Below, in pieces: positions 1-56,856 of a stretch of 56,856 bases of DNA. The first letter of the stretch is position 1, and each line of letters starts with the position of its first letter. The stretch comes from an uncultured Pelagibacteraceae bacterium (lineage in GTDB: Bacteria > Pseudomonadota > Alphaproteobacteria > Pelagibacterales > Pelagibacteraceae), in the NCBI GenBank assembly GCA_902636025.1, contig CACPQG010000004.1:1-56856 (forward strand). The letters are read 5' to 3'. The translations under genes and the position numbers were made by a program. A model generated the notes under the pieces. That model did no database searches. It was not told where the DNA came from and saw nothing but the letters and a program-made list of their open reading frames with translations.

Positions 1-19
1 CTAAATTCATAAGCTTCAT
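1..19 (-). CDS. Possible 5' end of an unidentified gene, cut by the window edge
   Basis: On the minus strand an ATG at 19-17 overlaps the TGA stop of the DUF1289 gene in an ATGA arrangement. It opens a frame reading MKLMNL before the window ends. The same kind of coupling is common in this window, which is the only reason to call it. Six codons are too few to identify a product, and chance cannot be excluded. Confidence 0.3.
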
Positions 20-264
20 TTTTTTTGCTCTTTCTTAAATAATGAAATTCCTTCTTTAATTTTGTTGTCATAAGATCTTTTGAAGCTCTCCAACTGCCAA
101 CCTGAAAGTCTACTTTTTATTTCTTCCAAATTTTTGATTTTCCATTCATCAGAGGTTTTTTCATCTTTCCATATTCTTTTTTCTTCATTGTTTCTAGCGC
201 AGCCATAACATAATCCAGTGACAGGATCTGTTTTACAAATACTAATACATGGTGAAATAATCAT
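16..264 (-). CDS. DUF1289 family small cysteine protein
   Basis: This 82-residue protein matches the DUF1289 (YdhL-like) family. It opens with MIISPCISICKTD and has a CYGCARN segment near residues 19-25, giving the spaced cysteines C6, C10, C19 and C22 typical of the family and suggestive of metal or Fe-S binding. A Trp at about residue 32 and the charged C-terminal tail also fit. The family's function is not established, so none is assigned. The ATG at 264 is the only good start. The gene is divergent from tRNA-Leu, with about 80 bp between them. Family assignment is fairly secure. Confidence 0.8.
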   Translation of the reverse strand: MIISPCISICKTDPVTGLCYGCARNNEEKRIWKDEKTSDEWKIKNLEEIKSRLSGWQLESFKRSYDNKIKEGISLFKKEQKK

Positions 265-319
265 ATTTTTTTAAATTTAGATACTTTTACACAAATATTC
301 GGATTGGACAAATTAGTTC

Positions 320-325
320 TATAAT
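320..325 (+). promoter_or_regulatory. Candidate -10 box for tRNA-Leu (and possibly tig)
   Basis: A perfect TATAAT lies 20 bp upstream of the first base of tRNA-Leu, at a spacing that suits a sigma-70 start near position 332. The -35 is poor: TTCGGA at 297-302 gives a 17-bp spacer. Such boxes arise by chance in AT-rich DNA, so position is the main support. Confidence 0.4.
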
Positions 326-345
326 ATATAAAGCAGCAATAATTT

Positions 346-430
346 GGGCGAGTGGCGGAATTGGTAGACGCGTTGGTCTTAGGAACCAATATGGCAACAT
401 GTGAAGGTTCGAGTCCTTTCTCGCCTACCA
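346..430 (+). tRNA. tRNA-Leu (anticodon UAG)
   Basis: An 85-nt class II tRNA with encoded CCA. The acceptor GGGCGAG pairs with CTCGCCT, using one G-U pair. The anticodon stem TTGGT/ACCAA encloses loop CTTAGGA with anticodon TAG. A long variable arm follows, and the T arm contains GGTTCGAGTCC. It decodes CUN leucine codons. The 3' CCA ends only 10 nt before the tig start codon, so the two are probably on one transcript. Confidence 0.97.
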
Positions 431-440
431 TTATAATATT

Positions 441-1862
441 ATGAAAGTAACAGTTCAAAATAAAAAAGGCTTGAGCAAAGATTTAAAAATCTTTGTTGAA
501 AAAAAAATTATAGATAATCATTTAAACGAAAGATATGAAGAAGCATCAAAGACTGTTCAGCTTAAAGGTTTTAGGCCTGGAAAGGTTCCAAAAGAAGTTT
601 TAAAAAGACAATTTGGTAAAGCTATATTTGGAGAAGTATTAGATAAAGTTCTTAAAGAAACAAGCGCAAAAGCTTTAAGCGATAATAAAATAAAACCAGC
701 GGGCCAACCAAAAATAGATCTTAAAACTTATGGTGAAGATAAGGATTTAGAATATATAATTTCAGTTACCGAACTGCCTAAAATAGATCTAAAACCTTTA
801 GAAAATATTAAAGTTGATGAGTATGAAGTTACTATTGATAAAAAAGAAATTGATAAAAGAATAGATGAGATTGCAAAAAACCAAAAGAGTTTTAAAGAAA
901 ATGAAAGTGCTATTTCAAAAAATGGTGATTTAGTATCTTTCGACTTTAAAGCTACAGTTGATGGAAAAGATTTTAAAGGGAATGAAGGAAAAAATACACA
1001 ATTAGAACTTGGTAAAGATTTGTTTATTAAAGGCTTTGATAAACAATTAGTAGGCGTAAAAAAAAACGAAGAAAAAAAAATACAAATTAATTTACCTGAA
1101 AACTTTCCTGAAAAAGAAGTAGCAAATAAAAATGCAGAATTTTTGTGTAAAATATTATCCGTTAAAAATCCAGAAAAAGTTTCTATTAACGACGAGTTCG
1201 CTAAAAACTTAGGAGCAAAAGATTTAAGTGATCTTAAATTAATGTTAGAAAAACAAATTAACCAAGAATATAAAAATTCCCTAAACATGCTTTCCAAAAA
1301 ACAGATCCTGGATCAGATCGAAAAATATAAAGTCAGTGAAATACCTCAAAATTTAGTAGATCAAGAAGTGAAGATAATTTCTGAGGGTCTAAAAGAAGAC
1401 GAAGTAAAGAAAAAGGCAAAGGAGTTTGAAAAAAAAGCAATACAAAGAATTAAAGTTGGATTAGTACTTAATGAATTTGGAGAAGTTAATAAAATAAAAA
1501 TTGAAGAAAAAGAAATACAAGCAGAAATACAAAAACAATTGAGAATGATGCCTGGTCAAGAAAAGTTTTTAATGGAATATTATCAAAAAAATCCATCTGC
1601 AGTAGCAAGCCTAAGAGGAAATATTTACGAGGAAAAAATCATTGAGGCAATAAAATCTAAAGCAAAAACTAATAAAAAAACAATTAATAAAGAGGAAGCT
1701 GAGAAAATTTTAAAAGCTGAAAATGAAAAGCAAATGAAAGCTCAAAATCAAGGTGTTTTAGACAAAAACGAAAATGAATCAATTGAAAAAAAAGTAACCA
1801 AGAAAAAAACAAAATCTGTTAACAAGAAGCCTGTCAAAGTAAAAAAAGTTAGCAAAAAGTAA
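441..1862 (+). CDS. tig: Trigger factor, ribosome-associated chaperone and prolyl isomerase
   Basis: Trigger factor (473 residues) binds the ribosome exit tunnel and shields nascent chains. The N-terminal ribosome-binding signature GFRPGKVP is at residues 43-50. A central FKBP-type PPIase domain follows (about 150-245), then the helical C-terminal chaperone domain (about 260-420). A Lys-rich tail from about 440 to the end is longer than in E. coli (432 residues) and looks disordered. The start directly follows tRNA-Leu with a 10-nt spacer and no Shine-Dalgarno sequence. The gene heads the tig-clpP-clpX-lon block, a common bacterial arrangement linking folding to proteolysis. Confidence 0.97.
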   Translation: MKVTVQNKKGLSKDLKIFVEKKIIDNHLNERYEEASKTVQLKGFRPGKVPKEVLKRQFGKAIFGEVLDKVLKETSAKALSDNKIKPAGQPKIDLKTYGEDKDLEYIISVTELPKIDLKPLENIKVDEYEVTIDKKEIDKRIDEIAKNQKSFKENESAISKNGDLVSFDFKATVDGKDFKGNEGKNTQLELGKDLFIKGFDKQLVGVKKNEEKKIQINLPENFPEKEVANKNAEFLCKILSVKNPEKVSINDEFAKNLGAKDLSDLKLMLEKQINQEYKNSLNMLSKKQILDQIEKYKVSEIPQNLVDQEVKIISEGLKEDEVKKKAKEFEKKAIQRIKVGLVLNEFGEVNKIKIEEKEIQAEIQKQLRMMPGQEKFLMEYYQKNPSAVASLRGNIYEEKIIEAIKSKAKTNKKTINKEEAEKILKAENEKQMKAQNQGVLDKNENESIEKKVTKKKTKSVNKKPVKVKKVSKK

Positions 1863-1894
1863 TCACAAGTTGTATAAGTATAACGAATCATTAA

Positions 1895-2503
1895 ATGAAT
1901 AAAATAGATGAACATATGAATACCCTGATACCTATGGTAGTTGAGCAATCTAGTCGTGGAGAACGTGCCTATGATATTTATTCCAGATTACTAAAAGAGA
2001 GAATTGTTTTTTTAACAGGTCCAATCAATGACCAAGTTGCGTCATTGGCAACTGCGCAACTTCTGTTTTTAGAGTCTGAAAACCCAAAAAAAGATATTTT
2101 TTTTTATATCAATAGCCCTGGTGGACTTGTTACAGCTGGTCTAGGTATTTACGATACAATGCAATTTATTAAACCGGACGTTTCAACACTATGTATTGGT
2201 CAAGCTGCATCAATGGGTTCTTTTTTATTAGCCGCAGGAACAAAAGGAAAAAGATTTTCTTTACCGAATGCAAGAGTAATGGTTCATCAACCTTCAGCAG
2301 GCTTTCAAGGTCAAGCAACAGACATTGAAATTCATGCAAATGAAGTTCTTTCTCTAAAAAAACGACTTAATGAAATTTATTCTAAACATACTGGGAAGTC
2401 AGTAGAAGAAATAAAAACTGCATTGGAAAGAGATAATTTCATGACCCCCCAGTCTGCAAAAGATTTTGGTCTGATAGACAAAGTTGTGGAAAAAAGAGAT
2501 TAA
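1895..2503 (+). CDS. clpP: ATP-dependent Clp protease proteolytic subunit
   Basis: ClpP (202 residues) is the serine peptidase of the ClpXP complex and forms a double heptameric barrel in the cytoplasm. The catalytic triad is visible: Ser106 in GQAASMGS, His131 in VMVHQPSAG, and Asp180 in the ERDNFM segment. Length is normal for the family. The N-terminal residues before [20 protein letters not shown] correspond to the short propeptide seen in many ClpPs. It lies 32 bp after tig and 89 bp before clpX, its unfoldase partner. Confidence 0.98.
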
Positions 2504-2525
2504 TTCACAACATATAGTTTTTATT

Positions 2526-2575
2526 TCAAGCTATACTTGATTAGTTAATCTTATTTGTAATAAAGTATCTTTATT
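2526..2575 (+). repeat. Cluster of short inverted repeats between clpP and clpX
   Basis: The 89-bp spacer holds three small palindromes: TCAAG/CTTGA (2526-2530 with 2536-2540), GATTA-GT-TAATC (2539-2550) and the best one, AATAAAG-TAT-CTTTATT (2559-2575), a 7-bp stem with a 3-nt loop. A T6 run follows six bases later, just before clpX. It could be a weak attenuating hairpin, mRNA processing site or operator. The AT-rich stems make all of these uncertain. Confidence 0.35.
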
Positions 2576-2592
2576 GATTCGTTTTTTAAATT

Positions 2593-3864
2593 ATGAGCAC
2601 AAATAATAAAAATATTCTTTATTGTTCTTTTTGTGGAAAAAGTCAGCACGAGGTTCGTAAATTAATTGCAGGACCTACGGTTTTCATTTGTGATGAATGT
2701 GTTGAATTATGTATGGATATTATTAAAGAGGAAAGTAAAGATACTCTTGTCAAGCATCAGGATGGTTTACCATCACCAAAAGAAATTTGTTCTATATTGG
2801 ATGATTATGTTATTGGTCAAAAGCATGCTAAAGAAGTTTTATCAGTAGCAGTTCATAATCATTACAAGCGTCTCAATTATGAGAATAAAACAAGTAAAAA
2901 TGTTGAACTAGCAAAATCTAATATTCTATTAGTTGGACCCACAGGATGTGGAAAAACACTTTTGGCACAAACACTTGCAAGAATTTTAGATGTGCCATTT
3001 ACGATGGCTGATGCAACAACTCTTACTGAAGCCGGTTATGTAGGTGAAGACGTAGAAAATATAATTTTAAAATTGTTACAAGCAGCCGATTATAATGTTG
3101 AAAAAGCTCAAAGAGGTATCGTTTATATAGACGAGGTAGATAAAATAAGTAGAAAATCAGAGAATCCATCTATAACGAGAGATGTTTCGGGAGAAGGTGT
3201 TCAACAAGCTTTACTAAAAATAATGGAAGGTACAATTGCAAGTGTTCCTCCTCAAGGTGGCAGAAAGCATCCTCAACAAGAATTTTTACAAGTTGATACC
3301 ACAAATATTTTATTTGTGTGTGGAGGTGCATTTGCTGGTTTAGATAAAATTATATCACAAAGAGATAAAGGAACTGCAATTGGATTTGGGGCAGAGGTAA
3401 AAAGTATTGATGATAAGAAAACTGGAGAACTTATGAAAACTTTAGAACCAGAAGATCTATTGAAATATGGATTAATACCAGAGTTTATAGGAAGATTACC
3501 AATAGTTGCTACACTTGAAGACTTGGATGAAAAATCTTTAGTAAAAATTTTAATGGAACCAAAAAATTCATTGATAAAACAATATCAAGAATTATTTAAA
3601 CTCGAAGGTGCTAAGCTGACATTTAAAGATACTGCAACTAAGGAAATTGCAATGAAAGCAATTTCAAAAAAAACAGGAGCTAGAGGTTTAAGATCAATTC
3701 TTGAAAATATATTATTAAAAACAATGTTTGAATTACCTAGCTTAGATAACGTAGAGGAAGTCATAGTAGATTCGGGTGCGGCCAAAGGACAGTCTCAACC
3801 GATTATTGTACATTCTAAAGACATACAAAGTAAAAACAAAACAGCAAAAACTACCGCAGCATAA
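2593..3864 (+). CDS. clpX: ClpX, AAA+ unfoldase of ClpXP
   Basis: ClpX (423 residues) recognises tagged substrates, unfolds them with ATP and feeds them to ClpP. The N-terminal zinc-binding domain has Cys11, Cys14, Cys33 and Cys36 (CSFC and CDEC). The AAA+ module carries Walker A GPTGCGKT at about 115-122 and Walker [10 protein letters not shown]. The ClpP-docking IGF loop is visible as TAIGFGAEV. Length and domain order are normal. The start is an ATG after a T-rich leader without an obvious Shine-Dalgarno sequence. The Lys/Thr-rich tail after about residue 400 is unremarkable. Confidence 0.98.
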
Positions 3865-3926
3865 TAAATATTTAACAAAGTCTAAATATCTATTGCAATA
3901 TTCATAATTATATCCATATTAATACG

Positions 3927-6314
3927 ATGGAAATTAAACGTCAGTCACCTCTTTTGCCCTTAAGGGATATAGTTGTTTTTCCAAGCATGGTAATCCCACT
4001 ATTTGTTGGTAGAGATAAATCTATATCAGCTCTTAACGAAGTGATGCAGCAAGATAAAAAAATAATTTTAGTAACTCAAAAAAATTCTGAAGTCGATGAT
4101 CCGAAAAAAAATGATATTTTTAATTATGGCTGTGAAAGTAATATCTTGCAACTTTTAAAATTACCAGACGGCACAGTCAAAGTTTTAGTTGAAGGAAGTA
4201 AAAGAGTTAAGATAACAGATTTTAAAGATGGTGACAAATTCATAAGTTGTAATTATGAAAATTTTGAGGACGAAGTAGATAAAATTGACGATTTAAATAT
4301 ATTGGCTGCTACTGCCTTAAAAAGACTAGAAAAATTATCTTCAATAAACAAAAAAATTTCTAATGAGACAATTACAAGTATTAAAGAATTAAAAGATCCT
4401 TCAAAAATTGCTGATAATATTGCTTCGCATTTAAATACCACTATATCTGAAAAACAACAAATTTTCGAAACATCTAACGTTAAGAAAAGATTAAACACAG
4501 TTATCAAAATAATGGAAAATGAAACTAGTATAATAGGTGTTGAAAAAAGAATTAGAGGAAGAGTTAAAACTCAAATGGAGAAAACTCAAAGAGAGTATTA
4601 TTTAAATGAACAGTTAAAAGCAATTCAAAAAGAGTTAGGTGAGATAGAGGATGGTAAAGACGAAACTTCAAATCTTAGCAAGGCAATATTAAAGGCTAAA
4701 ATGCCAAAAGATGTGCAAAAAAAATGTATGGCTGAACTTAAAAAATTAAGGAACATGAGCCCCATGTCTGCGGAAGCAACAGTTGTTAGAAATTATTTAG
4801 ATTGGATGATTGATCTTCCTTGGCATAAAAAAGATAAAGTTGATATTGATTTGAATAAAGCTTTAAAAATTTTAGATGAAGATCATTTTGGATTAGATAA
4901 AGTAAAAGAAAGAATAATCGAATTCCTTGCAGTTCAAAAGAGAATGGAAAAGATTAAAGGACCAATTCTTTGTTTGGTTGGACCCCCAGGTGTTGGAAAA
5001 ACTTCATTAGGTAAATCTATTGCCAAAGCTACAAATAGGCAATTTGTGAGAATTTCTCTAGGGGGCATTAGAGATGAAGCAGAAGTAAGAGGGCATAGAA
5101 GAACTTACATCGGATCACTGCCTGGTAAAATAATTCAAATGATGAAAAAAGCTGGAACAAAAAATCCATTATTTCTTCTTGATGAAATTGATAAAGTAGG
5201 AAATGATTATAGAGGGGATCCTTCTTCAGCATTATTAGAGGCTTTGGATCCTGAACAAAATACTACTTTTAATGATCACTACTTAGAAGTAGATTATGAT
5301 TTGTCAGATGTAATGTTTGTAACAACTGCTAATACTCTAAATATTTTACCACCTTTACTTGACAGAATGGAAGTAATTAGAATTCCTGGTTATACGGAGG
5401 ATGAAAAAATTAATATTGCTGACAAGTTTCTTTTACCAAAGGCCATAAAAGAAAATGGTGTGCAAAATGGTGAAATGGAAATAACAGATGGAACGTTAAA
5501 AGAAATTATACGAAACTACACAAGAGAATCTGGTGTCAGAAATTTAGAAAGAGAAATTTTCAAAGTTTCAAGGAAGGTTGTAAAGAAAATTGTTAATTCT
5601 GAAGAAACCACTGTAAAAATAAATATCGATAATTTAAATGAGTTTTTAGGTATCAAAAAGTTTAAATTTGGTGAATTAGAAAGCAAAGATAAAGTTGGTG
5701 TTGTTACTGGACTTGCTTGGACAGAATTTGGTGGAGAAATATTAAAAATCGAGACAGTAAATATGGTAGGAAAAGGAAGAATGCAAATCACTGGTAAATT
5801 AGGTGATGTTATGCAAGAATCTGTTAAAGCAGCTAAGTCATATGTTAGATCTAAAAGCTTAGATTTTGGAATTATTCCTCCAACTTTTGAAAAAAAAGAT
5901 TTTCATATTCATGTACCAGAAGGAGCAACTCCTAAAGATGGACCGTCTGCAGGTATAGCTATGGTTACGTCAATTGTATCTTCAATAACAAAAATACCTG
6001 TCAGAAGAGACTTAGCTATGACCGGTGAAGTAACAATTACAGGACAAGTACTTCCTATTGGTGGATTAAAGGAAAAACTTTTGGCGGCTCATAGAGCAGG
6101 AATTAAAGAAGTTTTGATACCGAAAGAAAACGAAAAAGATTTAACCGATATACCCAAAAAAGTTAAAGAAGATATTAAAATAACATCTGTTGAGGTTGTA
6201 GAAGATGTTTTAAAAATAGCCTTAACTAAGGAACTCAAACGAGTTGAGTGGGTTGAGGTAGAAAAGATTTCTTCTGAAAAGAAAAAAGACGAATCCCAAG
6301 CAAGTATTCAATAA
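3927..6314 (+). CDS. lon: Lon ATP-dependent protease
   Basis: Lon (795 residues) is a homo-oligomeric cytoplasmic protease that degrades misfolded and short-lived regulatory proteins. The order is an N-terminal substrate-binding LON domain (about 8-200), a coiled coil, an AAA+ domain with Walker A GPPGVGKT near residues 352-359, and a C-terminal serine-lysine protease domain. The catalytic Ser674 is in [11 protein letters not shown], and the catalytic Lys is in the [14 protein letters not shown] segment. It starts 62 bp after clpX and ends 49 bp before tRNA-Val, completing the tig-clpP-clpX-lon cluster. Confidence 0.98.
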
Positions 6315-6321
6315 ATAATAA

Positions 6322-6350
6322 TTTACTTTAATTTAACCTTAATGTAATAG
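6322..6350 (+). promoter_or_regulatory. Weak candidate promoter for the tRNA-Val/tRNA-Asp pair
   Basis: TTTACT (6322-6327) and TAATAG (6345-6350) are separated by 17 bp and lie 14 bp before tRNA-Val. The -35 matches consensus at four of six positions and the -10 only weakly. Support is positional. Confidence 0.25.
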
Positions 6351-6363
6351 TAGCTCTAAATTT

Positions 6364-6439
6364 GGGCGGTTAGCTCAGTTGGTAGAGCATCTCGTTTACA
6401 CCGAGGGGGTCAAAGGTTCGAGTCCTTTACTGCCCACCA
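6364..6439 (+). tRNA. tRNA-Val (anticodon UAC)
   Basis: A 76-nt tRNA with encoded CCA. Acceptor GGGCGGT pairs with ACTGCCC, including one G-U pair. The D arm is AGCTCAGTTGGTAGAGC. The anticodon loop TTTACAC carries TAC between stem halves TCTCG and CGAGG. The T arm contains GGTTCGAGTCC. It decodes GUN valine codons. Only 3 nt separate it from tRNA-Asp, so the pair is surely co-transcribed. Confidence 0.97.
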
Positions 6440-6442
6440 AAT

Positions 6443-6519
6443 GGGGGTGTAGCTCAGTTGGTTAGAGCGATCGCCTGTCACGCGATAGGTCGCGGGTTCG
6501 AGTCCCGTCACTCCCGCCA
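6443..6519 (+). tRNA. tRNA-Asp (anticodon GUC)
   Basis: A 77-nt tRNA with encoded CCA. Acceptor GGGGGTG pairs with CACTCCC, including one G-U pair. The anticodon loop CTGTCAC carries GTC, and the T arm is GCGGGTTCGAGTCCCGT. The discriminator is G, as usual for tRNA-Asp. It is much richer in G and C than the flanking DNA, as expected for structured RNA. Confidence 0.97.
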
Positions 6520-6523
6520 TTTA

Positions 6524-6542
6524 ATTGATAATTATTATCAAT
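6524..6542. promoter_or_regulatory. Perfect 9-1-9 palindrome, Fur-box-like, upstream of the nuo operon
   Basis: ATTGATAATTATTATCAAT is a perfect inverted repeat with a single central base. It contains the TGATAAT-N-ATTATCA core classically described for Fur-family iron regulators. It begins 5 bp after tRNA-Asp and lies 87 bp before the nuoA start. As RNA it could form a 7-bp AU stem with a 3-nt loop, but no T tract follows, so a terminator is unlikely. The palindrome is plain in the sequence; Fur binding is inference, and many alphaproteobacteria use other iron-box sequences. Confidence 0.5.
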
Positions 6543-6570
6543 AAATAAAATAATCCCCATAAATCTAACT

Positions 6571-6600
6571 TTAAAATGTGACTTAAACATCTCTTACAAT
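6571..6600 (+). promoter_or_regulatory. Candidate promoter of the nuo operon
   Basis: TTAAAA (6571-6576) and TACAAT (6595-6600) are separated by 18 bp. The -10 matches TATAAT at five of six positions. A start near 6607 would leave a leader of about 23 nt before nuoA. The palindrome at 6524-6542 would lie about 29 bp upstream of the -35, better placed for activation or upstream binding than for direct occlusion. Confidence 0.35.
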
Positions 6601-6629
6601 TACACTAAAAAAAACTATATATATGAAGT

Positions 6630-6998
6630 ATGAGCTCTGAATTTTTAAAAGAATATTTACCGATAATGCTTTTCCTTTTTTTAGCTTTAGGACTAAGTGT
6701 TGGTTTTATATTACTAAATTATATTTTTTCTCCGAAAAATCCTGATCCAGAAAAACTATCTGCTTATGAGTGTGGATTTGAACCATTTAATGATTCAAGA
6801 ATGGAATTTGATGTACGATTTTATTTAGTTGCAATCCTATTTATAATCTTCGACTTGGAAATAGCTTTTTTATTTCCATGGGCCATATCATTAGGAACAA
6901 TTGGATTATATGGTTATGCTTCTATGTTAATTTTTTTATTTATATTAACAATAGGATTTATCTACGAATGGAAAAAGGGCGCTCTTGATTGGGAATAA
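6630..6998 (+). CDS. nuoA: NADH-quinone oxidoreductase subunit A
   Basis: NuoA (122 residues) is a small membrane subunit of complex I at the junction of the peripheral arm and membrane arm, near the quinone site. Three transmembrane helices are visible (about 10-31, 64-84 and 92-112). The conserved loop carries YECGFEPF at about residues 46-53, with the cysteine known to change accessibility between active and resting enzyme. Length is typical. It is the first gene of an uninterrupted 14-gene operon in canonical order A to N. A small five-codon frame overlaps its start but is probably chance. Confidence 0.97.
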
Positions 6999-7005
6999 AA
7001 ACCAG

Positions 7006-7527
7006 ATGAACATTTTAGAAAAAGAAAAACAAATACCTGATGAGTTTAAACAATTAGCTAAGGATTTTGCTGATAAAGGTTTTATAACAACTTCATTTGA
7101 TAATCTCGTTAATTGGGCAAGAACTGGATCTCTCCATTGGATGACTTTTGGTTTGGCCTGCTGTGCAGTTGAAATGATGCAAACATCAATGCCTAGATAT
7201 GACTTAGAGAGATTTGGTGCTGCACCTAGAGGGTCACCAAGACAGTCAGACGTTATGATTGTAGCCGGGACTCTTACTAATAAGATGGCACCTGCTTTAA
7301 GGAAAGTTTATGATCAAATGCCTGAACCAAGATATGTAATCTCCATGGGTAGTTGCGCTAATGGAGGGGGATATTATCATTATTCATACTCTGTAGTTAG
7401 AGGATGTGATAAAATTGTTCCAGTTGATATATATGTGCCCGGGTGTCCACCTTCAGCAGAAGCTTTATTGTACGGTATTATGCAATTACAAAAAAAAATT
7501 CGAAATAATGGATCTTTAGAAAGATAA
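7006..7527 (+). CDS. nuoB: NADH-quinone oxidoreductase subunit B (N2 cluster)
   Basis: NuoB carries the terminal [4Fe-4S] cluster N2, which passes electrons to quinone. With the ATG at 7006 the protein has 173 residues, and the cluster ligands are Cys52, Cys53 (GLACCAVEM), Cys117 (SMGSCA) and Cys147 (VPGCPPS). An in-frame TTG at 6985 would add seven residues inside the nuoA end, but the ATG gives the usual NuoB N-terminus and is preferred. The gap to nuoA is 7 bp and to nuoC 4 bp, consistent with one polycistronic transcript. Confidence 0.96.
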
Positions 7528-7531
7528 TCTA

Positions 7532-8125
7532 ATGTTTTCACTACAAGATTTAGAAAAAAAAATTAATTCTGAATTAACAACTAAAATTAATTCATCAAAA
7601 ATTCATCATTCTCAAATCTACATTTCAATAGATGGTGAAGACTTACTTGAAGTTATACTTTTTTTAAAAAATAATGAAAATACAAAATTTAGACAATTAA
7701 TAGATATAACAGCAGTTGATTATCCCCAAAATGATAAAAGATTTAAGTTAGTATATCTATTATTAAGTCATGAATATAATAAGCGAACAATAATTGAATG
7801 TTTTATTAATGAGGATGAAATAATTAATTCCATAACATCAATCTTCCCAGCAGCTAATTGGATGGAAAGGGAAGTTTTCGATATGTATGGTATTAAATTT
7901 AAAGATCACCCTGACTTAAGAAGAATTCTAACAGATTATGGATTCGAGGGTTTTCCATTAAGAAAAGACTTTCCACTTACTGGACATAATGAGGTTCGGT
8001 ATAGCGAGGATCAAAAAAAAGTAATTTATGAACCAGTTAAATTAGAACAAAATTACAGAAATTTTGATTATTCGAGTCCATGGGAAGGTACAAAATATAT
8101 GAATAAAATTAATAAAGATAAATAA
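7532..8125 (+). CDS. nuoC: NADH-quinone oxidoreductase subunit C (30 kDa type)
   Basis: NuoC (197 residues) is a peripheral-arm scaffold subunit that packs against NuoD and NuoB. The family signature is clear: [20 protein letters not shown] at about residues 112-131, followed by [13 protein letters not shown]. Unlike E. coli, where NuoC and NuoD are fused, the two are separate here, as in most alphaproteobacteria and mitochondria. The stop shares one base with the nuoD start at 8125, implying translational coupling. Confidence 0.97.
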
Positions 8126-9300
8126 TGACAAAACAATCAAAAACTTTAAATCTTAATTTTGGACCACAACATCCTGCGGCCCACGGTGTTCTTAGATTGA
8201 TATTAGAACTAGATGGAGAGGTAGTAGAAAAAGCAGATCCCCACATCGGTTTACTCCACAGAGGCACTGAAAAATTAATCGAGCATAAAACTTATACTCA
8301 AGCAGTACCATATTTTGACAGACTTGATTATGTGGCTCCAATGAATCAAGAACACGCATTTGCTTTAGCAATTGAAAAAATATTAAAAATTGAAGTCCCG
8401 ATAAGAGCTCAATACATAAGAGTTCTTTTTTGTGAAATCGGAAGAATTCTGAGTCATATTTTAAATATAACTACACAAGCTCTTGATGTAGGTGCTTTAA
8501 CGCCTTCTTTATGGGGTTTTGAAGAAAGAGAAACTCTGATGACATTTTATGAGAGAGCATCAGGATCAAGACTTCATGCAAATTATTTCAGAGCTGGAGG
8601 CGTTCACAAAGACTTACCTAGAGGTTTAGAAAGTGATATTTCTGAATTTGCCAAGAAGTTTCCGAGAATTATTGATGATTTAGAATCATTGCTCACAGAC
8701 AATAGAATTTTTAAACAAAGAAATGTTGATATTGGAGTAGTCACAAAGCAGGACGCATTAGATTATTCATTTTCAGGAGTAATGTTAAGGGGTTCGAATA
8801 TTGCATGGGACTTAAGGAAATCTCAACCTTATGACTGCTATGACCAGATGGAATTTAACATTCCTGTAGGAAAAAATGGCGATTGTTATGACAGATACCT
8901 ATGTAGAGTAGAGGAAATGAGGGAAAGTTTAAAAATTATTGATCAATGTTTAAAAAATATGCCAAAAGGACCTGTCAAAGCAATGGATGGAAAAATTACT
9001 CCCCCACCAAAAAAGGTACTTAAAGAGTCAATGGAAGCTCTTATTCATCATTTTAAATTATTTACAGAGGGATATAGGGTTGATAAGGATGAAATATATA
9101 CGGCAGTTGAGGCACCTAAAGGTGAATTTGGTGTATATTTAATTTCTGATGGATCAAGTAAACCTTATAAATGTAAAATAAGAGCACCTGGCTTTTCTCA
9201 CCTGCAAGCAATGGATTATTTAATCAAAGGTCACATGCTAGCAGATGTTCCTGCAGTTTTAGGATCTTTAGATATAGTGTTTGGAGAAATTGATCGATGA
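8125..9300 (+). CDS. nuoD: NADH-quinone oxidoreductase subunit D (49 kDa type)
   Basis: NuoD (391 residues) forms much of the quinone-binding cavity next to cluster N2 and is related to the large subunit of NiFe hydrogenases. Hallmarks are [12 protein letters not shown] near the N-terminus, [12 protein letters not shown], the PYFDRLDYV segment, and the conserved C-terminal end FGEIDR. The hydrogenase metal cysteines are absent, as expected for complex I. The start shares a base with the nuoC stop, and the stop overlaps nuoE in an ATGA. Confidence 0.98.
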
Positions 9301-9905
9301 GTATAAAAAAAATTGCAAAGGAACAACCTGAAAAATTTGAGTTTACCAAAGAAAATCTGGAGGTTTCAAAAAAAATTATAACTAAATATCCAGAGGGAAA
9401 GCAAAGTAGCGCTGTAATGGCACTTTTATACTTAGCCCAAAAACAAAACCAGAATTGGATACCACTTGTTGCTATGAAATATATAGGTAAATTATTAAAA
9501 ATGCCTTATATAAAAGTTTACGAGGTTGCGACTTTTTACTCAATGTATAACTTATCACCTGTAGGAAAATATTTTTATCAGGTTTGTACTACTACACCTT
9601 GTATGTTAAGGGGCGCATATAAACTTGTAGATGCATGTAAAGAAAAAATATCTAATGAACAAAATAAAATTTCTGAAGATGGACAATGCTCTTGGGTTGA
9701 AGTTGAATGTTTAGGTGCTTGCGTAAACGCTCCAATGATTCAAATAAATGATGATTACTATGAGGATTTAAATAAAGATAAACTGATACAAATAATCGAA
9801 CAAACTAAAAAAGACATTAAACCAAAACCCGGCTCTTATAAGGGAAGGATGAACTCTGCTCCTGAAAACAACAGACTAACTTTAAATAATACAAAAAATG
9901 CTTGA
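9297..9905 (+). CDS. nuoE: NADH-quinone oxidoreductase subunit E ([2Fe-2S] N1a)
   Basis: NuoE (202 residues) has a thioredoxin-like fold binding [2Fe-2S] cluster N1a in the NADH-oxidising module. The ligands are Cys97, Cys102 (CTTTPC), Cys138 and Cys142 (CLGAC). A C-terminal extension of about 40 residues beyond the E. coli length is basic and Asn-rich, as in other alphaproteobacterial and mitochondrial 24 kDa subunits. The start overlaps the nuoD stop by 4 bp, and the end overlaps the nuoF start by 8 bp. Confidence 0.97.
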
Positions 9906-11229
9906 GGATAAAGATAGAATTTTCCAAAACCTGTATGGAGATAAAGGCGTCGACGTAGAATCTTCTATAAATAGGGGTGATTGGAAAAATACAAAAGATA
10001 TTTGTTCAAAAGGTAGAGAATGGATAATAAGCGAAATTAAATCATCTGAACTTAGAGGTAGAGGTGGAGCAGGGTTCCCAACAGGTTTAAAATGGTCATT
10101 TGCTCCTAAAGAAGTTGGATCAAAACCTCACTATTTAGTAATAAACGCTGACGAGTCCGAGCCTGGTACTTGTAAAGACAGAGATATTTTAAGATTTGAA
10201 CCACAAAAATTAATTGAAGGATGTCTAATAGCCTCTTATGCGATTGGTGCACATAAATGTTATATTTATGTTAGGGGTGAATATTTCAACGAAGGTGAAA
10301 ATTTACAAAAATCTATTGACGAGGCTTATAGAAAGAAATTAATAGGCAAAAATGCTTGTGAAACTGGATGGGACCTAGATATTTATATCCATTATGGCGC
10401 AGGAGCATATATTTGCGGAGAGGAGACTGCTCTATTAGAAAGTTTAGAGGGAAAAAAAGGTCAGCCCCGGTTAAAACCTCCATTTCCTGCACTTGTAGGT
10501 TTATACGGTTGTCCTACAATTGTTAATAATGTCGAGACAATTGCAGTAGTGCCTACAATATTAAGAAAAGGCTCGAAGTGGTTTTCTAGCTTGGGTAAAC
10601 CAAAAAATACAGGAACAAAAATTTTTTGTATCTCAGGCAATGTAAATAACCCCTGCAATGTGGAAGAGGAGATGGGGATATCTTTAAAGGAACTTATAGA
10701 AAAACATGCCGGAGGAGTTATTGGGGGTTGGGAAAATCTTAAAGCTGTAATTCCAGGTGGTTCTTCAATGCCTATGCTCCCAAAAGATATATGTGAAAAT
10801 ATAAAAATGGATTTTGACTCCCTTGTAGAACACAAGAGTGGATTAGGTACAGCTGGAATTGTAGTGATCAATAAAGATCAGGATATAATTGCTTGTATGG
10901 CACGTATTGCAAGATTTTATAAACACGAAAGTTGTGGTCAATGTACACCATGTAGAGAAGGATCAGGTTGGATGTGGAGAATGTTAGAGAGAATGAGAAA
11001 AAATGAGGCGTCAAGAGAAGAAATTGAAATGTTAGAGGATGTTACAAAACAAATAGAAGGTCATACAATCTGTGCTTTTGGTGAAGGTTCATCTTGGCCT
11101 GTTCAAGGACTATTAAGGCATTTTAAAAAAGAAATTATAAAAAGAAACAATTTCAATCCTCTTGTAAACACAAACAAAAACATACCGTATTTAATCGATC
11201 AACATTTGTTGGATAAGGACAATGCTTAA
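9898..11229 (+). CDS. nuoF: NADH-quinone oxidoreductase subunit F (FMN, NADH-binding)
   Basis: NuoF (443 residues) oxidises NADH with FMN and passes electrons to [4Fe-4S] cluster N3. The FMN/NADH site has [10 protein letters not shown] at 54-63 and [19 protein letters not shown] at 167-185. Cluster ligands are Cys346, Cys349, Cys352 (SCGQCTPC) and Cys392 (HTICAFG). Length and motifs are complete. It overlaps nuoE at the start and nuoG at the end, by 8 bp each, so the NADH-dehydrogenase module E-F-G is tightly coupled. Confidence 0.98.
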
Positions 11230-13258
11230 ACTTAAAATAAATGAAAAAGAGATAGAGATTGAGGAGGGTTTAACAGTCCTTCAAGCGTGTGAATTAGCTG
11301 GGGTAGAAATTCCAAGATTCTGTTATCATGAGAGATTATCAATAGCAGGCAACTGTCGAATGTGTTTGGTTGAGATGGAAAAATCACCAAAACCCATAGC
11401 ATCTTGTGCCATGCCAGCAACAGATGGTATGAATATAAAAACCAACACACCACTTGTCGAAAAGGCAAGAAAAGGTGTAATGGAATTTTTGTTAGTTAAC
11501 CATCCACTTGATTGTCCAGTATGCGACCAAGGTGGAGAATGTGATTTGCAAGATCAATCAATGTATTACGGTATAGATAAATCAAGGTTTAAGGAAAATA
11601 AAAGATATGTCCCTGAAAAGTATATGGGACCACTTATTAAAACCCAAATGACAAGATGTATTCATTGTACAAGATGCGTAAGATTTGCAACTGAAGTAGC
11701 TGGCGTAACAGAACTTGGAGCTATTGGTAGAGGTGAAGACATGCAAATAACAACTTATCTTGAAAAAGCAATGCAATCTGAGTTGTCAGCAAATGTTGTT
11801 GATCTGTGCCCTGTTGGAGCATTAACTTCCAAACCTTATGTTTTTGAGGCTAGGCCATGGGAACTCAAAAAAACTGAGTCAGTTGATGTTATGGATGCTG
11901 TAGGATCAAGTATACGTATTGATACTTACGGATGGGAGGTAAAAAGAATTTTGCCAAGTAACAATGATGATATTAATGAAGAATGGATATCAGATAAAAC
12001 CAGATACGCTTGTGATGGATTAAAAAATCAAAGATTAGACACACCTTTAAAAAAAGTAAATGGAAAATTTGAAAAAATAAGTTGGCATGATGCATATAAA
12101 ATATTAACTCAAAAAATCGAAAAAACGCCACCTGAGAAAATAGCAGGTTTAACTGGAGATTTAACAGATATGGAGACCCAGTATACAGCAAAAGAGTTTT
12201 TTGAAAAAACAATTAAATCAAAAAACCTAGATAGCAGATCAGAATATTTATACGTTGATAATAGTCATAGCTCAAATTATATATTTAATCCCTCAATAAA
12301 TGGAATCGAGGATAGTGATTTACTAATTTTAATTGGTACAAACCCTAGGTACGAAGCAACAATGTTAAATGCAAGAATACGAAAAGCTTTTTTAAAAAAT
12401 AAAATTGAAATTTTTTGTTATGGAGATGTTGGAGATCTTACTTATCCTTACACAAACCTTGGAAATGATTTAACATCAGTTAATTCAATGATTGATGATA
12501 ACAATAATATTACAAAAAAAATAATTAATGCAAAAAAACCGATAATTGCTTTTGGCCAATCTTTTTTAAAAATAAAATCAGCAAAAATTTTATTACAAAA
12601 AATAAAAAATTTTTTAAAAGAAAATAAAAAAATAGATGCCTCATGGAACCCTATTGGTATTATTTCAAATCATGCATCTACCGTTGGTGGATATGAATTA
12701 GATTTAATTAGCTCTAATGATGGCTCTAATAAAGTATTAGATAGTATTAAAGAAAATAAAAATGAAATAATTTTTTTATTTGGGCAAGATGATCTTAATT
12801 TTGAAAAAAAAAACGAGTTTATAGTTTATTTAGGTAGTCATGGAGATAGGGGTGCAGAAATGTCAGATCTAATTTTGCCAGGTGCAGCGTATACAGAAAA
12901 AGAAAGTCATTATACAAATCTTGAAGGAAAATTACAAAAATCTTATCTTGCTTCATACCCTCCCGGTGATGCTAAAGATGATTGGTCAATAATAAATGAA
13001 ATATCTGAATTAATTAAAAGAAGAAAACTTTTTAATAATAAATCTGAAGTTGTAGATAAAATCGAGAATTATCTTAAAATTAAAAAGGAAATGAAATTAT
13101 TAGACTCAAGCCAAGATAAAATGAACTATGAGAATGAAAAAATTAATATTGATAATATTGACTATTATTATAGCAATGTAATTGCTAGAGCTTCAAAAAC
13201 CATGTCAGATTGTAGAAATAATTTTATAAAAACCAAGAAGACTGGAACTGATGGATAA
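11222..13258 (+). CDS. nuoG: NADH-quinone oxidoreductase subunit G (75 kDa type)
   Basis: NuoG (678 residues) carries several iron-sulfur clusters of the electron wire. The N-terminal ferredoxin-like domain has Cys34, Cys45, Cys48 and Cys62 for [2Fe-2S] N1b. The N5 site has His94, Cys98, Cys101 and Cys107. The N4 site has Cys146, Cys149, Cys152 and Cys196. The remainder is a degenerate molybdopterin-oxidoreductase-like domain with no cofactor. The additional N7 cluster cysteines of E. coli are not evident, and the length is nearer the mitochondrial 75 kDa subunit than E. coli NuoG (about 900 residues). Confidence 0.97.
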
Positions 13259-13260
13259 AA

Positions 13261-14259
13261 ATGGAATACCTTAATATTTTATTTTCTGAAACTTATAAAA
13301 TTTTATTTTTGCTTCTGCCTTTGCTAACTGCTGTAGCAATGATTGTCTGGCTTGATAGAAGAGTATGGGCGTTTGTACAAAAAAGAAAAGGCCCTAATGT
13401 GGTTGGACCTTTTGGATTGTTTCAATCCCTTGCCGATGCCTTAAAATATATATTTAAAGAAATTATTATTCCTGCAAGTTCTAACAAAATAGTTTTCATA
13501 CTAGCACCTATAATTACAATGACATTAGCTTTAATCTCCTGGGCAGTTATCCCTTTTAGTGAAAACTATGTGTTGGCTGATATAAATGTTGGTATCCTTT
13601 ATTTGTTTGCTGTCTCGTCATTAGGTGTTTATGGAATAATAATGGGAGGCTGGTCATCAAATTCAAAATATCCTTTTTTGGGTGCAATAAGATCTGCAGC
13701 CCAAATGGTATCATATGAAGTATCTATTGGGGTTATTATTATAAATGTTTTACTTTGTGTTGGTTCATTAAATCTTACAGATATTGTTATGGCTCAAAAA
13801 AAAATATGGTTTATAATTCCACTTTTCCCAATGTTTGTAATATTTTTTATATCCGCTTTAGCTGAAACAAACAGACCACCATTTGATTTACCAGAAGCAG
13901 AAGCTGAATTGGTAGCAGGTTATCAAACAGAGTATTCGGGAATGATGTATGCAATGTTTTGGCTAGGTGAATATGCAAACATTTTATTAATGTGTGCAAT
14001 GGGATCAATTTTATTTTTAGGAGGGTGGTTGTCTCCAATAAATATTTATCCCTTCGATTTAGTTCCTGCGCCAATGTGGTTTATTATCAAAATACTATTA
14101 TTGTTTCTGCTTTTTGCGTTAGTAAAAGCCGTTGTGCCACGTTACAGATATGATCAATTAATGAAACTTGGATGGAAAATATTTTTACCTTTTTCTTTAA
14201 TTTGGGTAGTTTTAACTGCAGGATATCTGCTTTATTTTGATTTATTACCAAAGGTTTAA
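13261..14259 (+). CDS. nuoH: NADH-quinone oxidoreductase subunit H
   Basis: NuoH (332 residues, the ND1 homologue) is the membrane subunit that caps the quinone chamber and links it to the proton channels. About eight hydrophobic helices are visible. Conserved motifs include [20 protein letters not shown], the loop [20 protein letters not shown] at about residues 201-220, and the C-terminal [14 protein letters not shown]. It starts 2 bp after nuoG and ends 3 bp before nuoI. No anomalies are seen. Confidence 0.98.
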
Positions 14260-14262
14260 TTT

Positions 14263-14748
14263 ATGAAAATAGTAAGAATTTTGAAAACAGTTTTTTTAAT
14301 TGATTTTTTGACAGGACTGTTAATTGCAATTAGAGAAATTTTCAAACCAAAAAAAACATTAAACTATCCTTTTGAAAAGGGTAAGATAAGTCCACGTGCT
14401 AGAGGTGAGCATGCTTTAAGACGATACCCTAATGGAGAGGAGAGATGTATTGCTTGTAAATTATGTGAAGCTGTCTGTCCAGCTCAAGCAATAACCATTG
14501 AGTCGAAGCAAAGGGAGGACGGAAGTAGAAAAACTACGAGATACGACATTGACATGCTCAAATGTATATACTGTGGTCTATGTGAAGAATCTTGTCCTGT
14601 TGATGCTATAGTACAAGGACCAAACTTTGAATTTGCAACAGAAACAAGAGAAGAATTATATTATAATAAAGAGAAACTATTAGAAAATGGTGATCGATGG
14701 GAGAATGTATTGGCTGCAAATATTAAAGCAGACAACCCATACAGATAA
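14263..14748 (+). CDS. nuoI: NADH-quinone oxidoreductase subunit I (clusters N6a/N6b)
   Basis: NuoI (161 residues) is the eight-iron ferredoxin subunit holding [4Fe-4S] clusters N6a and N6b between NuoG and NuoB. The two CxxCxxCxxxCP motifs are intact: Cys62, 65, 68, 72 and Cys101, 104, 107, 111. An amphipathic N-terminal helix (about 1-25) anchors the family to the membrane surface. Length matches alphaproteobacterial homologues. It lies 2 bp before nuoJ. Confidence 0.98.
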
Positions 14749-14750
14749 AA

Positions 14751-15374
14751 ATGATAGCACATGCATTTTTCTTTTATTTTTTTTCCTTTATAGCAGTTGT
14801 TTCAGCAATAATGGTTACAGTATCTAAAAACACAGTTCATTCTGTATTCTTCCTAATTTTAGATTTTATAAGCATTTCAAGTTTATTCATAATGATAGGT
14901 GCTGAGTTTATAGGAATGATAATGCTGATTGTTTATGTTGGTGCTGTTGCAGTGTTATTCTTATTTGTAGTGATGATGCTTAATGTAGCAAAACAAAAAA
15001 ATACTTGGTTTAAATCTTCTACTAATTCAGCTCACATTCCTATAGGTATTTTAGTAAGTATTATTATTTTTTTTGAAGTAATTATAGTCATCGGAGGATG
15101 GAAGTATAAACCTGAATTAACTAAACAAATTGTTATATCAGATATAACTAACACTCATTCAATAGGAAATGTTTTATACACCGATTATATTCACCTTTTT
15201 CAATTGTCAGGAATGGTTTTGCTAGTTGCAATGATTGGAGCAATAGTTTTAACATTTAGAAAAAGAGAAGGGTTAAAAAGACAAAGTTATTTTAAACAAA
15301 TATCAAGAGAACGAAATGAAGGCGTTTCAATTTTAAATGTAAAATCTAATCAGGGAGTAAAAATAGATGATTGA
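14751..15374 (+). CDS. nuoJ: NADH-quinone oxidoreductase subunit J
   Basis: NuoJ (207 residues, the ND6 homologue) is a membrane subunit with five predicted helices. The third contains the conserved pi-bulge region around [20 protein letters not shown], important in coupling redox chemistry to proton pumping. The C-terminal 40 residues are polar and charged, likely a cytoplasmic tail. The gene overlaps nuoK by 8 bp, consistent with coupled translation of these adjacent membrane subunits. Confidence 0.96.
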
Positions 15375-15678
15375 AATAGCTATAGGTCATTACTTAACTT
15401 TAGGGGCAATAATTTTTCTTATTGGGATTGTAGGGATCTTTCTTAATAGAAAAAATGTAATTGTAATTTTAATGAGCATTGAATTAATTCTCCTTGCAGT
15501 AAATATTAATCTGGTGTCATTCTCAATATTTATGAATGATATTAGTGGACAAATTTTTACATTATTTATTTTAACAGTTGCGGCCGCAGAAGCAGCAATA
15601 GGTTTAGCAATTATTGTAGTATATTATAGAAACTCAGGAACCATCCGAGTAGAGGAAATTGATAAATTAAAAGGATAA
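15367..15678 (+). CDS. nuoK: NADH-quinone oxidoreductase subunit K
   Basis: NuoK (103 residues, the ND4L homologue) has three transmembrane helices. The conserved membrane glutamates needed for proton transfer are visible, in [11 protein letters not shown] (about residue 38) and in the [11 protein letters not shown] helix (about residue 74). Length is typical. It overlaps nuoJ by 8 bp, and nuoL begins at the base after its stop. Confidence 0.97.
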
Positions 15679-17592
15679 ATGGAATATTTTATTTTATTTT
15701 TACCATTAACTGCATCTATTATATCTGGTTTCTTTAATAAAATCATTGGTGAAAAATTTTGTAATTATATAACTTGTCTATTTACAACGATAAGTGCAAT
15801 TTTATCCATAATTATTTTTTATAATGTAATTTTTTATGGTTATGAAAATAATTTACTTATAGCTAAGTGGATAAACTCAGGAAATTTAGAAGTAAATTGG
15901 TCTATCAGAATAGACTCTCTATCATCCGTAATGTTGGTTGTGGTAAATTTAATTTCGTCTTTAGTTCATGTTTATTCTATTGGATATATGTCCAATGATC
16001 CTCATAAGCCTAGATTTATGGCGTATTTGTCCCTGTTCACTTTTGCAATGCTAACTTTGGTTACTTCTGACAATTTTTTACAATTATTTTTCGGCTGGGA
16101 AGGAGTGGGTCTTTGTTCATATTTTTTAATTGGTTTTTGGTTTAAAAAAAATTCTGCAAATTCTGCAGCAATTAAAGCCTTTTTAGTAAATAGAGTTGGG
16201 GATTTCGGGTTTGCTTTAGGGATTTTTTTAATATTTTATTTATTTGGAACTGTTAATTATGAAGAGGTTTTCCAAAATGTTATATTATATAAAAATACTG
16301 AACTAAATTTTTTAGGTTTAAAATTAAATAGTATAGATTTAATTTGTATCTTATTATTTATAGGTGCCATGGGTAAGTCAGCACAGTTTCTTTTACATAC
16401 TTGGCTTCCTGATGCAATGGAGGGGCCAACACCTGTATCTGCATTAATTCATGCTGCTACAATGGTTACTGCAGGCGTTTTTTTAGTTGTTAGATGTTCA
16501 CCAATATATGAGTACTCAGAATTTGCATTATCATTTGTTACTTCTATTGGAATGATAACTGCTTTATTTGCAGCTAGTATAGCATTAGTTCAAGATGATA
16601 TAAAAAAAATTATCGCTTATTCAACTTGTAGTCAACTTGGTTATATGTTTTTTGCTGCAGGAGTAGGAGCTTACAATGTTGCAATGTTTCATTTGTTTAC
16701 TCATGCTTTTTTTAAAGCTTTACTATTTTTGGGCGCAGGATCAGTAATTCATTCATTTAATAACGAACAAAATATTAACAATATGGGTGGCGTAAAAAAT
16801 AAACTTCCAATTACATATTTTTTAATGCTTATTGGTACACTCGCTTTAACTGGTTTTCCATTATTGTCTGGCTTTTATTCTAAAGATGCGATAATAGAAT
16901 TTGCTTATTTAAAAAGCAGTCCATTAGGTTATTATGCTGCATCCATTGGAATATTTACCGCTTTTCTAACATCTATATATTCTTGGAGACTTTTTTTTAA
17001 GACTTTCCATGGAGATTATAATAATCAATCAATAAAGATTGAAAAAATTCATGACTCTCCTATGGTTATGATTATTCCTCTTATAATTTTAGCTATTGGT
17101 TCAGTTTTTTCAGGTTATTTTTTTAAAGATTTATTTATAGATTTAGACAAAAATAGTCAATTCTGGGAGTCTTCAATTTTCTTTTTAGAACCCTTAAGCA
17201 CAGATCATCCACCAAAATGGTTTTTATTTCTTACGCCTACACTAGTTATATTTTCTATACCATTATCATATTTCTTTTTTGTTAGACGAAAAGATATACT
17301 AAATCACATAGTTGATGGTAATCGACCACTATATAATTTTTTAAAAAAGAAATGGTATTTTGATGAAATTTATGAAATAATTTTTGTAAAATCTATTAAA
17401 AGTATTGGTCTTTACTTTTGGAAAAAAATTGATGGTCTTGTTATCGACCGCTTTGGACCAGATGGTATATCTAGTTTAATAAAAATTTTATCAAATAAAG
17501 CAGTTAAATTTCAAAGTGGATATATTTATCAGTATGCTTTTATAATGCTAGTTGGCTTTTCTGCTTTACTTACATACTTAATTATTAAATAA
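15679..17592 (+). CDS. nuoL: NADH-quinone oxidoreductase subunit L (antiporter-like)
   Basis: NuoL (637 residues, the ND5 homologue) is the distal proton-pumping subunit of complex I. It has an antiporter-like core of about 14 helices plus the long C-terminal lateral helix (about 530-575) that braces the membrane arm. Conserved sequences include LQLFFGWEGVGLCSYFLIGF with the key glutamate, LLHTWLPDAMEGPTPVSALI, and the Lys-containing helix IKKIIAYSTCSQLGYM. Length is full. The stop shares a base with the nuoM start. Confidence 0.98.
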   Translation: MEYFILFLPLTASIISGFFNKIIGEKFCNYITCLFTTISAILSIIIFYNVIFYGYENNLLIAKWINSGNLEVNWSIRIDSLSSVMLVVVNLISSLVHVYSIGYMSNDPHKPRFMAYLSLFTFAMLTLVTSDNFLQLFFGWEGVGLCSYFLIGFWFKKNSANSAAIKAFLVNRVGDFGFALGIFLIFYLFGTVNYEEVFQNVILYKNTELNFLGLKLNSIDLICILLFIGAMGKSAQFLLHTWLPDAMEGPTPVSALIHAATMVTAGVFLVVRCSPIYEYSEFALSFVTSIGMITALFAASIALVQDDIKKIIAYSTCSQLGYMFFAAGVGAYNVAMFHLFTHAFFKALLFLGAGSVIHSFNNEQNINNMGGVKNKLPITYFLMLIGTLALTGFPLLSGFYSKDAIIEFAYLKSSPLGYYAASIGIFTAFLTSIYSWRLFFKTFHGDYNNQSIKIEKIHDSPMVMIIPLIILAIGSVFSGYFFKDLFIDLDKNSQFWESSIFFLEPLSTDHPPKWFLFLTPTLVIFSIPLSYFFFVRRKDILNHIVDGNRPLYNFLKKKWYFDEIYEIIFVKSIKSIGLYFWKKIDGLVIDRFGPDGISSLIKILSNKAVKFQSGYIYQYAFIMLVGFSALLTYLIIK

Positions 17593-19088
17593 TGGATATA
17601 CCAATTTTAAGTTTATTAATTTTAATTCCAACTATAGGGGCGTTTTTCATACTTCTCACAAAGGCAAAGTCAGAAAAGTATAATAGCCATAAATATATAT
17701 CTGTTTTTATAAGTGTAATTAATTTTATTTTATCTATATATCTCTGGTACAAATTTGATAACTCAAATCCAGATTTTCAATTTGTTGAAAATAGAGATTG
17801 GATTTATGGTTTTATAAATTATAAAATAGGGGTAGATGGCATATCAATTCTATTTATAATTCTTACAGCTTTTATTACCCCTTTATGCATATTGTCAGTA
17901 AATAGCACTATTAAAAATCGTCTGAAAGATTTTTTAATTGCAATATTGATAATGGAAAGTTTAATGATTGGAGTTTTTTGCTCTTTGGATTTAGTAATAT
18001 TTTACTTATTTTTTGAGGGGGGTCTGATCCCCATGTTTTTAATTATCGGTATATGGGGTGGAGAAAGACGAGTTTATTCTGCTTTTAAATTTTTTTTATA
18101 TACTCTTCTGGGTTCTGTTTTAATGCTAATCGCAATAATTTATATTTATTGGATTACTGGTACAACTGATGTAGAAAAACTTTATCAAATTGGCATTGAG
18201 GCCAAATATCAAAAAATATTGTGGTTAGCTTTTTTTAGCTCTTTCGCGGTCAAAACACCAATGTGGCCAGTACATACATGGCTTCCTGACGCTCATGTCG
18301 AGGCACCAACCGCAGGATCAGTTCTTCTGGCAGCAATACTACTTAAGATGGCTGGGTATGGCTTTATAAGATTTTCAATAGGCCTTTTTCCAATTGGTTC
18401 AGAATACTTTGTTTCTTTAATATATGGGTTAAGCCTTGTTGCAATTATTTACACCTCTTTAGTTGCACTTATGCAAGAAGATATGAAGAAGTTGATAGCA
18501 TATTCATCTGTTGCACATATGGGTTTTGTAACTCTTGGAATATTTACTCTGACACAGCAAGGTTTAGAAGGAAGTATTTTTCAAATGATAAGTCATGGAA
18601 TAATTTCAGCTGCATTATTTTTATGTGTAGGAGTCATCTATGAAAGAATGCATACAAGAGAGATTAAAAAATACGGTGGTATTATTCTTGTAATGCCCAA
18701 ATATTCAATAATTTTTATGATTTTTACATTAGGTGCTCTTGGTCTTCCCGGAACAACAGGATTTGTTGGTGAATTTTTAATATTGATGGGAGCGTTTATT
18801 GATAATTTTTTAATTGCTGTAATCGCAAGTTTTGGTGTTATTTTAGGTGCCGCATATATGCTGTGGTTATACAAAAGAGTTGTTTTTGGAGAAATTATTA
18901 ATAAAGATTTAAAAAATTTAATAGATCTTAATAAATCGGAGTTATTTATTTTGACATTGTTGGCAATTCCAAGTCTATTTTTTGGTTTTTATCCAGAACC
19001 ATTAATAAATACTGTTGAGACATCGGTTAGTTACCTGATAAATAATTATAATGCTAGTTTAGAAATATATCTTGCAAATAACAAATGA
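17592..19088 (+). CDS. nuoM: NADH-quinone oxidoreductase subunit M (antiporter-like)
   Basis: NuoM (498 residues, the ND4 homologue) is the central antiporter-like proton-pumping subunit with about 14 transmembrane helices. Signatures include YLFFEGGLIPMFLIIGIWG with the essential glutamate, MWPVHTWLPDAHVEAPTAGS, and MKKLIAYSSVAHMGFV with a conserved Lys. It is complete, and overlaps nuoN by 4 bp. Confidence 0.98.
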   Translation: MDIPILSLLILIPTIGAFFILLTKAKSEKYNSHKYISVFISVINFILSIYLWYKFDNSNPDFQFVENRDWIYGFINYKIGVDGISILFIILTAFITPLCILSVNSTIKNRLKDFLIAILIMESLMIGVFCSLDLVIFYLFFEGGLIPMFLIIGIWGGERRVYSAFKFFLYTLLGSVLMLIAIIYIYWITGTTDVEKLYQIGIEAKYQKILWLAFFSSFAVKTPMWPVHTWLPDAHVEAPTAGSVLLAAILLKMAGYGFIRFSIGLFPIGSEYFVSLIYGLSLVAIIYTSLVALMQEDMKKLIAYSSVAHMGFVTLGIFTLTQQGLEGSIFQMISHGIISAALFLCVGVIYERMHTREIKKYGGIILVMPKYSIIFMIFTLGALGLPGTTGFVGEFLILMGAFIDNFLIAVIASFGVILGAAYMLWLYKRVVFGEIINKDLKNLIDLNKSELFILTLLAIPSLFFGFYPEPLINTVETSVSYLINNYNASLEIYLANNK

Positions 19089-20503
19089 TGTCAGAAATTT
19101 ATTACGTAATACCTGAAATATTCTTATCTTTAAGTTTAATGTTTTTATTACTTATAGGTGTATTTAAAAAGAATGGATCAACAATTGTCCATAATTTAAG
19201 TTTATTAATTTTGATAATTGAAATTCCATTAATATTAAATGTGCCATCAAGTAGTGAGTATTTAATTTTTAATGAAAGCTATAAAATTGATTATTTATCA
19301 AATTTTATAAAAATTTTAATTGTTATTTCAACTTTATTTGTTCTATTAACCTCGTCAGAGTATCTCAAGTCAATTAAAATATTCAATATAGAGTACCCTA
19401 TACTAATACTGAGCTCTATTCTTGGAATGATGGTAATGGTCAGCTCAAATGACTTAATAGTATTTTATATTGGTCTGGAGCTACAATCTCTTGCATTATA
19501 TGTTTTGGCATCTTTTAATAGAGATAATATTTTATCATCCGAGTCAGGTTTAAAATATTTTGTTTTGAGCGCACTATCATCTGGATTGTTGTTGTATGGA
19601 TGCTCTTTGATTTATGGTTTCTCTTCATCAACTAATTTTTTACAAATCTCTTATAATTACAATGAATCTACGCAAGGTATAATATTTGGAATGGTATTTA
19701 TCTTAGTTGGTTTAGCGTTCAAAATTTCAGCTGTTCCATTCCATATGTGGGCTCCTGACGTTTACCAGGGATCACCAACTTCAGTAACATTATTCTTTGC
19801 AATATTACCTAAAATTGCTGCTCTAACTGCTTTTATCAGATTTTTATATACACCATTTGTTAATTTAATTGATCAATGGCAAACAATAATTATTTTTTTG
19901 TCTATAGCATCAATGCTTTTTGGAGCCGTAGCAGCAATTGGTCAAAAAAACTTGAAAAGATTGATAGCATACAGTTCAATCAGTCATATGGGTTATGCTT
20001 TAGCAGGCTTATCAACTGGAACTAATCAAGGTATTCAAAGCTCTGTATCTTATATTTCTATATATTTAATAATGAACCTTGCTTTTTTCAGTAGCATTTT
20101 TATGCTTAAAAAAGATCAAAGATATTATGAAAGTATTGATGATTTATCGGGATTATCTAAAAATCATCCAATTTTATCTTTATCATTGTTAATTGTTTTA
20201 TTTTCTTTAGCTGGAATACCACCTTTAGCAGGTTTTTTTGCAAAATTTTATGTGTTCATGGCAGTGATCGAGCAGTCAATGTTTTTCCTTGCAATAATTG
20301 GATTATTATCCACGGTTATTGCTGCATTTTATTATCTAAGAATTATCAAGATTATTTACTTTGATAAAGATATAGGGAAATATGATACCGATCATAATAT
20401 AGGATTAAAAATATCATTAATTTTCACAACAATTTTAATCTTAATCTACTTTGTATATCCAAGTAGTCTTATTTATTTTGTATCAAAAATTAATTTAGTT
20501 TAA
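19085..20503 (+). CDS. nuoN: NADH-quinone oxidoreductase subunit N (antiporter-like)
   Basis: NuoN (472 residues, the ND2 homologue) is the third antiporter-like subunit, next to NuoK and NuoM. About 14 hydrophobic helices are visible, with GLELQSLALYVLASF, VPFHMWAPDVYQGSPTSVT and LKRLIAYSSISHMGYALAGL as family hallmarks. Two consecutive ATG codons (19085 and 19088) open the frame, and either may be used. It ends the nuo operon; its stop shares one base with birA, so transcription probably continues. Confidence 0.98.
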   Translation: MMSEIYYVIPEIFLSLSLMFLLLIGVFKKNGSTIVHNLSLLILIIEIPLILNVPSSSEYLIFNESYKIDYLSNFIKILIVISTLFVLLTSSEYLKSIKIFNIEYPILILSSILGMMVMVSSNDLIVFYIGLELQSLALYVLASFNRDNILSSESGLKYFVLSALSSGLLLYGCSLIYGFSSSTNFLQISYNYNESTQGIIFGMVFILVGLAFKISAVPFHMWAPDVYQGSPTSVTLFFAILPKIAALTAFIRFLYTPFVNLIDQWQTIIIFLSIASMLFGAVAAIGQKNLKRLIAYSSISHMGYALAGLSTGTNQGIQSSVSYISIYLIMNLAFFSSIFMLKKDQRYYESIDDLSGLSKNHPILSLSLLIVLFSLAGIPPLAGFFAKFYVFMAVIEQSMFFLAIIGLLSTVIAAFYYLRIIKIIYFDKDIGKYDTDHNIGLKISLIFTTILILIYFVYPSSLIYFVSKINLV

Positions 20504-21024
20504 TGATACTTAAACAATTCTATTATAAAAAAATTAAAAGTACTAATGATACTGCTTTGAAATATATATCAAAAGGAGTTGAAAATGGTATCATTATAAC
20601 TGATGTTCAAACTAAAGGAAAAGGACAAATTGGAAAAAAATGGATTTCATTAAAGGGTAATTTGTTTATGTCAGTATTTTTTCAATTAAGAAATAAGGTC
20701 AGCATAAAAAAAATAACAAAAGTAAACTGTTTATTAATCAGGAATTGTTTGCAAAATTATACAAATTATGAAATTAAAGTAAAACAACCGAACGATTTAT
20801 TAATCAATAATCAAAAAATTTGTGGTATTTTGCAGGAAACTATTTATAGAAATAAAAAAAAATTTTTAGTCGTAGGAATAGGTGTAAATATCAACAAAAG
20901 TCCAAGAATAGACAGATATCAAACAAACTTTCTAAACTTTTTTACGAAAAAAAAAGTTAAAAGGCTAGAAGTATTCGATCAATTATCCAATATTTATGAA
21001 AAAAAAATTAATCAATTTAGCTAA
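20503..21024 (+). CDS. birA: Biotin--protein ligase, short catalytic-core form
   Basis: This 173-residue protein is a biotin--[acetyl-CoA carboxylase] ligase that attaches biotin to the carrier protein lysine via biotinyl-AMP. The catalytic core shows STNDTA (13-18), the biotinyl-AMP loop GKGQIGKKW (39-47), GNLFMS, and QPNDLLINNQKICGILQE (94-111). It lacks the N-terminal DNA-binding domain of E. coli BirA (321 residues), and the C-terminal domain appears minimal, so it should be an enzyme only and not a repressor. It follows nuoN with a one-base overlap, the usual place in alphaproteobacteria. Confidence 0.92.
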   Translation: MILKQFYYKKIKSTNDTALKYISKGVENGIIITDVQTKGKGQIGKKWISLKGNLFMSVFFQLRNKVSIKKITKVNCLLIRNCLQNYTNYEIKVKQPNDLLINNQKICGILQETIYRNKKKFLVVGIGVNINKSPRIDRYQTNFLNFFTKKKVKRLEVFDQLSNIYEKKINQFS

Positions 21025-21025
21025 A

Positions 21026-21763
21026 ATGTATCTAGTTGGAGACATAGGTAATACAGATATAAAGATATTTGTAGTTAACGAAAAACACATTAAAAAAAAA
21101 AAAATACTTTTAAAAACAAGTTTAATATCAAATAACTATATAAATAAAAAATTAAAATTTCTTAGAAATCAAAAAGTCAAAATTGCACTATTTAGCAGTG
21201 TTGTTCCATCAGCTTACAAAATTATAAAAAATTTACTAAAAAATAAATTCAATATCTCTTGTAAAGAAATAAAAGATTTGAATTTTACTAATTTAGTTAA
21301 ACTCAAGGTTAATAGATCACAAGTTGGCTCAGATAGAATTGCTAACGCAATAAGTATTATAGATAATAAAAATAATTATATAGTTGTTGATTTTGGAACA
21401 GCTACGACTTTTGATGTTATAATTAAAAATGTATATCATGGAGGTGTTATAGCGCCTGGTGTATCTTTATCTCTAAATACACTAATAAAAAAAGCTTCTT
21501 TAATACCTATAATTAATTTATCTAAAATTTCAAAAGTTGTTGGCACTAACACTAATTACGCTGTAAAATCTGGTTTTTATTGGGGATATGTAGGTTTAAT
21601 TGACAACATTATTTTAATGATTAAAAAACAAACAAAAAAACCTTTTAAATTAATATTTACTGGTGGTTTAGCTAATATGTTTAAAAGTTTTAAAAAAAAT
21701 AAAGTCACTATTAGAAAAGATTTGACAATAGATGGTCTTTTAAAAGTAATTAAAAATATTTAA
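21026..21763 (+). CDS. coaX: Type III pantothenate kinase
   Basis: CoaX phosphorylates pantothenate in the first step of coenzyme A synthesis. With the ATG at 21026 the 245-residue protein begins MYLVGDIGNTDIK, which fits the family N-terminus and phosphate-binding loop. An in-frame ATG at 20996 would add ten residues inside the birA end and is less likely. Other motifs are GSDRIANA (101-108), VDFGTATTFD (121-130) and GGVIAPGVSLS. A run of 13 adenines at 21092-21104 encodes the Lys-rich stretch near residues 24-27 and is a potential slippage site. Confidence 0.93.
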   Translation: MYLVGDIGNTDIKIFVVNEKHIKKKKILLKTSLISNNYINKKLKFLRNQKVKIALFSSVVPSAYKIIKNLLKNKFNISCKEIKDLNFTNLVKLKVNRSQVGSDRIANAISIIDNKNNYIVVDFGTATTFDVIIKNVYHGGVIAPGVSLSLNTLIKKASLIPIINLSKISKVVGTNTNYAVKSGFYWGYVGLIDNIILMIKKQTKKPFKLIFTGGLANMFKSFKKNKVTIRKDLTIDGLLKVIKNI

Positions 21764-23422
21764 ATGAAAGAAGAATTATTATTTTGTCCTTTGGGTGGAT
21801 CTGGTGAAATAGGAATGAATATGAACCTTTTTGCTTACGGAAAACCAGGACAGCAAAAATGGATTATAGTTGATATTGGCGTTACATTTGCTGATGACAC
21901 AGTGCCGGGTGTAGATTTGATATATCCAGATCCAGGTTTTATTGTAGATAAAAAAGATGATTTACTTGGTATAGTTTTAACTCATGCTCACGAGGATCAT
22001 ATAGGAGCAATTGCACATATTTGGCCTAAACTTAAATGTAAAATTTATGCAACGCCTTTTACGGCAGTTTTAATTTCAGAGAAATTTAAAGAGAAAAAAA
22101 TAGATATAACTCCTTTTATAAACATCGTTCAGTTAAATAGCACCTTAGAGCTATCACCATTTAAGATTGAATTTATTACACTTACACATTCGATATTAGA
22201 ACCAAATGGATTAAGAATTCAAACACCAGCTGGAAATATACTTCATACTGGTGATTGGAAAGTTGATCCTAATCCACTTATTGGGGGGGACATTAATGCA
22301 AAAAGATTAAAAGAGATTGGCAAGGATGGTGTTTTAGCAATGATTTGCGACTCAACGAATGTTTTTAGTGAGGGAAAATCTGGATCAGAAGGCGATGTAA
22401 GAAAAAGCTTAATAAACATAATGAGTAGATACAAAAAAAGAGTAATAGTAACTTCATTCGCTTCAAATGTTGCAAGAATGGAAACTATTTTTCATTGCGC
22501 AAAACAAACTGGAAGAAATATCTCTTTAGTTGGCAGATCAATGCATAGAATTTTTAAGGCAGCTAGAAAATGTGGCTACTTAAAAAATGTAATTGAACCA
22601 ATCGATCCAAGAGAAGCAAAAAGTTTACCACGCGAAAAAATAGTTTACCTATGTACTGGTAGTCAAGGTGAACCATTAGGAGCAATGATGAGAATTGCTA
22701 AATTTACACATCCAGATGTATTAATTGAAAAAGGTGATGCAGTTATATTTTCTTCAAAAATAATACCTGGGAATGAAAAGAAACTATACAAACTACACAA
22801 TCAATTAGTTAAAGAAGGTATTGAAGTAATTTCCGAGGAAAATGAATTCGTTCATGTTTCAGGACATCCAAACAGGGAAGATTTAAAAGAAATGTATAAT
22901 TGGATAAAACCAAAATGTATTATACCTGTACATGGAGAGCATCGTCACATGATAGAGCATATAAATTTTGCAAAAGAAATGCAGGTTCCTGATACCGTGT
23001 TGGTTGAGAATGGTGATATAGTGAAATTATATCCTGGAATAAAACCAGAGGTTTACGATAGAGCACCTTCAGGAAAACTTTTTTTAGATGGAAGTATAAG
23101 TGTAGATGAAGATTCCAAGTCAATTAAAGAAAGAAAAAATTTATCATCTAATGGTTTTCTAGATGTAACAATTTTAATTAATTCTAATGGAGATCTTCAT
23201 GACAGACCTGTACTAACTTTTGTTGGACTACCAGTTATAGAAAATGATGAATTTAAATTCGGTCTTGAAGAAGAAATTGACAAAACAGCAAGAACTTTTT
23301 CTTTTAATAATAAAAAACAGCAGAATAATATAATAGATACTATCAAATTAGTTTGTAAAAAATATTCAAAAGAAAAAACTGGAAAAAAGCCGATAACCAA
23401 CGTAAATTTAGTAAGAATTTAA
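21764..23422 (+). CDS. rnj: Ribonuclease J family metallo-beta-lactamase RNase
   Basis: This 552-residue protein belongs to the beta-CASP metallo-beta-lactamase family and matches RNase J, which processes and degrades RNA endo- and 5'-exonucleolytically. The metal-binding motif THAHEDHIGA is at 73-82. LHTGDWKVDPNPL, the beta-CASP stretch CTGSQGEP, and HVSGHPNREDL with VHGEHRHM supply other ligands. RNase J occurs in many alphaproteobacteria, often beside birA and coaX as here. coaX ends on the base before its start codon. Confidence 0.94.
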   Translation: MKEELLFCPLGGSGEIGMNMNLFAYGKPGQQKWIIVDIGVTFADDTVPGVDLIYPDPGFIVDKKDDLLGIVLTHAHEDHIGAIAHIWPKLKCKIYATPFTAVLISEKFKEKKIDITPFINIVQLNSTLELSPFKIEFITLTHSILEPNGLRIQTPAGNILHTGDWKVDPNPLIGGDINAKRLKEIGKDGVLAMICDSTNVFSEGKSGSEGDVRKSLINIMSRYKKRVIVTSFASNVARMETIFHCAKQTGRNISLVGRSMHRIFKAARKCGYLKNVIEPIDPREAKSLPREKIVYLCTGSQGEPLGAMMRIAKFTHPDVLIEKGDAVIFSSKIIPGNEKKLYKLHNQLVKEGIEVISEENEFVHVSGHPNREDLKEMYNWIKPKCIIPVHGEHRHMIEHINFAKEMQVPDTVLVENGDIVKLYPGIKPEVYDRAPSGKLFLDGSISVDEDSKSIKERKNLSSNGFLDVTILINSNGDLHDRPVLTFVGLPVIENDEFKFGLEEEIDKTARTFSFNNKKQQNNIIDTIKLVCKKYSKEKTGKKPITNVNLVRI

Positions 23423-23456
23423 TTGATTATTTAAATTATAAGAATTAAATAAATTT

Positions 23457-24785
23457 ATGTTCTTTTCAAAATCTTTTATTCCAATATTAAAAAATAACCC
23501 AGCAGAAGCCAAAATTAAATCCCACCAATTAATGCTCAGAACAGGAATGATTAAACAATCATCAGCAGGTATTTACTCATGGCTACCTCTTGGATTTAAA
23601 GTTATGAAAAAAATTGAACAAATAGTTCGTGAAGAACAAGATAACATTGGAGTTCAAGAAATTTTAATGCCAACAATACAATCTTCTGAAATTTGGAAAG
23701 AAAGCGGAAGATATAAAGATTATGGTGAAGAAATGTTAAGAATTAAAGATAGACAAGGTAGAGATATGCTTTATGGACCTACAAATGAAGAACTAGTGAC
23801 AGATATTTTTAGATCAAGTATAAAATCTTACAAGTCGCTTCCCCAACTTTTATATCATATACAATGGAAGTTTAGAGATGAATTAAGACCAAGGTTTGGA
23901 ATTATGAGATGTAGAGAATTTTATATGAAAGATGCTTATTCTTTTGACTTAAATGATGAAGAGGCATTATTCTCATATAACAAATTTTTTCTTTCTTACT
24001 TAAAAACATTTAAAAGACTTGATTTATCTGCAATACCAATGGCTGCAGATACTGGCCCAATCGGAGGTAATCTTTCACATGAATTTATTATTTTAGCTGA
24101 TACTGGTGAGAGTAAAATTTATACTGATAAAAGGATCTTTGATGTAAACAGCGACCAAACTAAAATTGAAAAAAGTTCACTAGGAAATTTACGAAAAGAA
24201 TTTGAAAAATTTTATTCTGTAACGGATGAAAAATTTAATGAAAAAGAATTTAATAATAAAGTACCTGAGGAATTCAGGTTGAAAACAAAAGGTATAGAGG
24301 TAGGTCATATCTTTTACTTTGGAGATAAATATTCTAAACCAATGAATTCAAGTGTTGATTATAACGGAAAAAAGGAATTTGTTAAAATGGGTTCATACGG
24401 TGTTGGGGTCTCAAGGCTAGTGGGGGCAATAATTGAAGCTAAATATGATGAAAAAAAAGAAATAATGAAATGGCCACAATCAGTATCACCATATGATTGT
24501 GTAATTATACCATTTTTAAATAAAGACGATAAGAAGAACTTAGACAAAGCAATTAATATATCAAAAAAATTAAGAGAAAATAATATTGATTATATTATTG
24601 ATGATACAGAGGAAAATTTTTCAGCAAAATTAAAAAAATTTAATTTAATTGGCATTCCATCTCAAATTATAATAGGCAACAAAACTGACGGTGATAATTT
24701 TGAGTTTAACAATATTGGTGAAGATCCAAAAATTTTAAACCTGGATCAAATAATTAAATTTATAAATCAAAGTAAAAAAAATTGA
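23457..24785 (+). CDS. proS: Prolyl-tRNA synthetase, form without the insertion domain
   Basis: ProS (442 residues) charges tRNA-Pro. The class II core has SHQLMLRTGMIKQSSAGIYS near the N-terminus, motif 2 around QWKFRDELRPRFGIMRCREF, and motif 3 around GSYGVGVSRLVGAIIE. It is about 130 residues shorter than E. coli ProS because the editing (INS) domain between motifs 2 and 3 is missing, as in the known alphaproteobacterial form. The C-terminal anticodon-binding domain (about 345-440) is present. Its stop overlaps the lolC start. Confidence 0.96.
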   Translation: MFFSKSFIPILKNNPAEAKIKSHQLMLRTGMIKQSSAGIYSWLPLGFKVMKKIEQIVREEQDNIGVQEILMPTIQSSEIWKESGRYKDYGEEMLRIKDRQGRDMLYGPTNEELVTDIFRSSIKSYKSLPQLLYHIQWKFRDELRPRFGIMRCREFYMKDAYSFDLNDEEALFSYNKFFLSYLKTFKRLDLSAIPMAADTGPIGGNLSHEFIILADTGESKIYTDKRIFDVNSDQTKIEKSSLGNLRKEFEKFYSVTDEKFNEKEFNNKVPEEFRLKTKGIEVGHIFYFGDKYSKPMNSSVDYNGKKEFVKMGSYGVGVSRLVGAIIEAKYDEKKEIMKWPQSVSPYDCVIIPFLNKDDKKNLDKAINISKKLRENNIDYIIDDTEENFSAKLKKFNLIGIPSQIIIGNKTDGDNFEFNNIGEDPKILNLDQIIKFINQSKKN

Positions 24786-26002
24786 TTTCAAAACTTGAGA
24801 ATAAAATAGCTTTAAGATACTTAAGAACCAGAAAAAAAGATGGTTTTTTAAATGTTATATCAACATTTTCTTTTATTGGAATATCACTAGGTGTAGCTGT
24901 TTTAATAATAGTAATGTCTGTAATGAATGGATTTAGGTCTGAGCTTATAAATAAAATAGTAGGTTTTAATTCTCATATTATCGTGCACTCATTTGGAAAA
25001 GCTACAAAGGATATTTTTGGAAAGGACATAGATGCTCTATTGGATGTATATCTTGAAACCAATTCTGGAGAAGTAGTTTTAATCAAAGAAAACTTTACAA
25101 AAGGTCTTTCTATTAGAGGATACAAATCAACAGAAATAAATAATTTACCTATATTTAAAAATAATTTTACTAATATTAAATTCAATAAAGAAAAAAATAT
25201 AATCATCGGAAAAGAATTAGGTTTTGATCTAGACATAAAAGTTGGTGACAAAATCCTAATAATGTCACCAAAAGGAGAAGAAACAATTATAGGTAACTTG
25301 CCTAAGCAAGAAATTTTTCAAATTTCGGGTTTTTTTGAAAGTGGTTTAGTCGATTTTGATCGAAATGTAGCCTTTATGAGCATTGATAATTTAGAGAATT
25401 TACTTAATTTAAATCAAGAACAAAGAAATCTGGAAATTTTCTTAAAGAATCCAATTAATATTAAAAATGCCAAAAAATTCTTTGAAAGAAAATTTAACAA
25501 TAATTTAATTTATACATGGGCCGACCTTAACAAACCATTATTTTCAGCTCTTAAAGTTGAGAGAAATGTTATGTTTATTATTCTCTCACTAATAATAATT
25601 GTAGCTACATTTAATATAATTTCAGGACTAACTATTTTGGTTAAAAATAAAACTAAAGAAATTGCTGTTTTAAAATCTATAGGTGTATTAAATAAGTCTA
25701 TTACAAAAATTTTTTTTCTTGTAGGTTTTTATATAGGTTTGACGGCAACGATATTTGGAGTTTTAATTGGCGTTGCGTTTTCTATATATGTTGAAAATAT
25801 TCGTAACTTTTTAAGCAAAATATTCAATATATCACTATTTCCAGAGGAAATTTATTTTTTAAGCAAAATGCCATCTGAAATAGATGTTAATTCTATAATT
25901 TTGATTTCAATATGCTCTGTTGCTGCAACTGTTGTAGTGTCAATATTTCCAGCCATTAAAGCTTCTAAACTAGATCCTATAAAATCTCTTAAATATGAAT
26001 AA
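24782..26002 (+). CDS. lolC: Lipoprotein-releasing system permease LolC/LolE type
   Basis: This 406-residue inner-membrane protein is the LolC/E-type permease that releases lipoproteins from the inner membrane to the periplasmic carrier. It has an N-terminal helix (about 22-46), a large periplasmic domain (about 47-260), and three C-terminal helices in an FtsX-type permease domain. The start is a TTG overlapping the proS TGA stop; the next Met lies within the first helix, so the TTG is preferred. Only one permease gene is present, as is usual in alphaproteobacteria, implying a homodimer with LolD. Confidence 0.92.
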   Translation: MISKLENKIALRYLRTRKKDGFLNVISTFSFIGISLGVAVLIIVMSVMNGFRSELINKIVGFNSHIIVHSFGKATKDIFGKDIDALLDVYLETNSGEVVLIKENFTKGLSIRGYKSTEINNLPIFKNNFTNIKFNKEKNIIIGKELGFDLDIKVGDKILIMSPKGEETIIGNLPKQEIFQISGFFESGLVDFDRNVAFMSIDNLENLLNLNQEQRNLEIFLKNPINIKNAKKFFERKFNNNLIYTWADLNKPLFSALKVERNVMFIILSLIIIVATFNIISGLTILVKNKTKEIAVLKSIGVLNKSITKIFFLVGFYIGLTATIFGVLIGVAFSIYVENIRNFLSKIFNISLFPEEIYFLSKMPSEIDVNSIILISICSVAATVVVSIFPAIKASKLDPIKSLKYE

Positions 26003-26678
26003 TTTTATTTCATTAAAAAAAGTATCTAAAGTTTTTTTTAAAAAAAATAAAATTAGAGCTTTAAGCAATATCAATCTTGAATTAAGTTTAGGAAAAGTTT
26101 ATTCGTTAATTGGTCCGTCAGGATCAGGAAAATCTACTTTGTTAAATTTAATATCTTTAATAGACAAACCTTCCTCAGGGTCGATTGAAATAGAGAAGAA
26201 AATTGTTAGTTTTGATAGACAAGACAAAAATGATTTATATAGGTCATCATCAATAGGAATAATATATCAAAATTATAATTTACTAAGCGATTTTACAGCA
26301 TTAGAGAACGTAAGTTTAGCTCAACTTGCTCTTAATAATAATAATAGAACATCAGAGTTAAATGCTAAAAAAGTGCTATCTAATTTTGGACTTTCTAAAA
26401 GGATTAATCATTTTCCGTCAGAACTATCAGGCGGCGAGAATCAAAGAGTTGCAATAGCAAGGGCGATTATAAACAAACCTAAAATTATTTTAGCAGATGA
26501 ACCAACAGGAAATCTCGATTTAAAAAATGCAAAAAGTGTATTTAAAACTTTATTAAAATTAAGAGACAAAAATAGGTTAATAATTTTTGCAACTCACAAT
26601 AGAGAATTTGCTGAAATGTCAGATTGTAAAATTGAAATGATTGATGGTAATATTAAATCAATCAATGGAAAGTTATAA
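25995..26678 (+). CDS. lolD: Lipoprotein-releasing system ATPase
   Basis: LolD (227 residues) is the ABC ATPase that powers lipoprotein release. Walker A is GPSGSGKST at about 38-46, the signature is LSGGENQRVAIARA, and Walker B is IILADEPTGNLD followed by the switch His in FATHNREFA. It overlaps lolC by 8 bp and dnaE by 14 bp. Related MacB-type ATPases share these motifs, but pairing with a LolC-type permease beside proS settles the role. Confidence 0.94.
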   Translation: MNNFISLKKVSKVFFKKNKIRALSNINLELSLGKVYSLIGPSGSGKSTLLNLISLIDKPSSGSIEIEKKIVSFDRQDKNDLYRSSSIGIIYQNYNLLSDFTALENVSLAQLALNNNNRTSELNAKKVLSNFGLSKRINHFPSELSGGENQRVAIARAIINKPKIILADEPTGNLDLKNAKSVFKTLLKLRDKNRLIIFATHNREFAEMSDCKIEMIDGNIKSINGKL

Positions 26679-29600
26679 TAAATTTAATCATATTAAAGTT
26701 CATTCTCAATATTCAATATGTGAAGGTGCATTGAAAATTGATGAGCTATCTGAATTTTGTAAGAAAAATAAGATTAAAGCTTTAGGGCTATCTGATTCAT
26801 TCAATTTATGTGGAGCTTTAGAATTCTCGGAAAATATTTCAAAAAGTGGCACCCAACCAATACTTGGTACTCAAATAAATTTTAAATATAATGATGTAAT
26901 AGGAAAAATTCCAATAATTGCAAAATCAGAATCCGGCTATAAATCTATTATACAATTGTCATCAAAATCATTTTTAGAAAATAATGAATTAAACGAACCT
27001 CATTGCGAATTTGATGATCTATTAAAAGTTTCTGGAGATATTATAGTATTGTCTGGTTCTTTAAATAGTCTTATTGGGCGATTATTTGAAAAAGACAAAA
27101 TTTTTGAGATTAAAAATATATATAATTTACTAAAAAAAAAATATAAAGATGACTTTTATATTGAGATACAAAGACATAATGATCTAAATGAAAAAAATCT
27201 AGAAAAATTTAATCTTAAACAATCTTTTGACCAAAAAATCCCAATTATAGCTACAAACGAAGTATTCTATTTAAACAAAGATATGCACGAGGCACATGAT
27301 GCTCTAATTTGCATAGGAAACAAGACTAATATTAATGATCAAAATAGAACAAAACTATCAGATCAACATTACTTGAAAAGTGATAAAGAAATTCAGGAAT
27401 TGTTTAATGATTTACCTGAGGCCTTAGAAAATAACCATAATTTAGTTTATAAAATTAATTTCAGGCCCATGGCCTCAAAACCAGTACTTCCAAATATTGG
27501 ATCTGAAAAAGGTTTTAATCCTGACAAACTTTTAATTGAAAATTCAACAAAAGGTTTAAAAGAAAAATTTAAAGAAGTTTTTAATATTGAAGAAAATAAT
27601 TGTGACTCAAATACGAAATATCATAAATATTTAAATAGATTGAAGCATGAAATAAAAATTATTACTGCAATGAAGTATTCAAGTTATTTTTTAATTGTTT
27701 CTGATTATATCAAATGGGCTAAAAAAAAAAATATACCAGTAGGACCCGGTAGAGGATCAGGAGCTGGCTCATTAGTAGCATGGTGTTTAGAAATAACCGA
27801 TGTCGATCCAATTAAATTTAATTTAATTTTCGAGAGATTTTTAAATCCAGATAGAATCTCTATGCCTGATTTTGATATTGATTTTTGTGAGGAAAAAAGA
27901 GATTTAGTTTTTGAATATCTGAAATCTAAATATATGGATAGTGTGGCCCACATAATTACTTTTGGTAAACTTAAAGCAAGAATGGTTGTAAGGGATGTTG
28001 GTAGAGTGTTAGGTTTTTCATATGGTTTTGTAGATAGCATTTCGAAGATGATACCATTTGATCCATCAAGGCCTCAAAATTTAACCGAATGTATTAATAA
28101 TGAACCAAGACTTCAAAGGCTTATTAAAGACGATACCAGGGTTCAAAAATTGATTGAACTATCTTTAAAACTTGAAGGCCTAAATAGAAATTTCGCAACT
28201 CATGCAGCAGGCGTAGTAATAGCAGACAAAAAATTAACAGATACTGTTCCTCTTTATAAAGATAATACTTCAAATCTTCTTCTTCCTTCTACTCAATTTG
28301 ACATGTATTCCGCTGAAAATGCTGGTTTAATAAAATTTGATTTTCTAGGTCTTAAAACGTTAACTGTAATTAACAATACCTCAAAAAAGATAAAAAATAT
28401 CGATAAAAATTTCGACATAAAAAAAATTAATTACAATGACCAAAAAGTTTTTGACTTATTATCTGCGGGACATACAGTTGGATTATTTCAATTAGAGAGC
28501 TCTGGAATGAAAGAGGCTTTAATGCAAATGAAGCCAAATCATCTTGAAGATATTATTGCCTTAGTTGCTTTATACAGACCAGGACCAATGGCAAACATAT
28601 CAGTTTACAATGATTGCAAGCATGGAAAACAAAAACCAGATTATTTGCACCCTTTGCTAGAAGAAATACTTAAACCAACATATGGAGTTATTATTTATCA
28701 AGAACAAGTAATGCAAATCGCACAGAAGTTATCTGGTTTTACAGCAGGTGAGGCGGATATTTTAAGAAGAGCAATGGGTAAAAAGAAAAGATTAGAACTA
28801 GAAAAACAAAAAATGAGATTTATTGAAGGAGCATTAAAAAATGGTATAGATAGGGAAACCGCTGCAGGTATATTTTTAAAAATTGAACCTTTCGCAGAAT
28901 ATGGTTTTAATAAAAGTCATGCAGCTGCATACGCTATAATTGCATACCAAACCGCTTATCTCAAAACATATTTTCAAAAGGAGTTTTTTTCAGCTTCAAT
29001 GACAATGGATATTTCCAATCAAAATAAATTAAGTGAATTTTTTGAAGAACTTAAAAGATTAAATATTGATGTGCAAAGACCAAATATTAACCAGAGTTAT
29101 GCAGACTTTCAATCTAAAGAAGAAATTTTTTACTACGCATTGGGAGCGATTAAAAATGTAGGCTTTGATGCAGTATCTAACATTGTAAAAGAAAGAGAAA
29201 ATAATGGAAGGTTTAAATCACTAAATAATTTTATTAATAGGGTTAACCCAAAAGATATTAACAAACTTCAGCTTGAGGGTTTAGTAAAATCAGGCGCTTT
29301 TGATGTTTTCAATGTAAATAGAAAGGCTTTATATGATGCAATACCCAAAATTATACTAAAGTCAAAACATAATCATGAAAATAAAATAGCAAATCAATTT
29401 AATTTATTTAAAATTGACGATGAGAATGATGATGCTATTCTTTCAAGTAAAGATTGGATTCAAGACGAAAGATTGTCTAAAGAATTTGAAGCTTTAGGTT
29501 TTTTTATATCTGATCACCCTTTAAACCAGTTTTCAGAGATTTTAAAAGATTATGAAATTTTAAGTTATAGTGATTTTATTAATAACCCAAATATTAACGA

Positions 29601-30072
29601 ATCTAATATTGCTGGGACTGTGCTTAAAATTCAAGAAAAAAAAACACAAAAAGGAAATTCTTATGCGATTATTAAGTTTAGTGATCTAAATTCAGTTTAT
29701 GAATTATTTTTATTTTCAGATTTGTTAGAAAATAATAGGCAATTTATAAAGGAGGGACAATCATTATTATTAACATTAAATAAAAACTTATCTGAGGAGA
29801 AAAATAGGTTCAAAAAAATAAATATAAAAAAATTATCACCTTTAAAAACTTTAGTAAACAAACCTATAAAAAGTCTTGAAATATCTATCGACAAAAATGA
29901 AAATATTAAGGAAATTAATAAAATTTTAAGTAAACCTGGTGAAACGTTAGTAAAGATTAAAATTATTATGGATCAAAAAAGGTATATATTTAATCTTAAA
30001 AATAAGCGATACATAGATAAAACTCAATTAGATATGTTAAAAAACCAAGGTATTGTTACAAATATTCTTTAA
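26665..30072 (+). CDS. dnaE: DNA polymerase III alpha subunit
   Basis: DnaE is the replicative polymerase catalytic subunit. With the ATG at 26665 it has 1135 residues beginning MESYNKFNHIKVHSQYS, the usual start of the PHP domain. Upstream in-frame TTG and ATG codons (26641, 26644) lie deep in lolD and are less likely. The C-family polymerase core has GPGRGSGAGSLVAW, the catalytic PDFDIDF (about 401-407) and LYRPGPMANI. An OB fold lies near 980-1070. An A11 run at 27721-27731 and an A10 run at 27132-27141 sit in the reading frame. The order proS-lolC-lolD-dnaE is typical for alphaproteobacteria. Confidence 0.97.
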   Translation: MESYNKFNHIKVHSQYSICEGALKIDELSEFCKKNKIKALGLSDSFNLCGALEFSENISKSGTQPILGTQINFKYNDVIGKIPIIAKSESGYKSIIQLSSKSFLENNELNEPHCEFDDLLKVSGDIIVLSGSLNSLIGRLFEKDKIFEIKNIYNLLKKKYKDDFYIEIQRHNDLNEKNLEKFNLKQSFDQKIPIIATNEVFYLNKDMHEAHDALICIGNKTNINDQNRTKLSDQHYLKSDKEIQELFNDLPEALENNHNLVYKINFRPMASKPVLPNIGSEKGFNPDKLLIENSTKGLKEKFKEVFNIEENNCDSNTKYHKYLNRLKHEIKIITAMKYSSYFLIVSDYIKWAKKKNIPVGPGRGSGAGSLVAWCLEITDVDPIKFNLIFERFLNPDRISMPDFDIDFCEEKRDLVFEYLKSKYMDSVAHIITFGKLKARMVVRDVGRVLGFSYGFVDSISKMIPFDPSRPQNLTECINNEPRLQRLIKDDTRVQKLIELSLKLEGLNRNFATHAAGVVIADKKLTDTVPLYKDNTSNLLLPSTQFDMYSAENAGLIKFDFLGLKTLTVINNTSKKIKNIDKNFDIKKINYNDQKVFDLLSAGHTVGLFQLESSGMKEALMQMKPNHLEDIIALVALYRPGPMANISVYNDCKHGKQKPDYLHPLLEEILKPTYGVIIYQEQVMQIAQKLSGFTAGEADILRRAMGKKKRLELEKQKMRFIEGALKNGIDRETAAGIFLKIEPFAEYGFNKSHAAAYAIIAYQTAYLKTYFQKEFFSASMTMDISNQNKLSEFFEELKRLNIDVQRPNINQSYADFQSKEEIFYYALGAIKNVGFDAVSNIVKERENNGRFKSLNNFINRVNPKDINKLQLEGLVKSGAFDVFNVNRKALYDAIPKIILKSKHNHENKIANQFNLFKIDDENDDAILSSKDWIQDERLSKEFEALGFFISDHPLNQFSEILKDYEILSYSDFINNPNINESNIAGTVLKIQEKKTQKGNSYAIIKFSDLNSVYELFLFSDLLENNRQFIKEGQSLLLTLNKNLSEEKNRFKKINIKKLSPLKTLVNKPIKSLEISIDKNENIKEINKILSKPGETLVKIKIIMDQKRYIFNLKNKRYIDKTQLDMLKNQGIVTNIL

Positions 30073-30080
30073 AAAAAGAC

Positions 30081-30109
30081 TTGAGAATTTTCACGATTAG
30101 ATGTATTTA
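30081..30109 (+). promoter_or_regulatory. Candidate promoter of rpsB-tsf
   Basis: TTGAGA (30081-30086) and TATTTA (30104-30109) are separated by exactly 17 bp in the dnaE-rpsB gap. The predicted start near 30116 would give a leader of about 78 nt that covers the structured region before rpsB. The -35 matches five of six consensus bases. Confidence 0.45.
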
Positions 30110-30111
30110 CT

Positions 30112-30193
30112 GGCGAAATACTCACACAATTTTTGGTGTAATGCCTCCGGTCCTTAAATGGAAGTAATTGTGGCGGTAAAACCGGGAAAAAAT
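30112..30193 (+). promoter_or_regulatory. Structured rpsB leader, probable S2 autoregulatory element
   Basis: This stretch is unusually G+C-rich for the window. TCCGGT (30146-30151) can pair with ACCGGG (30181-30186), which would sequester the GGGA ribosome-binding site before the rpsB ATG at 30194. GCC (30143-30145) can pair with GGC (30072+100, i.e. 30172-30174), crossing the first stem as a pseudoknot, or instead with GGC at 30112-30114. ACAC (30124-30127) can pair with GTGT (30136-30139). Comparative work on SAR11 has reported a cis-regulatory RNA before rpsB, and this position fits it. The exact fold here is inference. Confidence 0.55.
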
Positions 30194-30934
30194 ATGAAGA
30201 TACCAAGTTTAACTATTCAACAACTTTTAGATGCTGGAGTGCATCTTGGTCATAAAACCTTGAGGTGGAATCCAAAAATGAAAAGATATATTTTTGGAAA
30301 AAGAGACTCTATTCATATTATTGATCTTACACAAACCCTTGAACTTTTTAATCTAGCTTTAGAAAAAATCTTTGAAACAATAAAAAATAATGGAAAAATA
30401 TTATTTATTTCAACAAAAAAACAAGCATCAGAAGCAATTTCAGATTTAGCGAAGGATACTAATCAATATTATGTTAATTACAGATGGCTAGGAGGTATGC
30501 TTACAAATTGGGGAACAATTTCTAATTCAATTAAAAAGTTAGAGAAAATAAATTTAGATTTAGCTTCTGAAAATAGAGGGTTTACAAAAAAGGAACTGCT
30601 TAAAATGAGCATTCAAAGAGATAAACTTCAACGATCTTTAGGCGGAATTAGCAAAATGAAAAAAATTCCAGATATTGTCTTTATTATCGATACCAATTAT
30701 GAGTCTTTAGCTATAAAAGAGGCAATAAAATTAAATATACCTATTATCGCAATATTAGATACAAATTCAAATCCAGATGGTATTGATTTTCCAGTACCTG
30801 GTAACGATGATGCGAGAAGATCAATTGATTTGTATTGCAGCCTTATAAAACAAACAATTGAAAATGCTAAAAAAGAAGTTCCTTCTAAAGAGGAAATTCA
30901 AGATCAAAAAGAAAAAAAAAGTTCAGTCAATTAA
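30194..30934 (+). CDS. rpsB: Small ribosomal subunit protein S2
   Basis: Ribosomal protein S2 (246 residues from this start) is needed late in 30S assembly and for S1 binding. The family signature [17 protein letters not shown] is near the N-terminus, followed by [11 protein letters not shown] and the conserved [12 protein letters not shown]. An ATG at 30158 would add 12 residues, but the ATG at 30194 has a Shine-Dalgarno-like GGGA six bases upstream and gives the usual N-terminus. The C-terminal 25 residues are highly charged. It sits 20 bp before tsf, the conserved pair. Confidence 0.96.
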
Positions 30935-30954
30935 AGTAAAATACTTTATTTCAA

Positions 30955-31806
30955 ATGAGTGATATTAAAAAAATAAAAGAACTTAGACAAACTACTGGAG
31001 CCGGTTTTAAAGATTGTAGTGCTGCTTTGGAAGAGGCAAAAAATGATATTCAAAAAGCTATTGAAATTTTAAGAGTTAAAGGAATCTCTAAAGCATCTAA
31101 AAAGATGTCTAGAGACGCAACAGAGGGTGTAATTGCATTATCTGGAAATGATGAGAAAACATCCGTTATTGAGGTAAATTGTGAAACAGATTTTGTAGCT
31201 AAAAATGATGATTTTATAAAATTCGTAAAAGAATTAAGTGAGATAAATAACTCCTGCTATTCAGATCTAGAGAAGGTTAAAAAAACTGTAATGAAAAATT
31301 CACAGACAGTTGAAGAGAATTTAATTGCTATTATTGCTAAAATTGGTGAAAAAATAACTTTAGGAAGATCAAAAACAATTAAAAATGAAAATAAACTTAA
31401 TTTTAGTTATTTACATACTGTGGTTAAAGACAATTTATCTAAATTAGCAGTAGTTGTTTCTCTCGAAGGAAATGATAGCGATGATCAAATAAAAATCTTT
31501 GGTAAACAACTTGCTATGCATATTGCAGCATCAAATCCTCTTGCTCTAGATGTTAATGATATTGATAATAAAATAATTAAAAAAGAGGAAGAGCTCATAT
31601 CTGAGGAATTAAAAAATACAGGTAAACCTGATAATATAATTAAAAAAATCAGTATTGGGAAATTAAATAAATTTAAGGAAGATAATAGTTTACTTAATCA
31701 ACCCTGGGTTATGGAACCTAAAAAAAAAGTGAGAGACATAGTTCAAAGTTTAAATATAGAAGGCTTAAAGATTAAAGAATTTTACAGAATAAAAATAGGT
31801 GAATAA
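30955..31806 (+). CDS. tsf: Elongation factor Ts
   Basis: EF-Ts (283 residues) is the nucleotide-exchange factor for EF-Tu. The N-terminal UBA-like domain contains [21 protein letters not shown], and the conserved [15 protein letters not shown] lies near residues 72-86. [10 protein letters not shown] marks the second core domain. Length is normal. The stop shares one base with the frr start at 31806. In most alphaproteobacteria pyrH (UMP kinase) would lie between these two genes; here there is no room for it. Confidence 0.97.
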
Positions 31807-32357
31807 TGTTTGAAACAAATCTTTACGATAATAAAATGAATAAAACAATTGAGGTTTTTAATAAAGAATTAAATTCTTTAAGAACAGGTAGAGCCAATAT
31901 TAACATGTTGGATCTGATCAAAGTTGATGTTTATGGACAAAAAATGCCAATAAATCAAATTGCTACTATTAGTACCCCTGAGGCAAGACTTATTAGTATT
32001 CAGGTTTGGGACTTAAATAATGTAAATTTAATTGACTCAGCTATTAAAAAGTCAGAATTAGGTTTAAATCCACAAATAGATGGACAGCTAATTCGATTAC
32101 CGATACCAAATTTAAGTGAGGAAAGAAGAACTGAAATGAGGAAAATGATCAAAACGATGGGTGAGAAATGTAAAATCTCTATAAGAAATATACGAAGAGA
32201 GGCAAATGAAAATTTAAAAAATTTATTAAAAAATAAAAAAATTAGTGAAGATGAAGAAAATAAATTTGAGAAAACTATTCAAACAGTAACCGATAATCAT
32301 ATTAAAATTGTCGATGAAAAGGTTATTTCTAAAGAGAAAGAAATAATGACAATATGA
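31806..32357 (+). CDS. frr: Ribosome recycling factor
   Basis: RRF (183 residues) splits post-termination ribosomes with EF-G. It shows the long three-helix-bundle sequence pattern, including FNKELNSLRTGRANINMLD near residues 19-37, IRLPIPNLSEERRTEM and VRR-like IRNIRREAN. Length matches the family (about 185). It follows tsf with a one-base overlap and overlaps uppS by 4 bp, placing translation factors and envelope lipid genes in one transcript. Confidence 0.97.
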   Translation: MFETNLYDNKMNKTIEVFNKELNSLRTGRANINMLDLIKVDVYGQKMPINQIATISTPEARLISIQVWDLNNVNLIDSAIKKSELGLNPQIDGQLIRLPIPNLSEERRTEMRKMIKTMGEKCKISIRNIRREANENLKNLLKNKKISEDEENKFEKTIQTVTDNHIKIVDEKVISKEKEIMTI

Positions 32358-33028
32358 ATTCTATTAACCATGTTGCCATTATTATGGATGGAAATGGGAG
32401 ATGGGGTCTTAAAAGAAATAAATCAAGAAATTTTGGCCACAGAGCAGGCTTAGTAACAGTAGAAAATATTATTAAACATACAATAAAGAAAAAAATTAAA
32501 TATTTAACTCTTTTTGCATTCTCAACAGAAAATTGGAAAAGACCAAAAAAAGAAATAAAATTTTTATTTTCACTTTTAGAGGAATTTATTATTAAAAAAT
32601 TAGATGTATTTCAAAAAGAAGATATTAAACTAAAAATAATTGGATCTAAAATTAAATTAAAAAAAATAGAAAGTATATTGAACAAAGCCCAAAAAAAAAC
32701 CAATAATAATAAAAGACTTCAAATAAACTTAGCTTTAAATTATGGGTCAAAAAATGAAATTATAGACTCAGTAAAAAAGTTGATAAAAAATAAAGAAATT
32801 ATAAATATCAAAAATATAGATAAAAACCTGTATACAAAATTTATCCCAAAACCCGATATATTGATAAGAACAGGTAATACACACAGAGTAAGTAATTTTT
32901 TACTTTGGCAAATTGCATATACAGAAATCTATTTTGAAAAAAAATTGTGGCCAGATTTTAAAGTAAAAGATTATGATAGAATTATAAATGACTTTAAAAA
33001 TGTGAAAAGAAACTATGGTAATATTTAA
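32354..33028 (+). CDS. uppS: Di-trans,poly-cis-undecaprenyl diphosphate synthase
   Basis: UppS (224 residues) condenses isopentenyl diphosphate units onto farnesyl diphosphate to make the C55 carrier lipid for peptidoglycan and LPS. The catalytic Asp-containing signature HVAIIMDGNGRWG is at about residues 6-18, followed by GHRAG and FAFSTENWKRP. The C-terminal motif ILIRTGNTHRVSNFLLWQ is also present, though E. coli has GEQR where this has NTHR. The protein is slightly short and Lys-rich but complete. It lies between frr and cdsA, the usual position. Confidence 0.95.
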   Translation: MNSINHVAIIMDGNGRWGLKRNKSRNFGHRAGLVTVENIIKHTIKKKIKYLTLFAFSTENWKRPKKEIKFLFSLLEEFIIKKLDVFQKEDIKLKIIGSKIKLKKIESILNKAQKKTNNNKRLQINLALNYGSKNEIIDSVKKLIKNKEIINIKNIDKNLYTKFIPKPDILIRTGNTHRVSNFLLWQIAYTEIYFEKKLWPDFKVKDYDRIINDFKNVKRNYGNI

Positions 33029-33666
33029 TGAAAAATGAATTGTCAAAGAGAGTTTTAAGCTCAATAATAATTATACCCATTACTATTTTTTTAACTTTAA
33101 AAGGTTCATTTTACTTTGTTTCAATGTTGTATATTTTTTTTATATTAGCTTTTATAGAATGGCAAAAAATTGCAAATAATAAAAATTATTTTTTACCTGG
33201 TCTATTATTTTTAAAAATATCCTTTATTTTGACGTATATTTTAAGAGAAAAATTTGGTGTTGATTTCTTCTTATTTCTCATTCTTATATGTATCTCCACA
33301 GATGTTGGGGGATATTTTTTTGGAAAAATTTTAAAAGGACCAAAGTTAACAAGGATTAGTCCAAATAAAACATATGCTGGCCTAATAGGAGGATATACGC
33401 TAGCTTTTTTTGCTTCTTATTTATTTTCAAATAACATAGATGTTTTTTTTAATATTTTTGATTATAAATTTAAAGACGTTGTCGTTATTACTTTCCTAAT
33501 ATCATCTATCAGCCAAATCGGAGATATTATTGTTTCTTACTTTAAAAGGTTAACTAATTTTAAAAATACTGGAAATATTATACCAGGCCATGGTGGTATT
33601 TTAGATAGGATAGATGGTATGATCTTCGTTATACCTTTAATTACTTTAATTTTATTATTTGTATAA
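33028..33666 (+). CDS. cdsA: Phosphatidate cytidylyltransferase
   Basis: CdsA (212 residues) makes CDP-diacylglycerol from phosphatidate and CTP, the branch point for phospholipid synthesis in the inner membrane. About six hydrophobic helices are visible. The family signature near the C-terminus reads SQIGDIIVSYFKR followed by PGHGGILDRIDGM (about 182-194), with the metal-binding Asp residues. It is shorter than E. coli CdsA (285), mainly by loss of N-terminal helices, as in other alphaproteobacteria. It abuts dxr directly. Confidence 0.94.
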   Translation: MKNELSKRVLSSIIIIPITIFLTLKGSFYFVSMLYIFFILAFIEWQKIANNKNYFLPGLLFLKISFILTYILREKFGVDFFLFLILICISTDVGGYFFGKILKGPKLTRISPNKTYAGLIGGYTLAFFASYLFSNNIDVFFNIFDYKFKDVVVITFLISSISQIGDIIVSYFKRLTNFKNTGNIIPGHGGILDRIDGMIFVIPLITLILLFV

Positions 33667-34842
33667 ATGAAAAAAAAAATTGCTATAATTGGCTCCACAG
33701 GATCAATTGGAAAACAAACATTAAAAATTATAAAAAAAAATAAGAAAAACTTTGAAGTAATACTTTTATCTACAAATAAAAATATTCCTGAAATATCAAA
33801 ACAATTAAAAATATTTAAACCAAAAAACTTAATAATTACTGATTTAGAAAAGTATAAAAAATTTAAAAAAAGAAAGAGGAATATAAAAATATTTAATAAT
33901 TTTAATTGTTTTAAAAAAATATTTAAAAAAAAAATAGATTATGTAATGAGTTCAATAAGTGGGTTCAGTGGATTACAACCTACAATAGATATTATTAAAC
34001 ATACTAAATTAATAGCTATTGCAAATAAGGAGTCCATTATATGTGGCTGGAATTTAATTAATAAGGAAATTAAAAAAAATAAAACTAACTTTATTCCTGT
34101 TGACTCAGAACATTTTTCAATTTGGTCCTTAATTGAAAAAAAAAAATTAAATATTGAAGAGATCTTTATAACAGCATCTGGAGGACCATTTTTAAATAGA
34201 ACCAGAGAATCTTTACATAAAATTAAACCAAGGCAGGCAATAAATCATCCAAACTGGAATATGGGAAAAAAAATATCTGTTGACTCCGCAACAATGGTAA
34301 ACAAAGTTTTTGAAGCCTTAGAGGCTAAAAAAATATTTGGTATCAGTCTAAAAAATATTACAATCCTATCTCATCCCGACTCCTATGTACATGCTATAGT
34401 AAAATTTAGAAACGGTTTAACAAAAATCCTAATTCATGATACAAGTATGAAAATTCCAATATTTAATACAATTTACCCTAACAACAATCTAGTACTTCAA
34501 TCTGAAAAATTGAATTTAAAAAAGTTAAACAATTTAAATTTTAATACATTTAACAAAATAAAATTTCCTTCATTAAAAATTCTTAGAGAATTTGAAAATA
34601 TTGAACATAGTTTATACGAGACTGTACTTGTTAGTGCAAATGATGAATTGGTTGAACTTTTTTTAAATAGAAAAATTAAATTTTTAGATATATCTAAAAA
34701 ACTCATAATGATAATGAAAATGAAAGAATTTAAAATTTTTAAATCCAAAAAACCTAATAATTTAGGTCAAATAATAAGCCTCAATAGATATGTAAGATTG
34801 AAAACTAAAACTTTATGTGTAAGATCCAACGACAATGCTTAA
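33667..34842 (+). CDS. dxr: 1-deoxy-D-xylulose 5-phosphate reductoisomerase
   Basis: Dxr (391 residues) catalyses the first committed step of the MEP isoprenoid pathway with NADPH. The N-terminal dinucleotide-binding motif IGSTGSIGKQTL is at about 7-18. IANKESIICGW, PVDSEHFSIW with metal and substrate residues, ASGGPF and NHPNWNMGKKISVDSATMVNK define the catalytic domain. The start codon is followed by a run of ten adenines. It overlaps bamA by 8 bp. In most alphaproteobacteria rseP would lie between dxr and bamA; it is absent here. Confidence 0.96.
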   Translation: MKKKIAIIGSTGSIGKQTLKIIKKNKKNFEVILLSTNKNIPEISKQLKIFKPKNLIITDLEKYKKFKKRKRNIKIFNNFNCFKKIFKKKIDYVMSSISGFSGLQPTIDIIKHTKLIAIANKESIICGWNLINKEIKKNKTNFIPVDSEHFSIWSLIEKKKLNIEEIFITASGGPFLNRTRESLHKIKPRQAINHPNWNMGKKISVDSATMVNKVFEALEAKKIFGISLKNITILSHPDSYVHAIVKFRNGLTKILIHDTSMKIPIFNTIYPNNNLVLQSEKLNLKKLNNLNFNTFNKIKFPSLKILREFENIEHSLYETVLVSANDELVELFLNRKIKFLDISKKLIMIMKMKEFKIFKSKKPNNLGQIISLNRYVRLKTKTLCVRSNDNA

Positions 34843-37063
34843 AATATTATATTTTATTTTCATTTCTTTTCTATTAGCTACAAAATGCTTTTCAGATGTA
34901 GTAAATGAGATAAATGTTAAAAACAATAATAGAATTACAAAAGAGACAATTTTAATTTTCTCAGATATAAAAATTGGTAATAATTATGAGCCTAATGATT
35001 TAGATCAAGTAATTAAAGATCTATATAATACAAATTTTTTTTCAAATATTACTCTTGATTTAACAAATGGTGTATTAACAATAGATGTAACAGAAAATAA
35101 AATAATCCAAGAAGTAGAAATTAAAGGTATAAAAAAAAAAGAACTTGTTGATATATTAAAAAAACAACTCTTATCAAAGGATAAAAATCCATTTGTTGAA
35201 AGTTTTATAAGTAAGGACGTCTCAAGAATTCAAAAAATATTAAAAAATTCGGGTTATTATTTTTCAAGTGTAACAGACAGTATAATTGAAAATGAAAATG
35301 AAACTGTTGATGTCATGTTTAATATAGAATTAGGTGAAAAAGCATATATTAAATCAATAGAATTTATAGGAGATAAATTTTACAAGGATAGACTTTTAAG
35401 GAATATTATAGTCAGTGAAGAAAATAGATTTTGGAAATTTATAACAAATAGAAAGTTTATAAATCCTGATAATATTGAATTAGATAAAAGGCTTTTAAAA
35501 AACTATTTTTTAAATAAAGGCCATTATCAAGTTATCGTAAACGATAGCCTTGTTGAATTCACTGAAAATAATAATTTTAAATTAGTGTATAATATTAATG
35601 CAGGACCAAAATTTACAATATCAAAAAGTTTGCTTAAACTTCCTTCAGATTATAATGAAAAGGATTTTGTAAAAATCAAAGAAAAACTTCTAAAATTAGA
35701 GGGTGAACATTATTCTCTTAATAAATTAAATAAAATTGCACAAGAAGTTGATAAGCTTACATTGAGAAATGATTATGAATTTATTAATGCTACTTTTAAA
35801 GAAAAAATTGTAAAAGAAAATAAAATAGAGCTCACATTTGAAATAAAAGAATTCGAAAAAAGATATCTTAAAAAAGTAAATATATTTGGAAATAATATAA
35901 CTGAGGAAAGAGTAATTAGAGATAATCTTGAAGTAGATGAAGGAGATCCTTTTAACGAATTACTTTTAGCAAAATCTATTAATAATTTAAAAGCATTAAA
36001 TATATTTGGAAAAGTTCAATATGATTTAAAAACTGATGAAAATAACAAAAAAACTTTAAATATAAATATCGAGGAAAAACCAACAGGAGAAATATTTGCA
36101 TCAGCTGGCACCGGAACACAAGGAAGCACAGTAGGTTTTGGTGTTAAAGAAAATAATTTTATAGGAAAAAATATAAAATTAGACACTAATATAAGAGTAA
36201 ATGAAGAAACTATCAAAGGAGCCTTCTCGGTGGTAAATCCAAATTGGAATTACTCAGATAAAACTTTAATTGCTCAAGTGGAAAGTAGTGTTACGGATAG
36301 ATTTGATGATTATGGATATGAAACAGGTAAGACAGGTTTTACTTTTGGATCCTCTTGGGAACAATACGATGAAATATTTTTCTCACCAAAATTTTCTTTG
36401 TATCATGAAAAACTTGATACAAATCAATCTGCAACTGCAAATCTAAAAAAACAAGAGGGCGAGTATTTTGAGACAGCATTTTTATATGGTTTGGATTTGG
36501 ACAAAAGAAATCAAAGATTCCAAACTACAGATGGTTATAGAAGTAGATTTAATCAAACTTTGCCTCTTATATCTGATGATAATGCTTTTTTTAACAGTTA
36601 CGAATTTACCACTTTTAATCAATTTGCTGATTTAGTAACTAGATTATCAATTCAAGGTTCTGCGATTCATTCATTAGGAAATGAAGATGTAAGGATATCA
36701 AAAAGATTATACATTCCATCAAAAAAACTCAGAGGATTTGAAAGAGGTAAAATTGGACCTGTTGACTCAGGTGATTTCATCGGTGGAAATTATACTGCAG
36801 TTTTGAATGCATCAACAACATTACCTGAGTTTGGAACAAATATGGAAACTGTTGATTTTCAATTATTTTTTGATGCAGCTAATGTATGGGGAGTAGATTA
36901 TGATACCTCACTTGATAATTCTCACTTAAGATCTTCAATAGGATTAGGTATAGATTGGTTTACAATGGTAGGTCCGCTAAATTTTTCAATAGCGCACCCA
37001 ATTTCAAAAGCAGATACTGATAGAACTGAGACTGTGAGATTTAATATTGGTACAACTTTTTAA
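34835..37063 (+). CDS. bamA: Outer membrane assembly factor BamA
   Basis: BamA (742 residues) inserts beta-barrel proteins into the outer membrane. A signal peptide is evident at residues 1 to about 20. Five POTRA domains span roughly 20-400, and a 16-strand Omp85 barrel occupies the rest. The conserved lid-loop motif appears as KLRGF with Arg633-Gly634-Phe635, and the protein ends in GTTF, a typical terminal aromatic. The start overlaps the dxr end by 8 bp and the stop shares one base with skp. Confidence 0.96.
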   Translation: MLKILYFIFISFLLATKCFSDVVNEINVKNNNRITKETILIFSDIKIGNNYEPNDLDQVIKDLYNTNFFSNITLDLTNGVLTIDVTENKIIQEVEIKGIKKKELVDILKKQLLSKDKNPFVESFISKDVSRIQKILKNSGYYFSSVTDSIIENENETVDVMFNIELGEKAYIKSIEFIGDKFYKDRLLRNIIVSEENRFWKFITNRKFINPDNIELDKRLLKNYFLNKGHYQVIVNDSLVEFTENNNFKLVYNINAGPKFTISKSLLKLPSDYNEKDFVKIKEKLLKLEGEHYSLNKLNKIAQEVDKLTLRNDYEFINATFKEKIVKENKIELTFEIKEFEKRYLKKVNIFGNNITEERVIRDNLEVDEGDPFNELLLAKSINNLKALNIFGKVQYDLKTDENNKKTLNINIEEKPTGEIFASAGTGTQGSTVGFGVKENNFIGKNIKLDTNIRVNEETIKGAFSVVNPNWNYSDKTLIAQVESSVTDRFDDYGYETGKTGFTFGSSWEQYDEIFFSPKFSLYHEKLDTNQSATANLKKQEGEYFETAFLYGLDLDKRNQRFQTTDGYRSRFNQTLPLISDDNAFFNSYEFTTFNQFADLVTRLSIQGSAIHSLGNEDVRISKRLYIPSKKLRGFERGKIGPVDSGDFIGGNYTAVLNASTTLPEFGTNMETVDFQLFFDAANVWGVDYDTSLDNSHLRSSIGLGIDWFTMVGPLNFSIAHPISKADTDRTETVRFNIGTTF

Positions 37064-37587
37064 TGTCAAAAAAAGTGAAATTTTTATTAATTTTTATTTT
37101 AGCGTTTCTTATTTCTAATAAAGTTTTATCTGAGCAAATTGTTTATATAAATATAGAAAAAATCATGAAAGAGTCTAAAGCTGGAAAAAAGATTATAGAA
37201 AAAATATCCAAATCAAATGAAGATAATATTAATAAATTTAAAAAAATTGAGGAAGATTTAAAAAAACAAGAGCAAGACCTTATCTCAAAAAAGAATGTTA
37301 TAAGTGAGAATGAATTTCAAACGAAACTTGAAAGTCTAAAAAAACAAATCTCTGAATATAGAAATAAGAGACAAAACATTATTCAGGAAACAACTAAAAA
37401 AAGAATGCAGGCTAGTATTGAGTTTTCAAATAAAATTAAACCAATATTAACCGACTATGCCTCAAAAAATGATATTTCTATCATAGTTCAAAAAAAAAAT
37501 ATTCTTATGGGCAAAAAAGAACTTGATATAACTGATGATGTTTTAATTATTGTTGATGAAAAAATTTCAAAAATAAAATTCGATTAA
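37063..37587 (+). CDS. skp: Skp/OmpH family periplasmic chaperone
   Basis: This 174-residue protein has an N-terminal signal peptide (about 1-23), then the OmpH/Skp core. The start of the mature region, QIVYINIEKIMKESKAGKKI, is typical, and a long charged coiled coil spans about 45-120. Skp trimers hold unfolded outer-membrane proteins in a tentacled cavity on their way to the BAM complex. Its place right after bamA supports the role. Sequence identity in this family is low, so the call rests on architecture and context. Confidence 0.85.
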   Translation: MSKKVKFLLIFILAFLISNKVLSEQIVYINIEKIMKESKAGKKIIEKISKSNEDNINKFKKIEEDLKKQEQDLISKKNVISENEFQTKLESLKKQISEYRNKRQNIIQETTKKRMQASIEFSNKIKPILTDYASKNDISIIVQKKNILMGKKELDITDDVLIIVDEKISKIKFD

Positions 37588-37588
37588 C

Positions 37589-38038
37589 ATGACAATAAAA
37601 TTATCCAAAAATGACATCATAGATCTACTTCCACATAGAGAGCCTATGCTACTAATTGATGAACTAATTGATATTGTAAAACTTAAGTCTGCAAAAGCAA
37701 TTGTTAATGTTAAAAAAAGTAGTTTTTATGTTCAAGGACATTTTCCAGATCAACCAGTTATGCCTGGTGTTCTGATTGTTGAGGCCTTTGGTCAAGCCGC
37801 CGCCGCACTTACTGCACATGGTATCGATAAATCTGTATATGAAAATAAATTGGTTTTTTTGATGAGTGTAGAAAAAGCAAGATTCAGAAACCCTGTTATT
37901 CCTGATTGTAAACTTGAATTGCAAATTGAAGCAATTAGATCCCATGGTAGAGTATGGAAATATAAAGGCGAAGCATTTGTTGGTGGAAAAAAAATGGCTG
38001 ATGCTCAGTGGTCTGCTACCATTGTTGATAGGAAATAA
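37589..38038 (+). CDS. fabZ: 3-hydroxyacyl-[ACP] dehydratase FabZ
   Basis: FabZ (149 residues) dehydrates beta-hydroxyacyl-ACP in fatty acid elongation. It has the hot-dog fold, with catalytic His51 and Glu65 in GHFPDQPVMPGVLIVEAFGQ (50-69) and the N-terminal LLPHREPMLLID. Its presence with lpx genes reflects competition for 3-hydroxyacyl-ACP between membrane phospholipid and lipid A. Here it precedes lpxD, whereas lpxD-fabZ-lpxA is the common order. A 53-bp gap follows it. Confidence 0.96.
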   Translation: MTIKLSKNDIIDLLPHREPMLLIDELIDIVKLKSAKAIVNVKKSSFYVQGHFPDQPVMPGVLIVEAFGQAAAALTAHGIDKSVYENKLVFLMSVEKARFRNPVIPDCKLELQIEAIRSHGRVWKYKGEAFVGGKKMADAQWSATIVDRK

Positions 38039-38091
38039 TTAGCAATAAATCTTGATAAGCTTTTAAATTTTTTTTTGATATTAACTTATTA

Positions 38092-39069
38092 ATGGAAAAT
38101 CCTTTTTTTAAAAATACTGGTCCTTATAAAATAAACTACTTAACTAATATTATAAAATTAAATCAAACAAATTTTGATAATGAAAATGTAAATGATGTAA
38201 AAGATCTAAATTCATCAAAAAGTGGGGATATAACTTTTTTTCACTCTAAAAAATATAAAGACTTAGCAAAATCTACTAAGGCTTCATATTGTATTACAAC
38301 TACAAACTTGAGGTCATTTTTACCAAATAATTGTAAGGCTATTATTTCAAACAAAGTTTTATTACATACTGCTCAAATAACAAAAATTTTTTATCCAGAC
38401 TCTATTACAGATAATTATGATAACACTGTAAAAGATATAGAAGAGACTGAATTTAAAGACAAAATTAAATTTGGAAAAAATATTCTTATTGGTGAAAATG
38501 TAAAAGTTGGTGCCAATTGTTTAATCGGTCATAATTCAATCATTGAAAAAAATGTAAACATAGGTGATAATTGTTCTATTGGATCAAATGTAATTATTAG
38601 AAATTCGTTAATTAAAAATAACGTTCATATTTTAGATGGTTGTGTAATTGGAAAAAAAGGATTTGGTTTTTTTCCAAATAAAGACTCAAATATTAGGTAT
38701 CCTCAAATAGGTATTGTAATAATTGAGGATAATGTAGAAATTGGCTGTGGATCTACCATTGATAGAGGTTCTCTTTCGAACACAATTATAGGCAAAAATA
38801 CATACTTAGATAATCAAATTCATATAGCTCACAATGTAAAAATAGGTGAGAATTGTATTATTGCTGGACAAGTAGGTTTTGCTGGAAGTTCTACTTTAGG
38901 AAGTAATGTTATGATTGGAGGTCAGGCAGGTATTTCAGGTCATCTAAAGATTGGTAACAACGTACAAATAGGTGGTGGTAGCGGTGTTATAAAGAATATT
39001 CCTGATAATTCTAAAGTAATGGGTTACCCAGCAAAAGATTTAAAAAATTTTATAAGAGAAAATAAATGA
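38092..39069 (+). CDS. lpxD: UDP-3-O-acylglucosamine N-acyltransferase
   Basis: LpxD (325 residues) adds the second 3-hydroxyacyl chain in lipid A synthesis. The N-terminal uridine-binding domain (about 1-105) includes GDITFFHSKKY. A left-handed beta-helix of hexapeptide repeats runs from about 120 to 310. The IHIAHNV segment contains His247, the likely catalytic base by position. It overlaps lpxA by 4 bp. Confidence 0.94.
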   Translation: MENPFFKNTGPYKINYLTNIIKLNQTNFDNENVNDVKDLNSSKSGDITFFHSKKYKDLAKSTKASYCITTTNLRSFLPNNCKAIISNKVLLHTAQITKIFYPDSITDNYDNTVKDIEETEFKDKIKFGKNILIGENVKVGANCLIGHNSIIEKNVNIGDNCSIGSNVIIRNSLIKNNVHILDGCVIGKKGFGFFPNKDSNIRYPQIGIVIIEDNVEIGCGSTIDRGSLSNTIIGKNTYLDNQIHIAHNVKIGENCIIAGQVGFAGSSTLGSNVMIGGQAGISGHLKIGNNVQIGGGSGVIKNIPDNSKVMGYPAKDLKNFIRENK

Positions 39070-39842
39070 TAGATAAAACAGCCATAATTAATAAAGATGC
39101 AAAAGTTCATTCGAGTGTTAAAGTTGGAGCATATTCTATCATCGGTCCTAATGTAGAAATTGGAGAGAATACAGAAATTCAATCACATGTAAGCATTACT
39201 GGAAATACTAAAATCGGAAAAGGGAACAAGATTTATCCATTTGTTTCAATAAATGACCCACAAGACTTGAAATATAATGGTGAAGAAACAAGTTTAGTTA
39301 TCGGAGATAATAATAAAATAAGGGAATATGTAACTATAAATCCTGGAACAATTGGTGGTGGAGGTAAAACTATAATTGGAAATAATTGCTTGTTTATGAT
39401 TTCATCTCATATAGCCCATGATTGCCAGGTCGGTAATAATGTCATTATAGCAAATAATGTACCTTTAGGGGGTCATGCCGTTATTGAAGATAATGTAGTT
39501 ATAGGTGGAAATTCTGCTGTTCAACAGTTTACAAGAATTGGTAAAATGGCAATGATTGGAGGAATGACAGGAGTTCTACACGATGTTATTCCATATGGTT
39601 TATCAACAGGAAATAGAAATTCATTACAAGGATTAAATTTAATAGGGTTGAGAAGAGCAAAATTTGAAAACAAAGATATTTTAGGTTTAAGCGAGGCGTA
39701 TAAGGAGATTTTTGCTTCTAAAAATATTAATGAAAACATAAGTAAATTAAATGGCTCATTTAAGGAGAATTTATTAGTTAAAGAGGTAATAGAATTTATA
39801 ACTAAGGATAAAAAAAGATCTATTTGTACCCCATTTTCATAA
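39066..39842 (+). CDS. lpxA: UDP-N-acetylglucosamine O-acyltransferase
   Basis: LpxA (258 residues) transfers a 3-hydroxyacyl chain from ACP to UDP-GlcNAc, the first step of lipid A synthesis. The beta-helix of hexapeptide repeats occupies about 1-190, followed by a helical C-terminal region. SSHIAHDCQVGNN contains His118, matching the catalytic His125 of E. coli. The long loop after IREYVTINPGT is also conserved. It overlaps lpxD by 4 bp and ends one base before lpxI. Confidence 0.96.
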   Translation: MIDKTAIINKDAKVHSSVKVGAYSIIGPNVEIGENTEIQSHVSITGNTKIGKGNKIYPFVSINDPQDLKYNGEETSLVIGDNNKIREYVTINPGTIGGGGKTIIGNNCLFMISSHIAHDCQVGNNVIIANNVPLGGHAVIEDNVVIGGNSAVQQFTRIGKMAMIGGMTGVLHDVIPYGLSTGNRNSLQGLNLIGLRRAKFENKDILGLSEAYKEIFASKNINENISKLNGSFKENLLVKEVIEFITKDKKRSICTPFS

Positions 39843-39843
39843 A

Positions 39844-40638
39844 ATGATAGGATTAATTTTTGGTGATACTGATTTTCCAAATAAAATACTTAAAACAATT
39901 AAGAAAAAAAAAATAAAGTACTTAATAATAGATTTGTCAAAATCGAAGAAATTTAAAAAAGATAGTAAATCTTATTTAGTTTCTATAGGTCAATTTGGTA
40001 AAATAATTAATATTCTTAAGGAAAACAGCTGTAAAAAAGTTTTATTTGCAGGGAAAGTCAATAAGCCTAACTTTTCTAAATTAAAGTTAGATTTTAAAGG
40101 AATTTATTATATCCCAAGAATTATCAAAGCATCCAGGCTTGGTGATGCAGCTATATTGAAAGAAATTATAAAAATATTAGCTCAAAATAAAATAAAAACT
40201 GAAAATTCACTTAAATTTAATCCAGAGCTTACTCTTAAAAAGGGTAATTATTCAAATCTTAAACCGAATCATATGGATCAATTAAATATTAATAAGGCTA
40301 TTAAAACGCTAAAAAGTTTAAAACAGTATAGTTATAGCCAAGGCGTAGTAGTTAGAAATAAAAAAGTAATCTTAATAGAAGGAAAAGGTGGAACAAAAAA
40401 ATTACTTGAAAAAAGCAAAAGTAACAAATTTCGAAACCATGGTGTTTTAGTTAAGTTTCCGAAAATGAAGCAAGATCTTAGAGTTGACTTACCTACAATT
40501 GGTTTAAAAACGTTAAAACAAAGTAAGACAGCTGGATTAAAAGGAATTGTTGTAAAGAGTAAACAACATGTATTTTTAGACAAAAATAAATGTATTAGCT
40601 TTGCTAATAAAAATAAGATGTTTATCTCGGTGAAATGA
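39844..40638 (+). CDS. lpxI: UDP-2,3-diacylglucosamine pyrophosphatase LpxI
   Basis: This 264-residue protein matches the LpxI (DUF1009) family, which hydrolyses UDP-2,3-diacylglucosamine to lipid X in alphaproteobacteria instead of LpxH. Visible features are the N-terminal GLIFGDTDFP, the central RLGDAAILKEI segment with the conserved Asp, and the C-terminal domain with SQGVVVRNKKVILIEGKGGT and KFPKMKQDLRVDLPTIG. Its position between lpxA and lpxB is the classical one. It overlaps lpxB by 4 bp. Confidence 0.92.
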   Translation: MIGLIFGDTDFPNKILKTIKKKKIKYLIIDLSKSKKFKKDSKSYLVSIGQFGKIINILKENSCKKVLFAGKVNKPNFSKLKLDFKGIYYIPRIIKASRLGDAAILKEIIKILAQNKIKTENSLKFNPELTLKKGNYSNLKPNHMDQLNINKAIKTLKSLKQYSYSQGVVVRNKKVILIEGKGGTKKLLEKSKSNKFRNHGVLVKFPKMKQDLRVDLPTIGLKTLKQSKTAGLKGIVVKSKQHVFLDKNKCISFANKNKMFISVK

Positions 40639-41771
40639 AAAAAATCTTTATATTAACTGGTGAACCGTCAGGAGATAAATTAGCTTCAAAAGTAATTAAT
40701 AAACTTCAACAAAAACATTCAAACATAGAATATCTAAGTGTTGGAGGTACACATTTAAACAAACTTGGGATCAAATCAATATATGATCTTAAGGAGATAA
40801 CTTATATTGGTTTTACTAGTGTTATTTTAAATTTATTTAAAATCAGTAGCAAAATAAATGAAACTGTAAACAAAATAATTGAATTTAATCCTGATATTCT
40901 ATTTAGTGTAGATAGCCCAGATTTTACCTTGAGAGTTGCTGAAAAAGTAAAAAGTATAAATCCTAATATTAAAACAATACATTATGTTGCACCACAAGTA
41001 TGGGTATGGAGAGAGGGAAGGGTTAAGAATTTTAAAAAGTTTTTAGACCATGTTTTATTATTGTTTAATTTTGAAAAAAAGTACTTTGATAAAGAAAATA
41101 TCAATAATACTTTCGTTGGCCATCCATTACTTGAAAATAAAAATAATATTAAGACAAATTTATCAAATATAATTGATGACAATAAAAAAATTATATCTTT
41201 ATTTGCTGGAAGCCGAACATCTGAAACTAGTATTCTTTTGCCAATTTTAATAGATTTTATTAAATTAATGAATGAAAAATTTAACGAATTTAATTTTATT
41301 TTTCATGCAACTGATCAAAATAAAGATTCAATAAAATATGAGATTCAAAAAACAAACTTCAATAATGTTGATGTCATATCTGACGAGAATATAAAATCAA
41401 AAATACTATCAAACTCCATTTTTGCTGTGGCTAAATCTGGAACTGTTTCTCTTGAAATCTGTAATGCAAAAGTACCATCTATTATAATTTATAAAATGAA
41501 TTTTATTAATTTTTTAATTGTAAAATTTTTAGTAAAAACAAAATTTGCTAATATAATTAATATAATTAACCAAAAAGAGATAATTCCAGAATTAATTCAA
41601 AAAGAATGCAATTCAAAAGAAATTTTTAGATCTGTGGCATATTTTTTAAAAAATCCGGAGCTGATGGAAAAACAAATTCTTGATGTAAATCATACGTTAA
41701 ATGAAATTAAATCTAAAACATCTTCATCTTCAGAAGCCTCAGCAGTAGTCTCAAGCTATCTTAGCATTTAA
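40635..41771 (+). CDS. lpxB: Lipid-A-disaccharide synthase
   Basis: LpxB (378 residues) condenses lipid X with UDP-diacylglucosamine to form the lipid A disaccharide. The glycosyltransferase GT19 features are clear: TGEPSGDKLASKV at the N-terminus, VDSPDFTLRVAEKVK, HYVAPQVWVWREGRVK, and LFAGSRTSE. Length is normal. It closes the plus-strand block, and its last 21 bp overlap the end of the convergent gltX gene, leaving no space for a terminator between them. Confidence 0.95.
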   Translation: MKKIFILTGEPSGDKLASKVINKLQQKHSNIEYLSVGGTHLNKLGIKSIYDLKEITYIGFTSVILNLFKISSKINETVNKIIEFNPDILFSVDSPDFTLRVAEKVKSINPNIKTIHYVAPQVWVWREGRVKNFKKFLDHVLLLFNFEKKYFDKENINNTFVGHPLLENKNNIKTNLSNIIDDNKKIISLFAGSRTSETSILLPILIDFIKLMNEKFNEFNFIFHATDQNKDSIKYEIQKTNFNNVDVISDENIKSKILSNSIFAVAKSGTVSLEICNAKVPSIIIYKMNFINFLIVKFLVKTKFANIINIINQKEIIPELIQKECNSKEIFRSVAYFLKNPELMEKQILDVNHTLNEIKSKTSSSSEASAVVSSYLSI

Positions 41772-43148
41772 TCTTTTTTGAACTTCTTCTTTTCCTAAGG
41801 ATAAAATAATATCATATATACCAGGTCCGAACTTCGATCCAGTTAGAGCAATCCTTAACGGTTGTCCTACTCCCTTAAAATTAGTGTCATGAGATTTTAT
41901 AAGCTCATTTACTATTGGTTCTAAAATTTCTCTAGAAGGAAGATCTATTTTTTCAAATTGGGAATTAAAATCAGAAATTACTTTTCTTGCTTTATCGTCA
42001 ATTAATTTGACATCATCCTTATTAAAATTAACCTCATCTCTAATAATATATTGACCATTATTAAATATATCTTCCAAAGTTTTTGCTTTATTCTTTAAGA
42101 AAGTAAGTGATTTTCTGATCCTTTCTTTTTTATCAGGCTTAATTTCACTTTTATATAATTTGCAATATTCAGTTAATTGAATAAACAAATCATTCTCATC
42201 AATATTCTTAATATAGTACTCATTCATCGACAAAATTCTACTCATATCAAGTTTAGAAGGAGATTTTCCGATACCGTCTAAATTAAAAAATTTTACACTT
42301 TCGTCTAGTGTAAATATTTCTTTATCTTTGTAAGACCAACCTAATCTTAAAAGATAATTTCTAAGAGCATCAGGCATAATTCCAATTTTGGAGTAATCAT
42401 CTAATGTAGAAGCCTGATCTCGTTTTGATAGTTTTTTTCCTTCTATTGTATGTATCAATGGTATGTGAGCAAATGAGGGCAACTCCCATTTCAAAGCTTG
42501 ATAAATTTGTATTTGTTTGAAAGTGTTAATTTTATGGTCATCACCTCTAATAATATGTGTCATATTCATTTGGTGGTCATCTACAGATGCTGATAAATTA
42601 TATGTTGGAGTTCCATCATTTCTTAAAATAATAAAATCTTCAATTGTATTATTTTCAATTTTAACATCACCTTGAACCAAATCTTTCAATACTGATGTCC
42701 CATCAATCTTACTTTTAAATCTTATAACAGGCTTGATGTTTTCTGGAGCATCAGATTCTTTTTTATCTCTCCATTTTCTATCATAAATATAGGGAATTTT
42801 TTTTTGTCTTGCTCTTTTTTTTTGTTCTTCAATTTCTTCGTTTGAACAATAACATTTATATGCATGACCATTTTTAAGAAGCTCATTTGCAATTTTAATG
42901 TGATATTCGACTTTTTCTGATTGAATATATTCTTCTCCATCATAATTTATTCCAATCCATTTAAGCGATTGTATTATTTGATCTTTATATTCTTCTTTAG
43001 ATCTTTCTTTGTCTGTATCTTCTACTCTTAAATAGAATTTTCCATTTTGATTCTTGGAATATAACCAATTGAATAATGCTGTTCTAACTCCTCCAATATG
43101 TAATGGACCAGTAGGAGAGGGAGCAAATCTTGTTGCTACTTTTGACAT
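41751..43148 (-). CDS. gltX: Glutamyl-tRNA synthetase
   Basis: GltX (465 residues) charges tRNA-Glu, and in alphaproteobacteria such enzymes often also misacylate tRNA-Gln for transamidation. The class I HIGH motif is PLHIGG (His17), in FAPSPTGPLHIGGVRTALFN. The KMSKS equivalent is KLSKR at 239-243. The C-terminal anticodon-binding domain is present. It converges on lpxB with a 21-bp overlap of coding ends, and starts 22 bp downstream of lexA. citrate synthase and comEC, often neighbours here in alphaproteobacteria, are absent. Confidence 0.96.
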   Translation of the reverse strand: MSKVATRFAPSPTGPLHIGGVRTALFNWLYSKNQNGKFYLRVEDTDKERSKEEYKDQIIQSLKWIGINYDGEEYIQSEKVEYHIKIANELLKNGHAYKCYCSNEEIEEQKKRARQKKIPYIYDRKWRDKKESDAPENIKPVIRFKSKIDGTSVLKDLVQGDVKIENNTIEDFIILRNDGTPTYNLSASVDDHQMNMTHIIRGDDHKINTFKQIQIYQALKWELPSFAHIPLIHTIEGKKLSKRDQASTLDDYSKIGIMPDALRNYLLRLGWSYKDKEIFTLDESVKFFNLDGIGKSPSKLDMSRILSMNEYYIKNIDENDLFIQLTEYCKLYKSEIKPDKKERIRKSLTFLKNKAKTLEDIFNNGQYIIRDEVNFNKDDVKLIDDKARKVISDFNSQFEKIDLPSREILEPIVNELIKSHDTNFKGVGQPLRIALTGSKFGPGIYDIILSLGKEEVQKRLNAKIA

Positions 43149-43170
43149 TTAAGATTTTTAGACTATTTAT

Positions 43171-43848
43171 TTAGAAACTTCTATATAAAGATACAAGCAC
43201 ACCCTGAACTTTTACTCTATCTGGGCCAAATATTTTAGTCTCGTAATTTCTATTCGCGCTCTCTAAAGCTATAGTTTTACCTTTTCTTCTTATTCTTTTA
43301 AGCATTGCTTCATGGTCATCAATTAGGGCAACTACGATTTTTCCGTTATCTGCAGTATTTGTTTTTTTTATAACAACTGTGTCGCCATCATTAATTCCTG
43401 CCTCAATCATAGAATCACCTTGAACTTTCAATCCAAAATATTCACCCTTTTTCTCTATATTTTCTGGCAAGGGAATTCTTGACACTTCATTTTGTATTGC
43501 TTCAACTGGTGTTCCAGCAGCAATTTTACCCAAGACAGGGATTTCTGTGTCATTTGTTTTATTCGCTGTTTCATCTAATCCACCTTTGATTACACTTGGT
43601 GAAAAACTATTATAAATATCGTTTGCTGATGCAGTTTCAGGCAATTTAACAACCTCTAATGCTCTTGCTTTGTGGGCAAGTCTTTTTATAAAACCTCTCT
43701 CCTCTAAAGCACTGATTAATCTATGTATTCCTGATTTAGACTTTAAGTTTAGAGATTCCTTCATTTCCTCATAAGACGGTGAAATTCCAGATGATCTCAA
43801 CTTTTTGTTGATAAAAAGTAATAAATTTTTTTGTTTTTTAGTAAGCAT
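43171..43848 (-). CDS. lexA: LexA repressor, SOS regulator
   Basis: LexA (225 residues) represses DNA-damage genes and cleaves itself when RecA filaments form. The N-terminal winged helix-turn-helix (about 1-65) includes GISPSYEEMKESLNLKSKSG. The cleavage site is Ala111-Gly112 in KIAAGTP. The catalytic dyad is Ser146 (QGDSM) and Lys184 (AMLKR). The alphaproteobacterial linker between the domains is long. A GTTC-N7-GTTC box 25 bp upstream of the start indicates autoregulation. trpC is the upstream neighbour, with an 88-bp spacer. Confidence 0.96.
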   Translation of the reverse strand: MLTKKQKNLLLFINKKLRSSGISPSYEEMKESLNLKSKSGIHRLISALEERGFIKRLAHKARALEVVKLPETASANDIYNSFSPSVIKGGLDETANKTNDTEIPVLGKIAAGTPVEAIQNEVSRIPLPENIEKKGEYFGLKVQGDSMIEAGINDGDTVVIKKTNTADNGKIVVALIDDHEAMLKRIRRKGKTIALESANRNYETKIFGPDRVKVQGVLVSLYRSF

Positions 43849-43872
43849 AAGAACAAATATCGTACAAATGAT

Positions 43873-43887
43873 GTTCTATAAAAGTTC
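43873..43887. promoter_or_regulatory. LexA operator (alphaproteobacterial SOS box)
   Basis: GTTC at 43873-43876 and GTTC at 43884-43887 are separated by exactly seven bases, matching the known alphaproteobacterial LexA box GTTCN7GTTC. The box lies in the 88-bp gap upstream of lexA and overlaps a plausible -10 (TATAGA read on the minus strand). A further GAAC at 43851-43854 lies nearer the start codon. Negative autoregulation is the expected consequence. Confidence 0.75.
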
Positions 43888-43936
43888 TTATAATTAAACA
43901 ATAGAAAAAAAACCACGAAAACAAAGAGTTATTTGA

Positions 43937-44728
43937 CTAAAGAACTGAAAAAATTGAATTATTTTTCAAATTTTTAAGAAGTGATTCACCAATTAAAAAA
44001 GTTGTAATTGAAGTTTTGCTTTTTAAATCTAATAGCTCTTCTTTACTCTTAATACCACTTTCAGAAATAAGTGGTCCTTTATGATTTACCAAAACATCAT
44101 GAATATCGTAAGTTGTATTAATGTTTGTTTCAAGTGTTTTAAGATTTCTGTTGTTAATACCTATCAGTGCATCTTCAAATTTTAATGCTTTTTTAGCCTC
44201 GTCTACCGTATGAACCTCGACGATGATTGACATTTTGTGTTTAAGCGCCTCATTATATAATTCATCAGCCAGATTTTCTTTCACACCAGCCAAAATAATT
44301 AAAATAGCATCTGCACCATGACTTTTAGCAAGAGGGACTTGAAATTTATCAACAAAAAAATCCTTACAAAGAATTGGCAGTTTAATTTTTTGTTTAATCT
44401 GGCGTATATGATCTAATTTGCCTAAAAAAAATTCTTCTTCAGTTAATACAGATAAACATGTTGCATTATTTTTATTATATATATTTGCTATTTCTAAAGG
44501 ATTGTAATTCTCAATTATAATACCGGCAGAAGGGCTTGCTTTCTTAATTTCAGCAATTATTGAAATTTTATTATTTTTTATATTTTGATTAATTTTATTT
44601 TTAAAGTCTACAAAATATGTATGTTTTTCAATCAGATCTTTTAAATTATTTTCATCTAGAGTTTTTTTTAATTTCTCTATATTAATAGTTTTCCTTTTAA
44701 TTATTTTTTCAAGAATATTTTCAGCCAT
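43937..44728 (-). CDS. trpC: Indole-3-glycerol phosphate synthase
   Basis: TrpC (263 residues) closes the indole ring in tryptophan synthesis. The TIM-barrel motifs are clear: IIAEIKKASPSAG near residues 58-70, LCKDFFVDKFQ, EVHTVDEAKKAL, IGINNRNLKT and ISESGIKS. It is the stand-alone enzyme, with no fused TrpF. The start overlaps the trpD end by 8 bp, placing it last in the ppiD-trpE-trpG-trpD-trpC transcript. The usual alphaproteobacterial followers moaC and moeA are missing. Confidence 0.97.
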   Translation of the reverse strand: MAENILEKIIKRKTINIEKLKKTLDENNLKDLIEKHTYFVDFKNKINQNIKNNKISIIAEIKKASPSAGIIIENYNPLEIANIYNKNNATCLSVLTEEEFFLGKLDHIRQIKQKIKLPILCKDFFVDKFQVPLAKSHGADAILIILAGVKENLADELYNEALKHKMSIIVEVHTVDEAKKALKFEDALIGINNRNLKTLETNINTTYDIHDVLVNHKGPLISESGIKSKEELLDLKSKTSITTFLIGESLLKNLKNNSIFSVL

Positions 44729-45713
44729 TTTGTATTTTAATTAAATGATCATGTACAGAACCTGATTTAATAAAATCTCTAGCATCATTGTATGCTTTTC
44801 CATAATCTTCATATTTTTCTGAAACTATTAATCCAGCAGCTGCATTTAAACATACAGCTTTTGAGAAATCGTTATCTTTACCTTTAAATATTTCTATAAT
44901 TTTTTCAGAATTAAATTTTGAATCCTGACCAATAAGATTTTTGAAATTATCAGCGTTCACATTTAAATCATTAGGATCTATTACGATTTCTGAAATTTCA
45001 CCATCTTTAAGTTGTACTATATTTGTTTTTGTATATGGCGAGATTTCGTCTAGACCATCTTCACTATTCACAATCCAAGCAAACTTTATTTTTAAATTTT
45101 GTAAAGCATTTGCAAAAATATTTAATAATTTTTTATCAAAAACACCCACAACCTGTCTATCTACTAATGCAGGACTACTTAATGGGCCAATCATATTAAA
45201 TATCGTTCTTTTTCCAATTTTTTTTCTTGTAGGACCCACAAATCTCATCGCACTATGATAATTGGGCGCAAACATAAAACCAAAATTATTTTTATTTATT
45301 TGCTGCTCAACATTATTTGGTTCAAGATTTATATTTATATTTAAAGCCTCTAATACATCACCCGATCCACATTTGGATGAAACTGCCTTATTTCCGTGCT
45401 TAGCAACCATTACATTCAGGCTTGCCAAAAGAATTGCAGAAGCTGTTGAAATATTGAGAGTATTCATCCCATCACCACCTGTACCGCATGTATCTATACA
45501 ATTTGTTACGTTTACCCTTTTTGATTTATTTCTCAATACGTAAACGCCACCAGCAATTTCATCTGATGTTTCACCCTTGGATGATAATCCAGTCAAAAAA
45601 TCAAAAATTTCATCTTCAAGAGCTTTACCCTCCATTAATATTTTAAAAGCAGACTTACTTTCCTCAAAAGTAAGACTCTGTTTATTTTGAATTTTTTCAA
45701 TATAATTTTTCAT
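44721..45713 (-). CDS. trpD: Anthranilate phosphoribosyltransferase
   Basis: TrpD (330 residues) joins anthranilate to PRPP. The phosphoribosyl site appears as CGTGGDGMNTLNISTA at about residues 75-90, then KHGNKAVSSKCGSGDVLEAL, and the metal-binding region around NSEDGLDEISP. Length is typical. It starts at the base shared with the trpG end and overlaps trpC by 8 bp, consistent with translational coupling through the tryptophan genes. Confidence 0.97.
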   Translation of the reverse strand: MKNYIEKIQNKQSLTFEESKSAFKILMEGKALEDEIFDFLTGLSSKGETSDEIAGGVYVLRNKSKRVNVTNCIDTCGTGGDGMNTLNISTASAILLASLNVMVAKHGNKAVSSKCGSGDVLEALNININLEPNNVEQQINKNNFGFMFAPNYHSAMRFVGPTRKKIGKRTIFNMIGPLSSPALVDRQVVGVFDKKLLNIFANALQNLKIKFAWIVNSEDGLDEISPYTKTNIVQLKDGEISEIVIDPNDLNVNADNFKNLIGQDSKFNSEKIIEIFKGKDNDFSKAVCLNAAAGLIVSEKYEDYGKAYNDARDFIKSGSVHDHLIKIQNG

Positions 45714-46285
45714 TATTTTTTAAATTTAACAAAATTTTTTAAAATTTTAATTCCTAATTTAGTTTTAATACTTTCTGGATGAAATTGTACACCATGCACA
45801 TTGTATTTTTTGTGTTTAATACCCATTATAAGACCATCTTTAGTTTCAGCAGTTATTAAAAGATCTTTTGATAAGGTTTTTTTATCAATTATTAAACTAT
45901 GATATCTAGTAGCTTCAAATTTTCTAGGTAGATTTTTTAAAACACCTGTTTTATTTGATAATATTTCACTAGTTTTTCCATGCATAAGTTTTTTTGCTTG
46001 TATTATCCTTGATCCAAATACTTGACCAATTATCTGATGACCCAAACATACTCCAAAAATTGGAATTTTCTTATAAAGAGATCTTACTATATTGATACAA
46101 TTTCCAGCTTGATTTGGATTACCAGGACCAGGAGAAATAACTATACCGTTATATTTTTTTTTCAATATTTGATTTGCATTAATCTTATCATTTCTAATTA
46201 CATCAACATTAATTTTTAAAGAGGACAAATAGTGAAATAAATTGAAGGTAAAACTATCATAATTATCAATTAATATTATTTTCAT
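45713..46285 (-). CDS. trpG: Anthranilate synthase component II (glutamine amidotransferase)
   Basis: TrpG (190 residues) supplies ammonia from glutamine to TrpE. The class I amidotransferase triad is visible: Cys80 in GVCLGHQ, and His169 and Glu171 in VQFHPES. IDNYDSFTFNL and SPGPGNP are family hallmarks. The same protein could serve as PabA for folate synthesis, since no second copy is seen in this window. It shares one base with each neighbour, trpE upstream and trpD downstream. Confidence 0.96.
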   Translation of the reverse strand: MKIILIDNYDSFTFNLFHYLSSLKINVDVIRNDKINANQILKKKYNGIVISPGPGNPNQAGNCINIVRSLYKKIPIFGVCLGHQIIGQVFGSRIIQAKKLMHGKTSEILSNKTGVLKNLPRKFEATRYHSLIIDKKTLSKDLLITAETKDGLIMGIKHKKYNVHGVQFHPESIKTKLGIKILKNFVKFKK

Positions 46286-47739
46286 TATTTTAATGCACTA
46301 ATTAATGCTTTTGCTTTATTTACCGTTTCCTCATATTCATTATTCGGTTTACTATCAGCAACAATTCCTGCACCTGCTTGAACATAAAATTTGTTTTTTT
46401 TGGTGACCGCTGTTCTTAAAGCTATACAAGTATCAAAATCACCATTTGAAGAAAAATACCCAATACCGCCAGCATAAACTTTTCTTTTTGATTTTTCTAA
46501 TTCATCAATAATTTCCATTGCTCTAATTTTTGGAGCCCCAGAAACTGTTCCGGCTGGAAATCCGGCCAAGAGTGAATTTAATTTTGAGAGATTTTTATCA
46601 TGAATTCCTTCAACATTTGAAACAATATGCATAACATGTGAATATTTCTCAATTAAAAATTTTTCAGTTACTTTCACAGTATTGATTTTAGATACTTTAC
46701 CAACATCATTTCTTCCTAAATCTAACAACATTAAATGCTCAGCGAGTTCTTTTTTATCCTTTAGAAGATCTTTTTTATAAAAATTATCTTGTTTTTTTGT
46801 TTTTCCTCTAGGGCGAGTCCCAGCAATTGGTCTTATAGTAATTACGTTTTTACGTAATCTAACTAAAATTTCGGGACTAGCACCTATAATCTGAAAGTCA
46901 TTAAAGTTAAAAAAAAACATAAAAGGTGAAGGATTTGAAATCCTAAGTTTTTTGTAAATATCTATAGGTTTTTTTGTAAGTTTTGCCTCAAATCTCTGAC
47001 TTAGTACAACTTGAAAAATATCTCCAATCTTAATAAATTTTTTAGCCTTTTTTACCATATTTAAATACTGAGATTTAGTGGTATTTGAATTTACTTTTAT
47101 TTTTTTCTCATTTTTGGAACTATAAGGGATATTTAAACTTAATTTAGATTGGTGAATCATCAAGTTAATTTGGTTTTTAATATCATCGTATTTTTTTTTA
47201 TAATTCTGGATACTTTGGTCTTTGAACACATTAACTATGTAAAAAATTTTCTTTTTTAGATTATCGTGAATTATTAAAACAGTTGGTCTTAGAAGTCTTA
47301 CATCGGGCATTTTTAAATCGTCTTTACAGTTATTTGGGATTTTTTCTACGTATCTGATAGTATCGTACGAAAAATACCCAGATATTAATGAGCAAATTGG
47401 AGGAAGGTTTGTCGGGGTTTTAAATTTAAAATTTTCTAAAATATTTTCAATAATATTCTGTGGTATACCTTTAATAGGAATTTTTTTTTTATTCTGAATT
47501 CTAAAAGATTTATTATTATTAAATTCCCAAATTTTATCAGGTTTTTTTCCAAAAATTGTATATCTTCCTTTTGCGCCTTTTTCAACTGACTCGAATATAA
47601 AACTATTCTTTTCATTTAAAAAATTATCGATAAGATTTAATATTTGATTATTATGATTTAATTTTTTTTCTAAATATAAAACTTGGTTTATTTTATTTTG
47701 ATGTAGAAACTTAAATTGTTTATAGCTTCTGTTTAACAT
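46285..47739 (-). CDS. trpE: Anthranilate synthase component I
   Basis: TrpE (484 residues) converts chorismate to anthranilate. The C-terminal chorismate-binding domain shows PIAGTRPRGKT, LLDLGRNDVGKVS, SHVMHIVSNVEG, and FPAGTVSGAPKIRAMEII. The N-terminal half is Lys/Asn-rich and divergent. PabB belongs to the same superfamily, but gene order with trpG-trpD-trpC supports TrpE. The start overlaps the ppiD stop by one base. No leader peptide with Trp codons or attenuator can fit at that junction. Confidence 0.95.
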   Translation of the reverse strand: MLNRSYKQFKFLHQNKINQVLYLEKKLNHNNQILNLIDNFLNEKNSFIFESVEKGAKGRYTIFGKKPDKIWEFNNNKSFRIQNKKKIPIKGIPQNIIENILENFKFKTPTNLPPICSLISGYFSYDTIRYVEKIPNNCKDDLKMPDVRLLRPTVLIIHDNLKKKIFYIVNVFKDQSIQNYKKKYDDIKNQINLMIHQSKLSLNIPYSSKNEKKIKVNSNTTKSQYLNMVKKAKKFIKIGDIFQVVLSQRFEAKLTKKPIDIYKKLRISNPSPFMFFFNFNDFQIIGASPEILVRLRKNVITIRPIAGTRPRGKTKKQDNFYKKDLLKDKKELAEHLMLLDLGRNDVGKVSKINTVKVTEKFLIEKYSHVMHIVSNVEGIHDKNLSKLNSLLAGFPAGTVSGAPKIRAMEIIDELEKSKRKVYAGGIGYFSSNGDFDTCIALRTAVTKKNKFYVQAGAGIVADSKPNNEYEETVNKAKALISALK

Positions 47740-49166
47740 TACCTAAAATAGTTTTTTACTCTTTCAAGAGTTTTTTCATTTATTTTAATTGTATATTTAG
47801 AATTTAAATAAACATCATAAGTTTGAAATATTTTATCTTTTATTAAATTGTTTGCTTCAACATAATAAATATTTTTGAGTTCATTATTTTCAAGCATTTT
47901 ATCTACTTTATGATTTAGAATTTTTACTAAATAAACATTTTTCTCATCGTCCGCAACTAATGCGAAGCTATTGATTGGAAGAGAGTAAATGACCTCTAGT
48001 GATTCTGAGCTAAATTTTTCTATATCATTCTTTGATTTAATTAATATTTTCTCAATTTTGTTTTTGCCCAAGACTAACTTATTAAAATCACTATCAAAAA
48101 AATTATTATCATTAATTTTTTTTAAGATTTTTTTATTAAATTCAAATTTATTTCTATTAAATATAAATTGTTTGATTTGGTTAACAAAATTACTATCGTC
48201 TAGGTTTGGAATTTTATTTTCAATTTTTGTAATTTCATAAATTACAAAAAAATCACTTTCGTCAATAACACCAGACTTTTCATTGTTTCTACGATTATAA
48301 ATTTTTGTTTCTATTGATTCTTCATCAGATTGCGGAATAAAGTTATTTTTTGAAATACTTTTCAAATCATATGTTTGAATTGTATCTTTAAAACTTACAT
48401 TATTTAATAATTTGCTTTCGATTTCATCTATTTTTGTAAAAAATTCATTATTATATTCGTCCAGACCTATCAAATCTTTTGGAATTACTTTTGAATAAGA
48501 AAAATCTATATAATCCTTTTTAAGTTTTTCTTTATTTTTATTAATATAATTTTTAACTTCATCATCTTTGATATTTTCCTTTTTTGAATAAATGTGTTCA
48601 AGATTAATAAATTCTATATTAATTTTTTTAGTTTCGTCTTGATAAGAATTATTTACTAAAAAATTAGGTGATTTAATTCCCCCGCCTAAATAGTTAAATA
48701 GTTCTTCCTGAAATTCATTTTCTTTAAAATTTTTCTCAAACTGACTTGCTGTAAGATTGTTCGAAAGTAAAAATTTTTCATATTTTGTTCTAGAAAAATT
48801 AAAATTTTCATCTAAAAAATTTGAGTTTGTTTTTATTTTTTCTGCTAGAATTTTGTCAGATATAACTAAATTTGCTTCTTTTATTTCAAGTTCAATTAAC
48901 TTATTTGATATTAATCTGCTTAGAACTTCCTCCAGAATATTGTCTTCCAATCTATTCTTTATTAAGTTTTGATTAATATTTAATTCATTTATATGATCAA
49001 TAAAATCCTCTGTAGATATATTTTCATTATTTATTTTTGCTAAAGAATTTGTATTTCCGCTAGTAAATACATCACCCATACCCCAAAAGACAAAAGGTAC
49101 TGCAACTATAAATAAGAATATTTTTGCAGTTATCGTTTTTGAAAAATTTCTAATACTATTTAACAT
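47739..49166 (-). CDS. ppiD: PpiD/SurA-like periplasmic peptidyl-prolyl isomerase
   Basis: This 475-residue protein has one N-terminal membrane anchor (about 15-33, ending FVFWGMGDVF), then a SurA-N-type chaperone region (about 40-200) and a degenerate parvulin-like part. This is the architecture of PpiD, an inner-membrane-anchored periplasmic folding helper near the Sec translocon. The parvulin domain is not strongly conserved, so isomerase activity is doubtful. It lies between tpiA and trpE, the common alphaproteobacterial position, and leads the trp transcript. Confidence 0.82.
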   Translation of the reverse strand: MLNSIRNFSKTITAKIFLFIVAVPFVFWGMGDVFTSGNTNSLAKINNENISTEDFIDHINELNINQNLIKNRLEDNILEEVLSRLISNKLIELEIKEANLVISDKILAEKIKTNSNFLDENFNFSRTKYEKFLLSNNLTASQFEKNFKENEFQEELFNYLGGGIKSPNFLVNNSYQDETKKINIEFINLEHIYSKKENIKDDEVKNYINKNKEKLKKDYIDFSYSKVIPKDLIGLDEYNNEFFTKIDEIESKLLNNVSFKDTIQTYDLKSISKNNFIPQSDEESIETKIYNRRNNEKSGVIDESDFFVIYEITKIENKIPNLDDSNFVNQIKQFIFNRNKFEFNKKILKKINDNNFFDSDFNKLVLGKNKIEKILIKSKNDIEKFSSESLEVIYSLPINSFALVADDEKNVYLVKILNHKVDKMLENNELKNIYYVEANNLIKDKIFQTYDVYLNSKYTIKINEKTLERVKNYFR

Positions 49167-49183
49167 CGTTTTTTTTTAAATTA

Positions 49184-49210
49184 TTGAACTATAAACGACA
49201 AACCTATAGA
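49184..49210 (+). promoter_or_regulatory. Candidate promoter of tpiA in the divergent ppiD/tpiA gap
   Basis: TTGAAC (49184-49189) and TATAGA (49205-49210) lie in the 58-bp spacer between the divergent genes. The spacer of 15 bp is short of ideal. The gap must hold promoters for both directions, which supports function without confirming this pair. Confidence 0.3.
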
Positions 49211-49224
49211 TTAAATAATTAAAT

Positions 49225-49980
49225 ATGACAAATAAATTAAGATATTTTGTTGCTAATTGGAAAATGTTTGGCCATTTAAATAGCGTTAATTCATTAAATA
49301 AAGTTATAAAATTCAAGAAAAAAAATAAAAAAGCGAAAAATTTAAAAATTATTTACTGTCCTCCCTTCACATTGATACATCCTTTTATACAAAAATTGAA
49401 AAATACCACTATTAAGACTGGAGCACAAAATTGTAGCTTTGGGTCTAACTATGGTCCACCCACTGGATCTATAAATGCAATGATGATAAAATCTTTAAAA
49501 TGTGAATACGTTATATTAGGACACTCTGAAAAAAGAGCTAAAGGTGAAACCGATAATATCATTAATAAAAAAATTATCTCTGCTCTTCAAAATAATTTAA
49601 AAGTAATTTTTTGCATTGGTGAAACATTTGTACAAAAAAAGAAAAAATTAACAAAAAAAACCTTACTAAGTCAGATAAGCAAAGGTCTTAAAAAAATAAA
49701 AAATAAAAAAAATATAATAATCGCTTATGAGCCAGTTTGGTCTATAGGTTCAGGCATGATTCCAAAAATACAAGACTTAGAAAATACCACGAGGATAATA
49801 AAATTATTTCTAAGTAATAAGATGAAATATAAAAATCCAAAAGTTATATATGGTGGATCTGTTAATCAAAAGAATGTAAATCTTTTAAAAAATATAACAA
49901 ATCTTGATGGATTTTTAATAGGTGGTGCATCCCAAAATAGCAATATATTTATTGATATAATAAAAAAAACGTTTAATTAA
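49225..49980 (+). CDS. tpiA: Triosephosphate isomerase
   Basis: TpiA (251 residues) interconverts dihydroxyacetone phosphate and glyceraldehyde 3-phosphate. The TIM-barrel catalytic residues are present: Asn11 and Lys13 (ANWKMF), His100 (ILGHSEKRA) and Glu169 (AYEPVWSIGSG). The phosphate loop YGGSVNQKN and the terminal GFLIGGAS are intact. It begins the tpiA-secG-pyrG-kdsA-eno run, with eno another glycolytic gene in the same block. Confidence 0.97.
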   Translation: MTNKLRYFVANWKMFGHLNSVNSLNKVIKFKKKNKKAKNLKIIYCPPFTLIHPFIQKLKNTTIKTGAQNCSFGSNYGPPTGSINAMMIKSLKCEYVILGHSEKRAKGETDNIINKKIISALQNNLKVIFCIGETFVQKKKKLTKKTLLSQISKGLKKIKNKKNIIIAYEPVWSIGSGMIPKIQDLENTTRIIKLFLSNKMKYKNPKVIYGGSVNQKNVNLLKNITNLDGFLIGGASQNSNIFIDIIKKTFN

Positions 49981-49985
49981 TTCTC

Positions 49986-50288
49986 ATGGAAAATATTCTA
50001 TTAGTGGTAAATGTGATATTAGCTGTAATATTGGTAATAATCGTTTTATTGCAGAAATCTGAGGGGGGAGCGCTAGGCATTGGTGTTTCTCAAGAAAGTT
50101 TTATGTTTTCTAGAACAGCAGGTGATTTTATGACAAAAGCAACGGCTATAATTGCTACTTTGTTTATAATTTGCAGTCTTTCATTAACAATCATATCCAG
50201 GGGTGATCTTGAGACAGAGTCGTCAGTGATTGACAAAATGGAGCAAAACTCAGGGGAAGTTCCAAAAATTCCTGAAAATAATAATTAA
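49986..50288 (+). CDS. secG: Preprotein translocase subunit SecG
   Basis: SecG (100 residues) is the small membrane partner of SecYE. Two helices are visible (about 4-23 and 54-75), joined by the conserved loop QKSEGGALGIGVSQESFMFSR (QKSEGGALG is diagnostic) followed by the family's Thr/Ala-rich region. The C-terminal 25 residues are acidic and Asn-rich. It follows tpiA by 5 bp, the usual arrangement. Confidence 0.94.
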   Translation: MENILLVVNVILAVILVIIVLLQKSEGGALGIGVSQESFMFSRTAGDFMTKATAIIATLFIICSLSLTIISRGDLETESSVIDKMEQNSGEVPKIPENNN

Positions 50289-50328
50289 GTATTTTCATTT
50301 TTAAAATAATTCGCTATAACATAATTCC

Positions 50329-51942
50329 ATGGCGCGATATATATTCGTTACTGGCGGCGTGGTCTCATCTTTAGGAAAAGGTTTATCTTCAGCGTCACTA
50401 GCTTATTTACTCAAGTCTCAAGGTTATAAGGTAAGACTGAGAAAAATGGATCCTTACTTAAATGTAGACCCTGGTACGATGAGCCCATTTCAACATGGTG
50501 AAGTTTTTGTCACCGACGATGGTGCAGAGACAGATTTAGATTTAGGCCATTACGAAAGATTCTCAAATATTTCTGCAAAAAAAACAGACAATATAACTAC
50601 AGGAAAAATTTACAGTGATATAATTAAAAAAGAAAGATTAGGCAAGTACCTAGGTAAAACTGTACAAGTGATACCTCATGTAACTGATAGAATTAAAGAA
50701 TTTATTAAAGGTGATATAACTAATGAAGATTTTGTAATTTGCGAAATAGGTGGAACTGTAGGAGATATTGAGAGTTTGCCTTTTGTTGAAGCCATAAGAC
50801 AATTTGCAAACGATGTAGGGAAAAAAAGAAGTTTATTTATACATCTGACACTTGTTCCTTTTTTAAAATCATCTGATGAAATTAAAACAAAACCAACACA
50901 ACATTCAGTCAAGGAGCTTAGAAGTTTAGGTATTCAACCAGATATAGTGATATGTAGGTCGCAAAAATCAATTCCGATAGACCAAAGAAAAAAAATATCT
51001 CTATTTTGCAATGTACCAATAGATAATGTTATTGAAACTGTTGATGTTAGAACAATTTATGAAGCACCTATAAGTTTTCACAAGGAAAAATTAAATAGAC
51101 AAGTTCTAAAATATTTTAATATTAGACCAAAAAAAATTGCAAATTTAACCCCGTGGAAAAAAATAACTAATACTGTTTTAAATTCAAAAAAACAGGTGAA
51201 TATAGCGATTATTGGAAAATATGTTAATTTAAAAGATGCTTATAAATCTTTAGATGAAGCCTTAATTCATGGTGGAATTTTTAATAAAGTAAAAGTAAAT
51301 TTACTAAGAATTGAGTCTGATAATTTAAAAAAAAAAGATGTTAAGAAATTACTTAAAAATGTCTCAGGTATTCTCATACCAGGTGGTTTTGGAAAAAGGG
51401 GTACAGAGGGCAAAATAGCAGCAATTAATTTTGCTAGAAGAAATAAAATTCCTTTCTTTGGAATATGTTTTGGTATGCAAATGGCTGTTATTGAATTTGC
51501 TAGAAATAAACTGAATATTAAGCATGCAGGATCAACAGAGTTAGATAAAAAATGCTTTCCGGTTATTGGTCTAATGAATGAATGGGATAAAGATGGGAAA
51601 ATTATAAAAGGTACTAATAAAGAATTAGGTGGTACTATGAGACTAGGTCTTTATAAAGCAAAATTACGACATAATTCCCTAATAAAAAAAATATACAATT
51701 CAACTAATATTAATGAAAGACATAGGCATAGATATGAGGTTAATAAACATTTGCAAAATAAATTTGAGTCCAATGGTATGATTTTTTCTGGAATGTCGCT
51801 AAACAACAATTTACCTGAAATAATTGAATTAAAGAATCACCCATGGTTTATCGGTGTTCAGTTTCATCCAGAATTTAAATCTAGACCTTTAAACCCTCAT
51901 CCTTTATTCTCTTCCTTTATTAAGGCTGCGAAATCAAAATAA
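50329..51942 (+). CDS. pyrG: CTP synthase
   Basis: PyrG (537 residues) aminates UTP to CTP with glutamine and ATP. The N-terminal synthase domain starts MARYIFVTGGVVSSLGKGL, with the P-loop, and includes KMDPYLNVDPGTMSPFQHGE and CEIGGTVGDIESLPF. The C-terminal class I amidotransferase has Cys380 in GICFGMQ, and His and Glu in VQFHPEF. Length is normal. The 40-bp gap before it may hold a weak promoter. The stop shares one base with kdsA. Confidence 0.98.
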   Translation: MARYIFVTGGVVSSLGKGLSSASLAYLLKSQGYKVRLRKMDPYLNVDPGTMSPFQHGEVFVTDDGAETDLDLGHYERFSNISAKKTDNITTGKIYSDIIKKERLGKYLGKTVQVIPHVTDRIKEFIKGDITNEDFVICEIGGTVGDIESLPFVEAIRQFANDVGKKRSLFIHLTLVPFLKSSDEIKTKPTQHSVKELRSLGIQPDIVICRSQKSIPIDQRKKISLFCNVPIDNVIETVDVRTIYEAPISFHKEKLNRQVLKYFNIRPKKIANLTPWKKITNTVLNSKKQVNIAIIGKYVNLKDAYKSLDEALIHGGIFNKVKVNLLRIESDNLKKKDVKKLLKNVSGILIPGGFGKRGTEGKIAAINFARRNKIPFFGICFGMQMAVIEFARNKLNIKHAGSTELDKKCFPVIGLMNEWDKDGKIIKGTNKELGGTMRLGLYKAKLRHNSLIKKIYNSTNINERHRHRYEVNKHLQNKFESNGMIFSGMSLNNNLPEIIELKNHPWFIGVQFHPEFKSRPLNPHPLFSSFIKAAKSK

Positions 51943-52769
51943 TGGAAAATAAAATAATTAATTGCAATGGAATAAAAATCTCAAACAAAGATACACTCAT
52001 TTTAATTGCGGGTCCATGCCAGCTGGAATCCGAACAACATTCAATGGATATGGCTGGAAAAATAAAAGAAATAGCAGATAAATTTAGTATTGGTTTTATT
52101 TATAAAACCTCGTTTGATAAAGCTAATCGAACAAGTTTAAAAGGTAAAAGAGGCGCTGGATTAGAAAAGTCTTTACCGGTTTTTGATAAAATTAAAAAAG
52201 ATTTAAAAGTTCCTGTTTTAACGGATATTCATAATGAAGAGCAATGCTTGGCTGTATCAAATCATGTAGATATTTTGCAAATTCCAGCATTTCTTTGTAG
52301 ACAAACGGACTTATTAATTGCCGCTGCAAAAACAAAAAAAATAATAAACGTTAAAAAAGGTCAATTTTTAGCACCATGGGATATGGCAAATGTGACAAAA
52401 AAAATTTCTGAGTCTGGAAATAATAATATTTTGGTTACAGAAAGAGGAGCAAGCTTTGGTTACAATACTCTAGTATCAGATATGAGATCATTACCAATAA
52501 TGTCTAAACTAGGATATCCTGTAATATTTGACGCTACTCATTCTGTACAACAACCTGGTGGGATGGGAGATAAAAGTGGTGGTCAAAGAGAATTTGTGGA
52601 ATATTTAGCTAGAGCTGCTGTAGCAGTTGGTGTTGCAGGCGTTTTTATTGAAACACATCAAGATCCAGATAATGCACCTTCGGATGGGCCAAACATGTTG
52701 CCAATTAATAAATTAGAACAATTATTAAATCAATTATATGAAATAGATAAGCTTGTAAAAATTAAATGA
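51942..52769 (+). CDS. kdsA: 3-deoxy-8-phosphooctulonate (KDO-8-P) synthase
   Basis: KdsA (275 residues) condenses arabinose 5-phosphate with phosphoenolpyruvate to make KDO 8-phosphate, needed for the LPS inner core. Motifs are LIAGPCQLESEQHSMDMA, YKTSFDKANRTS, GAGLEKSL, ILQIPAFLCRQTDLL and the FDATHSVQQPGG segment. Together with the lpx genes, it shows a KDO-containing lipid A core in this organism. It lies between pyrG and eno, as in many proteobacteria, and overlaps eno by 4 bp. Confidence 0.97.
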   Translation: MENKIINCNGIKISNKDTLILIAGPCQLESEQHSMDMAGKIKEIADKFSIGFIYKTSFDKANRTSLKGKRGAGLEKSLPVFDKIKKDLKVPVLTDIHNEEQCLAVSNHVDILQIPAFLCRQTDLLIAAAKTKKIINVKKGQFLAPWDMANVTKKISESGNNNILVTERGASFGYNTLVSDMRSLPIMSKLGYPVIFDATHSVQQPGGMGDKSGGQREFVEYLARAAVAVGVAGVFIETHQDPDNAPSDGPNMLPINKLEQLLNQLYEIDKLVKIK

Positions 52770-54019
52770 GTAAAATTACCAGAGTTATAGCAAGACAGGT
52801 ATTTGATAGTAGAGGAAACCCAACCATCGAAGCAGAAGTTTTCAGCAATGAAAAAAGTTCAAGAGCAATTTGTCCATCTGGAGCATCAACAGGTACTTAT
52901 GAGGCACATGAGAAAAGAGACAAAAAAAATAAAAAATATTTTGGAAAAAGTGTTTTTGGTCCTGTCAAATACATTAATTCAAAAATATCGAAAAAATTAT
53001 TAAATAAAAATGTTCATAATCAAGAACTTATAGACTCAATTTTAATTAATTTAGACGGCACTAAACATAAAACAAAAATTGGGGCAAATGCGATTTTAGC
53101 TGTATCAATGGCTGTAAAAAAACTCTCATCAAAAATTAAAAAAATTCCCCTCTACAAAAATTTTATAATTAAAAAAAATTTCAAATTACCTTTTCCAATG
53201 ATGAATATAATTAATGGGGGTGCACATGCAAATAATAAATTAAGAATACAAGAATTTATGATCCGTCCGGACGGAGCAAAAAATTTTTCAGAGGCTGTGA
53301 GAATGTGTTTTTTAGTTATACAGTGTTTAAAAAAAATTATTTCTGGTAGAGGAATGTCAATTTCTGTTGGCGATGAGGGTGGATTTGCTCCAATGATATC
53401 AAGCAATGAAGAAGCATTACAACTAATAGTAAAATCAATTGAAAAAGCTGGCTTTAAAAATGGTAAGCAAATATCAATTTGCTTAGATGTTGCTGCCAAT
53501 GAATTATATAAAAACAAGAAATATTCAATTCATTCAAAAAAATACCTAAATGTAGATCAAACTATTAACAAGTATCTCAAATTAATTAAAAAGTTTAAAA
53601 TCAAATCTGTAGAAGACCCTTTTTTTGAAAACGATTGGTTGGCATGGAGCAGATTCAATAAAGCTGCAAAAAAAATACAAATTGTTGGTGATGACCTATA
53701 TGTAACCAATTTGGAGAGACTTAAAAAAGGTTTTTTATACGAGTCATCCAATTCAATTCTGATTAAACTCAATCAAATTGGGACAGTTTCTGAAACATTA
53801 GATGTTATTAGATTTGCAAATATTATTGGATATAAGACCGTCATTTCACACAGATCAGGAGACAGCGAAGATACTTTCATTGCAGACCTTGCGGTAGGCA
53901 CAAATTCAAATCAAATAAAAACTGGTTCTTTGTCAAGATCTGAAAGAGTTTCAAAATATAATCAATTAATAAGAATTGAGGAAGATTTAGGTTCTTATGC
54001 AAAAATGAATAAAATATGA
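52766..54019 (+). CDS. eno: Enolase
   Basis: Enolase (417 residues) interconverts 2-phosphoglycerate and phosphoenolpyruvate. The N-terminal ARQVFDSRGNPTIEAEV, the GASTG loop, the catalytic SVGDEGGFAP segment, VEDPFFENDW, IVGDDLYVTN, LIKLNQIGT and the C-terminal SHRSGDSEDTFIADLAVG are all present. It is slightly shorter than E. coli enolase (432) but complete. Its start overlaps kdsA and its stop overlaps ftsB by 4 bp. Confidence 0.98.
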   Translation: MSKITRVIARQVFDSRGNPTIEAEVFSNEKSSRAICPSGASTGTYEAHEKRDKKNKKYFGKSVFGPVKYINSKISKKLLNKNVHNQELIDSILINLDGTKHKTKIGANAILAVSMAVKKLSSKIKKIPLYKNFIIKKNFKLPFPMMNIINGGAHANNKLRIQEFMIRPDGAKNFSEAVRMCFLVIQCLKKIISGRGMSISVGDEGGFAPMISSNEEALQLIVKSIEKAGFKNGKQISICLDVAANELYKNKKYSIHSKKYLNVDQTINKYLKLIKKFKIKSVEDPFFENDWLAWSRFNKAAKKIQIVGDDLYVTNLERLKKGFLYESSNSILIKLNQIGTVSETLDVIRFANIIGYKTVISHRSGDSEDTFIADLAVGTNSNQIKTGSLSRSERVSKYNQLIRIEEDLGSYAKMNKI

Positions 54020-54324
54020 GAATAATATATAAATTAAGGGAAAATTTCAAAATCGTTATTTTAACTTTATTGTTCGTATACATTTTTATTAATTTACTTG
54101 GAGGTCAAAGAGGCTTATTTGCATATTTTGAAAAGAGAGAAGTTTTAAAAAATTTAAAGATTGAAGAAAGCCAAATGCTTAAAAACATCAAGAACATAGA
54201 GTTAAAAAATACTCTTTTAAGTGAAAAATTTGATTACGACTATATTGACATACTTATAAGAGACAAATTGATGCTTGGTAAAAAAGGAGAAACAACATAT
54301 ATAATTATCGATAATGAAGGTTAG
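54016..54324 (+). CDS. ftsB: FtsB/DivIC-type septum formation initiator
   Basis: This 102-residue protein has one N-terminal membrane helix (about 13-29), then a coiled coil of about 35 residues. It ends with a small conserved region (about 71-98, including [17 protein letters not shown]). This is the FtsB/DivIC pattern of the divisome subcomplex with FtsL and FtsQ. The position after eno is typical. In many alphaproteobacteria pdhA-pdhB-pdhC-lpd follow it; here lipA overlaps its end by 11 bp. Confidence 0.85.
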
Positions 54325-55261
54325 ACACCCAGAAAAAATAAATAAACCAATTAATCCGATTAAAAGGAAACCAAGTTGGATTAAATCTAAAATAATCAAT
54401 AGTAAAGAATTTTTTGTCACCAAAAGTTTAATTAATAAAAGTAAATTAGTTACAGTTTGCCAGGAAGCAAACTGCCCAAATATAACTGAATGCTGGAGTA
54501 AAAGACATGCAACTTTCATGATAATGGGAGACACGTGCACTAGAGCATGTGCGTTCTGTGATGTCAGTACTGGAAAACCACAGCCTCTTGATCCATTTGA
54601 ACCATATAAAATATCAAATGCAGTAAAAAATTTAAATTTAAACCATGTAGTTATTACATCTGTAGATAGAGATGATTTGCCAGATGGAGGGTCTAATCAT
54701 TTTTATGAGGTAATTTTAGCAACAAAAAAATTAAACCCAAATACATCTGTTGAGGTATTAACTCCAGACTTTCTTAGAAAAGGTGAAGCATATAAAAAAG
54801 TTATCGAGGCTAATCCAGATGTATTTAATCATAATATAGAAACAGTGCCTAGACTTTATAGAAAGGTAAGACCAGGTGCTAGATATTTTGCTTCCCTAGA
54901 ACTTTTAAAAAATTCTAAAGAAATAAATAAAAATATTTTTACAAAATCTGGAATAATGATTGGACTTGGAGAAAAAAAGGATGAAGTTATCCAAGTTATG
55001 GATGATTTAATCTCCGCTAAAGTTGATTTTTTAACAATTGGTCAATATCTGCAACCCTCATCAAAACATCACCCACTTGAAAAATATTATCATCCAAAAG
55101 AATTTAAAGAATTTGGGGAAATTGCAAAATCAAAAGGATTTTTGTTAGTATCTTCTACACCTCTAACTAGATCCTCTTATCATGCCGATGAAGATTTTAG
55201 AAAATTAAAAACCCAAAGATCAAATCTAAATGCCTCAAGCATCAGTCAAAAGATTAATTGA
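54314..55261 (+). CDS. lipA: Lipoyl synthase
   Basis: LipA (315 residues) is a radical SAM enzyme that inserts two sulfurs into the octanoyl chain on lipoyl domains. The auxiliary cluster ligands are Cys49, Cys54 and Cys60, and the radical SAM motif CxxxCxxC is Cys75, Cys79 and Cys82. The C-terminal RSSYHADE supplies the Ser ligand of the auxiliary cluster. It normally follows the pyruvate dehydrogenase genes; here it directly follows ftsB. It overlaps coq10 by 32 bp. Confidence 0.97.
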
Positions 55262-55679
55262 AACCAAAAAAGAAAATTTAATTGATTTAGTTTTAGACAT
55301 AGAAAAGTATCCCAGTTTTATACCTTATTGCATTAATTCAAAAGTTTATGAACGTGAGGATAAAGGAGAAAACATCTATATTATCGCTGATTTAACTATT
55401 GGAAAGGGAATTTTTAAAGATACATATAAAAGCGATGTAAGATATAATAAAAAAGAAAATACAATCTATGTTACTAATATTGACGGTCCATTAAAATATC
55501 TAGAAAATAGATGGAATTTTAATCAAAAAGAGAACATGACCGAAGTATCCTTTGATGTAGATTTTGAGCTAAAAAATAGATTTTTAAATATATTAATGAC
55601 TAAATCTTTTACATATGGTCTTAATAAAATTGCAGATGCTTTTCAAAAAAGAGCTGAGGAATTATTTAAAAATACTTAA
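55230..55679 (+). CDS. Coq10/RatA-like START-domain protein
   Basis: This 149-residue protein matches the polyketide cyclase/START family that includes mitochondrial Coq10 and bacterial RatA. Alphaproteobacterial members beside lipA are thought to bind ubiquinone or its precursors and aid its function. The diagnostic N-terminus is [15 protein letters not shown] (about 19-33), followed by the helix-grip fold. The start at 55230 lies inside lipA in another frame, giving a 32-bp overlap, but it matches the family's usual MP-start. Its last 18 bp overlap the convergent cinA gene. Confidence 0.85.
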
Positions 55680-56135
55680 AATAAGGTTTAAAGCTTTAAT
55701 AACGGTTGCTTTTTGAATTGAATTTCTATTTTTGTTTTTAAAATAATATTTTTTTATAACTATTTTATTTCCTTTTTTTAACCCAATATAAACCAGTCCA
55801 ACTGGTTTTTTTTTCGTTCCACCTTTGGGTCCAGCTATTCCTGTTATGGAGAGTGATATATTCGTTCCGCTAATTTTACTTAAATTTTTAACCATTGATA
55901 AACATGTTTCGAAACTAACAGCGCCATATTTAGCTATGATTTTTTTTGGAACTTTTAAAATATTTATTTTTGATTGATTTGAATAAGTAACCATACCTAA
56001 AGTAAAAATCTTAGAAGATCCACTTATCGAGGTAATTGAACTAGCTAACAAACCCCCTGTACATGACTCTGCAAAAGAAATTTTATAATTCTTAGTCCTA
56101 AGTGTTTTTACTATTTTTTGAGATAGTCTCTTCAT
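55662..56135 (-). CDS. pncC: CinA C-terminal/PncC-type nicotinamide-nucleotide amidase
   Basis: This 157-residue protein is a stand-alone CinA C-terminal domain, the PncC family that deamidates nicotinamide mononucleotide to recycle NAD breakdown products. Motifs are FAESCTGGLLASSIT (about 20-34), VTYSNQSK, and TGIAGPKGGTKKKPVGLVYIG. The N-terminal molybdopterin-binding domain of full CinA is absent. It overlaps pgpA by 4 bp upstream and converges on coq10 with an 18-bp overlap. Confidence 0.9.
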   Translation of the reverse strand: MKRLSQKIVKTLRTKNYKISFAESCTGGLLASSITSISGSSKIFTLGMVTYSNQSKINILKVPKKIIAKYGAVSFETCLSMVKNLSKISGTNISLSITGIAGPKGGTKKKPVGLVYIGLKKGNKIVIKKYYFKNKNRNSIQKATVIKALNLILSIFK

Positions 56136-56626
56136 GAATTAAAAACCATGTATAATACCATAACTGCAACAACATATAAACCAGCACAAACATCATCCAT
56201 AATTACACCAAAACTATTTTTAAAATTTTTATCATAATAACTAACGGGGTAGGGTTTAGTAATATCAAAAATTCTAAACAGAATAAACATTATAAAATAG
56301 AATGTTAAAACTTCGCCTGTCTCTTTTGAGTCTCTGTGAGCTATTTCATATAAACATATTGGTATTGATTGACCAATAAATTCATCTATAACAATTTCTT
56401 TTGGATCCTTATTGTCTAGTTTTTTTATATAAATACTAACTATGTAGAGTGAAAAAAAAAATATTATTACAATACAAAATAAAACTATATCAGGTGAAAT
56501 ATTAACTGTATGAAATAAAAAAAAAAGTAATAACGTGGTTACTAACGAAGAAATGCTACCTGGTATTTTACTAAATTTTCCAATTCCAAATAAAGTCACA
56601 AAAAAAAAAATCAATTTATTAGTCAT
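56132..56626 (-). CDS. pgpA: Phosphatidylglycerophosphatase A
   Basis: PgpA dephosphorylates phosphatidylglycerophosphate to phosphatidylglycerol in the inner membrane. The 164-residue protein starts MTNKLIFFFVTLFGIGKFSK at the ATG at 56626, which overlaps the ispF stop by 8 bp. A TTG at 56644 would add six residues and is less likely. Motifs include FGIGKFSKIPGSISSL, VIDEFIGQ and FRIFDITKPYPVSYYDK, with acidic residues for Mg2+. Four hydrophobic segments are visible. An A11 run (56600-56610) encodes the Phe-rich N-terminus. Confidence 0.9.
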   Translation of the reverse strand: MTNKLIFFFVTLFGIGKFSKIPGSISSLVTTLLLFFLFHTVNISPDIVLFCIVIIFFFSLYIVSIYIKKLDNKDPKEIVIDEFIGQSIPICLYEIAHRDSKETGEVLTFYFIMFILFRIFDITKPYPVSYYDKNFKNSFGVIMDDVCAGLYVVAVMVLYMVFNS

Positions 56627-56856
56627 ATCTTGAAACAGAAGCAATTACTTCACAAGCAATAGCTTTTTCCTTTCCTATAATTCCTAGTTTCTCAGTTGTT
56701 TTCCCTTTTATATTAATTTGATCTTGGGAAATTTCACAAATATTGGATATTGATTTAATTAGTTTCTTCTTAATTTTTGAAATTTTTGGTGTTTGTGTAA
56801 TTATATTAATATCAAGATTGTTTATATAATAATCACTTTTCTTTACTTCTTTAATT
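56619..56856 (-). CDS. ispF: 2-C-methyl-D-erythritol 2,4-cyclodiphosphate synthase, 3' part
   Basis: Reading the minus strand from the window edge, an open frame of 78 codons ends at the TAA at 56621-56619. It contains INNLDINIITQTPKISK and IKGKTTEKLGIIGKEKAIAC, the C-terminal signature of IspF (TTEKLGF-like), which forms the cyclodiphosphate in the MEP pathway. In many alphaproteobacteria IspF is the C-terminal half of a bifunctional IspDF; the start lies outside the window, so which form this is cannot be told. It overlaps pgpA by 8 bp. Confidence 0.88.
   Translation of the reverse strand, partial: IKEVKKSDYYINNLDINIITQTPKISKIKKKLIKSISNICEISQDQINIKGKTTEKLGIIGKEKAIACEVIASVSRYD

Follow-up and report, generated by a model that had tools for sequence, protein, structure and literature searches.

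The window analysed here, a stretch of 56,856 nucleotides with a GC content of 28% from an uncultured Pelagibacteraceae bacterium, carries the complex I operon (nuo) downstream of a tRNA-Asp gene. The features at this junction are as follows.

6443 to 6519, plus strand: tRNA-Asp(GUC), the upstream neighbour of the palindrome
6526 to 6540, no strand assigned: putative Fur-type operator core TGATAATTATTATCA (7-1-7), inside the 9-1-9 palindrome at 6524 to 6542
6630 to 6998, plus strand: nuoA, first gene of the complex I operon
6985 to 20503, plus strand: nuoB onwards, the remaining nuo operon, presumed to be co-regulated with nuoA

The sequence between tRNA-Asp and nuoA contains ATTGATAATTATTATCAAT, which confirms, at 6524-6542, the perfect 9-1-9 inverted repeat that the initial annotation had placed ahead of the complex I operon. 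It starts 5 bases past the CCA end of tRNA-Asp, and 87 bp separate its end from nuoA. Symmetry of this kind is weak evidence, because about one such palindrome is expected per window; three were found, versus a mean of 1.0 in dinucleotide shuffles. The 15-bp core TGATAATNATTATCA occurs in one perfect copy in the window (6526-6540) and in none of 20 shuffles. In the whole assembly of the source genome (929 kb, 83% complete), only two perfect copies exist, the nuoA site and another at contig C3:8638. A scan of the same genome at two mismatches came near chance, with 44 sites versus 33 for the reversed control; thus, single weak matches carry little meaning.

Conservation of the core upstream of nuoA

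The nuo regions of relatives were retrieved with NuoA as the query, which yielded 95 distinct tRNA-Asp/nuoA gaps. The core was present at no more than two mismatches in 49 of these gaps, where 0.7 were expected; the best match had zero, one, or two mismatches in 8, 29, and 12 gaps, versus 0.01, 0.05, and 0.62 in shuffles. The comparison across SAR11 genomes proposed in the initial annotation therefore finds the core of the repeat conserved. That annotation had described a 9-1-9 repeat with a classical Fur core. The core stands, as a rare and conserved 7-1-7 unit, but the 9-1-9 repeat is not the unit of conservation, and its outer bases vary among relatives. Both G000 and the relative G009 retain an intact box despite a 12-bp length change in the adjoining sequence.

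The site is absent from many SAR11 lineages, for example from the complete 1.3-Mb genome L019. On a NuoA+NuoB tree, many forks of which are weakly supported, presence of the site is clustered, with 15 changes versus about 33 when shuffled. The site is probably ancestral in Pelagibacteraceae and was then lost several times, since all of the deepest branches sampled (L111, L086, and the L087-L090/L092/L101 group) carry it. A more distant group (L093-L103) is without it.

The site is not tied to the tRNA. In L011 (G017) and L086, tRNA-Asp is separated from nuoA by other genes; the box is found 189 and 111 bp before nuoA, respectively, and none is found at the tRNA. A role of the box as part of the tRNA was rejected because it stays with nuoA in both of these box-bearing insertion genomes, of which L086, taken by itself, is less clean in that a divergent gene starts on the far side of its box. 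Genes are also inserted in G025 and G057, and there no box was found at tRNA-Asp or at nuoA. Sugar-transfer and methyltransferase-like genes, recognised by eye, lie between tRNA-Asp and nuoA in L199, L159, L198, L086, and L081, and a similar inserted gene pair is seen in G017, G057, and G025; the end of tRNA-Asp may be an insertion hotspot.

Fur and the same motif at sfuC and other genes

Two Fur-family proteins are encoded in the genome, a Fur and an Irr-like protein. The Fur (143 aa; genome contig C1:190101-190529, outside the window) matches that of Magnetospirillum MSR-1, which has been solved with DNA and contacts it through Lys15, Tyr56, and Arg57 (PMC4506495); these residues are kept as K15, Y62, and R63. 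Fur orthologs occur in most genomes of the genus, and the assemblies without one are mostly incomplete.

The motif scan suggested in the initial annotation was carried out across 61 genomes of the genus, in which exact TGATAAYNRTTATCA is enriched (46 sites versus 12 for the reversed pattern, as summed by us). By our counts, about 19 of the exact sites lie before sfuC, 11 before nuoA, 7 beside a 59-aa Cys-rich gene, 5 at hemB (recognised by eye), and 1 at an iscR-like gene, which together make up most of them. The gene sfuC encodes an Fe(III)-binding protein, and in Ca. P. ubique iron limitation induces it more clearly than any other gene (PMC2864753); the name is used here on the basis of similarity to binding proteins (SBP_bac_6) and the published SAR11 gene name, not of orthology with SAR11_1238. 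In the source assembly itself, a contig end truncates sfuC, and the evidence on this promoter comes from relatives. A search with the SfuC protein gave 21 distinct sfuC promoters that were not chosen by motif. All 21, including 4 from another family of Pelagibacterales, carry the box at no more than two mismatches, and many have a second box nearby. With a matrix built from the sfuC sites alone, 50 of 92 nuoA gaps exceeded the 99% null; the window site scores 18.3 of a possible 21.3 on this matrix. The degenerate right arms TTCTCA and TTTTCA are common to sfuC and nuoA sites.

The conservation in the gap, the boxes at sfuC, and a Fur with matching contact residues all support the proposed link between the palindrome and Fur, which would be expected to bind here. 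The caution that alphaproteobacterial iron regulators often use different boxes does not apply to this group, in which an ordinary Fur and classic-type sfuC boxes are kept. Control at nuoA appears to be dispensable, because Fur and the sfuC box are retained, yet about half of the gaps are without the site. Loss of Fur was rejected as the cause of box loss on the same grounds: box-less genomes, for example G012, G013, and G027, keep both.

Further boxes were observed at other genes. At L005 4579-4675 (genome contig C3:8579-8674), three to four Fur-type boxes are clustered between a 147-aa ORF with no Pfam match and a short Cys-rich ORF. The latter, 59 aa long in relative G009, has a weak zinc-ribbon similarity below the cut-off; boxes beside it are also retained in relatives, and it looks like an unnamed Fur target. 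In one clade (L119, L125, L134, L135, and L139), divergent hemB (by eye) and a gene of the Asp/Arg-hydroxylase family (Pfam) have a perfect Fur-type box between them; four of the five genomes (G039, G027, G013, and G018) have no nuoA box, and in the fifth, G010, no nuoA was found. Another perfect box lies beside an iscR-like Rrf2 regulator gene in G036 (L156 1534-1548), a possible link of Fur to Fe-S cluster assembly.

Promoter geometry and direction of control

Downstream of the box, the gap contains three elements of a predicted nuoA promoter.

6578 to 6582, plus strand: GTGAC element in the conserved promoter region of nuoA, about 32-33 bp ahead of the -10
6593 to 6598, plus strand: possible weak -35 (CTTACA), predicted from sequence and comparison, 17 bp before the -10
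6616 to 6621, plus strand: predicted nuoA -10 (TATATA), 8 nt before the ATG, with no TGn extension in this genome

A shared promoter of this type, that is, GTGAC followed after about 32 bp by TATATA or similar, is predicted in 78 of 93 gaps. The nuoA mRNA is probably leaderless, because 6-9 nt separate the end of the predicted -10 from the nuoA ATG in 64 of these 78 gaps (for example, window 6616-6630; L015, L019, and L025). The GTGAC element keeps a fixed distance of about 32 bp to the -10 even in box-less gaps and is followed by CAC/TCAC about 7 bp on in many relatives (window 6578-6595); another activator may bind here, near -42.

Measured from the start that the predicted -10 implies, the box is centred at -72 (1 case), -80 to -83 (21), -93 to -95 (17), or -105 (2), with -95 in this genome and -83 in relative G009. 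Helical phasing is only suggestive, because these spacing classes are 9-13 bp apart and thus match one helical turn only roughly. The distance from the box to the predicted -10 downstream of it is 60-90 bp, and an overlap was never seen. Presence of the box appears to be traded against an extended -10: a TGn-extended -10 occurs in 33 of 34 box-less promoters, and the box in 19 of the 20 promoters without TGn (Fisher p about 1e-5 on raw counts, ignoring relatedness). After correction for relatedness, the trade-off is represented by four well-supported independent pairs, a comparison that is underpowered and not significant. An activator that compensates for a weak promoter fits this pattern, which is suggestive. 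Together, the position of the box upstream of the predicted promoter and the trade-off point to Fe-Fur as an activator of nuo, as in Caulobacter crescentus. This suggests a direction of control that the initial annotation did not include.

We infer Fur binding, iron as the signal at the nuoA site, repression at sfuC, and activation at nuoA. As a joint explanation, it is fairly likely that the palindrome is a Fur operator and that Fe-Fur activates nuo when iron is sufficient and represses sfuC. Under sufficient iron, an Fe(II)-Fur dimer would bind upstream of the nuoA promoter and increase transcription of the complex I operon, which is costly in iron. Under iron scarcity, Fur would leave the site, nuo transcription would fall, iron would be spared, and sfuC, repressed by Fur, would be induced. 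Complex I would then probably be tuned to the iron supply.

The same operator could instead serve repression, with Fur repressing nuo directly or blocking an upstream activator, so that complex I rises as iron falls. Fur acts as a repressor in most cases, repression would suit the sfuC boxes, which have the same motif, and the conserved GTGAC between box and -10 could be an activator site that Fur disturbs. However, the box never overlaps the predicted -10, its retention where the -10 is not extended is the opposite of what a repressor predicts, and there is little sense in making more of an iron-rich enzyme when iron runs short. The precedent in Caulobacter is also activation; we regard repression as unlikely.

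Somewhat less likely still is that the site is bound by the Irr-like regulator, or that another metal, such as manganese, is sensed. Some rhizobial Fur-type proteins respond to manganese, and the Irr-type box is TTTAGAA-N-TTCTAAA. A second, Irr-like member of the family is indeed encoded, and rhizobial Fur-type proteins (PDB 5fd5/5fd6) are among those close to the Fur itself. Nevertheless, the motif fits classic Fur boxes, not the Irr type, and it stands before sfuC, which responds to iron.

An RNA hairpin, acting as terminator or 3' trailer of the tRNA-Asp transcript, is very improbable. The palindrome begins close behind the tRNA, and its strand folds at -4.6 kcal/mol (z -2.2), but the stem is A-T rich with no T run, the search found no terminator-like site, and the only Rfam matches are the two tRNAs. 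Fully complementary arms occur in only 6 of 22 distinct site sequences, and the site remains with nuoA where the tRNA is far away. An intrinsic terminator of tRNA-Asp was rejected on the same observations, namely the missing G+C-rich hairpin with a T run and pairing that is not kept in relatives. For the 9-1-9 symmetry, chance in A-T rich DNA is a tenable explanation given the composition of the window, and it is in keeping with the half of relatives that have no site. For the 7-1-7 core, chance is the least credible reading of all and was rejected by the cross-genome comparison: the excess of conserved sites, the recovery of nuoA sites by a matrix from an independent promoter (sfuC), and the box left intact beside the 12-bp length change all stand against it.

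Iron and complex I in SAR11

Activation of nuo by Fe-Fur has a precedent in another alphaproteobacterium. The work of da Silva Neto et al. 2009 is reported in PMC6120978 and PMC3751524: according to the former, Caulobacter crescentus Fur binds the promoters of nuoA-N, acnA, and sdhCBAD and activates them with iron; according to the latter, nuo in this species is lower in low iron and in a fur mutant. Like the putative site in the genome studied here, the Fur site of this alphaproteobacterium stands ahead of the whole complex I operon. Unlike the control predicted for SAR11, positive iron control in Caulobacter has been demonstrated by gel shift and expression. Caulobacter Fur also acts on sdh and acnA, whereas no box was found at sdhC in 30 SAR11 genomes, and sdhC was rejected as an additional target. 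A Fur box has also been predicted before the nuoA-N of Gluconacetobacter diazotrophicus (PMC9368920, in the part available); there, the prediction was matrix-based and made in a single genome, unlike the present comparison across relatives.

In SAR11 itself, Fur boxes with the same 15-bp 7-1-7 motif have been reported as always lying before iron uptake genes, namely those for an Fe(III) transporter and FTR1, and the available part of that report names no respiratory operon (PMC4771312). Ca. P. ubique HTCC1062 was reported to have no classic Fur box, and a Fur-linked energy regulon was proposed for it (PMC3090418); that regulon also ties Fur to respiration in SAR11, but through non-classical motifs. 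No report of a nuo Fur site in SAR11 was found among open-licence papers. Regulation of this kind is known, and its predicted SAR11 member appears to be new.

It is possible, though we hold it tentatively, that complex I of SAR11 has switched repeatedly between a weak promoter that needs upstream Fe-Fur and a Fur-free promoter with an extended -10. If so, respiration in these abundant ocean bacteria would be under iron control in some lineages and not in others, and the tRNA-Asp/nuoA gap alone would suffice to tell which. Lineages that carry the site can be set against those that do not, as a natural experiment. The sequence of the gap serves as a marker for scoring in metagenomes and for comparison with metatranscriptomes. 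Iron is often limiting where SAR11 lives, and complex I is one of its large iron sinks. With a conserved Fur site before nuo, the streamlined SAR11 would also be adjusting its iron spending.
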